The notes under the pieces are model-generated. The model searched no databases and was not told the DNA's origin. It saw nothing but the letters and a program-made list of their open reading frames with translations. A stretch of 64,000 nucleotides of DNA from Mycolicibacterium pulveris (lineage in GTDB: Bacteria; Actinomycetota; Actinomycetes; Mycobacteriales; Mycobacteriaceae). Made by a program: the position numbers and the translations under genes. The stretch is from the NCBI RefSeq assembly GCF_010725725.1, contig NZ_AP022599.1:558001-622000 (forward strand). The letters run 5' to 3'. This document shows, piece by piece, positions 1-64,000 of the stretch (the stretch's first letter is position 1; every line of letters starts with the position of its first letter).

Positions 1-625
1 CATCGCGGTCTTCTTGGTTCCCGCCGACACGCAAGGCGTTCAGGTCGGCGCGAAGGACGCCAAGATGGGCCAGGAAGGTGCGTGGACGGCCGACGTCAGC
101 TTCGACGACGTGCGGGTTTCCGCCGAGGCGCTGGTCGGTGGCAGCGAGGACATCGGCTACCGGGCAGCGATGATCTCGCTGGCGCGCGGGCGGGTGCACA
201 TCGCCGCGCTCGCCGTCGGCACCGCGCAGCGCGCCCTCGACGAATCGGTGGCCTACGCCGCCACCGCGACGCAGGGCGGCACGCCGATCGGCAACTTCCA
301 ACTGGTCCAGGCGATGCTCGCCGACCAGCAGACCGGGGTGCTGGCCGGACGCGCGCTGGTCCGCGATGCGGCGCGCAAGTGGGTCGACGACGAAGATCGC
401 CGCGTCGCCCCGTCGGCGGCGAAGCTGTTCTGCACCGAGATGGCAGGCAAGGTCGCCGATCTCGCGGTGCAGATCCACGGCGGCAGCGGCTACATGCGCG
501 AGGTCGCCGTCGAGCGGATCTACCGTGATGTCAGGCTGTTGCGGTTGTACGAGGGCACCAGCGAAATCCAGCGCCTGATCATCGGGTCGAACCTGGTCAA
601 AACGGCACAGAAGGAGCGCGCATGA
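1..625 (+). CDS. Acyl-CoA dehydrogenase, C-terminal part (5' end outside window)
   Basis: The reading frame is open from the first bases of the window, so the N-terminus and start codon lie upstream. About 207 residues are visible. They cover the end of the middle beta domain and the whole C-terminal helical domain of a flavin-dependent acyl-CoA dehydrogenase, which oxidises acyl-CoA thioesters at C2-C3. The C-terminal signature YEGTSEIQR is intact, including the Glu that acts as catalytic base in the MCAD/SCAD-type subfamily, and QIHGGSGYM precedes it. The stop overlaps the ATG of the following SDR gene by 4 bp (ATGA), so the two are probably co-translated in one lipid or isoprenoid breakdown operon. 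The exact substrate cannot be told. Confidence 0.93.
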   Translation, partial: IAVFLVPADTQGVQVGAKDAKMGQEGAWTADVSFDDVRVSAEALVGGSEDIGYRAAMISLARGRVHIAALAVGTAQRALDESVAYAATATQGGTPIGNFQLVQAMLADQQTGVLAGRALVRDAARKWVDDEDRRVAPSAAKLFCTEMAGKVADLAVQIHGGSGYMREVAVERIYRDVRLLRLYEGTSEIQRLIIGSNLVKTAQKERA

Positions 626-1443
626 GCGGACGGCTCACCGGCAGGGTGGCATTCATCACCGGAGCGGCACGCGGTCAAGGCCGGGCGCACGCCGTCCGGA
701 TGGCCCGCGAGGGTGCGGACATCATCGCGGTCGACATCGCCGGAAAGCTGCCCAGTTGCGTGCCCTACGATCACGCCACTCCCGAGGACCTCGCCGAGAC
801 CACCCGCCTCGTCGAGGCGACGGGCCGGCGGATCCTCGCCTCCGAGGTCGACATTCGCGACGCCGACGGCCTGAACCGGGCTGTCGACGACGGCGTCGCC
901 GCCTTCGGTCGGCTCGACATCATCGTCGCGAACGCCGGAATCTCCCCGCCGCAGGTGTGGAACGAGATCACCGTCGAAGACTTTCGAGATGTGATGGACG
1001 TCAACGTCACCGGCACCTTCAACACCGTGATGGCGGGCGCGCAGAAGATCATCGACGGGGGGCGCGGCGGCTCCATCATCCTGATCAGCTCGGCCGCGGG
1101 AATCAAGCTGCAGCCGTTCATGGTTCACTACACGGCCAGCAAGCACGCGCTGACCGGGATGGCTCGTGCGTTCGCGGCCGAACTCGGCAAGCACGCGATC
1201 CGCGTCAACAGCGTGCACCCCGGCCCGGTCAACACCGCGATGGGTTCCGGCGACATGGTCACCGCACTCGCCAGGGCGATGGAGACCAACCCGTCGCTGC
1301 AGAACATGATGACGCCGTTTCTGCCGACGTGGATTCTCGAGCCCGAGGATGTTGCCGACGTGGTCTGCTGGCTGGCCACCGACGAGTCGAAACACATCAC
1401 CGCGGCGGCCATCCCCGTCGACCAGGGGTCGACCCAGTACTGA
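622..1443 (+). CDS. Mycofactocin-type short-chain dehydrogenase/reductase
   Basis: A 273-residue SDR. The Rossmann motif TGAARGQG lies near residue 15, the NAG motif follows strand 4, the catalytic Ser is in LISSAAG and the catalytic Tyr-Lys pair is in HYTASK. The GQGRAHAVRMA stretch and the insertion after the second beta strand (LPSCVPYDHATPEDL) are typical of the actinobacterial SDRs that keep a tightly bound NAD and are thought to pass electrons to mycofactocin; that link is family knowledge, not shown here. An AAGGAG ribosome site stands 6 bases before the ATG. It overlaps the acyl-CoA dehydrogenase gene by 4 bp. The substrate is probably an alcohol from lipid or terpene breakdown. Confidence 0.88.
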   Translation: MSGRLTGRVAFITGAARGQGRAHAVRMAREGADIIAVDIAGKLPSCVPYDHATPEDLAETTRLVEATGRRILASEVDIRDADGLNRAVDDGVAAFGRLDIIVANAGISPPQVWNEITVEDFRDVMDVNVTGTFNTVMAGAQKIIDGGRGGSIILISSAAGIKLQPFMVHYTASKHALTGMARAFAAELGKHAIRVNSVHPGPVNTAMGSGDMVTALARAMETNPSLQNMMTPFLPTWILEPEDVADVVCWLATDESKHITAAAIPVDQGSTQY

Positions 1444-1446
1444 ACC

Positions 1447-1502
1447 GAGCAGACGCGAAACCCCCCATTTCACGGTGAAAATGGGGGGTTTCGCGTCTGC
1501 TC
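1447..1502. terminator. Long inverted repeat between convergent genes (bidirectional terminator)
   Basis: Two arms of about 27 bases meet at a GGTG turn: GAGCAGACGCGAAACCCCCC reads back as GGGGGGTTTCGCGTCTGCTC, with one extra A in the right arm. It starts 3 bases after the SDR stop and ends 36 bases before the htdZ stop, so it sits between converging genes. There is no classic U-tract, but a very stable hairpin in this position is the usual mycobacterial pattern for termination from both sides. Confidence 0.75.
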
Positions 1503-1538
1503 AGCCGATGCGTCGGCCCAGCTGGCACAAGAAGGGCG

Positions 1539-1991
1539 TCAGCGGATGTAGCGCACGATCGACTCCGCCACCGCGGCCGGCTTCTCCGAGCCCTCGATCT
1601 CGACCGTCGTGGTCATGGTCGATTGAACGGCGCCGTCGAGCTGATCCACTTTCGACAGCTCCGCGCGGGCGCGCACCTTGGCGCCGACCTTGACCGGGGT
1701 GATGAAGCGAACCTTGTTGTAGCCGTAGTTGATCGCCATCGTGATGTTGCCGACGGTGTAGAGCTCGTGCATGAACCGCGGCAGCAGCGACAGCGTCAGC
1801 AACCCGTGCGCGATGGTGCCACCGAACGGGCCGTCTGCCGCGCGCTTCGGGTCGACGTGGATCCACTGGTGGTCGTCGGTGGCGTCGGCGAACAGATTGA
1901 CCCGCTCCTGGGTGATTTCGAGCCACTCCGTGGGACCCAGTTGGCTGCCTTCGGCCGCGACGAGTTCATCGAGGTCCTTGAACGTTCTCAC
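1539..1991 (-). CDS. htdZ: MaoC-like 3-hydroxyacyl-thioester dehydratase HtdZ (Rv0130-like)
   Basis: A 150-residue single hot-dog protein. The hydratase signature runs through FADATDDHQWIHVDP, giving the catalytic Asp/His pair, followed by PFGGTIAHGLLTLSLLP. Length and the visible segments (ITQERVNLFADAT, INYGYNKVRF, KPAAVAESIVRY) match M. tuberculosis Rv0130, a (R)-3-hydroxyacyl thioester dehydratase. The chosen start is GTG at 1991 with AAGGAG 6-8 bases upstream; a longer frame to 2147 overlaps purU and has no such support. It lies 19 bp downstream of the interrupted purU on the same strand, so the upstream insertion may alter its transcription. Confidence 0.9.
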   Translation of the reverse strand: MRTFKDLDELVAAEGSQLGPTEWLEITQERVNLFADATDDHQWIHVDPKRAADGPFGGTIAHGLLTLSLLPRFMHELYTVGNITMAINYGYNKVRFITPVKVGAKVRARAELSKVDQLDGAVQSTMTTTVEIEGSEKPAAVAESIVRYIR

Positions 1992-2010
1992 TGTCTCTCC
2001 TTCGTCCCCA

Positions 2011-2570
2011 CTAGAAGACCACGGTCTGGTTGCCGTATCTGATGATGCGGTCCTCACAGTGCCACAGCACCGCGCGAGACAATACAAGGCGTTCCACATC
2101 GGCCCCGAGACGCTGCAGATCCGCCACGTCGTGGCGGTGGTCCACACGCACCACGTCCTGCTCGATGATCGGGCCTTCGTCGAGATCGTCGGTGACGTAG
2201 TGTGCGGTCGCGCCGACCAGTTTGACCCCGCGCTCCTTGGCGCGCCGATACGGCGCGGCGCCGATGAACGCCGGCAGAAACGAGTGGTGGATGTTGATCA
2301 GCGGACAGCCGACCTCGTCGATGAACCGCGGCGTGAGGATCTGCATGTAGCGGGCGAGCACGACCAGGTCGACGTTGCCCTTCAACAGCTCGAGTTGGCG
2401 CTGCTCGGCCTGTTCGCGAATGTCCCTTGTCGCGGGCACGTGCAGAAACGGCACCGAGAACGGCCGGACCTGGTCGGCGAGGTCGGGATGGTTCGAGATC
2501 ACCATGGCGACCGCCATGTCGAGCTCACCTCGGCGGTTGCGCCAGAGCAGATCGAGCAGACAGTGGTCCT
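2011..2570 (-). pseudogene. purU: purU fragment, C-terminal (formyltetrahydrofolate deformylase), disrupted by an IS110 element
   Basis: This carries the C-terminal formyl-hydrolase domain of PurU, which splits 10-formyl-THF to formate and THF for the purine pathway. Visible are [17 protein letters not shown] at the break, then the active-site region [31 protein letters not shown] and the C-terminal NQTVVF. Removing the insertion and one TCCT copy restores ...[13 protein letters not shown]... in frame with the fragment at 4023 and no lost base. An internal ATG at 2517 could start a 168-residue piece, but that lacks the first strands of the hydrolase domain, so I treat it as non-functional. 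Confidence 0.92.
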
Positions 2571-2619
2571 TACCTTTCTTGGAGGGTGTTCGGGGCCGCT
2601 GGCCTTAGTTAGGCTTCGA

Positions 2620-2770
2620 TTCACCCAGGGACAGCGGGTATGGCTTTCATTTGTCAGCCCTTGATGGCCGAGGAGGATTGGCCGCCCGCTGTCCCGCGAC
2701 GACTCGACCGCTAATTGAGAGATGCGATTCGATCGCTGTGTAAGGACACGACGGCGTGGTCGTCTGCCGG
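2620..2770 (+). ncRNA. Probable IS110 bridge RNA (target-binding loop then donor-binding loop)
   Basis: Two nested hairpins are visible. The first has a perfect 11-bp stem, GGGACAGCGGG (2628-2638) with CCCGCTGTCCC (2685-2695). Its loop contains CCGAGGAGGA (2668-2677), which pairs with TCCTCCTTGG of the uninterrupted purU site at 9 of 10 positions plus one G-U. The second has stem GACGAC (2698-2703) with GTCGTC (2759-2764). Its loop contains CTAATTGAGA (2711-2720), matching 9 of 10 bases of the right end CTCATTGAGA (4012-4021), and GTAAGGA (2740-2746), the exact complement of the end junction TCCTTAC. Order and content match the bridge-RNA model known from IS621. RNA ends are approximate. Confidence 0.72.
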
Positions 2771-2780
2771 GCTGGTGGAA

Positions 2781-4007
2781 ATGGTGATGAGCACGGAGGC
2801 GGTAGTGACACAAGCTGTTTGGGCGGGTATCGATGCTGGGAAATCGGACCACTTCTGCGTGGTCATCGATGCTGAGGGAAAGCGACTGCTGTCGCAGCGG
2901 GTAGCCAACGACGAAGCGACTCTGTTGAAGTTGATCAGCACTGTCGCAACCATGGCTGACGGCGGTGAGGTCACCTGGGCCATCGATCTCAACGCTGGCG
3001 GTGCGGCCCTGCTGATCACGCTGCTGATCGCCGCTGACCAGCGGCTGCTCTACATCCCCGGCCGCACCGTGCACCACGCCTCGGGCAGCTACCGCGGGGA
3101 GGGTAAGACCGACGCCAAAGATGCCGCCGTCATTGCCGATCAGGCCCGGATGCGCCGCGATCTGCAACCACTGCGCCCCGGAGATGACATCGCAGTGGAG
3201 CTGCGCATTCTCACCAGCCGGCGCACCGATCTGGTGGCTGATCGCACCCGCACGATCAACCGACTGCGTGCCCAGCTGCTCGAATACTTCCCAGCCCTGG
3301 AACGCGCGTTCGACTACAGCACCAGCAAGGCCGCGTTGCTGCTGCTCACCGGCTATCAAACTCCCGATGGGCTGCGACGAGCCGGTGCTGCTCGACTGGC
3401 AGCCTGGTTGGGTAAACGCAAGGCCCGCAACGCCGACGCCGTCGCGGCCAAAGCCCTGCAGGCCGCTCACGCTCAACACACCGTCATACCCGGACAACAA
3501 CTCGCTGCGGCCATGGTTGCCCGCTTGGCCAAGGAGGTGATGGCCCTCGACACCGAAATCGGCGACACCGATGCGATGATCGAGGAGCGATTTCGCCGCC
3601 ACCGCCACGCCGAAATCATCGTGAGCATGTCGGGCTTCGGCGTCACGCTCGGCGCCGAATTCCTCGCTGCCACCGGCGGAGACATGAGTGCCTTCGACTC
3701 CGTTGACCGCCTCGCCGGCGTCGCCGGCCTGGCTCCGGTACCGCGTGACTCCGGCCGCATCAGCGGCAACCTTCAACGACCCCGCCGCTACAACCGGCGC
3801 CTGCTGCGCGCCTGCTACCTGTCGGCGCTGTCCAGCATTCGATCCGACCCCGTCTCGCGCACGTATTACAACCGCAAACGCGCCGAAGGCAAACGCCACA
3901 GCCAAGCCGTCCTGGCCCTGGCACGTCGGCGTCTCAATGTTCTGTGGGCAATGCTGCGCGACCACACGACCTATCAACCCACCACGCCTACTGCCGCAGC
4001 GGCTTGA
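2781..4007 (+). CDS. IS110-family transposase (DEDD recombinase with C-terminal Tnp domain)
   Basis: About 408 residues. The N-terminal RuvC-like DEDD domain shows AGIDAGKSDH (first Asp), AIDLN, and KTDAKDAAVIADQAR. A coiled middle part with RTINRLRAQLLEYFP follows. The C-terminal domain carries SMSGFGVTLGAEFLAATGG, where the Ser is the expected nucleophile, then AGLAPVPRDSG and RRYNRRLLRACYLSA. The start is placed at ATG 2781 (ATG 2787 is an alternative), because the earlier in-frame ATG at 2715 falls inside the predicted donor loop of the bridge RNA. All key residues are present, so the element looks active. It is transcribed against purU. Confidence 0.93.
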   Translation: MVMSTEAVVTQAVWAGIDAGKSDHFCVVIDAEGKRLLSQRVANDEATLLKLISTVATMADGGEVTWAIDLNAGGAALLITLLIAADQRLLYIPGRTVHHASGSYRGEGKTDAKDAAVIADQARMRRDLQPLRPGDDIAVELRILTSRRTDLVADRTRTINRLRAQLLEYFPALERAFDYSTSKAALLLLTGYQTPDGLRRAGAARLAAWLGKRKARNADAVAAKALQAAHAQHTVIPGQQLAAAMVARLAKEVMALDTEIGDTDAMIEERFRRHRHAEIIVSMSGFGVTLGAEFLAATGGDMSAFDSVDRLAGVAGLAPVPRDSGRISGNLQRPRRYNRRLLRACYLSALSSIRSDPVSRTYYNRKRAEGKRHSQAVLALARRRLNVLWAMLRDHTTYQPTTPTAAAA

Positions 4008-4022
4008 CAACCTCATTGAGAA

Positions 4023-4363
4023 TCCTCCTTGGACGCCATGATCGCCACCCGTTTGGGTTTCGCCGCCTCCGTGAGGCGAAAGTCCATGTTGAACCGGGAC
4101 GCAACCTGCGCCGCGAACGCGCGCTCTAATTCATCCCGGACAGCCGTCAGGCCGGGCAGATGGAAGATCGTGCGTTGCATGAACGTGCCACCGGACTGCT
4201 GGGTCGCATGCTGATCGAGCGAGACGATGTTGGCGCCGGCGTCGGCCAGAAACGCGCTCACGGCCGCCACCAGCCCGGGCCTGTCCGCGCAGCGCAGCAA
4301 CAGCCTGCCGACGTCCTTGACCGGCAGGGCGCCACGATCGGCATCCGGATACTTCTGCACCAC
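4023..4363 (-). pseudogene. purU: purU fragment, N-terminal (ACT domain)
   Basis: This is the N-terminal ACT domain of formyltetrahydrofolate deformylase: GRLLLRCADRPGLVAAVSAF, GANIVSLDQH, GGTFMQRTIFHLPGL and AAKPKRVAIMASKED. After KED the frame runs into the IS110 right end and stops two codons later. The 5' end is uncertain. GTG codons at 4363/4360 (VVQKYPDADRG) give a length like known PurU proteins, while an open frame continues to 4432. Without the hydrolase half it cannot be active. Confidence 0.88.
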
Positions 4364-4804
4364 CAGTCCTAGCGTGGCACCCGCCTGCGGCACGCGCACA
4401 AAAGTCAGGAACAACAGCGGCGACGCTCGCAATTTCGTCAGTCACGATTTTCAATTGCGGCAGCGGAAAACGGGTCGCGATCGCCGTGCAATTCCGCTCC
4501 CCGAGCCGTCCCTTTTGGTTCTTTCGGTCCCGCCGCCATTGTCCGCCGCCGACAGCCGCCGCGTGATCTTGCGGAATCGAACCAGTGCGGCAGCGGCCGG
4601 GAAAGCGCGCCGCGCGGGGTGTCCGACGGGCCCTGTCCAGCAAGAAATCCTGGGTTTCACCCGCGCGCGGGCACCGCACAACCCGCAGAATTGCCTCGCT
4701 GTTCACGTGTAGAGCAAAATTCAGCCACTCGAGACTCAGAAGCCGTGGACTTTCGGCAGCGAGTTCGCCACGGCCGCACATTCGAGTTGTGAGCTGGCAA
4801 AACA

Positions 4805-4824
4805 ATGGCTATAAAGATAGCCAT
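4805..4824. promoter_or_regulatory. Palindrome ATGGCTAT-aaag-ATAGCCAT, operator candidate
   Basis: A perfect 8+8 bp inverted repeat with a 4-bp AT-rich centre, in an otherwise gene-free stretch about 190 bp before the first gene of the moeY/dcpA operon. Such symmetry is typical of a dimeric repressor site. No matching second copy was noticed in the window, so the cognate regulator is unknown. Confidence 0.45.
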
Positions 4825-4841
4825 AAAGCACTGGCCCAGCG

Positions 4842-4882
4842 CCGTGTCGACGAAGCTACTCCTGGGTATTCATCCGACACGG
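4842..4882 (+). promoter_or_regulatory. Hairpin in the 5' leader of the operon
   Basis: CCGTGTCG (4842-4849) and CGACACGG (4875-4882) form a perfect 8-bp stem with a 25-base loop. It lies 130 bases before the first start codon. It could be a leader element or part of an operator; it does not look like a terminator because no U-run follows. Confidence 0.35.
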
Positions 4883-5011
4883 GAAAAGATTTCGTGGCTA
4901 GCTGGTTTTCGAGCGACCCTCAGCGAGATACTCGACATTGCATGCGCACAAAACTATCCGAGTAATCGCCGGCGACCACTGGGGTCGTTGGCTACTAACG
5001 AATGGACGACC

Positions 5012-5761
5012 ATGACGATTCTGCCCGTCGACACCGCCGGTCCCTTTGTCACCAGCCTGCAGGCCAGCCCCAGTTGCTGGGATCCTCAGACCGAGTGCAC
5101 GGTCGTGTTCGCCGATCCGAAAGTCGAGCGCGACCTGTGGCAACAGTTCGTTCGCGGGGCCTATCAGAGCTATAGCAGCCGCGGGGTCGAAAAGGCTTTG
5201 GACATGGACGCCCTTCCCTCCGGCCGCGACACGGTCCTGTTCGCAGCATGTGTGAACGACGCCGGCCGGGTGGTCGGCGGCCTGCGCGCCAAGGGGCCCT
5301 ACCGGTCGGCCGAGGAGTGCCATGCGCTGCAGGAGTGGAGCGGCCAGCCCGGATATGCCGCAGTACGCAAGATGGTCGCCGATCGCCTACCGTTCGGTGT
5401 CGTCGAGATGAAGACCGCGTGGGTGACGGACGACCCCGACCGCAGCCGGGAATTGACCAGCGCCATTTCGCGCACCCCGCTGCATGCGATGAACCTGCTG
5501 GATATCCAGTTCATCGTGGCGACGGCGGCCTCCTATGTGCTCAAGCGCTGGCTGTCCTCCGGTGGCCAGTTGGCGGCCAAGATCCCCGCGACGCCCTACC
5601 CCGATCACCGCTATCAGACCCGGCTCGCATGGTGGGACCGCAGGACCTTTGCTAACTACGCTGACCCGCAGCAACTTTCGCTGTTCTTGGCCGAACAGCA
5701 GCAGATGACGCCATGGCTACATACGGCAGAGAGCCCGGTGGTCGCCGGAATGGCGCAATGA
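5012..5761 (+). CDS. Rv1356c-like protein, possible acyltransferase-fold
   Basis: A 249-residue protein from ATG 5012. Its place directly before a MoeY-type gene and a GGDEF-EAL gene matches the M. tuberculosis order Rv1356c-Rv1355c-Rv1354c. I do not recognise a firm catalytic motif. The layout AACVNDAGRVVGGLRAKGPY, then GVVEMKTAWV, then a basic C-terminal part resembles GNAT or autoinducer-synthase-like acyltransferases, where a beta strand with a GGLR-type turn precedes an acidic residue; this is inference only. No signal peptide or membrane segment is seen. The stop overlaps the moeY start as ATGA, so the two are translationally coupled. An in-frame ATG at 4805 was rejected as a start. Confidence 0.7.
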   Translation: MTILPVDTAGPFVTSLQASPSCWDPQTECTVVFADPKVERDLWQQFVRGAYQSYSSRGVEKALDMDALPSGRDTVLFAACVNDAGRVVGGLRAKGPYRSAEECHALQEWSGQPGYAAVRKMVADRLPFGVVEMKTAWVTDDPDRSRELTSAISRTPLHAMNLLDIQFIVATAASYVLKRWLSSGGQLAAKIPATPYPDHRYQTRLAWWDRRTFANYADPQQLSLFLAEQQQMTPWLHTAESPVVAGMAQ

Positions 5762-7884
5762 CATCAGGCACCAATGGTGCAGAGCAGTGCAGCGCAATAG
5801 TCCTCAATACTGACGATCCGCTCCTCCAGGAGTTGCGGGCCGACCCACGCGTCGAGTTCATCGACAGGGCGGGCGCGCAGCGCAAGTCCCTCGAGGAGCT
5901 ACGGCCGTCAGTCGGCGCTGACGTGACCGGCGAGCCGATCCGATGGGCCTACTATCCGTGGCGGGCGACGGTGGTCAGCGTGTTGGGCCCGCGCGGCTTC
6001 AGGCGGTTGCGGTTGGACCGAAACCGTAACCTGGTCACCTCCGCGGAACTCGACCGGCTCAGCCGGCTGCGTATCGGGGTTGTCGGCCTCAGCGTGGGAC
6101 ATGCGATCGCCTACACACTTGCGGCGCAAGGCTTCTGCGGTCAGCTGCGGCTCGCCGACTTTGACCGACTCGAGCTGTCCAACCTGAACCGCGTGCCCGC
6201 CACCGTGTTCGACCTCGGATTGAACAAGGCGGTGGTGTGCGCGAGAAGGATCGCCGAACTCGACCCCTATATCCGGTTGGTGGTGCAAACCAGCGGTGTC
6301 ACAGAGGATTCCATCGACGAGTTCATGGACGACGTCGACATCGTCCTCGAGGAGTGTGACTCGCTGGACGCGAAACTGCTTGTCCGCGAGGCTGCGCGGG
6401 CCCGACGGCTGCCGGTGTTGATGGCCACCTCTGACCGCTGCCTGCTCGACGTCGAGCGGTTCGACCTCGAGCCCACCCGGCCGACGCTGCACGGGCTGAT
6501 CGGTGAACTTCGCGCCACCGAGCTCAAGGATCTGGACGCGCGTGAGAAGGTGCCCCATTCACTGCGGTTGGTCGACGCGACCCAGGTCTCCGCGCGCATG
6601 GCGGCATCGCTGATCGAAGTGGGCAAGACGCTGTCGACATGGCCGCAGATCGCCTCGGAGGTGGCACTCAACACGGGCGCGGTCGCCGAGGCGGTCCGTC
6701 GGATAGGGCTAGGTGAACCGCTTGCGTCGGGCCGGGTGCGCATCGACGTCGCCGCGGCGCTCGACCGCATCGAAGAACCCGTCGTGGCATCGACCGAGGC
6801 ATACCACGACGACGGCGCAGAACCGCCCGCCACGGCGGACGACCCGGTCGAGGCCGTGATGCTCGCGGCCAACCGCGCACCGTCGGGCGGAAACGCGCAG
6901 CCGTGGCGCATCTGGGCACGGGGCGATTCGGTGCGTATCGCCCTGGTTCCGGAGCAGGCGACGACGATGGATGTCGGGTGCCGGGCAAGCGCCGTCGCGG
7001 TGGGGGCCGCCGCCTTCAACGCACGCGTCGCCGCGGCCGCCCACGGCATGGTCGCCGACGTCACGCTCGAACCCGGCGGGGAATCCTCGCCCCTGATCGC
7101 CACGGTGAACCTCGCCCCCGGGGACGACCCGGGGCTGGCCGCCCTCTACGAGGCGATGCTGCGCCGAGAGACCAACCGCCACCAGGCCCAACGCTCCCCC
7201 ATCGCCCCCGACATCCTCGAGCGCCTGGGCGCGGCCGCGGACCGCGAGGGCGCCCGGCTGGCCGTGCTCAGCGCGACCGAGCAGGTGGAGGCCGCCGCAC
7301 GAATACTCGCCGCCGCCGACCGCATCCGGTACCTGACGCCCCGGCTGCACGCCGAGATGATCGCCGAGCTGCGCTGGCCCGGTGATCCGTCGCCCGAGAC
7401 GGGTATCGACATCCGCAGCCTCGAGTTGCCGCACGCCGACCTGGTCATGCTCGATATTCTGCGGCGCCCGGAAGTGATGGCCCACCTGGCGGCATGGGAC
7501 GGCGGTGCCGCGCTCGGCGACGAGACCTACGACCGGGTCGTCGGGTCCGGCGCGATCGGGGTGGTCTGCATGCAGGGTCGGCGACTGATCGATTTTGCGC
7601 GCGCGGGATCGGCCGTCGAATCGGTGTGGGTGAGCGCCCAACAACAAGGGCTCGGCGTCCAACCGGTTTCACCGGCGTTTCTCTACGCCGTTGACGCCGC
7701 GGACCTGCGGGGTCTGTCACCTGCGTATAAAGAGGAGCTTGCCGAGCTGCAATACAATTTCCGTAAGCTCGCCGGCACCGAGCCCACGGAGTCGCAGGCG
7801 TTGATACTCCGGTTCGCTCATGCGCCGCGGCCGTCGGTGCGAAGCCGTCGCCGTATGGTGTTCGGTTCCGTTACGGAGGATTAG
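5758..7884 (+). CDS. moeY: MoeY-type fusion: E1-like (ThiF/MoeB) domain plus nitroreductase domain
   Basis: A 708-residue fusion, similar in size to Rv1355c. Residues about 90-330 form an E1-like adenylating domain: RIGVVGLSVG is the nucleotide loop, then RLADFDRLELSNLNR with the Asp and Arg expected in ATP binding, and LGLNKAVVCA. I do not see the CxxC zinc pairs of ThiF/MoeB nor an obvious catalytic cysteine. Residues about 365-700 resemble nitroreductase/SagB-like FMN proteins (AANRAPSGGNAQPWRIW, RRETNRH, GVQPVSPAFLY). ThiF-like plus FMN dehydrogenase pairs occur in ribosomal peptide tailoring, so a modifying enzyme is possible; the actual substrate is unknown. It overlaps both neighbours. 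Confidence 0.85.
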   Translation: MTSGTNGAEQCSAIVLNTDDPLLQELRADPRVEFIDRAGAQRKSLEELRPSVGADVTGEPIRWAYYPWRATVVSVLGPRGFRRLRLDRNRNLVTSAELDRLSRLRIGVVGLSVGHAIAYTLAAQGFCGQLRLADFDRLELSNLNRVPATVFDLGLNKAVVCARRIAELDPYIRLVVQTSGVTEDSIDEFMDDVDIVLEECDSLDAKLLVREAARARRLPVLMATSDRCLLDVERFDLEPTRPTLHGLIGELRATELKDLDAREKVPHSLRLVDATQVSARMAASLIEVGKTLSTWPQIASEVALNTGAVAEAVRRIGLGEPLASGRVRIDVAAALDRIEEPVVASTEAYHDDGAEPPATADDPVEAVMLAANRAPSGGNAQPWRIWARGDSVRIALVPEQATTMDVGCRASAVAVGAAAFNARVAAAAHGMVADVTLEPGGESSPLIATVNLAPGDDPGLAALYEAMLRRETNRHQAQRSPIAPDILERLGAAADREGARLAVLSATEQVEAAARILAAADRIRYLTPRLHAEMIAELRWPGDPSPETGIDIRSLELPHADLVMLDILRRPEVMAHLAAWDGGAALGDETYDRVVGSGAIGVVCMQGRRLIDFARAGSAVESVWVSAQQQGLGVQPVSPAFLYAVDAADLRGLSPAYKEELAELQYNFRKLAGTEPTESQALILRFAHAPRPSVRSRRRMVFGSVTED

Positions 7885-9731
7885 TGCCCAAAAGCCTGGA
7901 AGTTCTCGTCACATCGGTCGCGACCGAATTGATGGGGGTCAACGCGGCCAGCGAGGTGGAGGTCAGTCGCCGCGTACTGGCCGACCTGGTGGAGTACTTC
8001 GGGGTCGACGTCAGCTTTCTGCGGCGCAACGACCATCAGATCCGGGCTTCGGTGTTGGTCGCCGAGTGGCCGGTGCGGCCCGGAATTCCCGACCCGGACC
8101 CCTTGGCGGTGGTGCATTTCGAGGATGCCGACCCGGTGTTCGCGCTCGCGGAGCACCAGAAGGAACCGATCGTTTTCCGCCCCGAACCCGCCACCGACGA
8201 GTATCAGCACACGATCGAGCAGGGCAGGCATGTGCCGGCCACCTCGATGGCATGCGTGCCGCTGCTCTCCGGCGACGTCACCTCCGGGGTGCTCGGTTTC
8301 GTCAAGTTCGGCGACCGCGACTGGACGCTGGCGGAGCTCAACGCGCTCAAGGCGATCGCGTCACTGTTCGCGCAGGTACAGGCCCGTATCGACGCTGAGG
8401 ACCAACTGCGCTACCTGGCCGAGCACGACGACTTGACCGGGCTGTTCAACCGCCGTGCGCTGTTGACGCATCTGGACATGCGGCTGCAGGAGGGGCAGCC
8501 CGGGCCGGTCGCGGTGTTGTTCTTCGACCTGGACCGGCTGAAGGCGATCAACGACTATCTCGGCCATACCGCGGGTGACTGGTTCATCCGGACCTTGGCG
8601 GAGCGGCTCAAGGAATGCGCCGACGGTCGGAACTTGATCGCGCGCCTCGGCGGTGACGAATTCGTCGTGGTGCCGGCCAAACCGATGGAGGCAACCGCTG
8701 CGGAGGCGTTGGCCCATGAGCTGAAACTCGCTCTGCACGAACGCGTGGCGGTCGACGGCGAGATGCTCACCCGCACGGTGAGTATCGGCGTGGCGGCGGG
8801 CGTCCCGGGCCGCGATACCACTTCGGACCTGCTCGGGCGCGCCGACCAGGCGGTGCTCAACGCCAAGAACGCGGGCGGCAATCAGGTGGCGGTGTTCTCC
8901 GAGGAGATGTCGATGGACAGCGAGTTCCGTAACGACATCGAGCTACACCTGCAAAGCCAGATCGAAGGCGGCGCACTGGTCTTGCATTACCTGCCCGAGG
9001 TGGACATGCGCAGCGGAGAGATCCTCGCCGCCGAGGCGTTGGTCCGCTGGCAGCACCCGACCCGTGGCTTGCTCGCACCCGATTCGTTCATCGGCGTCGC
9101 CGAATCGATCAACCTCGCGGGCGAGCTCGGGCGATGGGTGATGCACGCCGCCTGCGCCGAGTTCGCGCGCTGGCGCGCCCGCGGCGTGGCAGATGACGCG
9201 CTGCTGCGGATCAACGTGTCACCGGTGCAGTTGGTCACCGACGGGTTCGCCGAATCGGTCGCCGACATCCTCGACGAGTTCGACCTCGACGGCTCATCTG
9301 TATGCCTGGAGATCACCGAAAGCGTTGTGGTGCAAGACATCGAAACCACCCGTATCACGCTGGCCGCGCTCAAGGACGTCGGGGTCAAACTCGCCATCGA
9401 CGACTTCGGAACCGGCTACAGCGTGCTGTCGCACCTCAAATCCCTGCCCGTGGACACGCTCAAGATCGACAGAAGCTTCGTCCGTGACCTGGGCGTGGAC
9501 CGGGGCGACCTCGCGATCGTGCGCGCCATCATCGCGCTCGCCGAGGCGTTCGGTCTGGAACTGGTCGCCGAGGGAGTCGAGACCGACGCAGCGGCGACGA
9601 CGCTGCTGCGGCACGGATGTCACCGTGCCCAGGGCTTCTTGCTGTCTCGCCCGCTGCCGGGCCAGCAGATGGCGTCGTTACTGGCCAAAGGGCGAATGCC
9701 CGTGCAGTTTTCCGCAACGCCACTGGGGTGA
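7884..9731 (+). CDS. dcpA: Bifunctional c-di-GMP enzyme, GAF-GGDEF-EAL (DcpA / Rv1354c-like)
   Basis: A 615-residue protein, start GTG 7884 with ACGGAGG upstream; the G is shared with the moeY stop. Domains in order: GAF (about 10-170), GGDEF (about 175-340) with the intact RLGGDEF active site, and EAL (about 350-605) with intact EALVRW, DDFGTGYS, KIDRSF and AEGVET. Both catalytic halves therefore look able to make and degrade cyclic di-GMP, as shown for the M. smegmatis homologue. There is no membrane segment, so it is cytosolic and the GAF domain may sense a small ligand. It is the third gene of the operon. Confidence 0.95.
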   Translation: MPKSLEVLVTSVATELMGVNAASEVEVSRRVLADLVEYFGVDVSFLRRNDHQIRASVLVAEWPVRPGIPDPDPLAVVHFEDADPVFALAEHQKEPIVFRPEPATDEYQHTIEQGRHVPATSMACVPLLSGDVTSGVLGFVKFGDRDWTLAELNALKAIASLFAQVQARIDAEDQLRYLAEHDDLTGLFNRRALLTHLDMRLQEGQPGPVAVLFFDLDRLKAINDYLGHTAGDWFIRTLAERLKECADGRNLIARLGGDEFVVVPAKPMEATAAEALAHELKLALHERVAVDGEMLTRTVSIGVAAGVPGRDTTSDLLGRADQAVLNAKNAGGNQVAVFSEEMSMDSEFRNDIELHLQSQIEGGALVLHYLPEVDMRSGEILAAEALVRWQHPTRGLLAPDSFIGVAESINLAGELGRWVMHAACAEFARWRARGVADDALLRINVSPVQLVTDGFAESVADILDEFDLDGSSVCLEITESVVVQDIETTRITLAALKDVGVKLAIDDFGTGYSVLSHLKSLPVDTLKIDRSFVRDLGVDRGDLAIVRAIIALAEAFGLELVAEGVETDAAATTLLRHGCHRAQGFLLSRPLPGQQMASLLAKGRMPVQFSATPLG

Positions 9732-10598
9732 GCGGTCATGCGTGGCGTGCATGCTGTGGTGCAGGAGGTGGTTAGCCGCCCGGCAGGTAGGTGGGACCGG
9801 CTGGCTAACGGGCTCAGAGGTCAGCAACTCGACGCGGCCGAATCGGCTGGCATGCTTGCTGACCAGGCACACGCGCAGTGCGGTCTCGCCGACCGGTAAC
9901 GGGCCCGCCTCCACCGAACCGAGGTGGGCAGCACCTGCGGCGACCGTGACCCCGTGCCGGGCACGGACCGCCAGCTGGCCCGTCGGCGTCGTGAACACCG
10001 CACCCACGACGGCGCCTTCCTCGAACACGATGCGGTGCAGATTGCTCTCCGCATGCACCGTGATGCCCCTGTCGCGCGCTTGCGCCTGCAGCCAGTCGTG
10101 CACCGACGCGCCGACGTTGCCCGGACTGGGTGTCATCGATCCGATCTCCGCCACGGCGATCATGTCACCGTCACTGGCCTGCACGGTGCTCGAATGCCAA
10201 TCCGACACCCGGGAGTGCAGATAGCCGTACGGCGACGCCAGGCACCGCGCGGCCCAGTCTCCGAGCCGGGCGCCGACGAACGGTGCGACGGTGCGCCCGG
10301 ACAGTGTCGATCGGGGCTCGGACACGACCCGGACCGGCAGGTCCTGGTTGCGCGCAGAGCGGGGCAGTGGCCCGAGGTCGGACGACACCGCGGCGAGGTA
10401 GTCGTTCGTCTCGACGTCGGAGACGCCGACATCCAGCCAGGAAGATATCCGCTGGACAGCAGAACCCGTTGCAGGGTCGCCTGCCCCGGAGCCGGCGACA
10501 AAGACGTCACCGCCTACGTCGGCCACCGCGACCGCGCTGGCCAGCCCCGCGGTTCCGGAGCCGGTGCACACCAGGTCAACTTCTACATCCCATTTCAC
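9678..10598 (-). CDS. Short FAD-dependent flavoprotein (fumarate reductase / ketosteroid dehydrogenase-like)
   Basis: 306 residues from ATG 10598. The N-terminal dinucleotide site reads DLVCTGSGTAGLASAVAVAD, the flavoprotein pattern of the fumarate-reductase/KstD superfamily. A later part, WLQAQARDRGITVHAESNL followed by GAVVGAVFTT, is the usual FAD-domain strand pair. The protein is much shorter than true KstD enzymes (about 560 residues) and the substrate-binding and C-terminal catalytic segments are reduced, so a different reaction or a degenerate enzyme is possible. Its 3' end overlaps the 3' end of dcpA by 54 bp in the convergent direction, which is unusual. Confidence 0.75.
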   Translation of the reverse strand: MKWDVEVDLVCTGSGTAGLASAVAVADVGGDVFVAGSGAGDPATGSAVQRISSWLDVGVSDVETNDYLAAVSSDLGPLPRSARNQDLPVRVVSEPRSTLSGRTVAPFVGARLGDWAARCLASPYGYLHSRVSDWHSSTVQASDGDMIAVAEIGSMTPSPGNVGASVHDWLQAQARDRGITVHAESNLHRIVFEEGAVVGAVFTTPTGQLAVRARHGVTVAAGAAHLGSVEAGPLPVGETALRVCLVSKHASRFGRVELLTSEPVSQPVPPTCRAANHLLHHSMHATHDRSPQWRCGKLHGHSPFGQ

Positions 10599-11118
10599 CG
10601 TTAACTACCTCAGTATTGCTCTAGAGGCTGGCGTTGACCTCGACACCAGCAACGGCCGTAGCCGATGGGCGAACAAAACAGATGCCAATTGCGGGACACG
10701 ACTATCCCCCACGGCCACCGAACGAAATGGAAAAGATTTGCCAGCGTAGTCGACGGCAACAGACGACGAATTCCACCCTGATTTGCTCGGCGGGAACTGA
10801 AACGGCCGTGGCGACCGCAATCCGGCCCCGCCGCGGACTGCACGCCAATGTGCAGGTCGGCACGGACCGCAAGTCATCACAGGCAGTACTTTACATACCT
10901 TTCGGCTGTTACGGGGGGATGAACATGACTTAGAGTCTTTAGCAACGTGCGCCCTAAATTTGGGTTCGGGCAGCTCGTCGTGGAGGGAGTTTCGCAGTGT
11001 CGTCCTACGCAGCAGATTCATCCGCATGCCCCCTGTCACTCCCAACTCGCGAATGAAAGAATTGTCCGGTTGAGTAATTTACGGCAAAGATTATTAATCG
11101 GCGGACGGCGCTACCCAC
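10599..11118. promoter_or_regulatory. Divergent intergenic region between flavoprotein and TetR genes
   Basis: About 520 bp with lower GC than the flanks and no convincing gene. It must hold the promoters of both divergent genes. An AT-rich patch near 11060-11100 (GTAATTTACGGCAAAG, ATTATTAATCG) just before the TetR start is the most promoter-like part. I found no strong palindrome that I could assign to the two ScbR-like regulators. Confidence 0.4.
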
Positions 11119-11787
11119 GTGACTGAACAGGTCGATCGACGCTCGGACGGCACCCGGCTACAGATCGTGCGCGCGGCGGCCAGGCTCTTCGCCGAGCGGC
11201 CCTACAGCAGGGTCAGTCTCGACGACATCCTCGCCGACGCGTCGGTGACCAAAGGCGCGATGTACTTCCATTTCCGCTCCAAACACGCCTTGGCCACGGC
11301 GATCGTCGAGCAACGATCCACCGAGGCCAAGTCGGCGGTCGGCGAGGTGTTGGCGCGACGACTCTCGGGCCTGGAGACCCTCATCGACATCTGCTTCCTG
11401 GTGGCCACTGACGACATCGGTGACGAGTTGACTCGAGCCGGATTCAACCTGCTCGAATCCGTCGGCCGAACCGACGGTCTACAGACCCATGTGCTCAACG
11501 ATTGGGTCGACGCGTTCGCACAAACCATCAAGAAGGCCGTCGGCGAGGGCGATGTCCGCAAGGACGTCGATGCGAACGGAGTCGCGCGGCTGTTGGTGTC
11601 GATGTACCTGGGCCTGCGACAGACCAGCGACCTGGCCGAGCCCGAACGTTTCCTGCGTGACCTCGAGGCAGCATGGTCCCTCATGGTTCCGGGCTTCGTC
11701 ACCGATGACCGCAAGGCCTACGTTGTCGAATTCATCAAGAGACGCACCGGGATCGCGATCAGGAAGGCGAGACCCCTTCCGCGGTAA
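11119..11787 (+). CDS. TetR-family regulator, ScbR / gamma-butyrolactone-receptor-like (first of tandem pair)
   Basis: 222 residues, GTG start. The N-terminal HTH (TRLQIVRAAARLFAERPYSRVSLDDILADASVTKGAMYFHFRSK split over residues 12-58) has the VTKGAMYFHF recognition-helix sequence that is characteristic of ScbR/ArpA-type autoregulator receptors. The C-terminal ligand domain is about 150 residues. It lies 64 bp before a second regulator of the same type and next to the operon with the acyltransferase-like gene. Which ligand it binds is unknown; mycobacteria are not known for gamma-butyrolactones. Confidence 0.85.
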   Translation: MTEQVDRRSDGTRLQIVRAAARLFAERPYSRVSLDDILADASVTKGAMYFHFRSKHALATAIVEQRSTEAKSAVGEVLARRLSGLETLIDICFLVATDDIGDELTRAGFNLLESVGRTDGLQTHVLNDWVDAFAQTIKKAVGEGDVRKDVDANGVARLLVSMYLGLRQTSDLAEPERFLRDLEAAWSLMVPGFVTDDRKAYVVEFIKRRTGIAIRKARPLPR

Positions 11788-11851
11788 TCTATGATCTGCG
11801 CCAGGCCAACGCCATCCGGCGGCCGACGGACACCCGGAGGTACCCCGAACC

Positions 11852-12508
11852 ATGGTGCGCCAAGCCCGGTCTGAAGCCACACGGCGGCGGATCATTACCT
11901 CGGCGGTACACCTGTTCAACGAGATCGGTTATGACGCCACCGGATTGGGCGACATCATCGAACACGCCGAGATGACCAAGGGTGCGCTGTACTACCACTT
12001 CGATTCCAAGCAGTCCCTGGCCAACGCGATCATCGAAGAGGGCAACGCCAACCTGCTTCACGCCTTCAACAGCATCAGCGAATCGTCAGCACCGGCGCTG
12101 GAACGCATCATTCACGGTGTGTTCGTCGCCGTTGATCTGCTCAGCACCGACAGGGTGGCGCGCAGCGGACTTCATCTGCTACAGGCCCTTGGCGAGTCCA
12201 ACAGCGTCGCGGCCCAGCACTACGGCGCCTGGATCCACAACATGACATTGGGTCTTCGGGAAGCGATCGAGGAGGGCGACCTCCGGCCGGATCTGGACAC
12301 CCGAGCACTCGGCGAGACGTTGGTCGGCGCGGTGCTGGGCATCGAGGTGCTCTCGAGCGCAATGTCTTCGGGAGCCGATGTGTCAGACCGCCTGACCCGG
12401 ATGTGGGAACTACTGTTGCCCGTCATCGTCACCGACGAATCGCTTCCATATTTCCGCGCGTTCCTGGCCAGGCAGTCAATGCGCCATTCGGGCCAGGACA
12501 GCGGTTAG
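11852..12508 (+). CDS. TetR-family regulator, ScbR-like (second of tandem pair)
   Basis: 218 residues, ATG with CGGAGG 9 bases upstream. The HTH reads TRRRIITSAVHLFNEIGYDA, then MTKGALYYHFDSKQSLA, again the ScbR/ArpA-type signature. It is clearly a paralogue of the upstream regulator in layout, but the ligand domains differ, so they may respond to different molecules or form a heterodimer. Its stop overlaps by 3 bp the stop of the convergent PAS gene. Confidence 0.86.
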   Translation: MVRQARSEATRRRIITSAVHLFNEIGYDATGLGDIIEHAEMTKGALYYHFDSKQSLANAIIEEGNANLLHAFNSISESSAPALERIIHGVFVAVDLLSTDRVARSGLHLLQALGESNSVAAQHYGAWIHNMTLGLREAIEEGDLRPDLDTRALGETLVGAVLGIEVLSSAMSSGADVSDRLTRMWELLLPVIVTDESLPYFRAFLARQSMRHSGQDSG

Positions 12509-12906
12509 AGTTCCTCGTCCCACAGCCGTTCGGTGAGGTCCTGGAACGTCGCCAGGGCCACCGGGTCGTCGCCCCGCAACAGCGCCGACTTGCTCATCCG
12601 CGCCCGCACGATCGAATGGTCCTGATGGGTCAGTTCGACGACGAGGTTGGCGTGAGCCCGCACCAGCGACACCGCCGACTCGTCGGTCGGCATGGTGTGG
12701 AAGACGTCGCGAAACTTCAACTCCATGACCGCCTCGGGGGTATGCCCGAGCATCTCGCCGAACGCGGCGTTGGCGAACAGGATGTCGCCGTCCTCGGCGA
12801 TGGCCAGCACCGGCACCGGAAGCCGCTCGAGCACCACGAGTGCGGGCAGCTCCCTCAACACAGCCATGGGTGATTGTCCGTCCTGACCGGACCGGCGCCT
12901 TTCCAT
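12505..12906 (-). CDS. Small single PAS-domain protein
   Basis: 133 residues from ATG 12906. After a short basic N-terminus the PAS fold is clear: RLPVPVLAIAEDGDILFANAAFGEMLG, HTPEAVMELKFRDVFH, and a C-terminal strand ATFQDLTERLWDEEL. There is no output domain (no kinase, HTH, GGDEF), so it probably acts by binding a partner. The position next to the c-di-GMP enzyme and regulators suggests a sensory role. The start is weakly supported; ATG 12868 and longer frames are possible. Confidence 0.75.
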   Translation of the reverse strand: MERRRSGQDGQSPMAVLRELPALVVLERLPVPVLAIAEDGDILFANAAFGEMLGHTPEAVMELKFRDVFHTMPTDESAVSLVRAHANLVVELTHQDHSIVRARMSKSALLRGDDPVALATFQDLTERLWDEEL

Positions 12907-13029
12907 GATCTCGATTATTACGGTTGGCACGGATAGCGTCATCCATGATCTGCGGAACCGACCCACCCGCGCCGCACATAACTAACTAGGTTTACCCTCT
13001 GAGTGCGCTCTGCAGACAGGGGATCGACG

Positions 13030-14268
13030 ATGGACCTCACGTGGTCGGATGCCGATATCGCCTTTCGCGATGAGGTGCGGGCATTTCTGGAAGACAAGCT
13101 GACGCCGGAGTTACGCCGTGCAGGCCGGTTGATGACCAGCGTCTATGCCGATCACGACGCGAGCATGGAGTGGCAGCGGATCCTGCACGAGCGGGGCTGG
13201 GCCGCGCCGGCGTGGCCGGTCGCCTACGGGGGCTGCGACTGGAGCCTCACCCAGCACTACATCTTCAGCCGGGAATCCACTCTGGCCGGTGCGCCGTCGC
13301 TCTCGCCGATGGGCATCCGGATGGTGGCCCACGCGTTGATCGCGTTCGGCACCGACGAGCAGAAGGAGTACTTTCTGCCCAGGATCCTGACCGGCGAGGT
13401 GTTCTTCTGTCAGGGCTACTCCGAACCCGAGGCGGGCTCGGATCTGGCGGCGCTGTCGATGGCGGCTGTCGTCGACGAATCGGCCGGAGAGCTCGTCTGC
13501 ACGGGTAGCAAGATCTGGACCACCCATGCGCGGGAAGCGAACTGGATGTTCGCGTTGGTACGCACGTCGAAGACCCAGAAGAAGCAACAAGGCATCACGT
13601 TCGTGCTCATCGACATGACCTCGCCGGGCATCCAGATCCGCCCGCTGGTGATGACCTCCGGTGAAGAGGTGCAGAACCAGGTCTTCTTCGACGAGGTGCG
13701 GGTGCCGCTGACGAACGTGATCGGCAAGATCGACGACGGCTGGACGGTCGCCAAGTACCTGCTCGAGTTTGAACGCGGTGGCGGCGCCTCCTCCCCCGCC
13801 CTACAGGTGATGGCCGACGAGATCGCCGCCGTCGCCGCGGAGCAACCGGCACCAGGCGGCGGCAGGCTGATCGACGATCCCGCGTTCGCCTGCAAGCTCG
13901 CCGATGCGCGGATCCGTACCGAAGTGCTGGAGATCCTCGAATATCGGGTGCTGGCGACCGTGGCGGAGGGGAAAAACCCCGGCACGGCATCGTCGATGCT
14001 CAAAGTGCTTGCCACCGAACTGAGCCAGACCATCACCGAACTCGCGGTGGAGGCGGCCGGCCCCCGCGGCCGGGTGTACCAACCCCACGGCACCTGTCCG
14101 GGTGGGCCGGTGTCGGAGTTCGAGCCGCCCCCGGATGGCTATCTCAGCGGTAAACCATGGCAAGCCGTCGCGCCGCTGCGCTATTTCAACGATCGGGCCG
14201 GCTCAATCTATGCCGGCAGCAACGAGATTCAGCGCAACATTCTGGCCAAGGCGGCCCTCGGACTTTAG
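13030..14268 (+). CDS. Acyl-CoA dehydrogenase FadE, subunit 1 of a pair
   Basis: 412 residues from ATG 13030. N-terminal helical domain (FRDEVRAFLEDKLTPEL), FAD-binding middle domain with FFCQGYSEPEAGSDLAAL and KIWTTHA, and C-terminal helices ending IYAGSNEIQRNILAKAALGL. The position that is Glu in YEGT-type enzymes is Ala here (YAGS), so the base, if any, must be elsewhere, perhaps Glu in LLEFERGG as in isovaleryl-CoA-type enzymes. The next gene is a second, divergent FadE 23 bp downstream, the arrangement of two-subunit (alpha2beta2) dehydrogenases that act on sterol side chains in mycobacteria. Confidence 0.9.
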   Translation: MDLTWSDADIAFRDEVRAFLEDKLTPELRRAGRLMTSVYADHDASMEWQRILHERGWAAPAWPVAYGGCDWSLTQHYIFSRESTLAGAPSLSPMGIRMVAHALIAFGTDEQKEYFLPRILTGEVFFCQGYSEPEAGSDLAALSMAAVVDESAGELVCTGSKIWTTHAREANWMFALVRTSKTQKKQQGITFVLIDMTSPGIQIRPLVMTSGEEVQNQVFFDEVRVPLTNVIGKIDDGWTVAKYLLEFERGGGASSPALQVMADEIAAVAAEQPAPGGGRLIDDPAFACKLADARIRTEVLEILEYRVLATVAEGKNPGTASSMLKVLATELSQTITELAVEAAGPRGRVYQPHGTCPGGPVSEFEPPPDGYLSGKPWQAVAPLRYFNDRAGSIYAGSNEIQRNILAKAALGL

Positions 14269-14291
14269 TGAAGGGCCAGAAAGGGCTTGGA

Positions 14292-15416
14292 ATGGACTTC
14301 AACCTGAGCAAGGAACAGGAACTGCTGCGCGACGGCCTGGCCAAGTTTCTCTCGACGCGGTACGACCTCGAGACGAGCCGAAGCGCGGCCAAGACGGGAG
14401 CCGGTTGGCAGCCCGAGATCTGGGCGGGGTTCGCCGACGAGCTGGGCATCCTGGGTGCCGCGTTGCCCGAGGAGGCCGGCGGCAGCGGCGGCGGACCGGT
14501 CGAGATGATGGTCATCGCCGAGGCGTTGGGGCAGGCGCTGGTCGTGGAGCCGTACGTCGACACCGTCGTGGTGGCCGGGGGGCTGTTGCGTCGCGCGGGT
14601 GGGCCGCTGGCGACCTCCCTGCTCGAACGCATCGTCGCGGGCACCGCGGTCGTGGCGCTGGCAGCGACCGAAGCCGCCTCCGGCGACAACTGGATGGACG
14701 CGGAAACGGTCGCCGAACGCGACGGCGACGACTGGTTGGTGCGTGGCGAGAAGATCGTCGCCGCCAGTGCGCCGTTGGCGTCACACCTTCTGATCACTGC
14801 GCGCACTGACAACGGAATCTCGCTGTTCGTCGCCGATCTCGCGGATGCCGCAACGGGCCTACGGGCCCATCACTATCGCACCGTCGACGATCGCCGCGCG
14901 TCCGATCTGGTCTTCGACGGTCTGCGGTTGCCGGAGACGGCGCTTCTCGGGGAGGAAGGCGCAGCAGGACCGTCGTTGGAGCAGGCCCGCGACGAAGGTG
15001 CGGCCGCGGTGTGCGCGGAAGCGGTGGGGTGTATGCGAAAGGTGTTGGCCGACACCGTCGAATACGCCAAGCAACGTCAGCAGTTCGGGCAGCCGATCGG
15101 CAGCTTTCAGGTGCTGCAGCATCGCATGGTCGACATGTACATGGAGCTCGAGCAGTCGGTGTCCGCCGCCTATCTGGCGATTCTCAACCTCGAAGCCGAG
15201 CCCGCTGTGCGGGCGCGTGCGGTGTCGGCGGCCAAGGCCACGATCGGCAGGGCCGCGCGGTTCATCGGTCAGCAGGCGGTGCAGTTGCACGGCGGGATGG
15301 GCATGACCGAGGAGCTCGCGATCGGGCACTACTTCAAACGGCTGACCGCGCTGCAGTACGAGTTCGGCTCGACCGATCACCATGTGAGCCGCTACGCCGC
15401 CCTCACACGCAGCTGA
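14292..15416 (+). CDS. Acyl-CoA dehydrogenase FadE, subunit 2 of a pair
   Basis: 374 residues from ATG 14292. N-terminal NLSKEQELLRDGLAKFLSTRY, reduced middle domain (ASAPLASHLLITARTDNG), and a C-terminal domain with QFGQPIGSFQVLQHRMVDMYMELE and QLHGGMGMTEELAIGHYFKRL. It lacks the YEGT Glu signature and the ExGSD FAD loop seen in its partner. Such short partner subunits occur in heteromeric FadE enzymes, where FAD sites lie at the interface. Earlier in-frame starts overlap the upstream gene and were not used. Confidence 0.9.
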   Translation: MDFNLSKEQELLRDGLAKFLSTRYDLETSRSAAKTGAGWQPEIWAGFADELGILGAALPEEAGGSGGGPVEMMVIAEALGQALVVEPYVDTVVVAGGLLRRAGGPLATSLLERIVAGTAVVALAATEAASGDNWMDAETVAERDGDDWLVRGEKIVAASAPLASHLLITARTDNGISLFVADLADAATGLRAHHYRTVDDRRASDLVFDGLRLPETALLGEEGAAGPSLEQARDEGAAAVCAEAVGCMRKVLADTVEYAKQRQQFGQPIGSFQVLQHRMVDMYMELEQSVSAAYLAILNLEAEPAVRARAVSAAKATIGRAARFIGQQAVQLHGGMGMTEELAIGHYFKRLTALQYEFGSTDHHVSRYAALTRS

Positions 15417-15452
15417 CTTTTTCGCCCAAAGGGACAAACGGGCGGGAAAGTC
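15415..15452. terminator. Hairpin between convergent FadE and TetR genes
   Basis: GACTTTTTCGCCC (15415-15427) pairs with GGGCGGGAAAGTC (15440-15452) with two G-U type mismatches and a 12-base loop. It begins inside the FadE stop codon region and lies 90 bp from the convergent TetR stop. A terminator is the simplest reading. Confidence 0.5.
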
Positions 15453-15541
15453 CCAGGTGCGACGCGCCAAAACGTCGATCTCGGCACTCAGGGTCGGGGC
15501 ACTGCCACCTGGGGGCGAGGCGCCGGCACCAGGCGGCGCCG

Positions 15542-16168
15542 CTAGGCGCGCAACTGCTGATCGATGTAGGCGGTGACGACATCGGTCAGGGCCCGCAGTT
15601 CGCGCCCGACGTCGATCGGCTCCGACACCGTCATCCTCGCCACCATCGCACCCATCAGCGTGGTCCAGATCAGGTTGCCCACGGCGTCGGCGTGGGCGGG
15701 GTCCAGGCCCTCGGCGACATACCGCCCCAGCCGGGTCAGCGTGGAGAACAGCTCGGCGAGGTGACGTTGCTGCGCGTCGGTGCGTCCGGTCCGGGTTGCG
15801 ATCAGAATCTCAAGGGCGGCAACCGATGTCGGGCTCAAGAAGGCGTCCGCCACCGCGTTGATCACCAGCGCGGTGCGCTGGCGTCCGACGTCGGCACCGA
15901 GCCGAGGTTGCAGCTCGCCGAGGCAGGCCTGCAGCTGCGCGAAGCCCTCGTCGACAACGGCCATCAGCAAGTTCTCGCGGTCGCCGAAGTGGTACTGCAC
16001 GACACCCCACGTCACGCCCGCGCGCTCGGTGATGTGCTTGGCGCTCGCCGCGCCGAACCCCTCCTCGAGCACGCACCGGACGGTCTCCTCGATGACCATC
16101 GCGCGGGTGCGGTCCGCGCGTTCCTGCTTGCCGTTCGCGGGACGGCGCGGGGCGACGTTGCGGGTCAT
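15542..16168 (-). CDS. TetR-family regulator
   Basis: 208 residues. The HTH covers residues about 22-68: MVIEETVRCVLEEGFGAASA, ITERAGVTWGVVQYHFGDRENLL. The VTWGVVQYHFG recognition helix is typical of mycobacterial TetR proteins near lipid catabolic genes. The C-terminal part (TTLMGAMVARM, VVTAYIDQQL) is a TetR_C ligand domain. It is transcribed in the same direction and just downstream of the Rieske/reductase pair (19 bp gap), so it probably controls that pair and itself. Confidence 0.86.
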   Translation of the reverse strand: MTRNVAPRRPANGKQERADRTRAMVIEETVRCVLEEGFGAASAKHITERAGVTWGVVQYHFGDRENLLMAVVDEGFAQLQACLGELQPRLGADVGRQRTALVINAVADAFLSPTSVAALEILIATRTGRTDAQQRHLAELFSTLTRLGRYVAEGLDPAHADAVGNLIWTTLMGAMVARMTVSEPIDVGRELRALTDVVTAYIDQQLRA

Positions 16169-16187
16169 GGCCGAGCCTGGCCCACGG

Positions 16188-17270
16188 CTACTTCTTGAAC
16201 CGCCCGGCGAAACCGCGCAGCGGCACGTCGGAGCTGGTGAGAATTCCCGGCGGCGCGTCGACGACCGATCCGATCGCGTGCAGGGCAGGCATTCCGGTCA
16301 CCGTCATCCCGATCGACGCGAAGGACTCCGGATCCGAAAGGTCCACACCGGGTTTCGGGAAGATCATGTGCTTGTTGTAGATACACGGATCACCTTTGAT
16401 GTGGGTGATGTAGCACCCTTGGATGTCCCAGTGCGGGTCGGTGTGCGGGGTCATCTGCCACTCCAGGTGAGTCTCGACCCGCGGCACCCCGTCCACCATG
16501 CCCTGGTACTTGATGTAGCTGCCGCCCAGCGAGGCCTTCGGCAGCTGATACCAACCAAGGTCGACATCCTTTGTGCAGGCGCCTAATTCGTAGCTGAACG
16601 TCACCTCGTCGAGTTCGAGGTCGAAGCAGTCGGCCATCATCAGCACGCTGTCGGCGAAGACGCGGGTGTACTTCTCGAGCATGCCCGGAATCTCCGGATC
16701 GTCGACCGGCCTGCCGTAGCCGACCTCGACCCAGGTGTCCTTGGAGTGGTGGCAGGACACGTCGACGGATTCGATCGTCGTGACGTTCTCGATCTCGGCC
16801 ACGTCGGCCGAGCACACCACGCCCAGAATCTGGTTCAAACCGGGGTTCATTCCGGTGCCGTAGAACGTCGAGCCGCCCTTCTCACACGCCGCTCGCAGCA
16901 ACTGCGACACCGGCTTACCCGACGGGTGCGGGTGGTTGATGTCGCGGTGCCAGCCGGTGATCCAGTCGGCGGTGGTGACGATGTTGATGCCGGCCTCCAA
17001 CACCTTGATGTAGAGGTCCTCGTCGGGAAACACGCCGTGAAAGGTCAACACGTCGGGCGTGGCCGCGATGATCTCCTCGACCGTGCCGGTGGCCGGCACC
17101 CCGATCGGATCGATGCCGACGATCTCGCCTGCGTCGCGGCCGATCTTTTCGGCTGTGTAGCAATGTAATCCGACGAGCTCCAGATCGGGGTGCTGCCCGA
17201 TCCGTTTGATCATCTCGGTGCCGAGGTTGCCGGTGGCCACCTGGAAGACGCGAATGGGGCGTGCGCTCAT
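16188..17270 (-). CDS. Dihydrodipicolinate-reductase-like NAD(P)-dependent dehydrogenase
   Basis: 360 residues. N-terminal Rossmann domain RVFQVATGNLGTEMIKRI, with NIVTTADWITGW and FYGTGMNPGLNQ marking the active-site region. This is the actinobacterial DapB-like/2,4-diaminopentanoate-dehydrogenase-like family (COG3804), not the lysine-pathway DapB, which is shorter. The real substrate in mycobacteria is not established. It is 15 bp downstream of a Rieske oxygenase gene on the same strand and is likely part of the same catabolic operon. Confidence 0.85.
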   Translation of the reverse strand: MSARPIRVFQVATGNLGTEMIKRIGQHPDLELVGLHCYTAEKIGRDAGEIVGIDPIGVPATGTVEEIIAATPDVLTFHGVFPDEDLYIKVLEAGINIVTTADWITGWHRDINHPHPSGKPVSQLLRAACEKGGSTFYGTGMNPGLNQILGVVCSADVAEIENVTTIESVDVSCHHSKDTWVEVGYGRPVDDPEIPGMLEKYTRVFADSVLMMADCFDLELDEVTFSYELGACTKDVDLGWYQLPKASLGGSYIKYQGMVDGVPRVETHLEWQMTPHTDPHWDIQGCYITHIKGDPCIYNKHMIFPKPGVDLSDPESFASIGMTVTGMPALHAIGSVVDAPPGILTSSDVPLRGFAGRFKK

Positions 17271-17285
17271 GCGGGACAGCCTTTC

Positions 17286-18311
17286 TCAGAGTGACGTGGA
17301 TCGAAGCTCGGCAGCCGAGCCGCCGAGCCCATCGGGATAGAACTGGGTGGCCCACTTGCGAATCGCGGTGAACCCCTCGTACTCGGAACCGGCCAGGGCG
17401 GGCGGATCGGAATACCGCTGGTGTGACCAGATGTGAATGTCCTGGGTGAACTGCCGGATGACTTCCTCACCGAACTGCCGGGCCTTGGCCGCCGCGCGCT
17501 CCGGGTCTTTGACGGCGTTCTTCGGGCGGCCGATGTAGACCATGAAACGCACATCGGAGGTGCGCTCGTCGACCGGGGTGACCGCCGAGATGGTCCGGTT
17601 GTCCACCATGCCCCAACTCTTGGTGACCGCGATGCCCAGCCCGCCGTTGATCGCCTCGACCCCGCTCTTGACGTCGTCGATCGACTGGTTCTCGTCGCCG
17701 TCGAACGTGATGGTGAAGTCGACGAACGACACCGGCTGGTCGAAATCGTGGCGGGTGAAAACCGGCACGATCGGCGTCTTGTGCACGTACTTGAAATGCG
17801 CGAAGTCGACACCGTTTTCCAGGACGTACTGCGGATGCAGTTCCAGCGCTTCCCGGAACAGCCTCATCTGAGGGTAGTAATCCTCGGCACTGCTGCCGTC
17901 GGCGAAGCCGGCGAAGACGTCGGGCGCGTCAAAGTACGGTGCGCGGCCTTCGATGTCGTGCCAGATGTAGATCGACTCGTTGCGTTCGACGACGGGGTAG
18001 GTGCGGATGCGCCTGCCCCGGTTGGGCCGGCTTTCGTACGGGATGCAGACGTTGCGCCCCTCGGTGTTCCACTGCCAACCGTGAAACGGGCACTGGATGA
18101 CGTCGCCCTCCACATGCCCCCCGTAGCCTAGGTGGGCGCCCAGGTGCTCGCAGTAGGCGTCCATCACCACGGCTTCACCGGAAGAGGTGCGCCAGCCGAT
18201 CATCTCGCGGTCGAAGTACTTCATCCGCCGGACCTCGCCCGGCTGGATCTCGGCCGACCAGGCGACCTGAAACCAGCCGGTCGGTTTCATCGACAACGGC
18301 GGCTTGGCCAT
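17286..18311 (-). CDS. Rieske non-heme iron oxygenase, KshA-like
   Basis: 341 residues from ATG 18311. The Rieske [2Fe-2S] motif is CEHLGAHLGYGG...CPFHGWQW (C-x-H, C-x2-H, about residues 52-75). The catalytic iron motif is NGVDFAHFKYVH, the N/D-x2-H-x4-H pattern of KshA-type steroid 9-alpha-hydroxylases and related mono-component terminal oxygenases. Length is a little under KshA. It needs an external ferredoxin reductase, not present in the window. The substrate may be a steroid or other alicyclic compound. First gene of a minus-strand operon; divergent from the nitronate monooxygenase-like gene. Confidence 0.88.
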   Translation of the reverse strand: MAKPPLSMKPTGWFQVAWSAEIQPGEVRRMKYFDREMIGWRTSSGEAVVMDAYCEHLGAHLGYGGHVEGDVIQCPFHGWQWNTEGRNVCIPYESRPNRGRRIRTYPVVERNESIYIWHDIEGRAPYFDAPDVFAGFADGSSAEDYYPQMRLFREALELHPQYVLENGVDFAHFKYVHKTPIVPVFTRHDFDQPVSFVDFTITFDGDENQSIDDVKSGVEAINGGLGIAVTKSWGMVDNRTISAVTPVDERTSDVRFMVYIGRPKNAVKDPERAAAKARQFGEEVIRQFTQDIHIWSHQRYSDPPALAGSEYEGFTAIRKWATQFYPDGLGGSAAELRSTSL

Positions 18312-18417
18312 CAGCGTCCTCTCGTTAACACGGCCGGACGGCAAAATGATAGAGCAGTCAATGTTAAAAACGCCAGTGATTGGCCGACACATTTTCCCGG
18401 CCGGACACAATGATCTC

Positions 18418-19338
18418 GTGGCCAACCGCATCCAGACCCTGCTCGGGGTCGACTATCCCGTCGTTCAGGCGCCGATGACCTACATCGCCCGCGCCGAACT
18501 TGCCGCCGCCGTCTCCGACGCCGGCGGGCTCGGCATGATCGAAACACTCACCCCCGAGGGTCGCGCAGACCTGGTGCGCGTGCGTGACCTCACCGACAAA
18601 CCGGTCGCGGCGAACCTGATGATCCAAGGCTGGAAAACCGATCCGGCCATCGTCGACACGCTGGCCGCGGCCGGAGTGCGGCACGTCTTCACCTCCGCGG
18701 GTGATCCGGGTTTGTTCACCGCGCGGCTGCACGACGCCGGTATGACGGTCGTGCACGTGGTGGGGTCGCTGAAAGGTGCGCTGAAGGCCGTCGACGCCGG
18801 CGTGGACGCATTGGTGGTCGAGGGTGTGGAGGGCGGCGGGTTCAAGTCGATGCTGGGCGCGTCGACGGTGGTGCTGCTGCCGCTGATCGCCGACCATGTC
18901 GAGTTGCCGATCATCGCGGCGGGCGGCATGTGTGACGCCCGGTCCGCCGCGGCCGCTTTGGTATTGGGCGCCGAGGGGGTTCAGATGGGCACGCGAATGC
19001 TGGCCAGCGTCGAGTCGCGGGTGCACACCAACTTCAAGAACGCGATCGTCGAGGCCAACGACTCGGGCACCGTGCTTCTCGCCGTTCCGGGAAATCCGAC
19101 GATGCGGGTCCTTCGCACGGGTTTGGCCGCGCGGGTGTCCACCGGCGCTCCCGATGCCGAACTCCTCGGCAAGGTCACACAGCTTTACTTCGACGGCGAC
19201 ATGGAAGCCAGCGTCGCCAACACCGGGCAGGTGTCGTCGCGCATAGGCGAACTTCTCCCGGTTTCCGAGATCGTGCAGCGGACATGGAAGGAGATCGAAA
19301 CCGCCTTGGCTGCGGCACGATCCCGGACGGGCATGTGA
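18418..19338 (+). CDS. Nitronate monooxygenase / 2-nitropropane dioxygenase-like FMN protein
   Basis: 306 residues from GTG 18418 (VANRIQTLLGVDYPVVQAPM). A TIM-barrel FMN enzyme: YPVVQAPMTYIA at the first strand, ADAGGLGMIE-like turn, VVEGVEGGGF, then PIIAAGGMCDARSAAAAL and GAEGVQMGTRML, all FMN phosphate-binding segments of the NMO/FabK family. The catalytic His of true nitronate monooxygenases is not obvious (GVEGGGF where GxEAGGH is usual), so it may be another enoyl- or quinone-reductase-like activity. An in-frame ATG at 18361 is a possible longer start. Confidence 0.85.
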   Translation: MANRIQTLLGVDYPVVQAPMTYIARAELAAAVSDAGGLGMIETLTPEGRADLVRVRDLTDKPVAANLMIQGWKTDPAIVDTLAAAGVRHVFTSAGDPGLFTARLHDAGMTVVHVVGSLKGALKAVDAGVDALVVEGVEGGGFKSMLGASTVVLLPLIADHVELPIIAAGGMCDARSAAAALVLGAEGVQMGTRMLASVESRVHTNFKNAIVEANDSGTVLLAVPGNPTMRVLRTGLAARVSTGAPDAELLGKVTQLYFDGDMEASVANTGQVSSRIGELLPVSEIVQRTWKEIETALAAARSRTGM

Positions 19339-19370
19339 CGGCGCCGACAGGCACCCACGCGTCCGAACGG

Positions 19371-20795
19371 CTAGGCGACTTCCTCCAGTATGCGCACGAC
19401 ACCCGCCGACTGGGGGCAGACCGCGCGCTTGGTCCGCGGACCCCGGGCACGCTGGCGCAATGTGATGAACGAGCCCGAGCGGACCACACCCACCGGCCCT
19501 GAACCGGCGAAGCGTGCGATGCCGCTTGCCCGCATCACGAACGCCGCCTTGGCCTGGCGGTAACCCAACCGGATGCCCGCGGCGACGATGATCAACAGAC
19601 CGGCGACACCCGGCAGCGCCAACGCGGCCAGCGCCGTCAACGACGCGGGCACCAGGACCGCGCTGACAACGTGATCCAGGAACGACTTCGCATCAGACGA
19701 CGTGACCGTCTCGGGCGCCGCCGGCACCGTCCCGGCGACCGAGAGCGGCATGTTCAACCCGCTGCTGACGGCGGTGCCAAGCGCGGCACGCGGGGTCATG
19801 GTGCCGAACAGCGGCGCATCGGCGGGCGCCGAGTAGGGCAACAAAGACGCCTGCGGGCCGAACAACGGGCTCTCGGGGGCGGGCACCGGGGTCGGACGCT
19901 CAGACGTGATGGGTCCGGCGAACACAGGTAGCTCGACCGGCGGCACGGTGACCATCAAGGCGTACAGGTTCCGAGGCACGTACACGATCGGGACGATGGC
20001 GTCAGCGACGGTGGTCAGCATGTACTGCACCGACGTGATGACGTCTCTTATCGGGGTCTTCGAAGTCGGCAGCGCCGCCAGAGTGTGGGGCACGGTGCCC
20101 ATCACCTGCACCACTGTGGTGAACGCATTGGTGATCGGCTCGATCGCCTTGAAGAATTGTTCCGAGCGGTAGGTCGAGTACGTGTACGGCCCGCCCTGCG
20201 GAGGCGTGACGTCTGTGAGGAACCCGTCCAGACCGGAGCGCCAACCGGGCTTCGGCGTCGCAGATGTCGGCGTGGCCGCTTCGGGCGACGCGGACGCCGG
20301 TGTCGTCGAGGCGGCCGCTGTCGTGGTGGTCTCGGGGGTGGTGACATTCAAATCGGCCGCCGGCAGGGGCGTCACCTCCGACACCTCCGAAGCCCCCGGG
20401 GCCTCGGAGGTCGTCTCGGTCTCGTCCACGTCCGAGGCGACGGCGACGGCATCGTCCTCGCCACCCTCAGCGAGGTCGGTCAGCGAAGAGTCAAGCCCGT
20501 CTACGTCTTCGGACGTGTCGATGGCGGCCGCGTCGTCCTCAGCGATCGGCGCGCTGCCCACCTTGACCACGCCTGTGGTGATGGCCGTGGTGACCTTCGA
20601 CGCGACGCCGAAACCGGCGGTCAGCTTGTTCGGCGACTGCTGACCGTCGTTGGTGCCCGTGGTGCCCTGGCTCGGCGTGGATGAACCGCCTGTCTCGGAG
20701 TCCGCCACGGCGACCGCGCCGGCACTCCCGATGAACAGGCCAACGACGAGCGTGCACACGCCCGCTGAGATGCGCAAAACTGACGTAGGGATGAT
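19371..20795 (-). CDS. Exported Ser/Thr/Ala-rich mycobacterial surface protein, function unknown
   Basis: About 475 residues. The mature start is preceded by a signal-like segment VLRISAGVCTLVVGLFIGSA. Then comes a long acidic, Ser/Thr/Pro-rich low-complexity region to about residue 190, a globular part (GGPYTYSTYRSEQFFKAI, VPRNLYALMVTVPPVELP), and one C-terminal hydrophobic helix (ALAALALPGVAGLLIIVAAG) followed by a basic tail, so it is likely membrane anchored. The start is uncertain. A good GGAGG site (complement of 20799-20803) is followed by ATC ATC CCT, not by ATG/GTG/TTG; the nearest canonical ATG is at 20870 and TTG at about 20777. Confidence 0.7.
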   Translation of the reverse strand: MIPTSVLRISAGVCTLVVGLFIGSAGAVAVADSETGGSSTPSQGTTGTNDGQQSPNKLTAGFGVASKVTTAITTGVVKVGSAPIAEDDAAAIDTSEDVDGLDSSLTDLAEGGEDDAVAVASDVDETETTSEAPGASEVSEVTPLPAADLNVTTPETTTTAAASTTPASASPEAATPTSATPKPGWRSGLDGFLTDVTPPQGGPYTYSTYRSEQFFKAIEPITNAFTTVVQVMGTVPHTLAALPTSKTPIRDVITSVQYMLTTVADAIVPIVYVPRNLYALMVTVPPVELPVFAGPITSERPTPVPAPESPLFGPQASLLPYSAPADAPLFGTMTPRAALGTAVSSGLNMPLSVAGTVPAAPETVTSSDAKSFLDHVVSAVLVPASLTALAALALPGVAGLLIIVAAGIRLGYRQAKAAFVMRASGIARFAGSGPVGVVRSGSFITLRQRARGPRTKRAVCPQSAGVVRILEEVA

Positions 20796-21137
20796 CGCCT
20801 CCGTCCAGCAAGCCCCGCCCGAGAATAGTCGGGGGCCATTGTCGCACAATGTGGCGGCCAACTGCACCAATCCGCTGCGAATTCAGCGCCACGCGGTGGT
20901 CACCGACCAGCCCCTACCGGTTGCTGATCGATTTCGCAATTTGGCTACTACACCGCACTTTCTCCAGATCACCGTTTGCCGGAATGTCGTGGCAATCTGG
21001 CGCTCCTTTGCCCGTTTCCACAACGAACTGGCGAACGAAAAGGCGGTGTCCGGCGTTGCCGACGCCCCGGGTGTGCTGTTGTCGACCGACGCAATCGTCA
21101 ACGCCTACTTGTTTGCGGGTCGGCCCAGAGTGACGAT

Positions 21138-22361
21138 GTGGTTGTGCCGCGCACGCAACGGGTCGTCGTTCTGGGAGCCGGGTTCGCCGGCCTGTGGGCG
21201 GCCTTGGGAGCCGCGCGGCGGCTCGATGAACTCGAGGTGCCCCAGGGTGCCGTCGACGTCACCGTCATCAGCGCCCAACCGTTCCACGACATCCGGGTAC
21301 GCAACTATGAAGCCGATCTGAGCCCCTGCCGGCTCCCGCTGCAGAAGCTGCTCGAACCCGCCGGCGTCGGCCACATCACGGCGAAGGTGACCGGAATCGA
21401 CGCGTCGGCTGCGACGGTGCGCCTCGCAGACGGGACGACGCTTGATTACGACCGGCTCGTGGTCGCGCTGGGCAGTGCGGTGGCCAAACCGGACCTGCCG
21501 GGCCTGGCCCAATGCGGCTACGACGTCGACACCTACGACGGCGCGACGAAACTTCACACCCACATCCGGGACCTGGCCCGGCGCGGTCCTGATCCGGCAG
21601 CGGCGACGGCGGTGGTCGTCGGTGCCGGCCTCACCGGCATCGAGGTCGCCAGCGAGTTGCCGTCGATGCTGTCCGAGGCGTTCGGTCCGGACGTCACACC
21701 GCGGGTCATCGTCGTCGACCGCAACCCCCATGTCGGCTCGGACATGGGCGAATCGGCTCGTCCGGTCATCGAGGATGCCTTGGCGCGCAACAACATCGAG
21801 ACCGTCACCGGCGTCGGCGTCAGCGCCGTCGACAGGCACGGTGTGACGCTGTCGACGGGCGAAGTCGTGCCGGCGGGCACCGTGGTGTGGTGCGCCGGGA
21901 TGCGCGCGAGCCCGCTGGCCGCACAACTCGGAGTGCCCTGCGACAGGTTGGGCCGGGTACCTGTTGACGACTATCTCCGCGTCGAGGGCGTCGCGGGGGT
22001 GTTCGCCGCCGGTGACGTGGCGGCGGCCCGGATGGACGACGAACACCTGTCGGTGATGTCGTGTCAGCACGGCCGTCCGATGGGCCGCTACGCGGGTTAC
22101 AACGTGATCGGCGACCTGCTGGGCGCTCCCCTCCTGCCGCTGCGAATCCCTTGGTACGTCACGGTTCTCGACCTCGGCCCCGCCGGGGCGGTCTATACCG
22201 AGGGCTGGGACCGCCGAGTGGTCAGCACCGGCGCGGACGCCAAGGCGACCAAGATGACGATCAATCGCCGGCGCATCTATCCCCCGCTCACCGGAGATCG
22301 TGTGGCCCTGCTTGCGGCGGCGGCCGCGCAGCTGCAGTCCGCGCCCGCATACGGGCACTAG
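21138..22361 (+). CDS. FAD/NAD(P) oxidoreductase, type II NADH dehydrogenase-like
   Basis: 407 residues from GTG 21138 (GTG 21144 also possible). FAD site RVVVLGAGFAGLWAALGAA at the N-terminus, NAD site VVVGAGLTGIEVASELP in the middle, and the C-terminal FAD motif GVFAAGDVAAARMDD. The first Rossmann loop, LDYDRLVVALGS and the absence of a redox-active Cys pair place it with NDH-2/rubredoxin-reductase-like pyridine nucleotide oxidoreductases. No membrane helix is clear, so electron acceptor and location are open. Convergent 4-bp overlap with the next gene. Confidence 0.86.
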   Translation: MVVPRTQRVVVLGAGFAGLWAALGAARRLDELEVPQGAVDVTVISAQPFHDIRVRNYEADLSPCRLPLQKLLEPAGVGHITAKVTGIDASAATVRLADGTTLDYDRLVVALGSAVAKPDLPGLAQCGYDVDTYDGATKLHTHIRDLARRGPDPAAATAVVVGAGLTGIEVASELPSMLSEAFGPDVTPRVIVVDRNPHVGSDMGESARPVIEDALARNNIETVTGVGVSAVDRHGVTLSTGEVVPAGTVVWCAGMRASPLAAQLGVPCDRLGRVPVDDYLRVEGVAGVFAAGDVAAARMDDEHLSVMSCQHGRPMGRYAGYNVIGDLLGAPLLPLRIPWYVTVLDLGPAGAVYTEGWDRRVVSTGADAKATKMTINRRRIYPPLTGDRVALLAAAAAQLQSAPAYGH

Positions 22362-22636
22362 GGCTTGCCGTTGCGCTCCCGGTGTTTACAACCCGGCCAG
22401 CAGCACGGCCGACGCATGCCCTCTTCCAGTTCCTCCTGAGTGCGGCGGATGCGCCGCTCGCGAGTGGCCGCTTGTTTGGCGTCTTCGACCCAGCAGATGA
22501 ACTCGTTGCGCGCCAGCGGCGTGATGTCCTGCCACGCGGCGAGCGCCGTGTCGTTGGCGACCAACGCCGCCCGCAGATCCGCGGGCAACTTGTGGACCAC
22601 CCCGCCGGGTACTCGCTGACTTCCCACGCCGGCCAC
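22358..22636 (-). CDS. YdeI/OmpD-associated family small protein
   Basis: 92 residues. The pattern [21 protein letters not shown], then [31 protein letters not shown] is that of the short YdeI/OmpD-associated domain found alone in many actinobacteria; it ends in a Cys-rich tail [10 protein letters not shown], perhaps a metal site. No enzyme activity is known for the family. It converges on the oxidoreductase gene with a 4-bp overlap. Confidence 0.75.
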
Positions 22637-22694
22637 GATAATCCAGCCGTGTGTCGCGGACCCGATTGCTCAGCGGGGTGCCTATTCTCGGCGC

Positions 22695-23183
22695 ATGGTC
22701 GAGCCCATTGAGGACCTGGTGGTGATCCACACCGACGGCGGCTGCCGGCCGAACCCGGGGCCCGGGGGCTGGGGGGCGGTGCTGCGACACCGCCAGCACG
22801 TCCGCGAGATGTACGGCGGTGAATCCGGGCAGACCAGCAACAACCGCATGGAGCTGCTGGCGCCGATCATGGCGTTGGAGGCACTCACCAGACCGGTGAT
22901 GGTGCATCTTCACACCGACAGCACCTATGTCCGAAACGGGATCACGAAGTGGGTGCTCGGCTGGCAGCGCAACGGCTGGATGACGGCGGCCAAGCAGCCG
23001 GTGAAGAACGTCGACCTCTGGCAGCGGCTGCAAGCGGCGTGCGCGCGCCACCAAGTCGAATGGTTCTGGGTCAAGGGGCACGCGGGGATCGCCGACAACG
23101 AGTTGGCCGACGCGCTGGCGACCCGCGGGTTGCAGGAAGCGCTAGCGCTGCGGCAGCCGACGATTGGCGCTTTGTCGCGCTGA
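22695..23183 (+). CDS. rnhA: Ribonuclease HI
   Basis: 162 residues, a complete stand-alone RNase H1, which cuts the RNA strand of RNA-DNA hybrids. Catalytic acidic residues are visible in order: Asp in [19 protein letters not shown], Glu in NNRMELLAP, Asp in [13 protein letters not shown], and the last Asp in [12 protein letters not shown], with the active-site loop His in WVKGHAG. The basic handle region ([16 protein letters not shown]) is present. M. tuberculosis has this domain fused to another protein, whereas fast growers carry separate genes like this one. Confidence 0.95.
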
Positions 23184-23201
23184 GGCTCTATTTTCTTCCG
23201 G

Positions 23202-24188
23202 GTGATGTGCTTCGCTCGCTGGACCGTTCCTTTCCTCACTGTCGCCGCGGTCGCCGGCATGGGTGTGCTCGCGAATCCGGTGCCGACCGATCCCACCCCG
23301 CAGGTGCGCCTGGCCGCCGAGGGGAATCCGTTGGCCGGCATGCCGTTCTATGTCAACCCGCGGTCGAAGGCCCGGGTCGCCGCCGACGGCGTCGATCCGC
23401 CCAGCCCCGAGCTGAACGCCATCGCCGACACACCGACCGCGTATTGGATGGATCACCTGTCCACTCCCGCGGTGGATGCGAAGTACATCGCCGACGCGCA
23501 AGCGGCGGGCACCATGCCGGTCCTGGCGCTGTACGGAATCCCCAACCGCGACTGCGGCAGCTTCGCCGCCGGCGGGTTCGGGTCCGCCGGCGCGTATCGG
23601 GGCTGGATCGACGGCGTCGCGGCAGCCATCGGGTCGGGTCCGGCCGCGGTCATCCTCGAACCCGATGCGCTCGCCATGGCCGACTGTCTGTCGCCGGACC
23701 AGCGCCAGGAACGTTTCGAGCTGATCCGCTACGCGGTCGACACGCTGACCCGCAACCCGGGCACCGCCGTGTACGTCGACGCCGGGCATCCGCGCTGGGT
23801 GGGCGTGGAGGACATGGCCGGCCGGCTCAACGAGGCAGGGGTGGCCAAGGCGCGCGGCTTCAGCCTCAACACCGCAAACTTCTTCACCACCGAGGAGTCG
23901 ATCGGCTACGGCGATGCGATCTCGGGGCTCACCAACGGCGCCCACTACGTCATCGACACGTCGCGCAACGGCGCAGGCCCGACCGACGAGGAGTTGTACT
24001 GGTGCAATCCAAAGGGCCGGGCGCTCGGGGTGCGGCCGACGACGCAGACCGCGAGCCCGAATGTCGACGCCTACCTATGGGTCAAGCGTCCCGGTGAATC
24101 CGACGGGGCGTGCAGGAGCGGCAACCCGCCCGCGGGTCGATTCGTGAACGATTACGCGATCGAGCTCGCCCGCAACGCGGGCTGGTAG
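23202..24188 (+). CDS. celA1: Secreted GH6 endoglucanase CelA1-like
   Basis: 328 residues, start GTG 23202 or ATG 23205. A hydrophobic signal peptide (WTVPFLTVAAVAGMGVLANP) precedes a glycoside hydrolase family 6 catalytic domain. PVLALYGIPNRDCGSFAAGG is the first conserved block, AVILEPDALAMADC contains the acid/base Asp, TAVYVDAGHPRW follows, then NTANFFTTEESIGYG, HYVIDTSRNGAG and the C-terminal DAYLWVKRPGESDG block. There is no cellulose-binding module, like M. tuberculosis Rv0062. It acts outside the cell on beta-1,4-glucan, perhaps also on mycobacterial biofilm cellulose. Confidence 0.93.
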   Translation: MMCFARWTVPFLTVAAVAGMGVLANPVPTDPTPQVRLAAEGNPLAGMPFYVNPRSKARVAADGVDPPSPELNAIADTPTAYWMDHLSTPAVDAKYIADAQAAGTMPVLALYGIPNRDCGSFAAGGFGSAGAYRGWIDGVAAAIGSGPAAVILEPDALAMADCLSPDQRQERFELIRYAVDTLTRNPGTAVYVDAGHPRWVGVEDMAGRLNEAGVAKARGFSLNTANFFTTEESIGYGDAISGLTNGAHYVIDTSRNGAGPTDEELYWCNPKGRALGVRPTTQTASPNVDAYLWVKRPGESDGACRSGNPPAGRFVNDYAIELARNAGW

Positions 24189-24194
24189 GACCGT

Positions 24195-24209
24195 TTCAGC
24201 GCGGCTGAA
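24195..24209. terminator. Short hairpin between convergent celA1 and acyltransferase genes
   Basis: TTCAGC (24195-24200) and GCTGAA (24204-24209) form a 6-bp stem with a GCG loop, 6 bases after the celA1 stop and 19 before the convergent stop. It is short and has no T-run, so only a weak terminator candidate. Confidence 0.3.
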
Positions 24210-24228
24210 CTGAGGCGATAGGCCGCGT

Positions 24229-26406
24229 CTAGTTTTGCGCGAGCGCACGGGCGACGAGCTGACCGATGACGGGCGCCAGCGCTCGAGAATGTTGCGGAGT
24301 GAGATGCCCTTGGTCGACATAGACCAGGGTGTTACCGACGATCACAGGGCAGTGATGGTCGGTGCAGAACAGGTCGGTGAGATCGACGTAATGTCCGCCG
24401 CCGAGTTCGGTGGCGGCTGCTTCGGCAGCGACACCGGGCTCGTTCACCGCGGACGACCGCGACGGCGCGCAGGCCGTCGCGTCGTCGAGATGGTCAGACA
24501 GGCAGATCGGGACATGCGTGCGCGGGTCGGGGATTGGCCCGAGCACCAACACCTGCGCACCGGTGCTGCGCAGTTGTGCCACCACCCGAGTCAGCGCATC
24601 AAGCCACGCCGGATCGTATGGAGTCACACCGGTGGTCGCGTCGTATCCCCGCGACATACTCAGCACGATCAACCGCGGGCGCTCGGTGCGCAACTTGTCG
24701 AAGATCTGACTGCGCCACTGCTCGCAGTTGGTGTCTTCACGACGCAGGTATGGGTTGGTGATGCGGACATGCATCAACGGACAAAGCGACCTGGTCAGAG
24801 TCTGCAGCCGCCAATGCTGCTCAACGGCGATCTGCTCGAACGCAGGATTCCACATCGCGGCGAACGAGTCGCCGACCAGGGCCACCGTCATGGTCGACGT
24901 CGGATCACCCGTCACACATTCCGGCTGGCCGGTCTCGAAGGGCGCAAGCAGGCAACCGTCGAGTCGCATGGCCTGACGTTCGGCCGTGGTCTCGGCGAGC
25001 GCGGGCTGCAAGTTGGAGGGAACGGCCTCGAGGTGCGCCGAGGCCGCAACCGCGTCGTTCACTAGGGAGAAGGCTTGCCGCACCGCGTTGTCGTGGGCAT
25101 CGGCGCTCTCGCCGACGGGAACGGGTGCGAGGGTGAACGCCAACGGCTGGGCCGGCGAACCACGTCCAACCGGCGTGGGCATGCCAACCAGCAGTGCTGC
25201 GCCCACACAGCCCGCAACCGCGGTGACGCCTGCACCCAGACCGAGACTGCGCCAAGCGGATTCGCGGATTTTCGGCGAAAACCGCAACGGGTTCTCGACA
25301 AAACGGAAGGTCGCCACCGCTAATCCCGCAGAGAACACAGCGGCGACCAGCCTGGCGGCCAGGCCCAAGTCGTGACCAACTATCACGGGCACGAGGACCA
25401 GCACGGGCCAGTGCCACAGGTACCACGAGTAGGAAATGCGCCCGACGGCACGCAGTGGCCTTGTTCCCAGAAGGCGCCCGCAGCCGGCAGTCGGTGCGGC
25501 GCAGCCGGCGCCGATGACGAAAACGGCCCCCATCGTGGGCAAGATTGCGGCAGTTCCCGGATAGGGCGTCGATTGGCTCAAGAGCGCACAGGCCAGCACG
25601 ATCATGCCGAGACCGGTTGAGCCGGTAACCGCGGCGGCCAGGGAAGGAAGCCGCCCCCATTGTCCGGCGGTCAGTGCCACCAGCCCGCCGAGCGCCAGCT
25701 GCCAGGCACGCGTTGGCAGCGCGAAGAAGGCTGCAGGCGGCATCAAATGGGTCACCACCATTGACAACGCGAACGACGCGACCGCGACGAGGGAAAGCGC
25801 CAGCACGTACGGGCGGCGACTCGAGGCGGCCTCGTTTCTGTTTCGCCGACGGACGCGCCGGATCACCCATACGGTGCAAAGAATCAACGGCGCCCAAACG
25901 AAGTAGAACTGCTCCTCAACACCCAGCGACCAATAGTGCAAGAACGGCGACTGCGACTGCTCAGCACCGAAGTAGTCGACCCCCTGCAGCAAGAACGTGT
26001 AATTGCTGACGTACAGCGCGCTGGCGATGCCGTCGATGACCACCTCGCGGGCCCGAAGCGGTGGAAGCAGAGCAACCGAAGCGATCATTATGACGGCACC
26101 CACCAAGGTCGCCGCCGGCAACAACCGGCGCGCCCGGGCGGCGTAGAAATTTCGCAACCGCACGGTTCCGGTGGCGTCCGCTTCGCGCCAAAGCAATCTC
26201 GTGATCAAAAACCCCGAGATGACAAAGAAGACGTCGACGCCGACGTACCCACCCCTCAGCCCGGGCACCGCTGCATGGAACAGGACTACCGCCAGAACAG
26301 CGACGGCACGCAAACCCTCAATATCGGGCCGGAAGCCGGCCCGACCGTCGGCACGGTCTTGCCGATTTCGCCTTGTCTCGGTGCTGTTTAATTGGTGCAA
26401 GATCAT
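24229..26406 (-). CDS. OafA/YrhL-type membrane O-acyltransferase with SGNH domain
   Basis: 725 residues. The N-terminal two thirds form an acyltransferase-3 domain with about 10-11 membrane helices: FRPDIEGLRAVAVLAVVLFH at residues 25-45 carries the conserved R/H of the family, GGYVGVDVFFVISGFLIT follows, and YWSLGVEEQFYFVWAPLI contains the conserved E. The C-terminal part (about 490-725) is an extracytoplasmic SGNH hydrolase-like domain: VALVGDSF (Ser), then DQGHLTPQHS (Asp-x-x-His). Such proteins O-acylate cell-surface sugars or lipids. No specific substrate can be named. Confidence 0.9.
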   Translation of the reverse strand: MILHQLNSTETRRNRQDRADGRAGFRPDIEGLRAVAVLAVVLFHAAVPGLRGGYVGVDVFFVISGFLITRLLWREADATGTVRLRNFYAARARRLLPAATLVGAVIMIASVALLPPLRAREVVIDGIASALYVSNYTFLLQGVDYFGAEQSQSPFLHYWSLGVEEQFYFVWAPLILCTVWVIRRVRRRNRNEAASSRRPYVLALSLVAVASFALSMVVTHLMPPAAFFALPTRAWQLALGGLVALTAGQWGRLPSLAAAVTGSTGLGMIVLACALLSQSTPYPGTAAILPTMGAVFVIGAGCAAPTAGCGRLLGTRPLRAVGRISYSWYLWHWPVLVLVPVIVGHDLGLAARLVAAVFSAGLAVATFRFVENPLRFSPKIRESAWRSLGLGAGVTAVAGCVGAALLVGMPTPVGRGSPAQPLAFTLAPVPVGESADAHDNAVRQAFSLVNDAVAASAHLEAVPSNLQPALAETTAERQAMRLDGCLLAPFETGQPECVTGDPTSTMTVALVGDSFAAMWNPAFEQIAVEQHWRLQTLTRSLCPLMHVRITNPYLRREDTNCEQWRSQIFDKLRTERPRLIVLSMSRGYDATTGVTPYDPAWLDALTRVVAQLRSTGAQVLVLGPIPDPRTHVPICLSDHLDDATACAPSRSSAVNEPGVAAEAAATELGGGHYVDLTDLFCTDHHCPVIVGNTLVYVDQGHLTPQHSRALAPVIGQLVARALAQN

Positions 26407-27235
26407 CTACTCAGTGGCGGGAGCCAATTCATTCGGCGAGCGCTTGAAACCACGAGGTGCCAGCACGAAACCACAGGTCGCGAAGACCACCCAAGTGTGC
26501 CCGTTGGTCAGAGTCATGCCGCCAGCCTTTCGAAAATTCCCGGCCAATGACTCGCCTGTTTCACGTTGATATCGACCAATTGCTCTTGCAACGATGTAGC
26601 GATTTCTCGCACACCGACCGAATGGTGAGCAAAATCAGTAAAAACAGTTTTGAATTTGTTTTCTGCCGATAGTATTAGCACCAAATTTCCTGAAAAGTCC
26701 GGCGTCAGATTGCGGCTCGTGCCTCTCGAATATCACCTGGTCCGCGGTATTCCGCCCGGTTGAAACCGTGGAGAACATCCAGCGAGCTCTTTAGGTTCTG
26801 ACCTCGTCGAACGACGGACGGTGCGGGCCCGAGGGCACGTATCGTGGTGATGAAATGCGGTCGGCCCAAAGGCCGTTGCGTGCTCGCCGAGGCCGATGGT
26901 TTCGTTTCGGTCGGTTGTTGGCTCGCCATGCCATCCCTATTGGTCGAAGCGGCTACGCGCGGCCGAATAGTAGCAGCTTCCCACTAAACTCGGTCGAGCT
27001 TTCGTGACTTACTGATTAGTTCGTTCGCAGGCTAAAGGAAGTGTGCGAATAACGCACGTTCGGGCTGCCGGTTTCCGGTGTGTTGATGCGGAACCCAGGG
27101 CGCTTGACTTCGCGTACTAAACACAGGCAGCGCGCCAGGCGCGAAGACTTCTCGCCCGCGGATGCTTCTTGGTGCCCCGTGTTGGCGCCTCGTGTTGGCG
27201 CCCGTGCGTGAAGAGCCGGGCCGGTTTGTCGGTGT
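26407..27235. other. Gene-free stretch of about 830 bp, low GC in its first part
   Basis: From 26407 to about 26700 the sequence is distinctly AT-richer than its surroundings (runs such as GAAAATTC, AGTAAAAACAGTTTTG, TATTAGCACC). Short open frames (for example 26705-26929 minus) have no recognisable domain and no good ribosome site. I see no repeat, RNA gene or inverted repeat of note. It could be a remnant of transferred DNA or a long promoter region of the acyltransferase gene. Confidence 0.5.
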
Positions 27236-27251
27236 TCGAATGTATGTTCGA
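27236..27251. promoter_or_regulatory. LexA-binding SOS box
   Basis: TCGAATGTATGTTCGA matches the mycobacterial SOS box TCGAAC-N4-GTTCGA at 11 of 12 defined positions. It lies across the first possible start codon (ATG 27240) of the 13E12-type gene. LexA-controlled 13E12 genes are known in M. tuberculosis. Confidence 0.8.
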
Positions 27252-28736
27252 GGTATGTCGGGGAGCGGGTTGCAGGCGGCGATTGCCGAGCTGCGTGGCG
27301 CCTATGAACAGGTGGCCGCCTGCGATCTGGAGTTGTTGACCCGCCCGGATCTGCTGGCCGCTCTCGATGAGATCGAGACGTTGTCGTGTCAGCTGCCCAC
27401 GATGAGCCAGCGGTTGTTGGCGCGTCTGCAGACCGAGACCACGCCGGGCGAGATGGGCGCGTGCTCGTGGAAAGAAGTGCTGCGGGTGCGCTACCGGATC
27501 TCCACCAGCGAGGCCAACCGGCGGTTGGCCCAAGCCGAACTGTTGGCGCCGCGCCAGGCGGTGACCGGCCCGGCGCTGGCGCCGGTGTTGCCCGCCACCG
27601 CCGCCGCGCAAGCCCACGGGTTGATCAACGCCGAACACCTCGAGGTCATCCGTAAATCGATGGCCAAGCTACCGGGCTGGGTGGATGCGATTACCCGTGA
27701 TCAGTTCGAGGTCGACCTGGTGCGCACCGCGGTCAACGTCGGACCCAAAGAACTCACCGACACCGCGGAGCTGAGGCTGTTTCTGCTGGATCAAGACGGC
27801 CCCGAGCCCACCGACGTCGAGCGGGCCCGCAAACGCGGGGTTAAGAAGTCTCCACAAGGCCCTGACGGGATGGTGCAACTGCGCGCGATGCTCACGCCGG
27901 AGGCATGGGCGGTGTGGGAGGCGATCTTCGCCAAATACGCCGCACCGGGCATGTGCAACCCCGACGATCCCCAACCCTGCACCTCAGGCACACCCACCCA
28001 AGCCCAGATCGACAACGACCACCGCAGCCTGGCCCAACGCCAACACGACGCGCTGATCGCCGTCGGACGCATCGCGTTGATGAGCGGTGAACTCGGCCAA
28101 CTCAACGGGCTACCGGTCTCGGTCATCATCCGCACCACCCTGCAGGACTTAGAGTCTCGCGCCGGGATCGGCACCACCGGCGGCGGCACCGTCATGCCGA
28201 TCACCGACGTGATCCGCCTGGCCGGCCACGCCAACCACTACCTGGCCGTGTTCGACAACGCCACCGGATCCGCGCTGGATTTGTTCCGCGCCAGACGCAC
28301 CGCCTCACCCGCACAGCGGATCATGCTGATCGCCCGCGACGGCGGCTGCACCAAACCCGGCTGCACCGTCGGCGCCTACGGCTGCCAAGCACACCACGTG
28401 CACGCCGACTGGGCAGCCGGCGGCAACACCAACGTCGACGAACTCGGACTGGCCTGCGGACCCCACAACCGCAGCGTCAACGACGACGGCGGCTGGAGCA
28501 CCCGCATGAACACCCACGGCGAAGTCGAATGGCTCCCACCACCAAACCTCGACACCGGTCAAGCCCGCATCAACTACTACCACCGCCCCGAACGCCTGCT
28601 ACGACCCGACAACCGACCCGACGACCAACCGGCCGGCGGCGACCAGGTCGCCGGAGACGAACCGCGCGCCGCGACATCAACCGACCCAGCCGACGAACCC
28701 GGCGGGCCCGCACCCCCAGGAGACCAAGCGGCCTAA
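27240..28736 (+). CDS. DUF222 / 13E12-family HNH endonuclease-like protein
   Basis: 498 residues from ATG 27240; ATG 27255 is the alternative and lies just after the SOS box. The N-terminal DUF222 region (about 10-330) includes ELLTRPDLLAALDEIE and SWKEVLRVRYRIS. The C-terminal HNH domain is intact: GGCTKPGCTVGAYGCQAHHV, then HADWAAGG, GLACGPHNRSV. After this comes a Pro/Asp-rich low-complexity tail. Family members are multi-copy in mycobacteria; nuclease activity is inferred from the HNH motif. Neither start has a good ribosome site, so translation may be leaderless. Confidence 0.9.
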   Translation: MYVRGMSGSGLQAAIAELRGAYEQVAACDLELLTRPDLLAALDEIETLSCQLPTMSQRLLARLQTETTPGEMGACSWKEVLRVRYRISTSEANRRLAQAELLAPRQAVTGPALAPVLPATAAAQAHGLINAEHLEVIRKSMAKLPGWVDAITRDQFEVDLVRTAVNVGPKELTDTAELRLFLLDQDGPEPTDVERARKRGVKKSPQGPDGMVQLRAMLTPEAWAVWEAIFAKYAAPGMCNPDDPQPCTSGTPTQAQIDNDHRSLAQRQHDALIAVGRIALMSGELGQLNGLPVSVIIRTTLQDLESRAGIGTTGGGTVMPITDVIRLAGHANHYLAVFDNATGSALDLFRARRTASPAQRIMLIARDGGCTKPGCTVGAYGCQAHHVHADWAAGGNTNVDELGLACGPHNRSVNDDGGWSTRMNTHGEVEWLPPPNLDTGQARINYYHRPERLLRPDNRPDDQPAGGDQVAGDEPRAATSTDPADEPGGPAPPGDQAA

Positions 28737-28822
28737 CCGCCCACGCCAAACACCGCAGCGCCCCGGATAACCCGACGGCGCCGGCATCAACACGCCCGCA
28801 CCGATGACGCCAAGAAACGACG

Positions 28823-28849
28823 AAGCCCGGCCAACCGACGGCCGGGCTT
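28823..28849. terminator. Hairpin between the 13E12-family gene and tRNA-Ala
   Basis: AAGCCCGGCC (28823-28832) and GGCCGGGCTT (28840-28849) form a perfect 10-bp stem with a 7-base loop. It is 10 bases after the 3' end of the minus-strand tRNA and about 87 after the plus-strand stop, so it can end transcripts from both sides. Confidence 0.75.
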
Positions 28850-28858
28850 TCGAACGAG

Positions 28859-28931
28859 TGGAGCTAAGGGGACTCGAACCCCTGACCCCCACACTGCCAG
28901 TGTGGTGCGCTACCAGCTGCGCCATAGCCCC
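28859..28931 (-). tRNA. tRNA-Ala (anticodon GGC)
   Basis: The complement of this 73-base stretch folds as a complete tRNA: acceptor GGGGCTA/TAGCTCC with discriminator A, D arm GCGCAGCTGGTAGCGC, anticodon arm CCACA-CTGGCAG-TGTGG giving anticodon GGC, and T arm with GGTTCGAGTCC. CCA is not encoded. It reads GCC codons, the most used Ala codon in this GC-rich genome. Confidence 0.95.
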
Positions 28932-28985
28932 GTGACGTGCCCATCGAAGTTACACCACTGCCAGGTTACCGTTCAAAATGGCCGG

Positions 28986-30239
28986 TCACGGCAGCTCCCC
29001 GGCGGCTTCGGGTCCCAGCGGACGCGCCGGTGTGTGTTCCGCCGAGGGCAGCCGGGTTTCGGGTGCGGACAGCCACCCGATCGCCGCGGCCACCAGGATC
29101 GCCCCGCTGATCACGAACGACCACTGAAACGACAGGTGCTGCGCGATCAGGCCCACCAGCAGCGAACCCACGATCGAACCGAGGTCGGCCATCATCTGAA
29201 ACGCCGCCAGCGCGGTGCCGCCGCGCGCCTTGTTGCCGATCACGTCGGCCACGGCGGCCTGCTGCGGCGAGGTGAACATCCCGGTCGCCGCACCGGCCAG
29301 GAGCGCCGTGATCAGAAACACCGTCAAGTCGTCGCTGAAGCCGACCGCGATCGTCGCCGCCCCCGCCGCCGTCAGCCCGATGATGAGCAGGATCCGACGC
29401 CCGACGCGGTCCGACAGATGCCCGCTGGGGATGACGGCGAGCACGTTGCCGATCGCGAACGTCGCCAGCGCCAGCCCCGCCGTGCCGACGCCGCGGTCGA
29501 GCACCTCGACGACGAATAGCGGCACCAGCGCGATGCGCAGCCCGAACGCCGACCATCCGGTGGCGAAGTTCGACAGCAACGCGGCGCGGTATGCCCCGTT
29601 GTGGAACGCCTGGCCGAACGTCACCTTGATCTGGGTGTCCGCCTCGGGCGCGGCCAGCGACGAGTGTCGCAGGCTGATGAACACCACCGCCGCCGCGATC
29701 GTCAGCGCCGCGCCGTAGATCAGGAACGGGGCGGACAACCCGAACCCGGCGGTCAGGCTGCCCAGCACGGGACCACCCACCGAGCCGACCAGAAACGCCG
29801 AGGAGAACATGCCGGCCACCCGTCCGCGGGCGTCGGGTGGGCTCATCCGGATCATCAGCCCCAGCGCGGAGATGAAGAACATCGTCGAGCCGATCCCGCC
29901 GAGCGAGCGGAACAACAGCAGCTGCCAGTACGTCTGGGCGAAAGCGCATGCCCCGGTCGACGTCGCCACGATCAGCAACCCGCTGACATAGACCCGGCGC
30001 TCCCCCAGTCTCTGCACCAGCTGACCTGCCGCAGGAGCGAAGCACAGCCGCATCACCGCGAAGGCCGTGATGACGAACGTCGCCGCGCCGATGCCGACGC
30101 CGAAATGGCGGGCGTATTCGGGCAGCACCGGCGACACCACCCCGTAGCCCACCGCGATGACGGCGTTCGAGGCGATCAGCACCCAGACTTCGCCGGGCAG
30201 CCGCTCCTTGGTGCGCGTGCCCGGCGCAGAAAAGCTCAC
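28986..30239 (-). CDS. MFS transporter, drug-efflux type
   Basis: 417 residues with about 12 predicted membrane helices in two sixes. The loop 2-3 motif is present as AGQLVQRLGERRVYVSGLL and repeated in the second half as SGHLSDRVGRRILLIIGL; motif C-like GSVGGPVLGSL in helix 5 points to an antiporter of the DHA1 drug/H+ type. It lies head to tail after pgm on the same strand (10 bp), but a functional link is not evident. The substrate is unknown. Confidence 0.88.
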   Translation of the reverse strand: MSFSAPGTRTKERLPGEVWVLIASNAVIAVGYGVVSPVLPEYARHFGVGIGAATFVITAFAVMRLCFAPAAGQLVQRLGERRVYVSGLLIVATSTGACAFAQTYWQLLLFRSLGGIGSTMFFISALGLMIRMSPPDARGRVAGMFSSAFLVGSVGGPVLGSLTAGFGLSAPFLIYGAALTIAAAVVFISLRHSSLAAPEADTQIKVTFGQAFHNGAYRAALLSNFATGWSAFGLRIALVPLFVVEVLDRGVGTAGLALATFAIGNVLAVIPSGHLSDRVGRRILLIIGLTAAGAATIAVGFSDDLTVFLITALLAGAATGMFTSPQQAAVADVIGNKARGGTALAAFQMMADLGSIVGSLLVGLIAQHLSFQWSFVISGAILVAAAIGWLSAPETRLPSAEHTPARPLGPEAAGELP

Positions 30240-30249
30240 GCCGACGACT

Positions 30250-31884
<1,635 letters not shown>

Positions 31885-31944
31885 GAACTCGATTGTGCTC
31901 GACACCGACACGGGACGCTCGGCGGTACCGCCATACTCTGCGAT

Positions 31945-32343
31945 GTGTTCGGTTACGACGTCCGCGAACTCGTCGCGGTGTTCGCGGGCGGAGCGCTGGG
32001 CACCGTCGCTCGCGCAGCGCTCGAGACACTTGCCGCGCCGGATCCGGGACGCTGGCCGTGGCCGACGTTCGTGGCCAACATCGTCGGCGCATTTCTGTTG
32101 GGCTACTTCACCACTCGACTTCTCGAACGGCTACCGGTCTCCAGCTACCGCCGCCCGCTGCTGGGCACCGGCCTGTGCGGTGGCCTGACCACGTTCTCCA
32201 CCATGCAGGTCGAGACCCTCAAGATGCTCGAGCACCGTCACTACGCGCTGGCCGCCGGCTACCTCGCCGCCAGCATCGCGGTGGGGTTGCTCGCCCTTTA
32301 CATCGCCACCGCCCTGGTGCGCCACGTGCGGGTGCGCGGATGA
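31945..32343 (+). CDS. crcB1: Fluoride exporter subunit CrcB1 (Fluc)
   Basis: 132 residues from GTG 31945, the same length as Rv3069. Four membrane helices. Fluc signatures are [13 protein letters not shown] at the start of helix 1, [17 protein letters not shown] (the Asn of the pore), and [15 protein letters not shown] with the Phe-box and the TTFST break in helix 3. Small paired Fluc proteins make an antiparallel heterodimer that lets fluoride leave the cell. It overlaps crcB2 by 4 bp (ATGA). No ribosome site is clear, so a leaderless start is likely. Confidence 0.93.
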
Positions 32344-32708
32344 CGACGGCGGCGGTGTGGGCCGCCGTGCCCCTGATCGGCGGTCTCGGGGCGGTGCTGC
32401 GTTTCGTTGTCGACCGCACGGTGTCGATGCGGATCGGCAGGGCCTTTCCCTACGGCACGCTGGTGGTCAACATCAGCGGTGCGCTGCTGCTCGGCTTGCT
32501 GGCCGGCCTGGCGCTCAGCCCTTACTGGGCGCTGCTGGCAGGTACCGCCTTCGTCGGCTCGTATACGACGTTTTCCACGTGGATGCTGGAGACGCACCGG
32601 CTCGGCGAAGAACGCCAGTTCTGGCCCGCGGTGGCCAACATCGGCGTCAGCCTGGTGCTGGGACTCGCCGCGGCGGGGTGTGGTCTGTGGCTGGGAATGC
32701 GCCTGTGA
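32340..32708 (+). CDS. crcB2: Fluoride exporter subunit CrcB2 (Fluc)
   Basis: 122 residues. Four helices with the same Fluc signatures: [36 protein letters not shown] and [17 protein letters not shown]. The ATG overlaps the stop of crcB1 and its own stop overlaps the next start (GTGA), so the three proteins are translated together, in keeping with a fixed-ratio heterodimer. The loops carry different charges from CrcB1, consistent with opposite membrane orientation. Confidence 0.93.
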
Positions 32709-33766
32709 CCGACGACATGGTCAAGCTCACCTGTTACTTCGGTGAACGTCACCGGGCGGGAAACCGGTTCTTGGCCGAGGCGCTCCCCGAGCTCTACGCC
32801 GACGCCGCCGTCGCGGTCAGCGTCGTGCTACGCGGTATCGCCAGCTTCGGTCCGCGCCACCAGCTGCGCACCGACCGTTCCCTGTCCCTCTCCGAGGATC
32901 CGCCCATCGTGGTCATCGCGGTCGACACCGCGCAGAAGATGGCGGACCTCGCACGGCAGGCGGTGGCGATGACGGCGAACGGCCTGGTCACCCTCGAGCG
33001 CGTCCGTCCCGCCCACCGGTTCGATGCGACGACGGCTGCGACCGTGACGCTGACCGTGTACGTCGGCCGCTACGACAGGGCGGCGCGACAACCGGCTCAC
33101 CGCGCCGCCTGCGACATCCTCCATCGCCATGGATTTGCCAGCGCCACAGCGTTTCTCGGCGTCGACGGCACCCGGCGGGGACGACGTCAGCAAGCCCGGT
33201 TCTTCGGTCGCAACCGACACGTTCCGGTGATGATCACCGCTACCGGTGATGCCTCGCAGGTCGATGACGCGATGTCGGCGTTGCGCACGGCGCTCGATGA
33301 CCCATTGATGACGGTGGAACGGGCGCAGCTGTGCAAACGCGACGGCAGGCTACTGGATCGCCCGACAGCGCTGCCGTCCACCGATGACCGCGGACTGCCG
33401 CTGTGGCAGAAGCTGACCATCCGCACGTCGGAGGCCACGCTGTACGACGGAGCGCCAATCCACCGCGCACTCGTGCGCCGCCTGCACGAGTCGGCCGCGG
33501 TGAGCGGCGCCACCGCGCTGCGCGGTATCTGGGGTTTCCACGGCGACCACAAACCGCACGGCGACAGGCTGATTCAGCTTGTCCGTCGGGTCCCGGTGAG
33601 CACCGTGATCGTCGACACGCCCGAGCGGATCGCCGCCTGCTTCGACGTCGTCGACGAGGTGACCGCCGCACAGGGCCTGGTCACCAGCGAATTGGTGCCC
33701 GCCATGGTGTCCATCGAGGACAACGAGCGGCGCGGGGGGACGCGGCTGGCCCGTCACGGCCCCTAA
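32705..33766 (+). CDS. DUF190 domain protein (Rv3071-like), fluoride-operon partner
   Basis: 353 residues from GTG 32705 (ATG 32717 possible). Two DUF190-type PII-like modules are visible: KLTCYFGERHRAGNRFLAEAL...RGIASFGPRH in the first half and KLTIRTSEATLYDGAPIHRA...ALRGIWGFHGDH in the second, with a degenerate repeat between them (TVYVGRYDRAARQPAHRA, TAFLGVDGTR). DUF190 genes repeatedly accompany crcB, and the fold suggests a cytosolic regulator or sensor; no activity is known. It follows crcB2 with a 4-bp overlap. Confidence 0.85.
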   Translation: MTDDMVKLTCYFGERHRAGNRFLAEALPELYADAAVAVSVVLRGIASFGPRHQLRTDRSLSLSEDPPIVVIAVDTAQKMADLARQAVAMTANGLVTLERVRPAHRFDATTAATVTLTVYVGRYDRAARQPAHRAACDILHRHGFASATAFLGVDGTRRGRRQQARFFGRNRHVPVMITATGDASQVDDAMSALRTALDDPLMTVERAQLCKRDGRLLDRPTALPSTDDRGLPLWQKLTIRTSEATLYDGAPIHRALVRRLHESAAVSGATALRGIWGFHGDHKPHGDRLIQLVRRVPVSTVIVDTPERIAACFDVVDEVTAAQGLVTSELVPAMVSIEDNERRGGTRLARHGP

Positions 33767-33776
33767 CCCTCGGAGG

Positions 33777-33795
33777 TAAGCCTAGCCTAACCTAC
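33777..33795. promoter_or_regulatory. IdeR iron box before mbtL
   Basis: TAAGCCTAGCCTAACCTAC; its complement agrees with the IdeR/DtxR consensus TTAGGTTAGGCTAACCTAA at 15 of 19 positions. It lies 25 bp before the mbtL start, so iron-loaded IdeR should repress mbtL-mbtM-mbtN. Confidence 0.85.
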
Positions 33796-33819
33796 TTTCA
33801 AGGTGTACCGTCGCTCGCC

Positions 33820-34089
33820 GTGAAGCCCTCTACTCGAGAAGCCGTAAGCGCCGCACTGACCGAGATCCTGCGTGACGACATGAACGTCGACATCAGCAGG
33901 GTCACCCGCGAGTCCCGCCTGATCGACGACGTCGGCCTCGACTCGGTCGCATTCGCCGTCGGAATGGTGGCGATCGAAGACCGCCTCGGCGTGGCGCTTG
34001 AAGAGGAAGACCTGCTCAGCTGCGACACCGTCGGTGATCTCGAAGCGGCGATCCTCGCGAAGGTACCTGCTGCGCAGTCGAATTCGTGA
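33820..34089 (+). CDS. mbtL: Acyl carrier protein for mycobactin acylation
   Basis: 89 residues from GTG 33820. The phosphopantetheine Ser lies in DDVGLDSVAFAVG (about residue 42), and the helix-rich ACP pattern follows (EDRLGVALEEEDLLSCDTVGDLEAAI). In M. tuberculosis MbtL carries the lipid chain that is placed on the lysine of mycobactin. It overlaps mbtM by 4 bp (GTGA) and is under an IdeR box. Slightly shorter at the N-terminus than the M. tuberculosis protein. Confidence 0.92.
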   Translation: MKPSTREAVSAALTEILRDDMNVDISRVTRESRLIDDVGLDSVAFAVGMVAIEDRLGVALEEEDLLSCDTVGDLEAAILAKVPAAQSNS

Positions 34090-35666
34090 CTGCGCTAGCC
34101 GCAGCACTGTCGGCGGCCATGACGGGCACCTCGAGCGGCCTCTCGGTACTGGACACCGACAGCGGTGACTGGGCCCGCCATCCCTGGCCGGAGGTGCACG
34201 CGCGCGCCGAGAACGTCGCCGAGCGCATCTCCGACGACCACGCCGCGGTGGTCGGCCTCGTCGGTGATCCGACGGTGGAGTTCATCGCGGCGATCCCGGG
34301 GGTCTTCCTTGCGGGTGCGGCCGTGTCGGTCCTGCCGGGGCCGATCCAACGTGCCGATCCCGACCAGTGGGCGTTGACCACCCTGGACCGGTTTCGGACC
34401 ATCGGCGTCACCACCGTGTTCAGTCACGGTGCCGAGCTGGCGTTGTTGCGCAGGCACGCCGACGCGACGGTCGTGCACGATCTCGGGGAGGTCGCCCATC
34501 CCCGTCGCTCGACCACCTATCACGGACCCGACCGCGCCGACGTCGCGATCCTGCAGGGCACCGCCGGATCGACGGGAACGCCTCGCACAGCACAGATTTC
34601 GCCTGCGGCGTCGCTGGCCAACCTGCGTGGCCTCGTCGACAGGGTCGATGTCGACAACGGCTCTCGGCTCCACAGCTGGCTACCGATCTACCACGACATG
34701 GGCCTCACCTTCGTCCTGGTCGCCATGTTGGGGCGTTCCGGCCTGTGGCAAGCGCCGACCAAGGCCTTCGCCGGTTCGCCGTTCAGTTGGCTCAAGTGGC
34801 TCACCGACAGCCAGGCCGATGTCACGGCGGCGCCGAATATGGCATACAACCTGATCGGCAGGTATGCGGGCAGCCTGTCCGGCTTCGACCTCAGCAACCT
34901 CCGTTTCACCCTCAACGGCGGTGAACCCGTCGACTGCGAGGGCTACCAACGCTTCGCCACCGAGATGGCGCGCTTCGGCTTCGACCCGGCCTCCCTCGCA
35001 CCCTCGTACGGTCTGGCCGAATCAACTTGTGCGGTAACCATTCCCGAACCACTCACCGGTCTCCGGGTCGACGAGGTGACCATCACGGGCGGCGCTGGTG
35101 CGTCCACTCGCCGCTACGCGGTGCTTGGCCATCCCATCGCCGGCATGGAAGTCCGCTGCAACACCGACCACCCGCATGTCACCGACGTCACCGGGCGTGC
35201 GGTCGGCGAGGTCGAGGTGCGCGGTAGCTCGCTCATGACGGGCTATGCCGGCCACGCTGCGCTGGCTCCGCAGGAATGGTTGCCCACCGGAGATCTCGGC
35301 TACTTCACCGACGACGGCCTGGTGGTCTGCGGCCGCGCCAAAGAGCTCATCACGGTGGCGGGCCGCAACCTCTTCCCCACCGAGATCGAGCGCATCGCAG
35401 GTCAGATCGACGGTGTCCGCGACGGCTGCGTCGTGGCCATCGGCACGGGTGAGGCTTCGGCGCGGCCGGGCCTGGTCATCGCCGCGGAGTTCAAAGGCGA
35501 CGACGAACCGGCCGCGCGTAGCGCCGTGGTGGCGCGTGTCGCGGCACAGTGCGGCGTGGTGCCCACGGATGTGGTGTTGCTGAAACCCGGTGCACTGCCC
35601 CGCACCTCGTCAGGCAAGTTGCGCCGTTTGGAAGTCAAACGAACATTGGAAGGAGCCACCCGATGA
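34086..35666 (+). CDS. mbtM: Fatty acyl-AMP ligase for mycobactin (FadD33)
   Basis: 526 residues, GTG start. It belongs to the fatty acyl-AMP ligase type: AMP-binding P-loop [54 protein letters not shown], and the C-terminal [20 protein letters not shown] with the catalytic Lys in [11 protein letters not shown]. It activates a long fatty acid and loads it on MbtL. Flanked by 4-bp overlaps on both sides. Confidence 0.93.
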
Positions 35667-36826
35667 CCACAACCGCGGACGCGCCTGCGACGCAAGATTA
35701 CTCCGAGCTGCTCGAGCGGGTGTTCGACGATCGGGTCGTCGCCTGGACCGCCGAGGCCGAGGCCACCGAGCGCTTTCCCCGCAAGATCATCGAATACCTC
35801 GGCGAGTCAGGCGTATTCGCACACAAATGGGCCAACGGTCCACAGCCCGACGTCGCCAAGATCATCGCGCTGGCGCAGGCGCTGGGCCGGCTGGGCTCGG
35901 CCGGCATCGCCGTCGGTGTCAGCCTGCACGACTCCGCGATCGCGATCCTGCGCCGCTTCGGCAAGTCGGACTACCTGCGCGACATCGCCGAGCGGGCCAT
36001 CCGCGGCGAAGCGGTGCTGTGCATCGGTGCCTCCGAGCAGTCGGGCGGCTCGGACCTGCAGATTGTCGGGACCGAAGCGCGTTCGGTGCGCGACGGTTTC
36101 GCGGTGAAGGGCATCAAGAAGTTCGTCTCGCTGTCGCCGATCGCGGACCATGTGATGGTGGTTGCGCGCAGCGTCGACCACGACCCGACCAGCAGGCACG
36201 GCAACGTCATCGTCATCGCCGTGCCGCTCGCGCAGTGCGAAGTGCAGACGTCCTACCGCAAGGTCGGTGCCGGGCCGCTGGACACCGCGGCCGTGCACAT
36301 CGACACCTGGGTGCCCGCCGATGCGCTGGTCGCTCGCGCAGGCACCGGGCTGGCGGCCATCTCGTGGGGGTTGGCGCACGAGCGTCTGTCCATCGCCGGA
36401 CAGGTGTCGTCATCGTGTCAGCGGGTGCTGGGAATCACCTTGGCGCGCATGATGAATCGGCGGCAGTTCGGACACACCCTCTATGAGCATCAAGCGCTGC
36501 GCATGCGGATGGCCGATCTGCAGGCGCGGGTGGACATGCTGCGTTACGCCCTCGACGGGATCGCAGCCACCGGAAAGCTTGACCTGCGCGCAGCGGCCGC
36601 CATCAAGGTCAACGCCGCGCGCCTCGGTGAGGAGGTGCTGTCGGAGTGCATGCACATCTTCGGCGGCTCGGGCTATCTCGTCGATGAGACACCGCTCGGA
36701 AAGTGGTGGCGCGACATGAAACTGGCGCGCGTCGGTGGCGGCACCGACGAGGTGTTGTGGGAGTTGGTTGCCGCCGCGATGAAGCCCGACCACGACGGCT
36801 ACGCCGAGTTCGGCCAGCTGCCCTAG
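35663..36826 (+). CDS. mbtN: Acyl-ACP dehydrogenase for mycobactin (FadE14)
   Basis: 387 residues, ATG overlapping the mbtM stop. Acyl-CoA-dehydrogenase fold: FAD loop [50 protein letters not shown] with the candidate base Glu, and the C-terminal [24 protein letters not shown]. In M. tuberculosis MbtN introduces the cis double bond into the MbtL-bound chain. The stop overlaps the stop of the convergent mbtK. Confidence 0.92.
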
Positions 36827-37452
36827 AACCGCTGGCCGGCAGCCGGATCGCGCGACAACGCATAAAGGGCCATGCGGCGGTTGGGCATATCGTGCTCACC
36901 GAGGAACTCGCATCCGGCGTACTCGCACAGGCGTCGCGCACCGGTGTTTCGGTGGTCCGGATCGAACATGATGCGCCGGCACTGGGGTTCGATCGCGAAG
37001 ATGCTGGCGACGATGCGCGGCAGCACGATCGGCGCGATCCCCCGGTTGACGAACCGCAGGTCGGCGATGGCGGCGTGCAGACCGATGTCGTGCGGATCGG
37101 CGGCGTACCGGGTGGCGATGGAATCCTTTGCCGCCCTGTAGAGCTCGATGTAGCCGAACGGCTTACCGCGGAAGTAGCCGAGCAACGGACGTGAGTATTC
37201 ACCGTTCAATTGCGCGGTCAAGTAGCGATGCCAGCGCACGGGCGGCCAGTCGTATTCCCATGCCTCGATCAGATGCGGGCGGTTCATCCACTCCGAGATC
37301 ATCTCCGCATCGGTGTCGGGATCGACGAGCCGGGCGGCGTAGGGCTCCGCCACGACCGGAACAGGCGGCGCCGCCACCACGCGCACCTCATCCTGGACAT
37401 CCTTCAACTCGCGCGGCAGAAGGGGGCTCGGCACCTCTTTCATGTCGGTCAT
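36823..37452 (-). CDS. mbtK: Mycobactin lysine N-epsilon-acyltransferase
   Basis: 209 residues, IucB-like GNAT family (Rv1347c). Seen are [60 protein letters not shown] and the acyl-binding segment [20 protein letters not shown]. His and Asp residues proposed for catalysis (IGLHAAI) are present. It transfers the acyl chain from MbtL to hydroxylysine of mycobactin. Transcribed toward mbtN from its own IdeR-controlled promoter. Confidence 0.94.
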
Positions 37453-37477
37453 CGAACCGCCACCCTACCGCAACAAG

Positions 37478-37496
37478 TAAGGCTAGGTTTACCTAC
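37478..37496. promoter_or_regulatory. IdeR iron box before mbtK
   Basis: TAAGGCTAGGTTTACCTAC agrees with the IdeR consensus at 14 of 19 positions, 26 bp upstream of the mbtK start. It covers the stop codon of the DUF488 gene, so the mbtK promoter sits in the tail of that gene. Confidence 0.78.
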
Positions 37497-37870
37497 GTCT
37501 GTCGCCCTTTTCGGGACAGCAGCTGACATAGCACCGCCGCCTGGCTGATCTCCAGATCCCGGGACGCGGTCACCAGCACGACTGCTCCCTTGCCCGTCAG
37601 CGCGCGCAGCTCGGCCAACGCCTCAGCACCGTCGCCGGATTCGAGCTCCTTCGCGTAGCGGGCGGCGAACTCGTCGAAGCGTTCGCTCTTATGCGAGTAC
37701 CAGCGTCGCAACTCCGTGGACGGAGCCACCGCCGGTAACCATCGGCCGACCCTCGGGTCGTCCTTGCGCATGCCGCGCGGCCACAGCCGGTCGACGAGCA
37801 CCCGCTCACCCTCGTCGGGCGCGGGCTCGTCATAGACCCGTGCGAGCGCGACGTTCGGACGACCACCCAT
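37493..37870 (-). CDS. DUF488 family protein (Rv3073c-like)
   Basis: 125 residues. The DUF488 core is clear: RVYDEPAPDEGERVLVDRLWPRGM, then ELRRWYSHKSERFDEFAARY and a C-terminal strand with GKGAVVLVTASRD. The conserved Arg/Tyr pairs of the family are present but its function is not known. In M. tuberculosis the orthologue lies close to the crcB/Rv3071 genes; here the mbt genes are between them. Confidence 0.85.
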   Translation of the reverse strand: MGGRPNVALARVYDEPAPDEGERVLVDRLWPRGMRKDDPRVGRWLPAVAPSTELRRWYSHKSERFDEFAARYAKELESGDGAEALAELRALTGKGAVVLVTASRDLEISQAAVLCQLLSRKGRQT

Positions 37871-37888
37871 GCGTGGGATGGTAGGACG

Positions 37889-38095
37889 ATGGACATCGAT
37901 CGGGTCGCAGAACTTCAGCGCTGGGAAGATTCGGGCGCGGTGTGGGAGGTGGTGTCGAGGCGCGGCGGGGCGGTCACCGTCGCGTTGATGCGCTGCGACG
38001 GTGGCGAGGAGGCCGACCGGTTCACGTCCGACGATCCGCGCCTGCTGGATTTCCTCGGCAATCGCCGCAGCAGCGAGGACAGCATCACGCAGTAG
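37889..38095 (+). CDS. Small conserved actinobacterial protein, unknown
   Basis: 68 residues: MDIDRVAELQRWEDSGAVWE, then TVALMRCDGGEEADRFTSDDPRLLDFLG. I recognise this as a small conserved mycobacterial/actinobacterial type without known function. A single alpha-beta domain is likely; no signal or membrane segment. Its 3' end overlaps the end of the convergent TetR gene by 11 bp. Confidence 0.7.
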   Translation: MDIDRVAELQRWEDSGAVWEVVSRRGGAVTVALMRCDGGEEADRFTSDDPRLLDFLGNRRSSEDSITQ

Positions 38096-38636
38096 TCGAC
38101 CGCAGCCGAACCAAGTCGGCGAATGCGTTCGCGGCAGCATCGACACCATCGACGTCATCGGTGGCCACCAGGTCCAGCAGCAGCCCTCGGGCGACGGCCA
38201 GCCCGAGGCGCGTCAGCGCGGGATCGAATGCCGTCCCGCTACGCGCAGCGCTGGTCAGCCAGGCATCGACGGCATCGGGCAGCATCCTGGCGAACGGCTG
38301 CTCACCCTGCACGCCGCGGGCATAACACTCGAAGAAGAGCCGCTCGAAGGGACGCAGTTCCGGTCTGCGCAGGCTCGTCCACATCGCGATGATCGCTTGA
38401 TCCGGCTCCGCCGGTAGCTCGCTCAGCAGCGTCATCTGTCGCCGTTCGACCTCCTCGACGACCGTCAGCAGCAGTTCGTCGCGAGATCCGAAGTGATGCA
38501 GCAGCATACGGTGACTCGTGCCGATGGCAGCGGCGACCTCCCGCAACGAACGATCGCCGATGCCCGCCCGCGCAAAATCCGCCACCAGCGCGTCGATGAG
38601 CTCCTGGCGACGCTCGAGGTCAGGAGACCGGGCCAT
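38085..38636 (-). CDS. TetR-family regulator
   Basis: 183 residues. HTH: RRQELIDALVADFARAGIGD, then SLREVAAAIGTSHRMLLHHFGSRDELL. The SHRMLLHHFGS recognition helix is common in actinobacterial TetR proteins with short ligand domains. It overlaps the upstream SRPBCC gene by 17 bp on the same strand, so the two are co-expressed. Confidence 0.85.
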   Translation of the reverse strand: MARSPDLERRQELIDALVADFARAGIGDRSLREVAAAIGTSHRMLLHHFGSRDELLLTVVEEVERRQMTLLSELPAEPDQAIIAMWTSLRRPELRPFERLFFECYARGVQGEQPFARMLPDAVDAWLTSAARSGTAFDPALTRLGLAVARGLLLDLVATDDVDGVDAAANAFADLVRLRSTTA

Positions 38637-39066
38637 CGAGGCGGTAGAACTGCTCGCTGCGGGCCTTCAACCCAGCGGCCTCCAAGTCCAAGTAGCGCTT
38701 GGTCATCCGGTGCATGAGCACGCCGACCGCGACACCGACGGGACCGCGTTGATCGATCCGCTGCCGCACCTGGGTGCGGCCGTCGGGCAGGGGGACGACG
38801 TCGTGGCGCGCCACGGTCAGCCCTCCCGGCGACCGCTGCTCCCAGCTCCACCCGCTGCCGGGACGTACCTCGGTCACCACCCAAACCAGCTTGGGCATGC
38901 GGGGTTGCTTGATCTCGAACCGCCCGCCAACCGCCAGCTCCGCGTCGTCCAGGGCGACGAGCCGGGTGACGGAGGCGGTCCACTCCGGCCAGCGTGCGAC
39001 GTCGCTGTACACCTCCCAGACCACATGGGCCGGCGCATCGATCTCGATCGCGCAATCCGTAATCAT
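38620..39066 (-). CDS. SRPBCC / polyketide-cyclase-like protein
   Basis: 148 residues with the START-like helix-grip pattern: IEIDAPAHVVWEVYSDVARW at the N-terminus, a series of beta strands (GGRFEIKQPRMPKLVWVVTE) and a long C-terminal helix (VGVLMHRMTKRYLDLEAAGL). Such proteins bind lipids or small hydrophobic ligands. It may provide the ligand-linked function controlled by the downstream TetR. Confidence 0.82.
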   Translation of the reverse strand: MITDCAIEIDAPAHVVWEVYSDVARWPEWTASVTRLVALDDAELAVGGRFEIKQPRMPKLVWVVTEVRPGSGWSWEQRSPGGLTVARHDVVPLPDGRTQVRQRIDQRGPVGVAVGVLMHRMTKRYLDLEAAGLKARSEQFYRLDGPVS

Positions 39067-39209
39067 GTACCAAACGGTACATTAATAGCCCGAGCGGCGG
39101 AAGCCCCTGCAGCAAACGGAACCGTCGAAAGTGCATGCGGAAGCCGAAGGACGCCCATACGGTCAGACCATGGCTGCCTCGTTCGAGGATTGACGGAAAG
39201 GGGCCCGCG

Positions 39210-41423
39210 TTGACGACGACCGCGAACACCCATGGACGTTTCATCGGCAGAGTCGGTGGATTGGCCGTCGCGCTGGGAATCGGCGTCGCCATCGCCAACA
39301 GCCCCGGCCTCGCCCTCGCCGAAGAGGGCGCATCCGCTGGCTCCGACACCGCCAGCGCGTCGGTGTCGGAGTCGACGGCCGGGTCCGACGCGACTCCGTC
39401 CGACGATGACAGCGGCGCCGGCGATGACACCGATGCCGCCGGCGATGCCACCCAAGACGACGACGAGCCTGGCGACGACGGCGAAGATCTCGTCGAGGAC
39501 GACGAGACCCCAGCGACATCGCCATCGGACGAGCCGCCGGTCGTCGACTCCGACGACGATGTCGAGGACGCGGACGACGCCGACAAGATTCTGGATCCCG
39601 ACAACGACCGCGAGACCGACGATCAAGTCGACCTCGACCGCCCGATGGCGACATCGCCCGTCGTGAACGTCTTTTCGCGCGCCGCCGAGCCAACCGAGGA
39701 CCAACAGCCGTCGGCGACGACGGTGGCCAGCGCCGTCGTCGAACCGGATCGCGAGCCGACAGCCACCGTCGCGGCCGTGATCACCGACGCATCCGAACCG
39801 ACCGCCGTCAGTGAAACCGTCGCCACGAGCGTGGCCGCAGTGCTCTCTTCAGTCCTGTCCGCGTTGGGTTTTGACGCGCAGGCCGCCGGAGGTGCGACGG
39901 CGCCGCAGCCGCCGGGCGCGCTGTGGGCGATGCTGGCATGGGCGCGACGAGAGATCGGCGTCACGAGCGCCCCGTCCACCAACCCCGCGGCCCAAACCGT
40001 GACGTCGTCGCAGCCCGTCCTGAACAGCACCGTCAGCCCGCTGGGCACCCCGCAGCAGTTGGCGGCCGAACGAATTGCCGCACAAACCGCGCGCTCGCTG
40101 CCCGTGGCGATCATGAAAGGCTTTTTGCGGCTCGGCTTTTGGATGGCTGCGCGAAATCAATACCCTGGCGGCCTGGACCAGGGCAGCCTCGCCGCGCTGA
40201 ACCGTGCCGTCGACGAATACGCCATGGCCGCGGCGTTCCAGCAGCAACTGCTCAACCCGTTGACCCCGACGGTGGTCACCCAGGTCGCCCCGCCCCACAT
40301 CTGGTACGGGCAAAGCGTGGCCGGGTCGCGCATTCTCTACGACAACCCCGACACGATCTACCGGTTCATGCCGGTCAGCGCATCGTCGCAGTACGTGATC
40401 ACCGGCCGCTTCCACGATCTCTCCGCGGACGGGATGCCGGCCGACGTCACGTTCAGCGTGCTGGAAGGCCTGGCGGGCACCACGTCGACGATCATGACCA
40501 TCGACGATCTCGAGATCAACGACGACGGCACGTTCGTCATCACGGCGAGCACCGAGCCGGCCAACGGGCGCAAGAACCATCTGCAGCTCACGCCGGGTTC
40601 CACGCTCATCGCGGCGCGAGACACCCTGGGCGACTGGAACGAAGAGACGCCGATGAGCCTGTCGATCGAGCGTGTTGCCGGCCCGCGCAACAGCTTGTTC
40701 GCCCAGATCGGCGGCTTCGTCTTCCTCGGCCAGCAGGTCAGCACCAACCCCTTCTTGACGTCTTTGGTGTCGTTGATCCCGCCGTTGCCCTACATGCCGC
40801 CGATACTGCGCGGGGTGTTCACCGCGGCGATCCTCATCGTTCGCGGCGTCAACGAGCAGGCCAAGTACATGGCGCTGGCGAGCACCGACCCGCAGACCGG
40901 GCAGCCCCGCGAGGCCAACGTGCTGGCCCAGCCGTCCAGCAACGCCGAGTTTCTCGCCAACCAGTTGCAGAGCACGGGCCACTACCAACTCGCCGACGAC
41001 GAAGTGCTGGTGCTCACCATCGACCCCGGCACCGCCAATTACTTCATCGTCCCGACGTACAACATCTGGACCATCACCGACGACTACTGGAGTCAACAAA
41101 CCAGCCTGAACAACGAGCAGGCCATCGCCAACGCGGACGGGACGTACACGTTCGTCATCTCCCCGACCGATCCCGGTGCGGCGAACTGGGTTTCGACGGG
41201 GGGCCTGAACCAGGGCGCGATCTCGATCCGGTTCCAGGATCTCGGCCCCGATCCCGGCAACGAGAATCCCCCGCGCATCGTCGACCAGCAGGTCATGACG
41301 CACGAGGAGCTGCGGATCTTCCTGCCGCCGGAGGACTTCATCACCGAAGCCGAGCGCGCCGAGCAACTCGCAACGCGCAAGGCCGGCTACGACCGCCGCT
41401 GGGCGCCCTACCCGCAGCCCTGA
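39210..41423 (+). CDS. Exported acidic mycobacterial protein with DUF1214-like C-terminal part
   Basis: About 737 residues from TTG 39210 (AAAGGGG upstream); ATG 39135 is the longer option. Signal peptide: GRFIGRVGGLAVALGIGVAI ending near LALA-EEG. Residues about 35-180 are an extreme Asp/Glu/Ser/Thr region. The rest is globular: YPGGLDQGSLAALNRAVDEY, YDNPDTIYRFMPVSASSQYV, and near the end VLVLTIDPGTANYFIVPTYN with NADGTYTFVISPTDPGAANW, which resembles DUF1214-type hydrolase-associated domains. Likely cell-envelope located; function unknown. Confidence 0.8.
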   Translation: MTTTANTHGRFIGRVGGLAVALGIGVAIANSPGLALAEEGASAGSDTASASVSESTAGSDATPSDDDSGAGDDTDAAGDATQDDDEPGDDGEDLVEDDETPATSPSDEPPVVDSDDDVEDADDADKILDPDNDRETDDQVDLDRPMATSPVVNVFSRAAEPTEDQQPSATTVASAVVEPDREPTATVAAVITDASEPTAVSETVATSVAAVLSSVLSALGFDAQAAGGATAPQPPGALWAMLAWARREIGVTSAPSTNPAAQTVTSSQPVLNSTVSPLGTPQQLAAERIAAQTARSLPVAIMKGFLRLGFWMAARNQYPGGLDQGSLAALNRAVDEYAMAAAFQQQLLNPLTPTVVTQVAPPHIWYGQSVAGSRILYDNPDTIYRFMPVSASSQYVITGRFHDLSADGMPADVTFSVLEGLAGTTSTIMTIDDLEINDDGTFVITASTEPANGRKNHLQLTPGSTLIAARDTLGDWNEETPMSLSIERVAGPRNSLFAQIGGFVFLGQQVSTNPFLTSLVSLIPPLPYMPPILRGVFTAAILIVRGVNEQAKYMALASTDPQTGQPREANVLAQPSSNAEFLANQLQSTGHYQLADDEVLVLTIDPGTANYFIVPTYNIWTITDDYWSQQTSLNNEQAIANADGTYTFVISPTDPGAANWVSTGGLNQGAISIRFQDLGPDPGNENPPRIVDQQVMTHEELRIFLPPEDFITEAERAEQLATRKAGYDRRWAPYPQP

Positions 41424-41468
41424 CCGCGGCGACGGCCGCTCGCAGGGTGCGGAACAATCGCATCCGAC

Positions 41469-42179
41469 ATGACCGACATCGACTACCCGGCGCCCCCGTC
41501 CCGGCGCAGTCACGCACTGCGCCTGGCCGCGGTCGTTGCGTTCCTCTTGGGGCTGTTCTATCTGGTCGCGGTCGCCCGAGTCATCGACGTCGAGGCGGTG
41601 CGCGACGCGGTCGCCGCCACCGGCCCCGCCGCTCCCGTGGCGTATGTGGTGGTTTCCGCGGTGCTCGGTGCGCTGTTCGTGCCCGGGCCGATCCTCGCCG
41701 CCGGCAGCGGGTTGCTGTTCGGGCCGGTGCTCGGGGTGTTCGTGACGCTCGGGGCGACGGTCGGGACGGCGACCATCGCCAGCCTGATCGGACGCCGGGC
41801 CGGCAGGGACAGCGCCCGGGCCCTGCTCGGCCCCCCGCGGGCCGACACCCTGGATCGCCTGATCGAACGCGGCGGGCTCTGGGCGGTCGTCGGCCAACGG
41901 TTCATCCCCGGCGTCTCCGATGCGTTGGCGTCCTACGCATTCGGCGCGTTCGGAGTTCCGTTGTGGCAGATGGCCGTCGGCGCGTTCATCGGGTCGGCGC
42001 CCCGGGCCTTCGTCTACACCGCGCTCGGGGCCTCGCTCTCGGACCTCTCGTCGCCACTGGTGTACGCGGCCGTCGCGGTCTGGTGCGTCACCGCCATCGT
42101 CGGCGCCTTCGCCACCCACCGGGGCTATCGGACCTGGCGTGCGCGCAACGCCGGCCCGGCGGATGGAACCGCCGCTTGA
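41469..42179 (+). CDS. VTT/SNARE-associated (TVP38/DedA-like) membrane protein
   Basis: 236 residues with about six membrane segments. The VTT core motif is [20 protein letters not shown], followed by [20 protein letters not shown] and [20 protein letters not shown] with the conserved R/P. Family members act in membrane lipid handling or small-molecule flux; no specific role is known here. The gene ends 1 bp before the CRP site of the next gene. Confidence 0.88.
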
Positions 42180-42180
42180 T

Positions 42181-42196
42181 TGTGAGCTGACTCACA
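42181..42196. promoter_or_regulatory. CRP-type site TGTGA-N6-TCACA before R2lox
   Basis: TGTGAGCTGACTCACA is a perfect CRP/FNR-family palindrome. It is 29 bp before the R2lox start and directly after the VTT gene stop. Mycobacterial CRP (Rv3676-type) recognises closely related sites. Confidence 0.65.
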
Positions 42197-42225
42197 TTAG
42201 GATGGGCCGCGGGAGGTCAACGCCC

Positions 42226-43164
42226 ATGACACGAAAGTTCTCACACTCACTCACCGCAGGCGGGCTCAACTGGGACAGCCTGCCTCTGAAACTGTTCGCG
42301 GGAGGCAACGCCAAGTTCTGGGATCCCGCCGATATCGACTTCTCGCGCGATCGCGAGGATTGGGAAGCGCTGTCGGAGCTGGAACGAGACTGGGCCACCC
42401 GGCTGTGCGCCCAGTTCATCGCCGGTGAGGAAGCGGTCACCCAGGATATCCAGCCGTTCATGGCGGCCATGCGGGCCGAAGGCCGACTCGGTGACGAGAT
42501 GTACCTGACGCAGTTCGCGTTCGAAGAGGCCAAACACACGCAGGTGTTCCGGTTGTGGCTGGACGCCGTCGGGATGACCGGCGACCTCCAGCACTATCTC
42601 GATGACCTTCCGTCGTACCGCAAGATGTTCTACGAGGAGCTCCCGGAGTCGTTGGACGCCCTGGCCACCGATCCCTCGCCGGCGGCCCAGGTGCGGGCTT
42701 CGGCGACCTACAACCACGTCATCGAGGGCATGATGGCGTTGACGGGATATTATGCGTGGCATCGGATTTGCGTGGACCGCGGCATCCTGCCCGGCATGCA
42801 GGAGCTGGTACGGCGCATCGGCGACGACGAACGCCGCCACATGGCCTGGGGAACGTTCACCTGTCGGCGCCACGTCGCTGCCGACGAGGCCAACTGGTCG
42901 GTGTTCGAGACGCGGATGAACGAACTGATTCCGTTGGCGCTCAGCAACACCGAAGACGCGTTCGCCCTCTACGACGAGATCCCCTTCGGCCTGACGATGG
43001 ACGAGTTCCAGACCTACGCCGCCGACAAGGGCATGCGCCGGCTCGGAACGATCGGCAGTGCACGCGGACGGCCGCTGGCTGAGATCGACGTCGACTACTC
43101 ACCGGTTCAGCTGGAAGACGCGTTCGCAGAAGAAGATCGGGCGTCGTTGGCGTCGTCGGTCTAG
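42226..43164 (+). CDS. R2-like ligand-binding oxidase (R2lox, Rv0233-like)
   Basis: 312 residues from ATG 42226 with GGGAGG 9 bases upstream. It has the ferritin-like fold of ribonucleotide reductase R2 but belongs to the R2lox group, which holds a Mn/Fe centre and a bound fatty acid. Metal ligands seen are Glu in IAGEEAVTQ, Glu/His in FEEAKHTQ, Glu in HVIEGMMAL, and Glu/His in DDERRHMAW. The Val in EEAVTQ and Tyr in SATYNHV correspond to the Tyr-Val cross-link pair. The oxidised substrate is unknown. Convergent 4-bp overlap with the next gene. Confidence 0.93.
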
Positions 43165-43772
43165 GGCAGTTCGGGGCTACCCGGCGGCGGCGCGAGCCGC
43201 CAGGTGTCACATGCCGTCGCCAACATCGCGTATGTGCCGACGACGAAGATGAGCTCCATCGCCTGATGGGTGCCGAGCTCGTCGACCAGGCGCTGCCACG
43301 TCGACGCGTCGGCGCGTCCGTCGGCGAGCATCTTGTCGGTCGCCTCGAGCACCAGCCGGTCCACGCCGTCGAACTCGTCGTTACCGCGGGCCACGCGGGC
43401 GATGTCGGTCTCCGGTAGACCACCTGCGGTGGCGACCCGGTAGTGCTCGCCCCAGAAGAAAGCGGACCGCCGAACATGCGCCAGCCTGAGCACGGCAAGT
43501 TCGCGCAGGCGCAGCGGAAGCTCGCCCTGCTGCAACAGAAAGGCGTTGTAGCTCAAGAACACCCGTGCCATTTTGGGGTGGCGGACCAGCACCCCGATGA
43601 TGTCGAAGTTCAGCGGGTCCCTCGGGTGCCCCGAACCCGCCCGCGGCACCTGGTCGCCGGGTATGCCCATCAGCGCGCCGAGCGCCTCGTACTCGTCGTC
43701 ACCCCACTCGTCGGCCGTCAGCGGTGTCAGCAGGGGCCGGTCGGTGTCGTCCGTCCCGTTGCGACGCGTCAA
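43161..43772 (-). CDS. Carboxymuconolactone decarboxylase / AhpD-like protein
   Basis: 203 residues. The CMD fold is shown by [40 protein letters not shown] and [19 protein letters not shown]. The usual AhpD CxxC is missing ([10 protein letters not shown]), so it is not a classical peroxidase. Last gene of a four-gene operon; the ATG overlaps the TauD stop by 4 bp. It may act on an intermediate produced by the two oxygenases upstream. Confidence 0.85.
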
Positions 43773-44599
43773 AGCAGGGGCTCCTCACCGGCCAGGATGG
43801 TGCGATGCATCAACCGCCCACTGTCCTCGGCGTACGGCAGCGCCCGGTGCATGGTGCCGGTGTTGTCCCAGACGAGCAGATCACCAAGTTGCCAGCGGTG
43901 GCGGTAGACATACTTCGGCTGGGTCGCCCAATCACGAAGGCGGGCAAGCAGTGCGCGGCTCTCCTCGATCGACATGCCCACCACGTAGTCGGCTGTCGCG
44001 CCGAGCAGCAGCGATTTGCGGCCGGAACGGTGCGTCCACACCAACGGGCACACCTTCGTCGGCGACTTCTGCCAGAAGGCGACCTCCTCATAGCTCATTT
44101 CCGGCGTCACGTAATACTGCGAACGCTCCGCGCTGTGCACCACCCGGACATCGGCGATGGCGTCCTTCTCGGACTGCGGCAGATCGTCGTATGCCGCATA
44201 GGTGTTGCAGAATTCGGTGTCGCCGCCGGTTTCCGAAAGCTTCACCGCCCGAAGCAGCGTCGCCAGATTGGGATAGGGCTGCAACGAACCGTCGAAGTGC
44301 CAGAACATCGAGCCCTTCAGATACTGGGCGCGTTGGTTGACGTTCTTGTCCAGCGAGATCTTGTAGATGCCGTCCTCCCCCTCGTTGGCGACGATGTCGC
44401 CGAGAGTCTTGGCGATGTCCACCTGCTGCTGGTCGGTGATGTCGAGGCCGCGGAAGAACACCACACCCCGCTGCTCGAGGATCGCTCGGATATTGGCGGC
44501 TTCGCGGCCGCTGAGCAAGGTGTCGAGATCGGTCCTGATCGCGCTGCCGATCTTCGGGGTGAGGTCGACGACGTCGAGTTGGGTAGAGGTCACTCCCAT
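43769..44599 (-). CDS. TauD/TfdA-type Fe(II)/2-oxoglutarate dioxygenase
   Basis: 276 residues from ATG 44599. Iron ligands: H-x-D in MFWHFDGSLQPYP and the distal His in WDNTGTMHRALPY; the 2-oxoglutarate Arg is in SGRLMHRTI. Also VVFFRGLDITDQQQ near the N-terminus, typical of the family. All catalytic residues are present. Substrate unknown; the neighbouring Rieske gene suggests oxidative breakdown of an aromatic or sulfonated compound. It starts 5 bp after the small 107-residue gene. Confidence 0.9.
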   Translation of the reverse strand: MGVTSTQLDVVDLTPKIGSAIRTDLDTLLSGREAANIRAILEQRGVVFFRGLDITDQQQVDIAKTLGDIVANEGEDGIYKISLDKNVNQRAQYLKGSMFWHFDGSLQPYPNLATLLRAVKLSETGGDTEFCNTYAAYDDLPQSEKDAIADVRVVHSAERSQYYVTPEMSYEEVAFWQKSPTKVCPLVWTHRSGRKSLLLGATADYVVGMSIEESRALLARLRDWATQPKYVYRHRWQLGDLLVWDNTGTMHRALPYAEDSGRLMHRTILAGEEPLL

Positions 44600-44604
44600 G
44601 CTGA

Positions 44605-44928
44605 TCAGCTCACCCTCGTGAGAATCGTGTCGGCCGAATGTTTCACACGTGGCTGCTTCCACAGTTCCACCGCCAAGGACACCGTGATCAGCGAGTAGAG
44701 CAGGTTGCGCAGGTTGGCGACATCCTCGGGCAGCGGTTCGGCGTAGTCGAATTTGTCGACGTAGGCCACGGCTTCCTCGGCGCAGGGGAACACCTGGTCA
44801 TAGAAGGCCTGGATCTCCTCCATGGAACTGTTCACGCGCTTCACGTAGCGTTCGTGCCCGTCCTCGATCGCCCAGTCGGGCACCAGGTGCTCCAGATGCG
44901 AAAACTCAGGTGGCAGAGACGTGTTCAT
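44605..44928 (-). CDS. Small protein (107 residues) between two oxygenases, unknown
   Basis: 107 residues with a helical look: HLEHLVPDWAIEDGHERYVK, EEIQAFYDQVFPCAEEAVAY, then LRNLLYSLITVSLAVELWKQ. I do not recognise a family. Its ATG overlaps the Rieske stop by 4 bp, so it is made in step with the Rieske alpha subunit and could be a small subunit or assembly partner. It is acidic, with no metal-binding Cys pair. Confidence 0.78.
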   Translation of the reverse strand: MNTSLPPEFSHLEHLVPDWAIEDGHERYVKRVNSSMEEIQAFYDQVFPCAEEAVAYVDKFDYAEPLPEDVANLRNLLYSLITVSLAVELWKQPRVKHSADTILTRVS

Positions 44929-46211
44929 CGGCTACCTGCCTTCTGCTCTTCGCCCGTCTTCACGTAATCCGCGACCACTTTGTGAAAGTGCCGCAGCAGG
45001 ATCTCTTCGTCGTTCATCGTGAAGTGCGTCAGCACACCGCTGTTCAGCATCGCCTGCAGCCCCTCCGACGGGCTGGCGTCTTCCAGGATGATGTCGTTGA
45101 GGAACGTCACGGTCAGCTCCTGGCCGAGCCGCTCCTTGTGTGTCTTCGGTGGTTGGTAATACATCTCGGTTTCGAAGATGTGCGAGTGCGGGCCGGTCGG
45201 CCAGTGGGTGTGCACCGTGAAACCGGACGCACCGAAGATCAGCACGAAGTTGGGGAAGAACTGAAACGAGTCGAAGCCGTACTTCTCCGACCGGGTGGGG
45301 TTCAGCCCCGGCGGCATCGGACCACGGTCGGTGCGCTTGTTCCACGGTCCGGCCGCGCTGGCTTCGAAGACGCATTCAATGGGCTTGGAATACGGCGTTT
45401 TTTGGGAGGGCTCCCCGGAGAACGAGAACATGCGGTGCGGGCCCTTGAGCTGATAGGCCAACGCGTCGGTGAACGGGTTCGGCTTGTCCAGTGCCTCCTT
45501 GGCCTCGGCGGTCAAGGTGCCGAACGAGGACGCGTGCAGATACGGCCCGTGATAACTCTCCGCAAACCCGTCGAGGAAGATCTTCCAGTTGCACTGCAGC
45601 TCGGCCGTGAACTTGTAGACCTGATGCGGGCCGTCGAACGGATAGCCCTCGATGCCGTGCGCCAACTCGCCGAGGAAGTCGCGCAGCGGCTCGGTGTTGT
45701 GCGGATTGAGGTTGATGAAGATGAAGCCTTCCCACACTTCGCACTGCACCGCGGGGACCCGGCAGCTGTCCGCGTCGAAGTCCAGGAGCAGGTCTTTGCG
45801 CGTCGTCGAGTGCAGTGACCCGTCGAGGTTGTAACGCCAGCCGTGAAATCGGCAGTACAGCAACGGCGCTCGGCCTTCAACCTCCTGAAACGGGTCGTCC
45901 TCCCAGAGCATCTTGTTGCCCCGGTGCGGGCAGATGTTGTGGAAAGCGCGGATCACCCCGTCCTTGCCCCGCACCACGATGATCGAGGTGTTGAGGAATC
46001 TCAGTTCGCGGGTGAAGTAGCTGCCCGGCTTCGGCACTCGTTCGACCCGTCCGACGTAGAGCCAGGTCTTCCGGAAGATGTGCTCGCGTTCCTTGTCATA
46101 GAACTCCTCGGAGACACAGTCCTCGAGCGACACCGGTCCCCGGCCGAGTTCGGGATACGCGTCCGTCCAATGTCCAGTGGCGGGCTTGGTCACCAGGCTG
46201 TCGTGACTCAT
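44925..46211 (-). CDS. Rieske aromatic-ring hydroxylating dioxygenase, alpha subunit
   Basis: 428 residues from ATG 46211. The Rieske motif is CPHRGNKMLWEDD...LYCRFHGWRY, with a longer than usual insert between the C-x-H and C-x2-H halves. The catalytic iron motif is DGFAESYHGPYLH, and the bridging Asp is present. C-terminal part FQFFPNFVLIFGASGFTVHT is typical of the alpha-subunit barrel. First gene of a four-gene operon; reductase and ferredoxin are not in the window. Divergent from a LysR gene with shared operator-like repeats. Confidence 0.92.
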   Translation of the reverse strand: MSHDSLVTKPATGHWTDAYPELGRGPVSLEDCVSEEFYDKEREHIFRKTWLYVGRVERVPKPGSYFTRELRFLNTSIIVVRGKDGVIRAFHNICPHRGNKMLWEDDPFQEVEGRAPLLYCRFHGWRYNLDGSLHSTTRKDLLLDFDADSCRVPAVQCEVWEGFIFINLNPHNTEPLRDFLGELAHGIEGYPFDGPHQVYKFTAELQCNWKIFLDGFAESYHGPYLHASSFGTLTAEAKEALDKPNPFTDALAYQLKGPHRMFSFSGEPSQKTPYSKPIECVFEASAAGPWNKRTDRGPMPPGLNPTRSEKYGFDSFQFFPNFVLIFGASGFTVHTHWPTGPHSHIFETEMYYQPPKTHKERLGQELTVTFLNDIILEDASPSEGLQAMLNSGVLTHFTMNDEEILLRHFHKVVADYVKTGEEQKAGSR

Positions 46212-46257
46212 GCCGGCGACGCTAACAGTCCGCGGTCCACCGAAATAGGTATAGAAA

Positions 46258-46284
46258 CGCAACACCCTGTTGCATTTTTGGAAC
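46258..46284 (+). promoter_or_regulatory. LysR operator candidate, copy 1
   Basis: Its core GCAACACCCTGTTGC (46259-46273) is a perfect 6+6 bp palindrome, followed by ATTTTTGGAAC. It lies 46 bp upstream of the Rieske ATG, where an activator of the LysR type would bind. Confidence 0.65.
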
Positions 46285-46528
46285 ACGCGGCACTGCATGG
46301 CTCGTGAAACACGTTGCCTCTGAGCATCGTTCGAGGCGTTGGTGGGCCCGGCGGCTCTGCGCCGGCCAATTGGTCGACCAACGTGATGGCCCCCGGTCGG
46401 CGCAGAGAAGGGAGCGACGCCGCACGCGGTCTCGGCGATTCCGAAACGCGCTTGTACTCAGCTAAACGAATCACTTGTGAATGCGGTTGGCCTTCGCCGC
46501 AGAAGAACGCCGTAAAACGGCCCACAGA

Positions 46529-46555
46529 CGCAACACTTCGTTGCATATTTGGAAC
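46529..46555 (+). promoter_or_regulatory. LysR operator candidate, copy 2
   Basis: 23 of 27 bases equal copy 1; core GCAACACTTCGTTGC (46530-46544), then ATATTTGGAAC. It ends 3 bases before the LysR ATG, so binding there would block LysR expression (autorepression). Confidence 0.65.
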
Positions 46556-46558
46556 GCC

Positions 46559-47476
46559 ATGGAACACAACCCGCCGTTCGAGCTCGACGCCCTTCTGGTG
46601 TTCGGCAAGGTGGTCGAGCACCGCAGCCTCTCGAAGGCGGCCGCGCTGCTGGGCATGCCAAAGTCCACGGTCAGCCGCAAGCTCAGCAAGCTCGAGTCCG
46701 ATCTCGGCGTCAAGCTGCTGCGCAAGAACACCCACCAACTCACCGTCACCGATCTCGGGGAACAGGTCTACGCGCACGCGGTGAACATCCTCGGCGAGGC
46801 CAACGACGTGCGCGCCCTGGTGGAGGGCAGCAAGCTCGAGCCGCAGGGCGAGCTGAAGGTCGCGATACCCATCTTCGTCGGCGTCGACTACGCCTCGCGG
46901 GTTGGCGCCACGTTCCTGCGGCGCCATCCCCACTCACGGCTGGACATCCGGCTGGTCGACGACATGGTCGATCCGGTGAGCGACGGCTTCGACGTGGTGT
47001 TCGGCACTGCGCCACTACAGGATTCGACGCTGATCGCGCGAAAGGTGTTCAGCCTCAAGCTGTTTCTCTGTGCCTCACCGGAGTTCCTAGGCCAACTCGC
47101 CGACCCGATCAGCCAGCCGACCCAGCTCAACGACCTGCCGTTCATCGACTTCAGCTTCGGCGCCCAGCGCAAGCTGACCGTGGCCAAAGGCAAGCGCCGA
47201 CATGAGCTCACACCGCCGGTGCGGGCGCGCGCCAACAACTTTCAGGTGTGCAAGCAGTACATTCTCGAAGGGCTGGGCATCGGCGCCATGCCGACACAGA
47301 TCATCTGTACCGCCGAACTGCGCAACGGCACCATGGTGCCCGTCCTGCCGCAGTGGACACCGCAACCGCTGGACGTGCACATGATCTACCCGTTCGAACT
47401 TTCCTTCTCCACGTTGATCAGCGCGTTCTATGACGCGGCCTGCGAGATCATCGTCGAGAACACCGCGCGCGCATAA
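46559..47476 (+). CDS. LysR-family regulator of the Rieske operon
   Basis: 305 residues from ATG 46559. N-terminal winged HTH: LDALLVFGKVVEHRSLSKAA, then LGMPKSTVSRKLSKLESDLG. The effector domain follows (LKVAIPIFVGVDYASRVGAT, DFSFGAQRKLTV). Divergent orientation and the duplicated palindrome in the shared region make it the likely activator of the Rieske/TauD/CMD operon, probably with a substrate-derived inducer. Confidence 0.9.
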   Translation: MEHNPPFELDALLVFGKVVEHRSLSKAAALLGMPKSTVSRKLSKLESDLGVKLLRKNTHQLTVTDLGEQVYAHAVNILGEANDVRALVEGSKLEPQGELKVAIPIFVGVDYASRVGATFLRRHPHSRLDIRLVDDMVDPVSDGFDVVFGTAPLQDSTLIARKVFSLKLFLCASPEFLGQLADPISQPTQLNDLPFIDFSFGAQRKLTVAKGKRRHELTPPVRARANNFQVCKQYILEGLGIGAMPTQIICTAELRNGTMVPVLPQWTPQPLDVHMIYPFELSFSTLISAFYDAACEIIVENTARA

Positions 47477-47527
47477 GCGCGAACAGCCCGCGGAGTTCCG
47501 CTACCGACAGCACCGTAATATTGCACG

Positions 47528-48535
47528 GTGCTTATCGGCGTCACCGGCGGAACCGGATATGTGGGCGCGCACTGTGTGCGCAGGCTGCTCTCCGAAGGCC
47601 ATCGGATCCGCCTGCTGGTCGCCCCCAGCGACGAAGCCGCGCCGGTGTTGCGGCGCTTCGCCGAGATCGGCGACATCGAAATGCTGACCGGCGACGTCCG
47701 GGACCCGCGCACGATCGACGCCCTGCTGCACGGCTGCGATGCGGTGCTGCATGGGGCCGGCGTGGTCGGCACCGACAGCCGGCGCAGTGCCTTGATGTGG
47801 GAGGTCAACGCCTACGCCACCGAAGCGGTGCTGACCCGCGCGGTCGACGCCGGCCTGGACCCGGTGGTGTCGATCAGCAGCTACAGCGCGCTGTTTCCTC
47901 CGCCCGACGGCGTCATCGGGCCGGATACCCCGACGGCAACGGGACGTAGCGACTACGCGCGGACCAAGGGCTACGCCGACCGCGTCGCGCGGCGGCTCCA
48001 GGACCAGGGCGCTCCGGTCGTGGTCACCTATCCCTCGAGCGTGGTCGGCCCGGCGTTTCACACCGCACCCGGGGTCACCGAACGTGGTTGGGCACCGATC
48101 ACGCGGTTCGGTGTCGCGCCCCGGTTGCGCGGCGGCATGCAGATGATCGACGTCCGCGACGTTGCCGACGTGCACGCAGCGATCATGGCGCCCGGTCGCG
48201 GCCCTCACCGCTATGTCTGCGGCGGGGTCCTCGTGCCGTTCAACGACATGATCTCCGCGCTCGAGCGGGGCTCCGGCAAGCGGTTCACCAGGATTCCGGT
48301 GAGCCCCGCGATGTTCCGGGCGGGAAGCAGGTTCGCCGAGGCGCTGTCGACAATGGTGCCGATGGGTGACGGGCTGAGCTACGAGGCCGCCCTTCTCCTC
48401 ACCGCGGCGACGCCGACAGACGACTCGGCCACCATCCGTGACTTCGGGCTGACGTGGCGGTCGCCCGTCGAGGCCATCGTCGCGTCGTTTCCTCGACACC
48501 GGGTCGGCGAGGATGCCGGAAACACGGTGGCCTGA
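47528..48535 (+). CDS. NAD-dependent epimerase/dehydratase (extended SDR)
   Basis: 335 residues, GTG start. NAD site LIGVTGGTGYVGAHCVRRLL at the N-terminus; GDVRDPRTIDALLHGCDAVL follows, and the catalytic residues appear as SISSYSALFPP and SDYARTKGYAD (Tyr-x3-Lys). It resembles the atypical extended SDRs of mycobacteria related to cholesterol dehydrogenase/reductase-like enzymes. Substrate unknown; stands alone on this strand before ctaD. Confidence 0.85.
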   Translation: MLIGVTGGTGYVGAHCVRRLLSEGHRIRLLVAPSDEAAPVLRRFAEIGDIEMLTGDVRDPRTIDALLHGCDAVLHGAGVVGTDSRRSALMWEVNAYATEAVLTRAVDAGLDPVVSISSYSALFPPPDGVIGPDTPTATGRSDYARTKGYADRVARRLQDQGAPVVVTYPSSVVGPAFHTAPGVTERGWAPITRFGVAPRLRGGMQMIDVRDVADVHAAIMAPGRGPHRYVCGGVLVPFNDMISALERGSGKRFTRIPVSPAMFRAGSRFAEALSTMVPMGDGLSYEAALLLTAATPTDDSATIRDFGLTWRSPVEAIVASFPRHRVGEDAGNTVA

Positions 48536-48638
48536 CTCGCGACGCATGCGGCCCGACATTCGCTAATAAGCTTCTGGTGGCGTCGCGGACTCTCTAGCAT
48601 GACAGGAACGGCTCCTGCAATCTGTCAAGGAGGTCCTG

Positions 48639-50390
48639 TTGACCGCCGAAGCGCCCGCAGTAGGGGAACTCGAAGTCCGCCGCCCGTTCCCGCCACGGAC
48701 AGGGCCCAGGGGCAACCTCATCTACAAGCTGGTCACCACCACCGATCACAAGCTGATCGGCATCATGTACTGCGTCACCTGCTTCGTCTTCTTCTTCATC
48801 GGCGGGCTGATGGCGTTGCTGATGCGGGCCGAGCTGACGGCCACCGGGCTGCAGTTCCTGTCCAACGAGCAGTACAACCAGCTGTTCACCATGCACGGCA
48901 CGGTGATGCTGCTGTTCTACGCCACACCGATCGTGTTCGGGTTCGCCAACCTGGTGCTGCCCCTGCAGATCGGCGCGCCCGACGTGGCGTTCCCGCGGCT
49001 CAACGCGTTCTCCTACTGGCTGTTCCTGTTCGGCGCCCTCGTCACCCTCGGCGGATTCATCACCCCCGGCGGGGCGGCGGACTTCGGCTGGACCGGTTAC
49101 ACCCCGTTGAGCACCGCCATCCACTCGCCCGGCGCCGGCGGTGACTTGTGGATCTTCGGTCTGGGTGTGGCCGGCCTTGGCACCATCCTGGGCGCCGTCA
49201 ACATGATCACCACCGTGGTGTGCATGCGCGCGCCCGGCATGACGATGTTCCGGATGCCGATTTTCACCTGGAACATCATGGTGACGTCGATCCTGGTGCT
49301 GATGGTGTTCCCGGTCCTGACCGCCGCGTTGTTCGCCCTGGCCTACGACCGGATCCTCGGCGCCCACGTCTACGACCCGGCCAACGGCGGTGTGCTGCTC
49401 TGGCAGCATTTGTTCTGGTTCTTCGGGCACCCCGAGGTGTACATCATCGCGTTGCCGTTCTTCGGCATCATCACCGAGATCATGCCGGTGTTCAGCCGCA
49501 AACCGGTCTTCGCGTACACCACCTTCGTCTACGCGACGCTCGGTATCGCCGCGCTGTCCATGGTGGTGTGGGCGCACCACATGTTCGCCACCGGTGCCGT
49601 ACTCCTACCATTTTTCGCGTTCACCACGTATCTCATCGCGGTGCCGACCGGCATCAAGTTCGTCAACTGGATCGGCACGATGTGGCGGGGCCAGCTGACC
49701 TTCGAGACGCCGATGCTGTTCGCGGTCGGCTTCATGTTGACCTTCGTCCTCGGCGGTGTCACGGGCGTGATCCTGGCCAGCCCGCCGATGGACTTCCACG
49801 TCCACGACAGCTACTTCGTCGTGGCACACTTCCACTACGTGCTGTTCGGCACGATCGTGTTCGCCACCTACGCCGGGATCTACTTCTGGTTCCCGAAGAT
49901 GACCGGGCGTCTGCTCGACGAGCGGTTGGGCAAGCTGCACTTCTGGCTGACGTTCATCGGCTTCCACACCACGTTCCTGGTGCAGCACTGGCTCGGTGAC
50001 GAGGGCATGCCGAGGCGCTACGCCGACTACCTGCCCAGCGACGGGTTCACCGAACTGAACGTGGTCTCGTCGATCGGCGCGTTCATCCTGGGTGTGTCGG
50101 TGCTGCCGTTCGCCTGGAACGTGTTCAAGAGCTGGCGTTACGGCGAACCGGTCACCGTGGACGATCCGTGGGGTTACGGCAACTCGCTGGAGTGGGCGAC
50201 GTCATGCCCGCCGCCACGGCACAACTTCACCGAGCTGCCCCGGATCCGTTCGGAGCGCCCGGCCTTCGAGCTGCACTACCCGCACATGATCGCCCGGATG
50301 CGCGCCGAATCCCACGTCGGTAGGCATAAGAACGACGAGGATTCAGCGGTCGGCTCCAGCGCGAGGGCTGAAGCCGACCGCAGCAGCTGA
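48639..50390 (+). CDS. ctaD: Cytochrome c oxidase subunit I (aa3-type)
   Basis: 583 residues from TTG 48639 with AAGGAGG 5 bases upstream. Twelve membrane helices. Ligands are visible: heme a His in [15 protein letters not shown], CuB His and cross-linked Tyr in [13 protein letters not shown], CuB His-His in [10 protein letters not shown], and the heme a/a3 His pair in [10 protein letters not shown]. Almost the whole protein agrees with M. tuberculosis CtaD, including the C-terminal [19 protein letters not shown]. It is the catalytic subunit of the bcc-aa3 respiratory supercomplex. Confidence 0.97.
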
Positions 50391-50399
50391 CGGCCTCGG

Positions 50400-50870
50400 C
50401 TACTTCGCGTCCGCGGCTGCGTGCATCCCGTACGGGACCGCGTTGAGCAGCGTGACGGTCGCGGTGGCCCCGCTGGGCAGGGTGTAGGTGCGCTTCTCGC
50501 CGGTACGCGCGCCGAGGATGGCCGAACCCAACGGCGATTGCACTGAGTAAACCTCGATGTCGCCGTGCTCGGCGCCGCGCACACCAAGCAGGAAGGTCTC
50601 GGTGTCATCGTCGTCGTCGAAACGCACCGTCACGACCATCCCGGGTTCGGCGATCCCGTCGTTGGGCGGGTCCTCCCCGACGACGGCGTTGACCAGCAGG
50701 TCGTGGATCTGCTGGATCCTGGCGCGGCGGGCGCGCTGGATCGCCGCGGTGTTCTCGTCGGTGCCCTCCTCGTCGGCGACTTCATCGGTCAGTTGCTGCA
50801 GGGTGGCCAGCTCCTCCTGGAGCCGCTCGTGGGCCTCCGGGGTGAGCCAAACAGTTTGGGAAGATGTCAT
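50400..50870 (-). CDS. GreA/GreB-family factor (Rv3788-like)
   Basis: 156 residues. N-terminal coiled coil (ERLQEELATLQQLTDEVADE, then TDENTAAIQRARRARIQQIHDLL) and C-terminal FKBP-like domain (VQSPLGSAILGARTGEKRTYTLPSG split at SPLGSAILGA). The tip acidic residues are partly kept as DEN. It resembles the mycobacterial Gre-like Rv3788 group, which binds the RNA polymerase secondary channel and may inhibit rather than stimulate cleavage. AAGGAC stands before the ATG. Confidence 0.85.
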   Translation of the reverse strand: MTSSQTVWLTPEAHERLQEELATLQQLTDEVADEEGTDENTAAIQRARRARIQQIHDLLVNAVVGEDPPNDGIAEPGMVVTVRFDDDDDTETFLLGVRGAEHGDIEVYSVQSPLGSAILGARTGEKRTYTLPSGATATVTLLNAVPYGMHAAADAK

Positions 50871-50987
50871 TTTCGTCCTTTCAACGGTGGTGAGAAGCGA
50901 TAGGTGGTCGTCAAGTCGGTGGGGTAGAAGCGCCGCCGTGACGACATGACCGCCCGTGGTGGGCGAAGGCCGCCGGATTGCGCCAGG

Positions 50988-52253
50988 CTACCTACCGGTT
51001 CGGCGCAACGGGTTGAATTCGCGTAAGGCCTCGGGTTGCTTGCCGGTGGTGATGTGTTCGGCGAGCAATCGGCCGGTTACCGGGCCGTGCGCCAATCCCC
51101 ACATTCCGTGGCCGCCCGCGACATATACGCCCCGCGTCACTTCACCGATCAGCGGTCTGCCGTCAGGGCTGACGGGACGCGGTCCCACCCAGACGTCGCG
51201 GCGCTCGGTCCATCGCACGCCCTCCAGCAAGGGACTCGCCGAGGCGATGATCGCGGCGACGCGTTCGGTGTCCACGCCGTCTTCGGGGTCGCGGAACTCC
51301 ATGGTGCCAGAGACGCGCAGCGCGCCCTGGTAGGGCGTACATGCCACCCGCGCATCCGGCAGGTAGATCGGCCCGACCACTGGCCGGTCGACAGGCACGG
51401 TGAACGAGTAGCCGCGGCCAGCCTGCACCGGAACCCGCAGCCGACCACGCAGGAGCCGCGAGAGCCAGGCGCCGGCCGCGACCACCACAGCATCCGCGGT
51501 CATCGTCTCGCCGGCGGCGGTGGACACCTTGACCTGGCCGGCCGAATCGTCAAGGTCCAGGACGTCATCCGTGACTATGGTGGCGCCCCGCTCCACGACC
51601 GCGCGGCCGAGAGCGTGCACGAACCGGCCGGGATCCACGAAGCGCTGATTGTTGATGCTCAGCCCCGCGGTGACCGCCGGGGATATCAGCGGCACCTGTT
51701 CGCGCAGCGCCTCTCCCGACAACCCGGTCACGTGGAGTTCTTGTCCGGCCTTTTCCAGCTCGCGCATTTCGGCCAGCATGCGTTCAGCGGCATCGGTGCT
51801 GCGGAAGACCGCGGTGATCGGCGCGTCGGTCACCGGGGCGTCGACGCCGTTGGCCACCAGCACATCGAACGCCTCGATGGCTTCCTCGTTGAGCGGAACG
51901 TTCGCCCGCACCGCGCGCCGCCAGGTCGATCGTCGACAACTCGCGGCGAACTGCATCAGAAATGTCGCAAGGCCGCGGTCGGCCGTCATCGGAATGTGCA
52001 GTGGGGCGCCCTTGTCCAGCAGCGACCGTAATCCGTAGCGCAGCACTGCGGGCGAGTTCAGCGGCAACGTCAACGCGGGAGCGACCCAGCCGGCGTTACC
52101 CCACGAGGCGCCCGATGCGACCCCGCTGCGGTCCACGACGGTGACCCCGACCCCGCGCTCCTGGAGGAACCATGCGGTCGACAGCCCGACGATGCCCGCA
52201 CCGACGACAATCGCCGATCGGGGTCCACCGTCGAACCGGTCGACGCCGCCCAT
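50988..52253 (-). CDS. DadA-like D-amino acid dehydrogenase / FAD amine oxidase
   Basis: 421 residues from ATG 52253, preceded by TGGAGGTGACG. FAD loop AIVVGAGIVGLSTAWFLQER, then GVASGASWGNAGWVAPALTL (the DadA type), and the C-terminal FAD segment YVAGGHGMWGLAHGPVTGRL. It oxidises D-amino acids or related amines, passing electrons to the respiratory chain. The PucR-type regulator 163 bp upstream on the same strand probably controls it. Confidence 0.88.
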   Translation of the reverse strand: MGGVDRFDGGPRSAIVVGAGIVGLSTAWFLQERGVGVTVVDRSGVASGASWGNAGWVAPALTLPLNSPAVLRYGLRSLLDKGAPLHIPMTADRGLATFLMQFAASCRRSTWRRAVRANVPLNEEAIEAFDVLVANGVDAPVTDAPITAVFRSTDAAERMLAEMRELEKAGQELHVTGLSGEALREQVPLISPAVTAGLSINNQRFVDPGRFVHALGRAVVERGATIVTDDVLDLDDSAGQVKVSTAAGETMTADAVVVAAGAWLSRLLRGRLRVPVQAGRGYSFTVPVDRPVVGPIYLPDARVACTPYQGALRVSGTMEFRDPEDGVDTERVAAIIASASPLLEGVRWTERRDVWVGPRPVSPDGRPLIGEVTRGVYVAGGHGMWGLAHGPVTGRLLAEHITTGKQPEALREFNPLRRTGR

Positions 52254-52416
52254 CGTCACCTCCACAGTTGAGAATCTGGCTCGCACTTTCCATGGTGCCG
52301 TCGACCAGCGCCAGGCCATTGCCCGGAACGAACAACACTTCGAGACCAGGTTGTGGCGATCCGACAACGACACAGCGGAGTTTGCCCAGTGGCCGAAAAG
52401 GCCTACTGCACGCTCT

Positions 52417-53991
52417 TTAGCCGTTGCTGAGTGGACCGGTCCCGCCGCCGGGTCGGGTGTCCGGCCCGTGGGCGTTGATGGCGGCGAGTTCGATCATCAT
52501 CGCCAGCCGTTTGTCGGCGTCGTCGAGTGGCAGGTCGGTGATCTCGGCCATCTTGCGCAGCCGGTATCGCACGGTGTTCTCGTGCACCCCCAGCCGACGA
52601 CCGGCCTCGGCCGGATCGCCGAGGGCCTCCAGCCAGGCACGCAACGTGGCCACGTAGCCGGTGGCATGCGCCTCGTCGTGCCTGCGCAGTTCGGCCACCG
52701 GGCCACGATCGGGTGATCGTCCGGCGCGGGCCGCGGTGCGCAGCCGCTGCAGCAGGATCTGATCCCACGATTCGTCGTAGGCAGGGGGCACCGAGTCGGC
52801 CGAACAGCTCTGGTGCAACGCGAGGCACTCGTCGGCCTCTTGGCGTGCCGCTGGCAACTCCGCCAGTTGCGCAGGCTTGCTGATCCCTGCCGAGAGCGTG
52901 AATCGTTCGGGCAGTGCCGCGCGCAGACCCGCGATCCAGCGCCGGGCGGCGTCGAGGTCCTCGCCGGGAAGGATCGTGTAGACGGTGTTGCCTGCCAGAG
53001 CGCTGCGGCCCGGGCGCGACCAGCCGAACCCCGCGGTGGCGCGGTCGAACGCCAGCAGCAGCGCCGCGTCGCGTTCCGCACCGATGGCTGCCTGGATCGC
53101 GATCACGCGCAGTGGGCCGGGTGCGAGCCCGAGCCGGCTGACCGACGACGTGGTGTCGGCGCCGCCCTCGAGCAGTCGAATGACCAGTTCAGACTCCACC
53201 TGGCGTTCGAGATCCGCGCTGGCTCTTGACCGCAACAGGTGCACGGCCACCGTGCGGGCGCCGTCGACCAACGCCGCCCGCGCCTGACCTTCGAGCGGCG
53301 CGGGACAGGCCACCCAGACCGAACCGAGAAGTTCGCGTCCCGAGCGCACCGCCACCACCATGCGGCCGGTCAGCCCGTGCGCTGGATGCTCGCCGATGTA
53401 GAGCGGTTCGTCGGATGCCGCCAGATGGGTGTAAACCCCCTGGGCCCTGAAGAATTCACTGAGCGACTCGGGTGCCTGCCGGTCCATGATCGTCGCTACC
53501 CGCGCGGGATCGGCGTTCTGCTGCTTCCTGGAGTACGCCAACACCCGAGACAGTTGGTCCTCGATGGTCACCGCGCCCCCGGTGGCCTCTGCGAGGCTGT
53601 CAGCGAGTGCGAACAAATCGGTTGGGCCGCGCCCCGATTCGGTTTCGCGCCCCTCCAGCACCAGGCCGTAGACCACGGCTGCCAGCTCGCTCCAGGACAC
53701 CGCGGGGTCCACCGCCATGACCGCGACGCCTTCCGCCATCCCGGAGAACGTGGCGTCGTCGTCTCCACTGCGCAGCAACACCACGATCGCCCTTGCCGAA
53801 ACGGCCCACCGCACAGCTTCTTTCACTGAACGGGCGCCCACGGCCATCAGCACGTCACCCACGACGGTGCGGCCGCCGACGGTCTCATGCAGGACCACGC
53901 TGCTCAGTTCCGTGGAGCGCGGCACCGGACAGAAGCGCAACCGAACGCCGTAGCTGCCCAGCACATTCACCAGTCGGTCTAACGTGACCAC
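52417..53991 (-). CDS. PucR-family transcriptional regulator
   Basis: 524 residues. N-terminal PucR-like sensor part (SSVVLHETVGGRTVVGDVLM), GGDEF-like middle region (GPLRVIAIQAAIGAERDAAL) and the C-terminal HTH AGRRLGVHENTVRYRLRKMA, which is the PucR/CdaR type. Such regulators activate amino acid or purine catabolism on ligand binding. Its position before the DadA-like gene supports a role in D-amino acid or amine use. Confidence 0.88.
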   Translation of the reverse strand: MVTLDRLVNVLGSYGVRLRFCPVPRSTELSSVVLHETVGGRTVVGDVLMAVGARSVKEAVRWAVSARAIVVLLRSGDDDATFSGMAEGVAVMAVDPAVSWSELAAVVYGLVLEGRETESGRGPTDLFALADSLAEATGGAVTIEDQLSRVLAYSRKQQNADPARVATIMDRQAPESLSEFFRAQGVYTHLAASDEPLYIGEHPAHGLTGRMVVAVRSGRELLGSVWVACPAPLEGQARAALVDGARTVAVHLLRSRASADLERQVESELVIRLLEGGADTTSSVSRLGLAPGPLRVIAIQAAIGAERDAALLLAFDRATAGFGWSRPGRSALAGNTVYTILPGEDLDAARRWIAGLRAALPERFTLSAGISKPAQLAELPAARQEADECLALHQSCSADSVPPAYDESWDQILLQRLRTAARAGRSPDRGPVAELRRHDEAHATGYVATLRAWLEALGDPAEAGRRLGVHENTVRYRLRKMAEITDLPLDDADKRLAMMIELAAINAHGPDTRPGGGTGPLSNG

Positions 53992-54014
53992 ACGTTCTCC
54001 TCAGACCGGGCCGG

Positions 54015-54716
54015 TCATCGTGTACCCGCCGTCAGAACCACGCAGCACCGCCCGGGAGCCGGTTCGAGGGCCGCGCTGGGGCAGTGCGGCGCGAACTCGG
54101 CCGTCAGCCCCGAGATGAGCGCGTGGTTCATCCCGCAGACCAGCCGCGGCTGGGCCTGCGCGAGGCGGTGAAACGGACAGTTGACGAGCAGTACGCGAGC
54201 GTCGTCCGCGCGCGGCTCATATCCATGCTGTGCCAGCGTTTCGACGGCGAGACGCAGCGCTGTCTGCGGGCTCTCCGGCGGCCCGTCGGCGTCGGCGGCC
54301 TGGCATCCGATCGTGCTGCCGGCGCGCGCCGCGAGCCGATACAGCGTGTCGACGACGGGCTGGCCCGTCTCGGCTGCTTCGGCGATGGCGTCGGCCATCA
54401 ACTGCCCGGCCAACTCGTAGTCGCGGTCCGGCAGGGACACGCTGACCTCGCGGGCAGCGCGCCGGTACAGCTTCGACGGCCGGCCGGCGCCCGGCCCGCG
54501 ACGCCCACTCACCCGCGCGTAGTCCGTTTCCAGCAGCCCCTCGGTTTCCAGCTTGTCGAGGTGGAATTTGGCCTGATGCACCGGCACCGCCACCGCGTCG
54601 GCGGCCTGCTCGCGGGTCACCGCCTCCGGCTGCGCGCACACGAACAGATACAGCCGCCGGCGCAGCGGGTCGGCCAGCGCGGCGATCACCGAAGTGTCGC
54701 GCTCGGCGAGAGGCAA
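54015..54716 (-). CDS. HTH regulator with Cys-rich C-terminal domain (SufR-like layout)
   Basis: 233 residues. N-terminal winged HTH: ALADPLRRRLYLFVCAQ, then VPVHQAKFHLDKLETEGLLE. The C-terminal 55 residues contain several Cys and His: NCPFHRLAQAQPRLVCGMNH, then APHCPS and GRCCVVL. Spacing C-x13-C-x17-C-x11-CC resembles the [4Fe-4S] binding Cys set of SufR-type repressors, so an iron-sulfur or metal sensor is possible. Divergent from the DoxX-like gene, its likely target. Confidence 0.8.
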   Translation of the reverse strand: MPLAERDTSVIAALADPLRRRLYLFVCAQPEAVTREQAADAVAVPVHQAKFHLDKLETEGLLETDYARVSGRRGPGAGRPSKLYRRAAREVSVSLPDRDYELAGQLMADAIAEAAETGQPVVDTLYRLAARAGSTIGCQAADADGPPESPQTALRLAVETLAQHGYEPRADDARVLLVNCPFHRLAQAQPRLVCGMNHALISGLTAEFAPHCPSAALEPAPGRCCVVLTAGTR

Positions 54717-54760
54717 TTCAATCCCCTTCTAAAAGAGAAAACTGTTGACGATAGAAGCTC

Positions 54761-54794
54761 GAACGTTCTAACGTAGAGACTACTATCCGTTAGA
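54761..54794. promoter_or_regulatory. Operator candidate in the HTH/DoxX divergent promoter
   Basis: GAACGTTC (54761-54768) is a perfect palindrome, and TCTAACG (54767-54773) is repeated inverted as CGTTAGA (54788-54794). A TTGACG hexamer at 54744-54749 could be a -35 element. These lie between the divergent starts (54717-54807) and may bind the Cys-rich regulator. Confidence 0.5.
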
Positions 54795-54807
54795 CAGGAG
54801 TCCCATC

Positions 54808-55260
54808 ATGAGCGCTAGCATTTCTGATCCGAACAGCCGCATCAAAGACCCTGTTTACCAGGCCTTCATGCTGCTGCGAACGGTTTTCACCGTCGCCCCG
54901 ATCCTGTTCGGCCTGGATAAGTTCACCAACGTGATGGTCGACTGGACCGCCTACCTCGCACCGTGGATCGACGGCATCGTGCCCGGGGACGCGGCGACGG
55001 CGATGCGTCTCGTCGGTGTCATCGAGATCGCAGCAGGCATCCTGGTCGCGGTCGCGCCGCGCATCGGCGCCTACGTGGTCGCGCTGTGGCTCGCCGGAAT
55101 CATCGTCAACCTGTTGACGCTGTCCGGCTTCTACGACGTCGCGCTGCGTGACTTCGGCCTGCTGGTCGGCGCGTTGGCGCTGAGCCGCCTGGCACAGGCC
55201 GAGCACGGGCCGGGGGCGGGCCGGTCACGGGTGACGGCGTCGCGGTCCACGCATTCCTGA
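54808..55260 (+). CDS. DoxX-like small membrane protein
   Basis: 150 residues from ATG 54808, GGAG 9 bases upstream. Four hydrophobic segments: AFMLLRTVFTVAPILFGLDK, MRLVGVIEIAAGILVAVAP, YVVALWLAGIIVNLLTL and VALRDFGLLVGALALSRL; the pattern LFGLDKF and EIAAGILV is that of the DoxX superfamily. DoxX-type proteins are linked to redox or thiol stress in mycobacteria. Probably controlled by the divergent regulator. Confidence 0.82.
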   Translation: MSASISDPNSRIKDPVYQAFMLLRTVFTVAPILFGLDKFTNVMVDWTAYLAPWIDGIVPGDAATAMRLVGVIEIAAGILVAVAPRIGAYVVALWLAGIIVNLLTLSGFYDVALRDFGLLVGALALSRLAQAEHGPGAGRSRVTASRSTHS

Positions 55261-55265
55261 TCGGC

Positions 55266-57026
55266 TCAGCGCGCCCCGCGCACCAACCTGCCGGGGCGCG
55301 CACCCGTGTCGGCGCCGTCGCGGCGGGTCACCACGCCGTTGACGATCGTGGCGCGGTAACCGGATGCACCCTGCACCAGACGGTTGCCCCCGGCGGGCAG
55401 GTCGTAGGCCATCCGCGGCGCGTGCAGCGTCAACGCGTTCATGTCGATGACGTTGATGTCGGCCTTCTTGCCGACGGCGATCGTGCCCCGATCGGTCAGC
55501 CCGAACAGCGCCGCGGTGTCATGGGCTTGCTTGCGGACGACGTATTCCAACGGCAGTTGCTTGCCGCGGTGCCGGTCCCGCGCCCAGTGCGTCAGCAGGA
55601 AGGTGGGATAGGAGGCGTCACAGATCATGCTGCAGTGCGCTCCCCCGTCGGACAGTCCCAGAACGCCTGCGGGATGGGTCATCATCTCGCGTATCGCGTC
55701 ATGGTTGCCGTCGGCGTAGTTGTACAGCGGCAGCAACAGCATTGCGCCCGCGTCGGATTCGAGCATCAAGTCATACATGGTGGTCAGCGGGTCCTCACCA
55801 CGTTCGCGCGCGATCGCCGCGACCGTGCGATCGGGCGTTGGCTCGTAGTCGGGCGGCTCCCCGAGCGCGTAGAGCCGGTCCACCGAATGCTGGGCGAAGG
55901 CGAACATCCCGTCGAAAAGCACGTTCGGGTCGATCGGCAGGTCTTCCTCGGCGAGGATCGCCGCCTTGACGGCGGGGTCGGCCAGCCGGGCGGCAAGGTC
56001 GTCGCGACTGCATTCGGCCTTCAGGCGCCGATAGGTCGGCCGGTGGGTGAACGCATGGTGGCCGGGGAAGCCCAGCAGCATCCCGAACGGGCGCGCCGCG
56101 ATCTGCGGGTGCAGCCGGCTGCCCGCCTCGTGGGCGGCCGCACTGATCTCGAGCTGTTCGCGCCACAGGTTGGGATCGGCGTCGACCTGGATCAGCGCAA
56201 AGCTGATGGCGCAATCGATTTCGGCGCCCAGCCGACGCATCCACTCCAGCTCCTTCTTGGGTGCGACAATGTCCTCCCCCGCCGCGCCCTGCGGGGCGAG
56301 TTCGAACACCGCCGCGCCGCCCGCGGCCATCGCCCGCCCGAGCGCGAACAGTTCGTCTTCGGCGGCGAACGTGCCCGGAACGGGTTCGCCGTCCATGGCC
56401 CGGTGCGCCAGCGTGCGTGACGAGGAGAAGCCCAGCGCGCCGGCCTCGGCCGCCTCCCGCACCAGCCGGCTCATCACCGCGATGTCGTCGGGCGTCGCGG
56501 GCTCGTTGCGGGCGCCGCGCTCCCCCATCGCATACGCGCGGACCGTTCCGTGCGCGATCTGGCTGCCGACATCCACCGCCAGTTCCCGTTTGCCGATCAC
56601 GTCCAGGTAGTCGGCGTAGCTCTCCCAACCCCACGTGATGCCTTCGGACAGCGCGGAACCCGGAATGTCCTCGACGCCCTCCATCAACTCGATGAGCCAC
56701 TCTTCGCGGCCGGGCCGCACCGGCGCGAACCCGACGCCGCAGTTGCCCATGACGATTGTCGTCACGCCGTGGCTGCTGGAGGGCTCGAGCAGGTTGTCCC
56801 AGCTGACCTGACCGTCGTAATGGGTGTGGATGTCGACGAACCCGGGCGCGACGATGTCTCCGGTCGCGTCGAGCGTTTCCCTCGCCTCACCCTCCAGCGG
56901 CGGATCGTGCGGGCCACGGCGACGAACTTCGACGATCTTGCCGTCCTGAACGGCGACGTCGGCCTGGAAGCGGTCGGCGCCCGTTCCGTCTACGACCGTT
57001 CCGCCGGTGATTTTGAGATCGAACAC
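55266..57026 (-). CDS. N-acyl-D-amino-acid deacylase / amidohydrolase family 3
   Basis: 586 residues. Metal-dependent amidohydrolase: [15 protein letters not shown] (HxH metal site), [16 protein letters not shown] (the Cys-Gly loop of N-acyl-D-amino-acid deacylases), [25 protein letters not shown] (late Asp/His), and the C-terminal KADINVIDM. Removes the acyl group from N-acyl-D-amino acids or related amides in the cytosol. Divergent from a Rieske operon with a palindrome between them. Confidence 0.9.
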
Positions 57027-57052
57027 GATTCACTCCTCCGCTACAGTGGCAA

Positions 57053-57067
57053 TGTAACACCGTTACA
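57053..57067. promoter_or_regulatory. Palindrome TGTAAC-acc-GTTACA, TetR operator candidate
   Basis: A perfect 6+6 bp inverted repeat with 3-bp spacer, 26 bp before the deacylase start on one side and 38 bp before the Rieske start on the other. The TetR gene inside the Rieske operon (58455) is the natural candidate ligand-controlled repressor. Confidence 0.6.
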
Positions 57068-57105
57068 GGCCGATGTCGTCGAGTTCAGACAGGCAGGATG
57101 CGTCG

Positions 57106-58458
57106 ATGACGACCCAGACCACGCGCACAGCAGAGAACGCCGGCCGGCCCCGTAGCCCGGGCGATGACGCGATCGGCCCGCCGCCGCGGCGCCCCACCCT
57201 GGTTCCGGCCGAGCGGTACTACTCGGCGACCTTCGCCGCCCTCGAGGTCGAGCGGATGTGGCCGAGGGTGTGGCAACTGGCCTGCTCCGTCGATCACGTG
57301 GCCGAACCCGGCGACTACTTCGAGTACCGGTGCGGGCCCTACTCCGTGCTGGTCGTCCGTGGAGACGACGGCGTTCTTCGCGCGTTTCAGAATGTGTGCC
57401 GCCATCGCGGCAACACCCTTTGCGCGGGAACGGGATCCGGTTTGAACGAGCTCAAGTGCGGCTACCACGGCTGGACATGGGATCTGTCCGGGGCACTCAA
57501 ACGCGTCCCCAACCGCAAAGGCTTCGGCGCGCTGCGGATGTCGGAGCTGCCCTTGCACGCCGCACGCGTCGACACCTGGGAGCGGCTCGTCTTCGTCAAC
57601 CTCGACCGTGACGCGATGCCCCTTGCCGACTACCTGGAGCAGGTACCCTCGGACGTCGCATGGAACAGGTTGGGCGAATTCCGTTGCTACGCAACGATGA
57701 CGATTGAGGTGGAGGCGAACTGGAAGACCGTCGCCGACGGCTACAGCGAGACCTATCACATTCAGACGCTGCACCCGGAGCTCCGCCGGTGCATGGACGA
57801 CGTGCATGCACCGCAGGTGATCTGGGGGCACACGGGCAAGTCCGAACAGCTCTATGGCGTGCAGAGCCCGCAGCTCAGAAAGACCCTCTCGAGCCGCGAC
57901 GTGTGGGACGCCTATGTCTACACGCAGGGCGCGTTGATGGGTGTCGAGGAGGGCACCCCGCTGCCCGACGGCCGGCCCTCGCCCGGGGAGTCGGTGGCAG
58001 AGGTGATCGCCGAGCGCACCCGGGCGTTCGCGGCGCAGCGTGGCGTCGAGTTGAGCTGGGCCAGCACCGATCAGCTGATGCGGCTGCACCAGTACAACGT
58101 CTTTCCGAACATGACGCTGCTGACCAACGCCGACCACTTGACGACCATGCACTCGCTGCCGGGACCCGATCCCGATCGCGGCGACCTGGTGATGATGTTG
58201 TGGACCCGGATGCCTCCCGGTGCGCCGAGGATGACGCCCGTCGACGTCCGGATGACCGCAGGCGAGGCAGAACCCGGCGCGGTGCTGACCCAGGACATCA
58301 CGGTGCTGCCGGGCGTTCAGCGCGGGCTGCACCAGCCGGGTTTCACCCACCTGACCCTGTCCAACGAGGAACGGCGCGTGATCAACATGCACCTCAACCT
58401 CGAACGCTATCTGGACCTTCCCGATGGGCAACGGATCACCGGCGGTGAGACACCCTGA
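57106..58458 (+). CDS. Rieske aromatic-ring hydroxylating oxygenase, alpha subunit
   Basis: 450 residues from ATG 57106. Rieske motif CRHRGNTLCAGTGSGLNELK-CGYHGW (C-x-H, C-x2-H). Catalytic iron motif DGYSETYHIQTLHPEL with the bridging Asp and two His. Distinct from the Rieske protein at 44925 in its insert lengths and C-terminal barrel. It stands first in an operon with a TetR and an SDR; the SDR may oxidise the dihydrodiol or alcohol product. Electron-transfer partners are not nearby. Confidence 0.92.
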   Translation: MTTQTTRTAENAGRPRSPGDDAIGPPPRRPTLVPAERYYSATFAALEVERMWPRVWQLACSVDHVAEPGDYFEYRCGPYSVLVVRGDDGVLRAFQNVCRHRGNTLCAGTGSGLNELKCGYHGWTWDLSGALKRVPNRKGFGALRMSELPLHAARVDTWERLVFVNLDRDAMPLADYLEQVPSDVAWNRLGEFRCYATMTIEVEANWKTVADGYSETYHIQTLHPELRRCMDDVHAPQVIWGHTGKSEQLYGVQSPQLRKTLSSRDVWDAYVYTQGALMGVEEGTPLPDGRPSPGESVAEVIAERTRAFAAQRGVELSWASTDQLMRLHQYNVFPNMTLLTNADHLTTMHSLPGPDPDRGDLVMMLWTRMPPGAPRMTPVDVRMTAGEAEPGAVLTQDITVLPGVQRGLHQPGFTHLTLSNEERRVINMHLNLERYLDLPDGQRITGGETP

Positions 58459-59117
58459 CCGGCGCACAACGCAAGCACACCAACAAGACCCGGGGCCAGG
58501 ACAATGTCGGCGCCGAGGCCATCCTGGCGACCGCAGCTCGTCTGATCGAGCTGGACGGCGTGGACGCCCTGACGATGCGCCGGCTTGCCGAAGAACTCGG
58601 CGTGGCGGTCACCTCGATCTATTGGCATGTCGGCGGGCGAGACAAGCTGCTGGACAGGCTGGTTGACCGACTGCTCGGCCAGATGGCCCAGCTGCCCGCC
58701 GAAGGCGCCACCCCCGTCGAGCGGATCGCGTCGTTGGCGCGGGCCCAGCGTCGCGCGCTGATCGAGCGCCAGCATCTGCTTGCCGTCGCGCACGAACGCG
58801 ACCGCACCCCGCTGCTGTTCCTGCCCATCCAGCAGACCCTCGCGGGCCAGCTCGCCGAGCTGGGCGTGACAGGCGCTGACGCCGCGCTGTTCCTTCGGGC
58901 GGTGCAGGTGCACGTCATCTCCTCGGCGGTCATGCAGTTCACCGCGGTGCGAGGAGCCAAGCACGAGGAAGAGGATCCGACGCTGTGGGGCGACGATTGG
59001 CCCGACCAGGAACTGGTGGCGGCGCTTCGGTCACCCACCGACTATGACGCGGTGTTCGAGTACGGGCTCGACGCGCTGCTGGCGCCCTTGCGAAAAAGCA
59101 CTGCGGAAAAGGGGTGA
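58455..59117 (+). CDS. TetR-family regulator with apparent CTG start
   Basis: 220 residues if started at CTG 58455. The HTH needs residues encoded before the first canonical codon: helix 1 is GAEAILATAARLIELDG, then ALTMRRLAEELGVAVTSIYWHVG. The only GTG/ATG downstream (GTG 58560) would cut helix 1 off, and no ATG, GTG or TTG exists between the stop at 58446 and 58560. The CTG overlaps the Rieske stop (CTGA), like the ATGA junctions elsewhere, so a CTG start by coupling is the best reading. The C-terminal domain is of the TetR_C type. Confidence 0.82.
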   Translation: MTGAQRKHTNKTRGQDNVGAEAILATAARLIELDGVDALTMRRLAEELGVAVTSIYWHVGGRDKLLDRLVDRLLGQMAQLPAEGATPVERIASLARAQRRALIERQHLLAVAHERDRTPLLFLPIQQTLAGQLAELGVTGADAALFLRAVQVHVISSAVMQFTAVRGAKHEEEDPTLWGDDWPDQELVAALRSPTDYDAVFEYGLDALLAPLRKSTAEKG

Positions 59118-59119
59118 GA

Positions 59120-59917
59120 ATGAACAGGTTTGAGGGCAAGGGTGTCCTTGTCACCGGCGCGGCGTCGGGCATCGGCAAGGCAACCGTCGAGCGGCTGCTC
59201 GCCGAGCAGGCGCTCGTGGTGGGCCTCGACTCGGCGCCCGACGCCGCGGATACGGGCGCTGCGGGGTTCACCTACCGGCGCGCCGGCGTGCTCGACGCCG
59301 ACGCGGTCGCCGCGGCGGTGGACGCCGTCGTGGCAGCGGCCGGCCGTCTCGACGGGCTGGTGCACTGCGCAGGCGTCGCCGGTGGCGGTCCGGTTCACCT
59401 GCTGCCCGACGAGGAGTGGGATCGGGTGGTGAACGTCAACCTCAAGGGCACCTTCGTCGTCATGCGGGCTGCCCTGGGCCGGATGATCCAGCAGAGCCGG
59501 GTCGGTGGTGAGCGGGGTGCCATCGTCAACCTGGCGAGTATCGAAGGCCTAGAGGGCACGGCAGGTGGCAGTGCGTACAACGCCTCGAAGGGCGGCGTGA
59601 ACCTGCTCACCAAGAACGCCGCGATCGATTACGGCCCCAGCGGAATTCGGGTCAATGCGATCTGTCCCGGCTTCATCGAGACGCCGATGTTCGACTCGGT
59701 CGTCGGGATGCCCGGGATGGAGACGCCACGCGAGGCGCTGCGCCACGAGCACAAACTGCGCCGGTTCGGCCGCGCCGAGGAGGTCGCCGCCGTCGCGGCG
59801 TTCCTGCTGTCCCCGGACGCCAGTTTCGTCAGCGGGCAGACGATCGCCGTGGACGGTGGCTACACGGCCGGACGCGACCACCATGTCACCGAGCTGATGG
59901 GGCTGGCCGGAGACTAG
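59120..59917 (+). CDS. Short-chain dehydrogenase/reductase
   Basis: 265 residues from ATG 59120 (GTG 59114 overlaps the TetR stop). Classical SDR: TGAASGIGKATVERLL at the N-terminus, HCAGVAGGG, catalytic Ser in VNLASIEGLEG and Tyr-x3-Lys in SAYNASKGGVN; C-terminal SGQTIAVDGGYTAG. NAD is likely the cofactor (Asp after the second strand, GLDSAP). Last gene of the Rieske-TetR-SDR operon. Confidence 0.9.
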   Translation: MNRFEGKGVLVTGAASGIGKATVERLLAEQALVVGLDSAPDAADTGAAGFTYRRAGVLDADAVAAAVDAVVAAAGRLDGLVHCAGVAGGGPVHLLPDEEWDRVVNVNLKGTFVVMRAALGRMIQQSRVGGERGAIVNLASIEGLEGTAGGSAYNASKGGVNLLTKNAAIDYGPSGIRVNAICPGFIETPMFDSVVGMPGMETPREALRHEHKLRRFGRAEEVAAVAAFLLSPDASFVSGQTIAVDGGYTAGRDHHVTELMGLAGD

Positions 59918-60369
59918 CGCGGGGTGAACACCGGAACGAAAACGGCGTCGTCGCCGACGTCGTGGCGCTCGAAGCCCACCTCGACCGGAAGGCCGACGTG
60001 CACCGAATCCGGGTCGCAGCCCACGATGTTGGTGGCGATGCGCAGATCGGGCTGTTCGTCGAGTTCGACGATCGCGACCACGTACGGTACCGGAACCGCG
60101 GGGTTGAACGGTTGATGGTTGACCGTGTAGCTGAACACCGTCGCGTGCCCCGACACCGGTCGCGCGGCGAGCGCGCCGTTGCATTCGGGGCAGTCCGGCG
60201 CCGGAGGATGCACCCACCGCGCACATGCGGCGCACCATGCGATCAACAGTTGCCCGTGGGCGCCGCCGGTCCAGAACGCCCGATTGTGTTCGGTCAGGGC
60301 GGGCAGGATGCGTGGCGGAACATCGGGTGGGGCATGCGATGGGGCATGGGATGGGGCATGGTCGGGCAT
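59914..60369 (-). CDS. DUF35 / Zn-ribbon OB-fold protein (acyl-CoA-associated)
   Basis: 151 residues from ATG 60369. Zn ribbon AWCAACARWVHPPAPDCPEC (C-x2-C...C-x2-C) and OB-fold (VFSYTVNHQPFNPAVPVPYV). The N-terminus carries a small repeat HAPSHAPSHAPP. These proteins pair with thiolase-like Ltp proteins; in sterol side-chain breakdown such a pair forms an acyl-CoA aldolase. Divergent from such a thiolase gene here. Confidence 0.87.
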   Translation of the reverse strand: MPDHAPSHAPSHAPPDVPPRILPALTEHNRAFWTGGAHGQLLIAWCAACARWVHPPAPDCPECNGALAARPVSGHATVFSYTVNHQPFNPAVPVPYVVAIVELDEQPDLRIATNIVGCDPDSVHVGLPVEVGFERHDVGDDAVFVPVFTPR

Positions 60370-60435
60370 GGCAAGCAAAGTACATTCCGCACAGTTGCCG
60401 TCACAAAGGCAGCCGGATGAAACGGATGGTCACCG

Positions 60436-61629
60436 ATGAGCCACTTCGAAAAGGACGCGATCATCAGCGGTCTGGGTATCTCCCGGGTGGGGCGGCGCAC
60501 CGGGATCCCCGGGCCCGAGCTGACGCTGGATGCCGCGCGCGCCGCGATCGACGATGCCGGCCTCACCGTGCGCGACATCGACGGCATCGCCTCGCTGGGC
60601 GATGTCCCGCTGGCCGAGAGCACCGCCGCGCTCGGCATCGACGTGCCCGACCACACCTCCGGGTTCGACACGGGAGGGCTGCTCACCCCGGTGATGTCGG
60701 CGTGCCGCGCGGTCGCGGAGAAGCGCGCCAGGCATGTGCTGGTGTATCGCACGGTGATGATGCTCGGCGGCACGATGACCGAATCACCGTCGTCGGCGGC
60801 GCCCAATCCGCTGGCCAACCCGCCGAGCGAGCCATCCACGCCCGGAACGCGTAGGAGGCTCAAGCCGTTCGAGGACATCGACGAGCTGCTGGCCGCGCAT
60901 GCCTACTCGGCTGCCAACTGGCTGGCGATGCACTGCCAGCGGCACATGGAGCTGTACGGAACCACCAAGGAACAGCTGGGCTGGTTGGCGATCAACAGTA
61001 GGCGCAACGCGGCGCTCAATCCGCGCGCGGCCTACCGCGAGCCGATGACGATGGACGACTATCTGGCCGCGCGTCCGGTGTCGACACCGTTCGGACTGTA
61101 CGACTGCGACGTCCCGGTCGACGGGTCGATCGCCGTGGTGGTTTCCCACGCTGACTACACCGCCGACTGTCCGAATCCCGCTGTGGCGGTGGAGGCCATC
61201 GGTGGCTCATACGGTTCGGGTGGCTGGTTTCATCGCGACGACTTCCCGAAGATGGCCTCGGTCGACGCGGCGGCCCAGATGTGGTCGCGCACCGACCTGG
61301 CGGCGTCGGATGTCGACATCGCCGAACTGTACGACGGATTCACGTATCTCACGATCGCCTGGCTCGAGGCGCTGGGATTCTGCGCCGACGGCGAAGGCGG
61401 CGCGTTCGTGGAGGGGGCGACCCGCATCGCACTCGACGGCGCGCTGCCGCTGAACACGTACGGCGGACAGCTGTCCGCGGGACGGATGCACGGGTACTGG
61501 CTGCTGCACGAGGCGTGCCTGCAGTTGCGGGGTCAGGCCGGTGAACGTCAACTGCCGAGACGGCCGGAGGTGGCGGTCGCCGCCGCCGGCGGCGGGCCGA
61601 TCGCGGGCTGCATGCTGTTGACCTGCTGA
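60436..61629 (+). CDS. Thiolase-fold lipid-transfer/aldolase protein (Ltp family)
   Basis: 397 residues. Thiolase superfamily layout: AIISGLGISRVGRRTGIPGP, ALGIDVPDHTSGFDTGG, VPVDGSIAVVVSHADYTADC, DIAELYDGFTYLTIAWLEAL and YGGQLSAGRMHGYWLLHEAC with the GG-H block. The nucleophilic Cys position of true thiolases is replaced (GLLTPVMSACRAV lacks a clear match), as in Ltp2-type retro-aldolases. Pairs with the divergent DUF35 gene. Confidence 0.88.
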   Translation: MSHFEKDAIISGLGISRVGRRTGIPGPELTLDAARAAIDDAGLTVRDIDGIASLGDVPLAESTAALGIDVPDHTSGFDTGGLLTPVMSACRAVAEKRARHVLVYRTVMMLGGTMTESPSSAAPNPLANPPSEPSTPGTRRRLKPFEDIDELLAAHAYSAANWLAMHCQRHMELYGTTKEQLGWLAINSRRNAALNPRAAYREPMTMDDYLAARPVSTPFGLYDCDVPVDGSIAVVVSHADYTADCPNPAVAVEAIGGSYGSGGWFHRDDFPKMASVDAAAQMWSRTDLAASDVDIAELYDGFTYLTIAWLEALGFCADGEGGAFVEGATRIALDGALPLNTYGGQLSAGRMHGYWLLHEACLQLRGQAGERQLPRRPEVAVAAAGGGPIAGCMLLTC

Positions 61630-61643
61630 CGCCGGCGACCGAC

Positions 61644-62075
61644 TCAGCCCATCGTGAAGAGTTCGAGCTGGATGTTGTCCGGGTCGCGAAACACCACCGT
61701 CGAGAACGGGAACGGCGTGTCTTCGGTTCTGATGCCGGAGTGCTCGATGCCGAGTTCGTCCAGCCACGCCGTCCACGCCTGCAGGTCTTCGCGGCTGGCC
61801 ACGTTCAGCCCGACATGGTCCAGGCCGGTGCGGGCCTCGTCGAACCGCTCTCCGGTGTTGCCGGTGTTGGTGTGCAGTCCGATCACCAGACCGGACCGCT
61901 GGTCGACGAGCAGCTCGGCGTAGCCGGTGTCCTCCCGACCGTAATGGGGGAACTTCACCGGTAGCCGGTCGGCGCCGAGCAGCCGCTGATACCAGGCCAG
62001 GCTGGCCTCCAGATCGGTGACGGTGATCGAGATGTGGTGTATGCCGGTGATGGCGGGTGCGGCGCTTTCGGTCAT
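61644..62075 (-). CDS. VOC / glyoxalase-like protein
   Basis: 143 residues. Two beta-alpha-beta-beta-beta modules: GIHHISITVTDLEASLAWYQ and GLDHVGLNVASREDLQAWTA; metal ligand candidates are His in GIHHI, His in LDHVG and Glu in IQLELFTM. AAAGGAG precedes the ATG. Likely a lyase, isomerase or dioxygenase for a small substrate. Confidence 0.87.
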   Translation of the reverse strand: MTESAAPAITGIHHISITVTDLEASLAWYQRLLGADRLPVKFPHYGREDTGYAELLVDQRSGLVIGLHTNTGNTGERFDEARTGLDHVGLNVASREDLQAWTAWLDELGIEHSGIRTEDTPFPFSTVVFRDPDNIQLELFTMG

Positions 62076-62144
62076 GCTCGGCTCCTTTGATCTGTCAGAC
62101 GGATCCTCTCACCACCGCCGCCACAAAGGACATCCGGTGCGTGC

Positions 62145-63317
62145 TCACGTCGCGCCCGCCTCCAGCGTCAGCACGCTGATATCCGGAGGTGCCCCGACCC
62201 GCACCGGCGGGCCCCAGAACCCGGCTCCCCTGGTCACGTACAGCTGGGTGCCGGCCACCGTCGACAGCGCGGCCAGAGACGGTTGCGCGGCACGGACGAC
62301 ATGGTGGAACGGCCACATCTGGCCGCCGTGGGTGTGCCCGGACAGCTGAAGATCCACTCCGCAGGCGGCCGCCTCGGCCACCAGAACCGGTTGGTGGGCA
62401 AGCAGAACCGTCGGACCGGTCCCGTCGAGCCCGGCCAAGGCTCGGTCCAGGTCCGGCGGATCGGAACGCTGATCCCCCGCGACGTCGTTGATGCCGGCCA
62501 GGTCGAACGCCGCACCGGCCCGTCGGATCACGGTGTTCTCGTTGCGCAGCACCTGCACGTCCAGCCGCTCGAGTTCGCGAAGCCACGCGTCGGGATCGGC
62601 GACGTAGTACTCGTGGTTGCCTGCCACGAAGAACGCGCCTTCGCGGGAGGTCAAGTCGCGCAAGGGTTCTGCAGCCGGGCCCAGCTCCTCGACCGTGCCG
62701 TCCACCAGGTCGCCGACGATCGCCACCAGGTCGGGCTCGGCCTCGTTGATCATCTGGACGATCCGCTCGGTGTGTGGGCGTCCCGCCAGCGGGCCGAGGT
62801 GGATGTCGGAGACGACGGCGATCCGGAATCCGTTGAAGGCCGGATCCAGGCGGCGCAGCCGCACCGGCAGCCGCAACAGATCCGGCGGTCCGAGCGCGTT
62901 GAGCGCACCGACCCCGACCAGGCTGACCGACGCCGCCCCGGCGGCGGCCGCACCGGCCCTGGCCAAGAACATCCGACGGTTGAGCGCCGACGTTGCCTGC
63001 GGCACCCCGTCGTCCTGCCGGTCGCGTTTGACCCAGCCGCGCAGCAGCAGCCGCACGGGTTCGGTCACCAGCAGGGTCAGGAACAGGTACGTCGCCAGCC
63101 CGAACCATAGGTACCCGGGCCATGCGATCCAGCCGGAGTCGGCGACGCCGATGACGCGCGGCAGCACCAGGGCCGCCAGCAACATGCCGGCCAGTGCGAC
63201 GAGGGCCGCCGTGAGCATCCACCTGGTGCGCCCTGGGCCGGTCGTGTCCTTGACCAGGCGCTTCCACAGGTAGAGGTGCATCAAGCCGAGGATCGTGGCG
63301 AGGACGACGATGAACAT
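62145..63317 (-). CDS. Membrane-anchored calcineurin-like metallophosphoesterase
   Basis: 390 residues. Four N-terminal membrane helices (residues about 1-95), then a twin-arginine-like stretch NRRMFLARAGAAAAGAASVS and a metallophosphoesterase domain: VVSDIHLGPL, AIVGDLVDG, FFVAGNHEYY, VLLAHQPVL and LQLSGHTHGGQMW. All metal ligands are present. The layout resembles YkuE-type phosphohydrolases. Starts immediately after the stop of the following SDR gene on the same strand. Confidence 0.92.
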   Translation of the reverse strand: MFIVVLATILGLMHLYLWKRLVKDTTGPGRTRWMLTAALVALAGMLLAALVLPRVIGVADSGWIAWPGYLWFGLATYLFLTLLVTEPVRLLLRGWVKRDRQDDGVPQATSALNRRMFLARAGAAAAGAASVSLVGVGALNALGPPDLLRLPVRLRRLDPAFNGFRIAVVSDIHLGPLAGRPHTERIVQMINEAEPDLVAIVGDLVDGTVEELGPAAEPLRDLTSREGAFFVAGNHEYYVADPDAWLRELERLDVQVLRNENTVIRRAGAAFDLAGINDVAGDQRSDPPDLDRALAGLDGTGPTVLLAHQPVLVAEAAACGVDLQLSGHTHGGQMWPFHHVVRAAQPSLAALSTVAGTQLYVTRGAGFWGPPVRVGAPPDISVLTLEAGAT

Positions 63318-64000
63318 TCACGTTCCCGTCAGTGGCCCGACGGCCGATTGTCGTCGGCTTCCGCGCCAGAACTTCAGGCCGTACCGCGCCAACCGGCGCG
63401 TCGGCACCCGGGTCGGCCAGTCGTCGGAGCGGAAGTAGGCGTCGGAGCCGCCGTCCACGAAAACAATGCTGCCACAGAGGAAGTCCGCGGCGTCCGACAG
63501 CATGAACACCATCCACTTCGCGAGCTGATCGGGGCTGCCGAAGCCGCCGACCGGAACCGGAAACGCCCGAACCGTCTTGGCTTCTCGAGGGGTTGCGAGC
63601 TGCTTCTCGAGCAAGGGCGTCAAGATCGCGCCGGGAGCAAGCGCGTTCAATCGGATACCCGCGCCGGCCCACTCGGGCCGGACGGCCTGGCGGCGCACCC
63701 AGCGCGCCACCGCGATCTTCGAAGCTCCGTACGCCAATGACGGTGCGGCGGAACGAAACATCCGCAGTGCGCGAGCAGCACGGTCGATGTCTGCGCGCAG
63801 CAACGCACGAACGGCACGGTTCGGGACCAAAGGCATGGTGGTGGTCGAATTGCTTGCCACCACGACGACTTTCGCTTGACCGGCCGATGCGAGTGCCGGC
63901 CGCCAGGCGTCGAGCAGTTCGGTCACGCCGAGGTAGTTGACCGACAGGATCAGCGCAACATTCTGCGCTCCCGGCAGCGGGCCGACGCCGGCGGCGAGCA
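63318..64000 (-). CDS. Short-chain dehydrogenase/reductase, N-terminus outside window
   Basis: About 227 residues visible; the frame is still open at the window edge. SDR active site: VVVASNSTTTMPL and LAYGASKIAVARW (Tyr-x3-Lys); NALAPGAILTPLL and GSIVFVDGGSDAY near the end. The N-terminal cofactor site is beyond 64000. Directly abuts the metallophosphoesterase gene downstream. Confidence 0.9.
   Translation of the reverse strand, partial: LAAGVGPLPGAQNVALILSVNYLGVTELLDAWRPALASAGQAKVVVVASNSTTTMPLVPNRAVRALLRADIDRAARALRMFRSAAPSLAYGASKIAVARWVRRQAVRPEWAGAGIRLNALAPGAILTPLLEKQLATPREAKTVRAFPVPVGGFGSPDQLAKWMVFMLSDAADFLCGSIVFVDGGSDAYFRSDDWPTRVPTRRLARYGLKFWRGSRRQSAVGPLTGT

Follow-up and report, generated by a model that had tools for sequence, protein, structure and literature searches.

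The window analysed here, a 64,000-nucleotide stretch from the complete 5.48-Mb genome of Mycolicibacterium pulveris, carries an IS110-group insertion element on its + strand at 2567–4024 (1458 bp with the TC core counted at both ends, 1456 bp if it is counted once), whose boundaries were set by comparing relatives and four sister copies, each at a different site. On the − strand, the element splits an open frame whose translation reads as purU-like into a 3′ part at 2011–2566 and a 5′ part at 4025–4432. The left target, ACAGTGGTC (2560–2568, + strand, core TC included), lies inside this purU-like gene, and the core TC with the right target, CTCCTTGG, spans 4023–4032 (+ strand), as assigned from the sequence and from comparison with sister copies and relatives. 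Seven relatives hold the same insertion site without the element, for example CAGTGGTCCTCTTTCGACGCC in L124. Elsewhere in the window, at 1447–1502, a 24-bp inverted repeat without mismatches and with a loop of 8 bases follows closely on an open frame read as an SDR-type gene and is probably a terminator.

An open frame at 2781–4007 (+ strand, ATG 2781 being the presumed start) encodes a 408-aa IS110 transposase. Pfam analysis of a longer, 430-aa version of this frame returned PF01548 (DEDD_Tnp_IS110, the DEDD RuvC-like N-terminal domain; E 6.4e-49) and PF02371 (Transposase_20; E 1.9e-16), both over cut-off. The solved transposases closest by sequence are those of ISCro4 (9t56, E 7.1e-7) and IS621 (8wt6, E 2.2e-4), and the closest named protein-scan records among the matches listed, the best 80 of 256 relatives, come from Mycobacterium at 84% identity. 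The transposase is preceded by a non-coding left end of 214 bp (2567–2780) and followed by a right end of 17 bp (4008–4024); the long non-coding downstream end of IS1111-type elements is absent. The genome encodes one more IS110-type transposase, the fifth, L143 (2045671–2046039; 439-aa frame), which has no match to the bridge RNA model described below.

Fold and conservation of the left-end RNA

The left end contains two consecutive stem-loops on the + strand. In the target-binding stem-loop (2628–2695), GGGACAGCGGG (2628–2638) pairs perfectly with CCCGCTGTCCC (2685–2695) to give an 11-bp stem, while the donor-binding stem-loop (2698–2764) is closed by GACGAC (2698–2703) and GTCGTC (2759–2764). 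Both stem-loops appear in the fold, the consensus and the covariation analysis, and the closing stems can be read directly in the sequence. A further 5′ stem-loop (2584–2626, + strand) is predicted by the single-sequence fold only and falls outside the consensus fold. The bridge RNA strand folded at −89.3 kcal/mol, whereas shuffles averaged −73.4 (z −3.3), and 1/200 shuffles was as good.

Conservation was assessed with 31 aligned sequences, namely the window copy and 30 relatives from Mycobacterium to Streptomyces, picked from 104 loci with a parsed target loop after L018, L088 and L107 had been removed from the list. Standard pairs fill 98.9% of the stem cells; cells changed on both sides number 61 versus 16 in shuffles (0/500 shuffles reach 61), and pairs with two-sided change number 9 versus 5.6 (1/500 reaches 9), although the consensus structure was derived from the same alignment, so that the test favours this structure over slid versions of it. 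A covariance model of the two-loop part found only the four element copies in this genome (E 0.001). Across 60 genomes of the genus it gave 17 matches, these four included, several of which are themselves model members; 17/17 adjoin an IS110 transposase. Rfam, run over the window at the gathering score, matched tRNA and no other family. An earlier note, made by reading the sequence, had proposed an IS110-group bridge RNA with a target loop followed by a donor loop, and had named conservation of the stem in homologous elements as a check. Direct reading finds all of its stems and loop strings at the positions it gave, and its proposal is borne out by the covarying stems and by the location of the covariance model matches beside IS110 transposases.

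Donor guides, target guides and core

Both donor guides, which lie on the + strand, are those that the note had picked out. The left one, CTAATTGAGA (2711–2720), is identical at 9/10 positions to the right end of the element, where the left donor TCATTGAGAATC (4013–4024, + strand) was matched by reading and is similar in relatives. The right one, GTAAGGA (2740–2746), is complementary at 7/7 positions to TCCTTAC, the core plus right donor (2567–2573, + strand), which varies with the guide in relatives. Complementarity between the right donor guide and the 7-bp left end was perfect in 25/27 distinct pairs (the exceptions being L098, 5/7, and L112, 6/7), with about three of the seven compared bases preset by the search patterns, and those of the core, one inner position and the last position free. 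Seven left-end sequences are represented in these pairs (TCCTTAC, TCCTTAA, TCCTTAT, GTCCTAC, GCCCTAC, TCCCTAC and CCCTTAC), and a pairing of TCCGTAA with TTACGGA can be seen by eye in L154, which was found later. That the two cores agree is no independent evidence here, because the parse required the same dinucleotide at both ends.

The ends also contain a divided promoter-like sequence, of which the −35-like TTGACA (4004–4009, + strand) overlaps the transposase stop codon and meets the −10-like TACCTT (2571–2576, + strand) only on joined ends. Joining gives TTGACA or TTGACT, a spacing of 17 or 18 bp and TAnnnT in 54/55 distinct junctions, the miss being L018. The promoter pattern was found in 0/55 cases in the inserted state, for which the left flank and left end were searched.

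The core is TC (2567–2568 and 4023–4024) rather than the CT of the earlier reading, because TC, not CT, is what relatives with other guides have in common at both junctions. Where right flanks differ, one junction still reads GAGAA-TC or GAGAT-TC and the other TC-CTTA, and CT was rejected on relatives with right flanks GATCC or CCAGTG, which share TC at the two junctions. For the target loop, reading, sister copies and swap tests agree with the note in placing the right target guide with core, CCGAGGAGGA, at 2668–2677 (+ strand). The left target guide had been assigned to a UGG near 2641–2643, a position rejected because sister copies and relatives place this guide at 2648–2655 (+ strand), where the window reads CATTTGTC with the core and three sister copies read CATTGGTC; the alignment of sister copies, the relatives and the swap tests all bear on this placement. 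The claim that the guide could be solved from one insertion went too far, as the left guide and the core become clear only from sister copies and relatives. The flanks of other copies, which the note had suggested collecting, did fit: these copies sit at targets matching the loop.

Four near-identical copies of the element are present in this genome (the window copy, L002, L003 and L004), each at a different site, and TC-CTCCT is the right flank common to all four. L003 and L004 have a one-base deletion each, and the transposase frame is broken in both. The window copy and L002 differ at one of 1458 bases, G to T at 2652, inside the left target guide. This base falls in CATTGGTC, the stretch after TATGGCTTT, which in relatives changes with the left flank (guide and flank both read TCATCGTTC in L007, TCCATATTC in L013 and ATGCGTTT in L120), thus indicating that the stretch is the left target guide and is altered in the window copy. 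The change could reflect decay, a sequencing error or the first step of a natural retargeting. Ungapped left-guide scores, out of 9, are 5.5 for L002, 8.5 for L003, 6.5 for L004 and 6 for the window copy, whose left side is weak alone and whose right-guide score of 7.5/8 is the best of the four; we read a one-base bulge in the left guide pairing of L002 and L004.

Guides and flanks across related elements

The comparison covered 122 loci, of which 120 have a transposase match and 104 a parsed target loop; some of the 16 loci with a transposase match and no parsed loop are fragments. The left end was resolved in 98 (all parsed loci except L068, L071, L075, L083, L084 and L097), and 73 of these 98 also have a right end. 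Scores for each guide on its own flank and on the flanks of other elements came from one and the same offset search, wobble pairs counting as half and identical guide–flank pairs counting once. Left guides (83 distinct pairs) scored 6.97/9 on their own flank versus 6.14 when exchanged within clades, and right guides (57 distinct pairs) 7.04/8 versus 6.08, with 0/10,000 shuffles as extreme on either side. With the core left out and swaps confined to the same clade and core, the scores were 5.85/7 versus 5.15 on the left (n=80; 0/10,000) and 4.99/6 versus 4.74 on the right (n=48; 4/10,000). Allowing one bulge on the left gave 7.50 versus 6.65 (0/5,000 shuffles). Over the whole set, the target-loop guides thus fit the insertion sites in swap tests with and without the core.

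The fit is uneven among elements. Guide and flank match at 9/9 in L074, L080, L082, L100, L108 and L110, and low right scores occur in L109 (4/8) and L100 (5.5/8); the left score of 1 for L030 arises because the parser took a wrong anchor. The own flank was best or equal best of all flanks for 29/91 left and 29/63 right guides, and uniquely best for 12 and 9. Own and swapped flanks do not differ for clade L041 on the left or for clades L022 and L026 on the right, mostly because their members use nearly one site; little difference was seen for L022 on the left, and in clade L074 the right guides with the core left out scored 3.86 on their own and 3.80 on swapped flanks. Six later-found elements were compared by eye, with a clear match in L151 and L154, a match with wobble in L155 and a partial one in L149, L150 and L152.

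In a Streptomyces-type clade (L074, L080, L100, L110, L113 and others) the right guides differ between elements, and to the eye several seem to match the opening bases of the right flank (TCACTG, TCAGTG), a fit that the swap test with the core left out hardly shows (3.86 versus 3.80). In a clade drawn mostly from Arthrobacter (L041, L042, L046, L049, L051–L053, L056, L060, L065 and L094) the guides are TTGCTGTG and CTCCGAAGGA-like, and the left flanks read (T)GCTGTC in 10/11, without lying at an ATG.

Insertion at translation starts and relation to known elements

The target CAT-N-TCCTCCT reads AGGAGGA-N-ATG on the other strand, and three of the four local copies lie between a Shine–Dalgarno sequence and a start codon, oriented against the gene (L002, ATG, 490 codons; L003, GTG, 264 codons; L004, ATG, 237 codons). 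The window copy does not; it occupies a look-alike inside a coding sequence. With a Shine–Dalgarno-type right guide defined as one containing AGGA, GGAG or AAGG, and a start as an ATG or GTG 3–9 bases left of the core that opens at least 60 codons, apparent gene starts were found at 37/55 distinct sites of elements with such guides versus 1/32 with other guides. Of the 18/55 sites lacking a start, 11 belong to clade L041, mostly Arthrobacter, where the type label may be wrong, and L036, counted as a miss, reads as the TTG start of a transhydrogenase-like gene. On the annotated plasmids L120 (L121 being identical there) and L122, the neighbouring gene is annotated as starting at the target CAT (595 and 598), and on plasmid L119 the annotated gene extends into the element. 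Elements with other guides sit at an EGDLI site in apparent IS30-type transposase genes or at sites in Streptomyces and Arthrobacter. The IS30-like label comes from the EGDLI motif as we read it; a 70-aa piece of the L025 flank had no Pfam match, and a piece of the L050 flank gave an integrase-core match (E 2.4e-5) below the curated cut-off.

In IS621, as described by Durrant 2024 (PMC11208160), the source for bridge RNAs and their loop logic, the left end is likewise non-coding with a target loop followed by a donor loop, the left guide pairs with the bottom strand and the right guide with the top strand, each including the core, and a promoter forms across the joined ends, a feature present here as a sequence pattern only. 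IS621 differs in its core, which is CT rather than TC (or GT, GC and CC in some relatives of the window element), in its shorter transposase (a 328-residue chain versus 408 aa, with the weak sequence match to 8wt6 given above), and in its targets and hosts, which here read as translation starts and are Actinobacteria. According to the same paper, IS621 also functioned with altered cores, though less efficiently, and we therefore ascribe CT to IS621 rather than to the family as a whole. The seekRNAs of ISEc21 and of the IS1111 family (Siddiquee 2024, PMC11187229) resemble the RNA described here in coming from a non-coding region, which lies upstream in the IS110 type, and in carrying stretches that match both target strands. 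In the IS1111 type, by contrast, the RNA lies downstream and subterminal inverted repeats are present, and the ISEc21 cluster transposases have 345–385 aa.

IS900 of Mycobacterium avium subsp. paratuberculosis, an IS110-family element of 1,451 bp present in 17–22 copies per genome, has the target motif CATGNNNNNNTCTCCTT according to PMC8141618. This is the form spelled by the right guide TCTCCTT together with the CAT-type left guides of L008–L012 and others, whereas the window guide spells TC-CTCCT rather than the IS900-type TC-TCCTT. An IS900 qPCR primer given in PMC10251955 matches 23/24 bases at window 2708–2731, the region of the left donor guide, and the four printed primers compared are identical to the window at 23/24, 18/25, 18/27 and 23/27 positions. 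IS900 is likely to be a relative of the window element, which belongs to a large actinobacterial group that probably includes it. Our search, which covered the main texts of mostly open papers, found none that names both IS900 and a bridge RNA, and a word search of the main texts of PMC11208160 and PMC11187229 found neither IS900 nor "mycobact(er)".

Taken together, it is highly probable from these comparisons that the window harbours an IS110-group element whose bridge RNA steers insertion to translation-start sequences. Natural covariation gives good support to a real bridge RNA, a new member, in a mobile IS900-like element, the predicted function being that the RNA probably chooses the insertion site by base-pairing with the element ends and landing sites. 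A mechanism is proposed where excision would join the two ends at the core TC and so place TTGACA of the right end 17 bp from TACCTT of the left end, so that the bridge RNA and transposase could be transcribed. In the joined ends, the right end would pair with CTAATTGAGA of the donor loop and TCCTTAC with its GTAAGGA. In the target loop, CATTGGTC would pair with the left side of the target, a start codon (CAT on the other strand), and AGGAGGA with the right side, a Shine–Dalgarno sequence. Recombination at TC would then insert the element between start codon and Shine–Dalgarno sequence.

That copies within one genome share a motif would also be expected if the transposase protein itself read the target, with the upstream RNA acting as a regulatory leader and the loop matches being coincidental or inherited. 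Protein readout predicts no identity with the loop, however, and is disfavoured because loop and flank change together in related elements (0/10,000 within-clade shuffles on both sides; 0 and 4/10,000 free of the core), which makes it very improbable. Slightly less probable again is that the element senses translation-start context, such as ribosome-bound or transcribed DNA, with the sequence match secondary. The 37/55 sites at apparent gene starts would agree with such sensing, but 31/32 sites of related elements with other guides lack the start motif, and the window copy, at a look-alike in coding sequence, outscores the other three local copies with its right guide, so that sequence rather than translation seems to be read.

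A further proposal, compatible with RNA-guided targeting, concerns its purpose, namely that Shine–Dalgarno targeting was selected since the host Shine–Dalgarno sequence then drives translation of an antisense frame. In the window such a frame (2499–4016, − strand, 505 aa) is open across the whole element (483 codons) from an ATG made by the right end, AGGAGGA TTCTCA ATG, which includes host Shine–Dalgarno-like sequence. In this it resembles hed, an antisense frame reportedly proposed for IS900, going by the title of Doran 1997. Antisense frames of at least 300 codons occur in 18/36 Shine–Dalgarno-class elements, several of them near-identical, versus 2/27 others, the comparator being the other-guide elements. 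Half of the Shine–Dalgarno class nevertheless lacks a long antisense frame, and the right-end CAT is also found in 26/27 other-guide elements, where donor pairing alone explains it. Moreover, antisense frames in register with sense codons tend to be open in GC-rich DNA. We regard selection for this purpose as unlikely.

Returning to RNA-guided insertion, we lean towards the view that in the IS900-like branch the bridge RNA is a portable copy of the translation-start signal, and that related branches swapped guides and core (TC, GT, GC, CC), the parts that interact with them changing to match. A target loop that carries a Shine–Dalgarno sequence and the complement of a start codon would give access to a very large supply of sites. 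The end that insertion leaves immediately before the displaced start codon, GGTAAGGA, is Shine–Dalgarno-like, so that a ribosome site may be retained by the target gene. In the inserted state of the window copy, the left end on the other strand (2567–2580) reads AAGGTAAGGA directly before the displaced target, which puts a Shine–Dalgarno-like sequence and a TAA stop there.

The guide assignment would offer a testable mechanism for a long-standing observation, the insertion of IS900-type elements at translation starts, in that the guide RNA spells that sequence. The 83 left and 57 right distinct natural guide–flank pairs, from Actinobacteria and with different cores, provide material on natural retargeting of bridge recombinases, and the elements supply candidate recombinases of a longer (408-aa) class.
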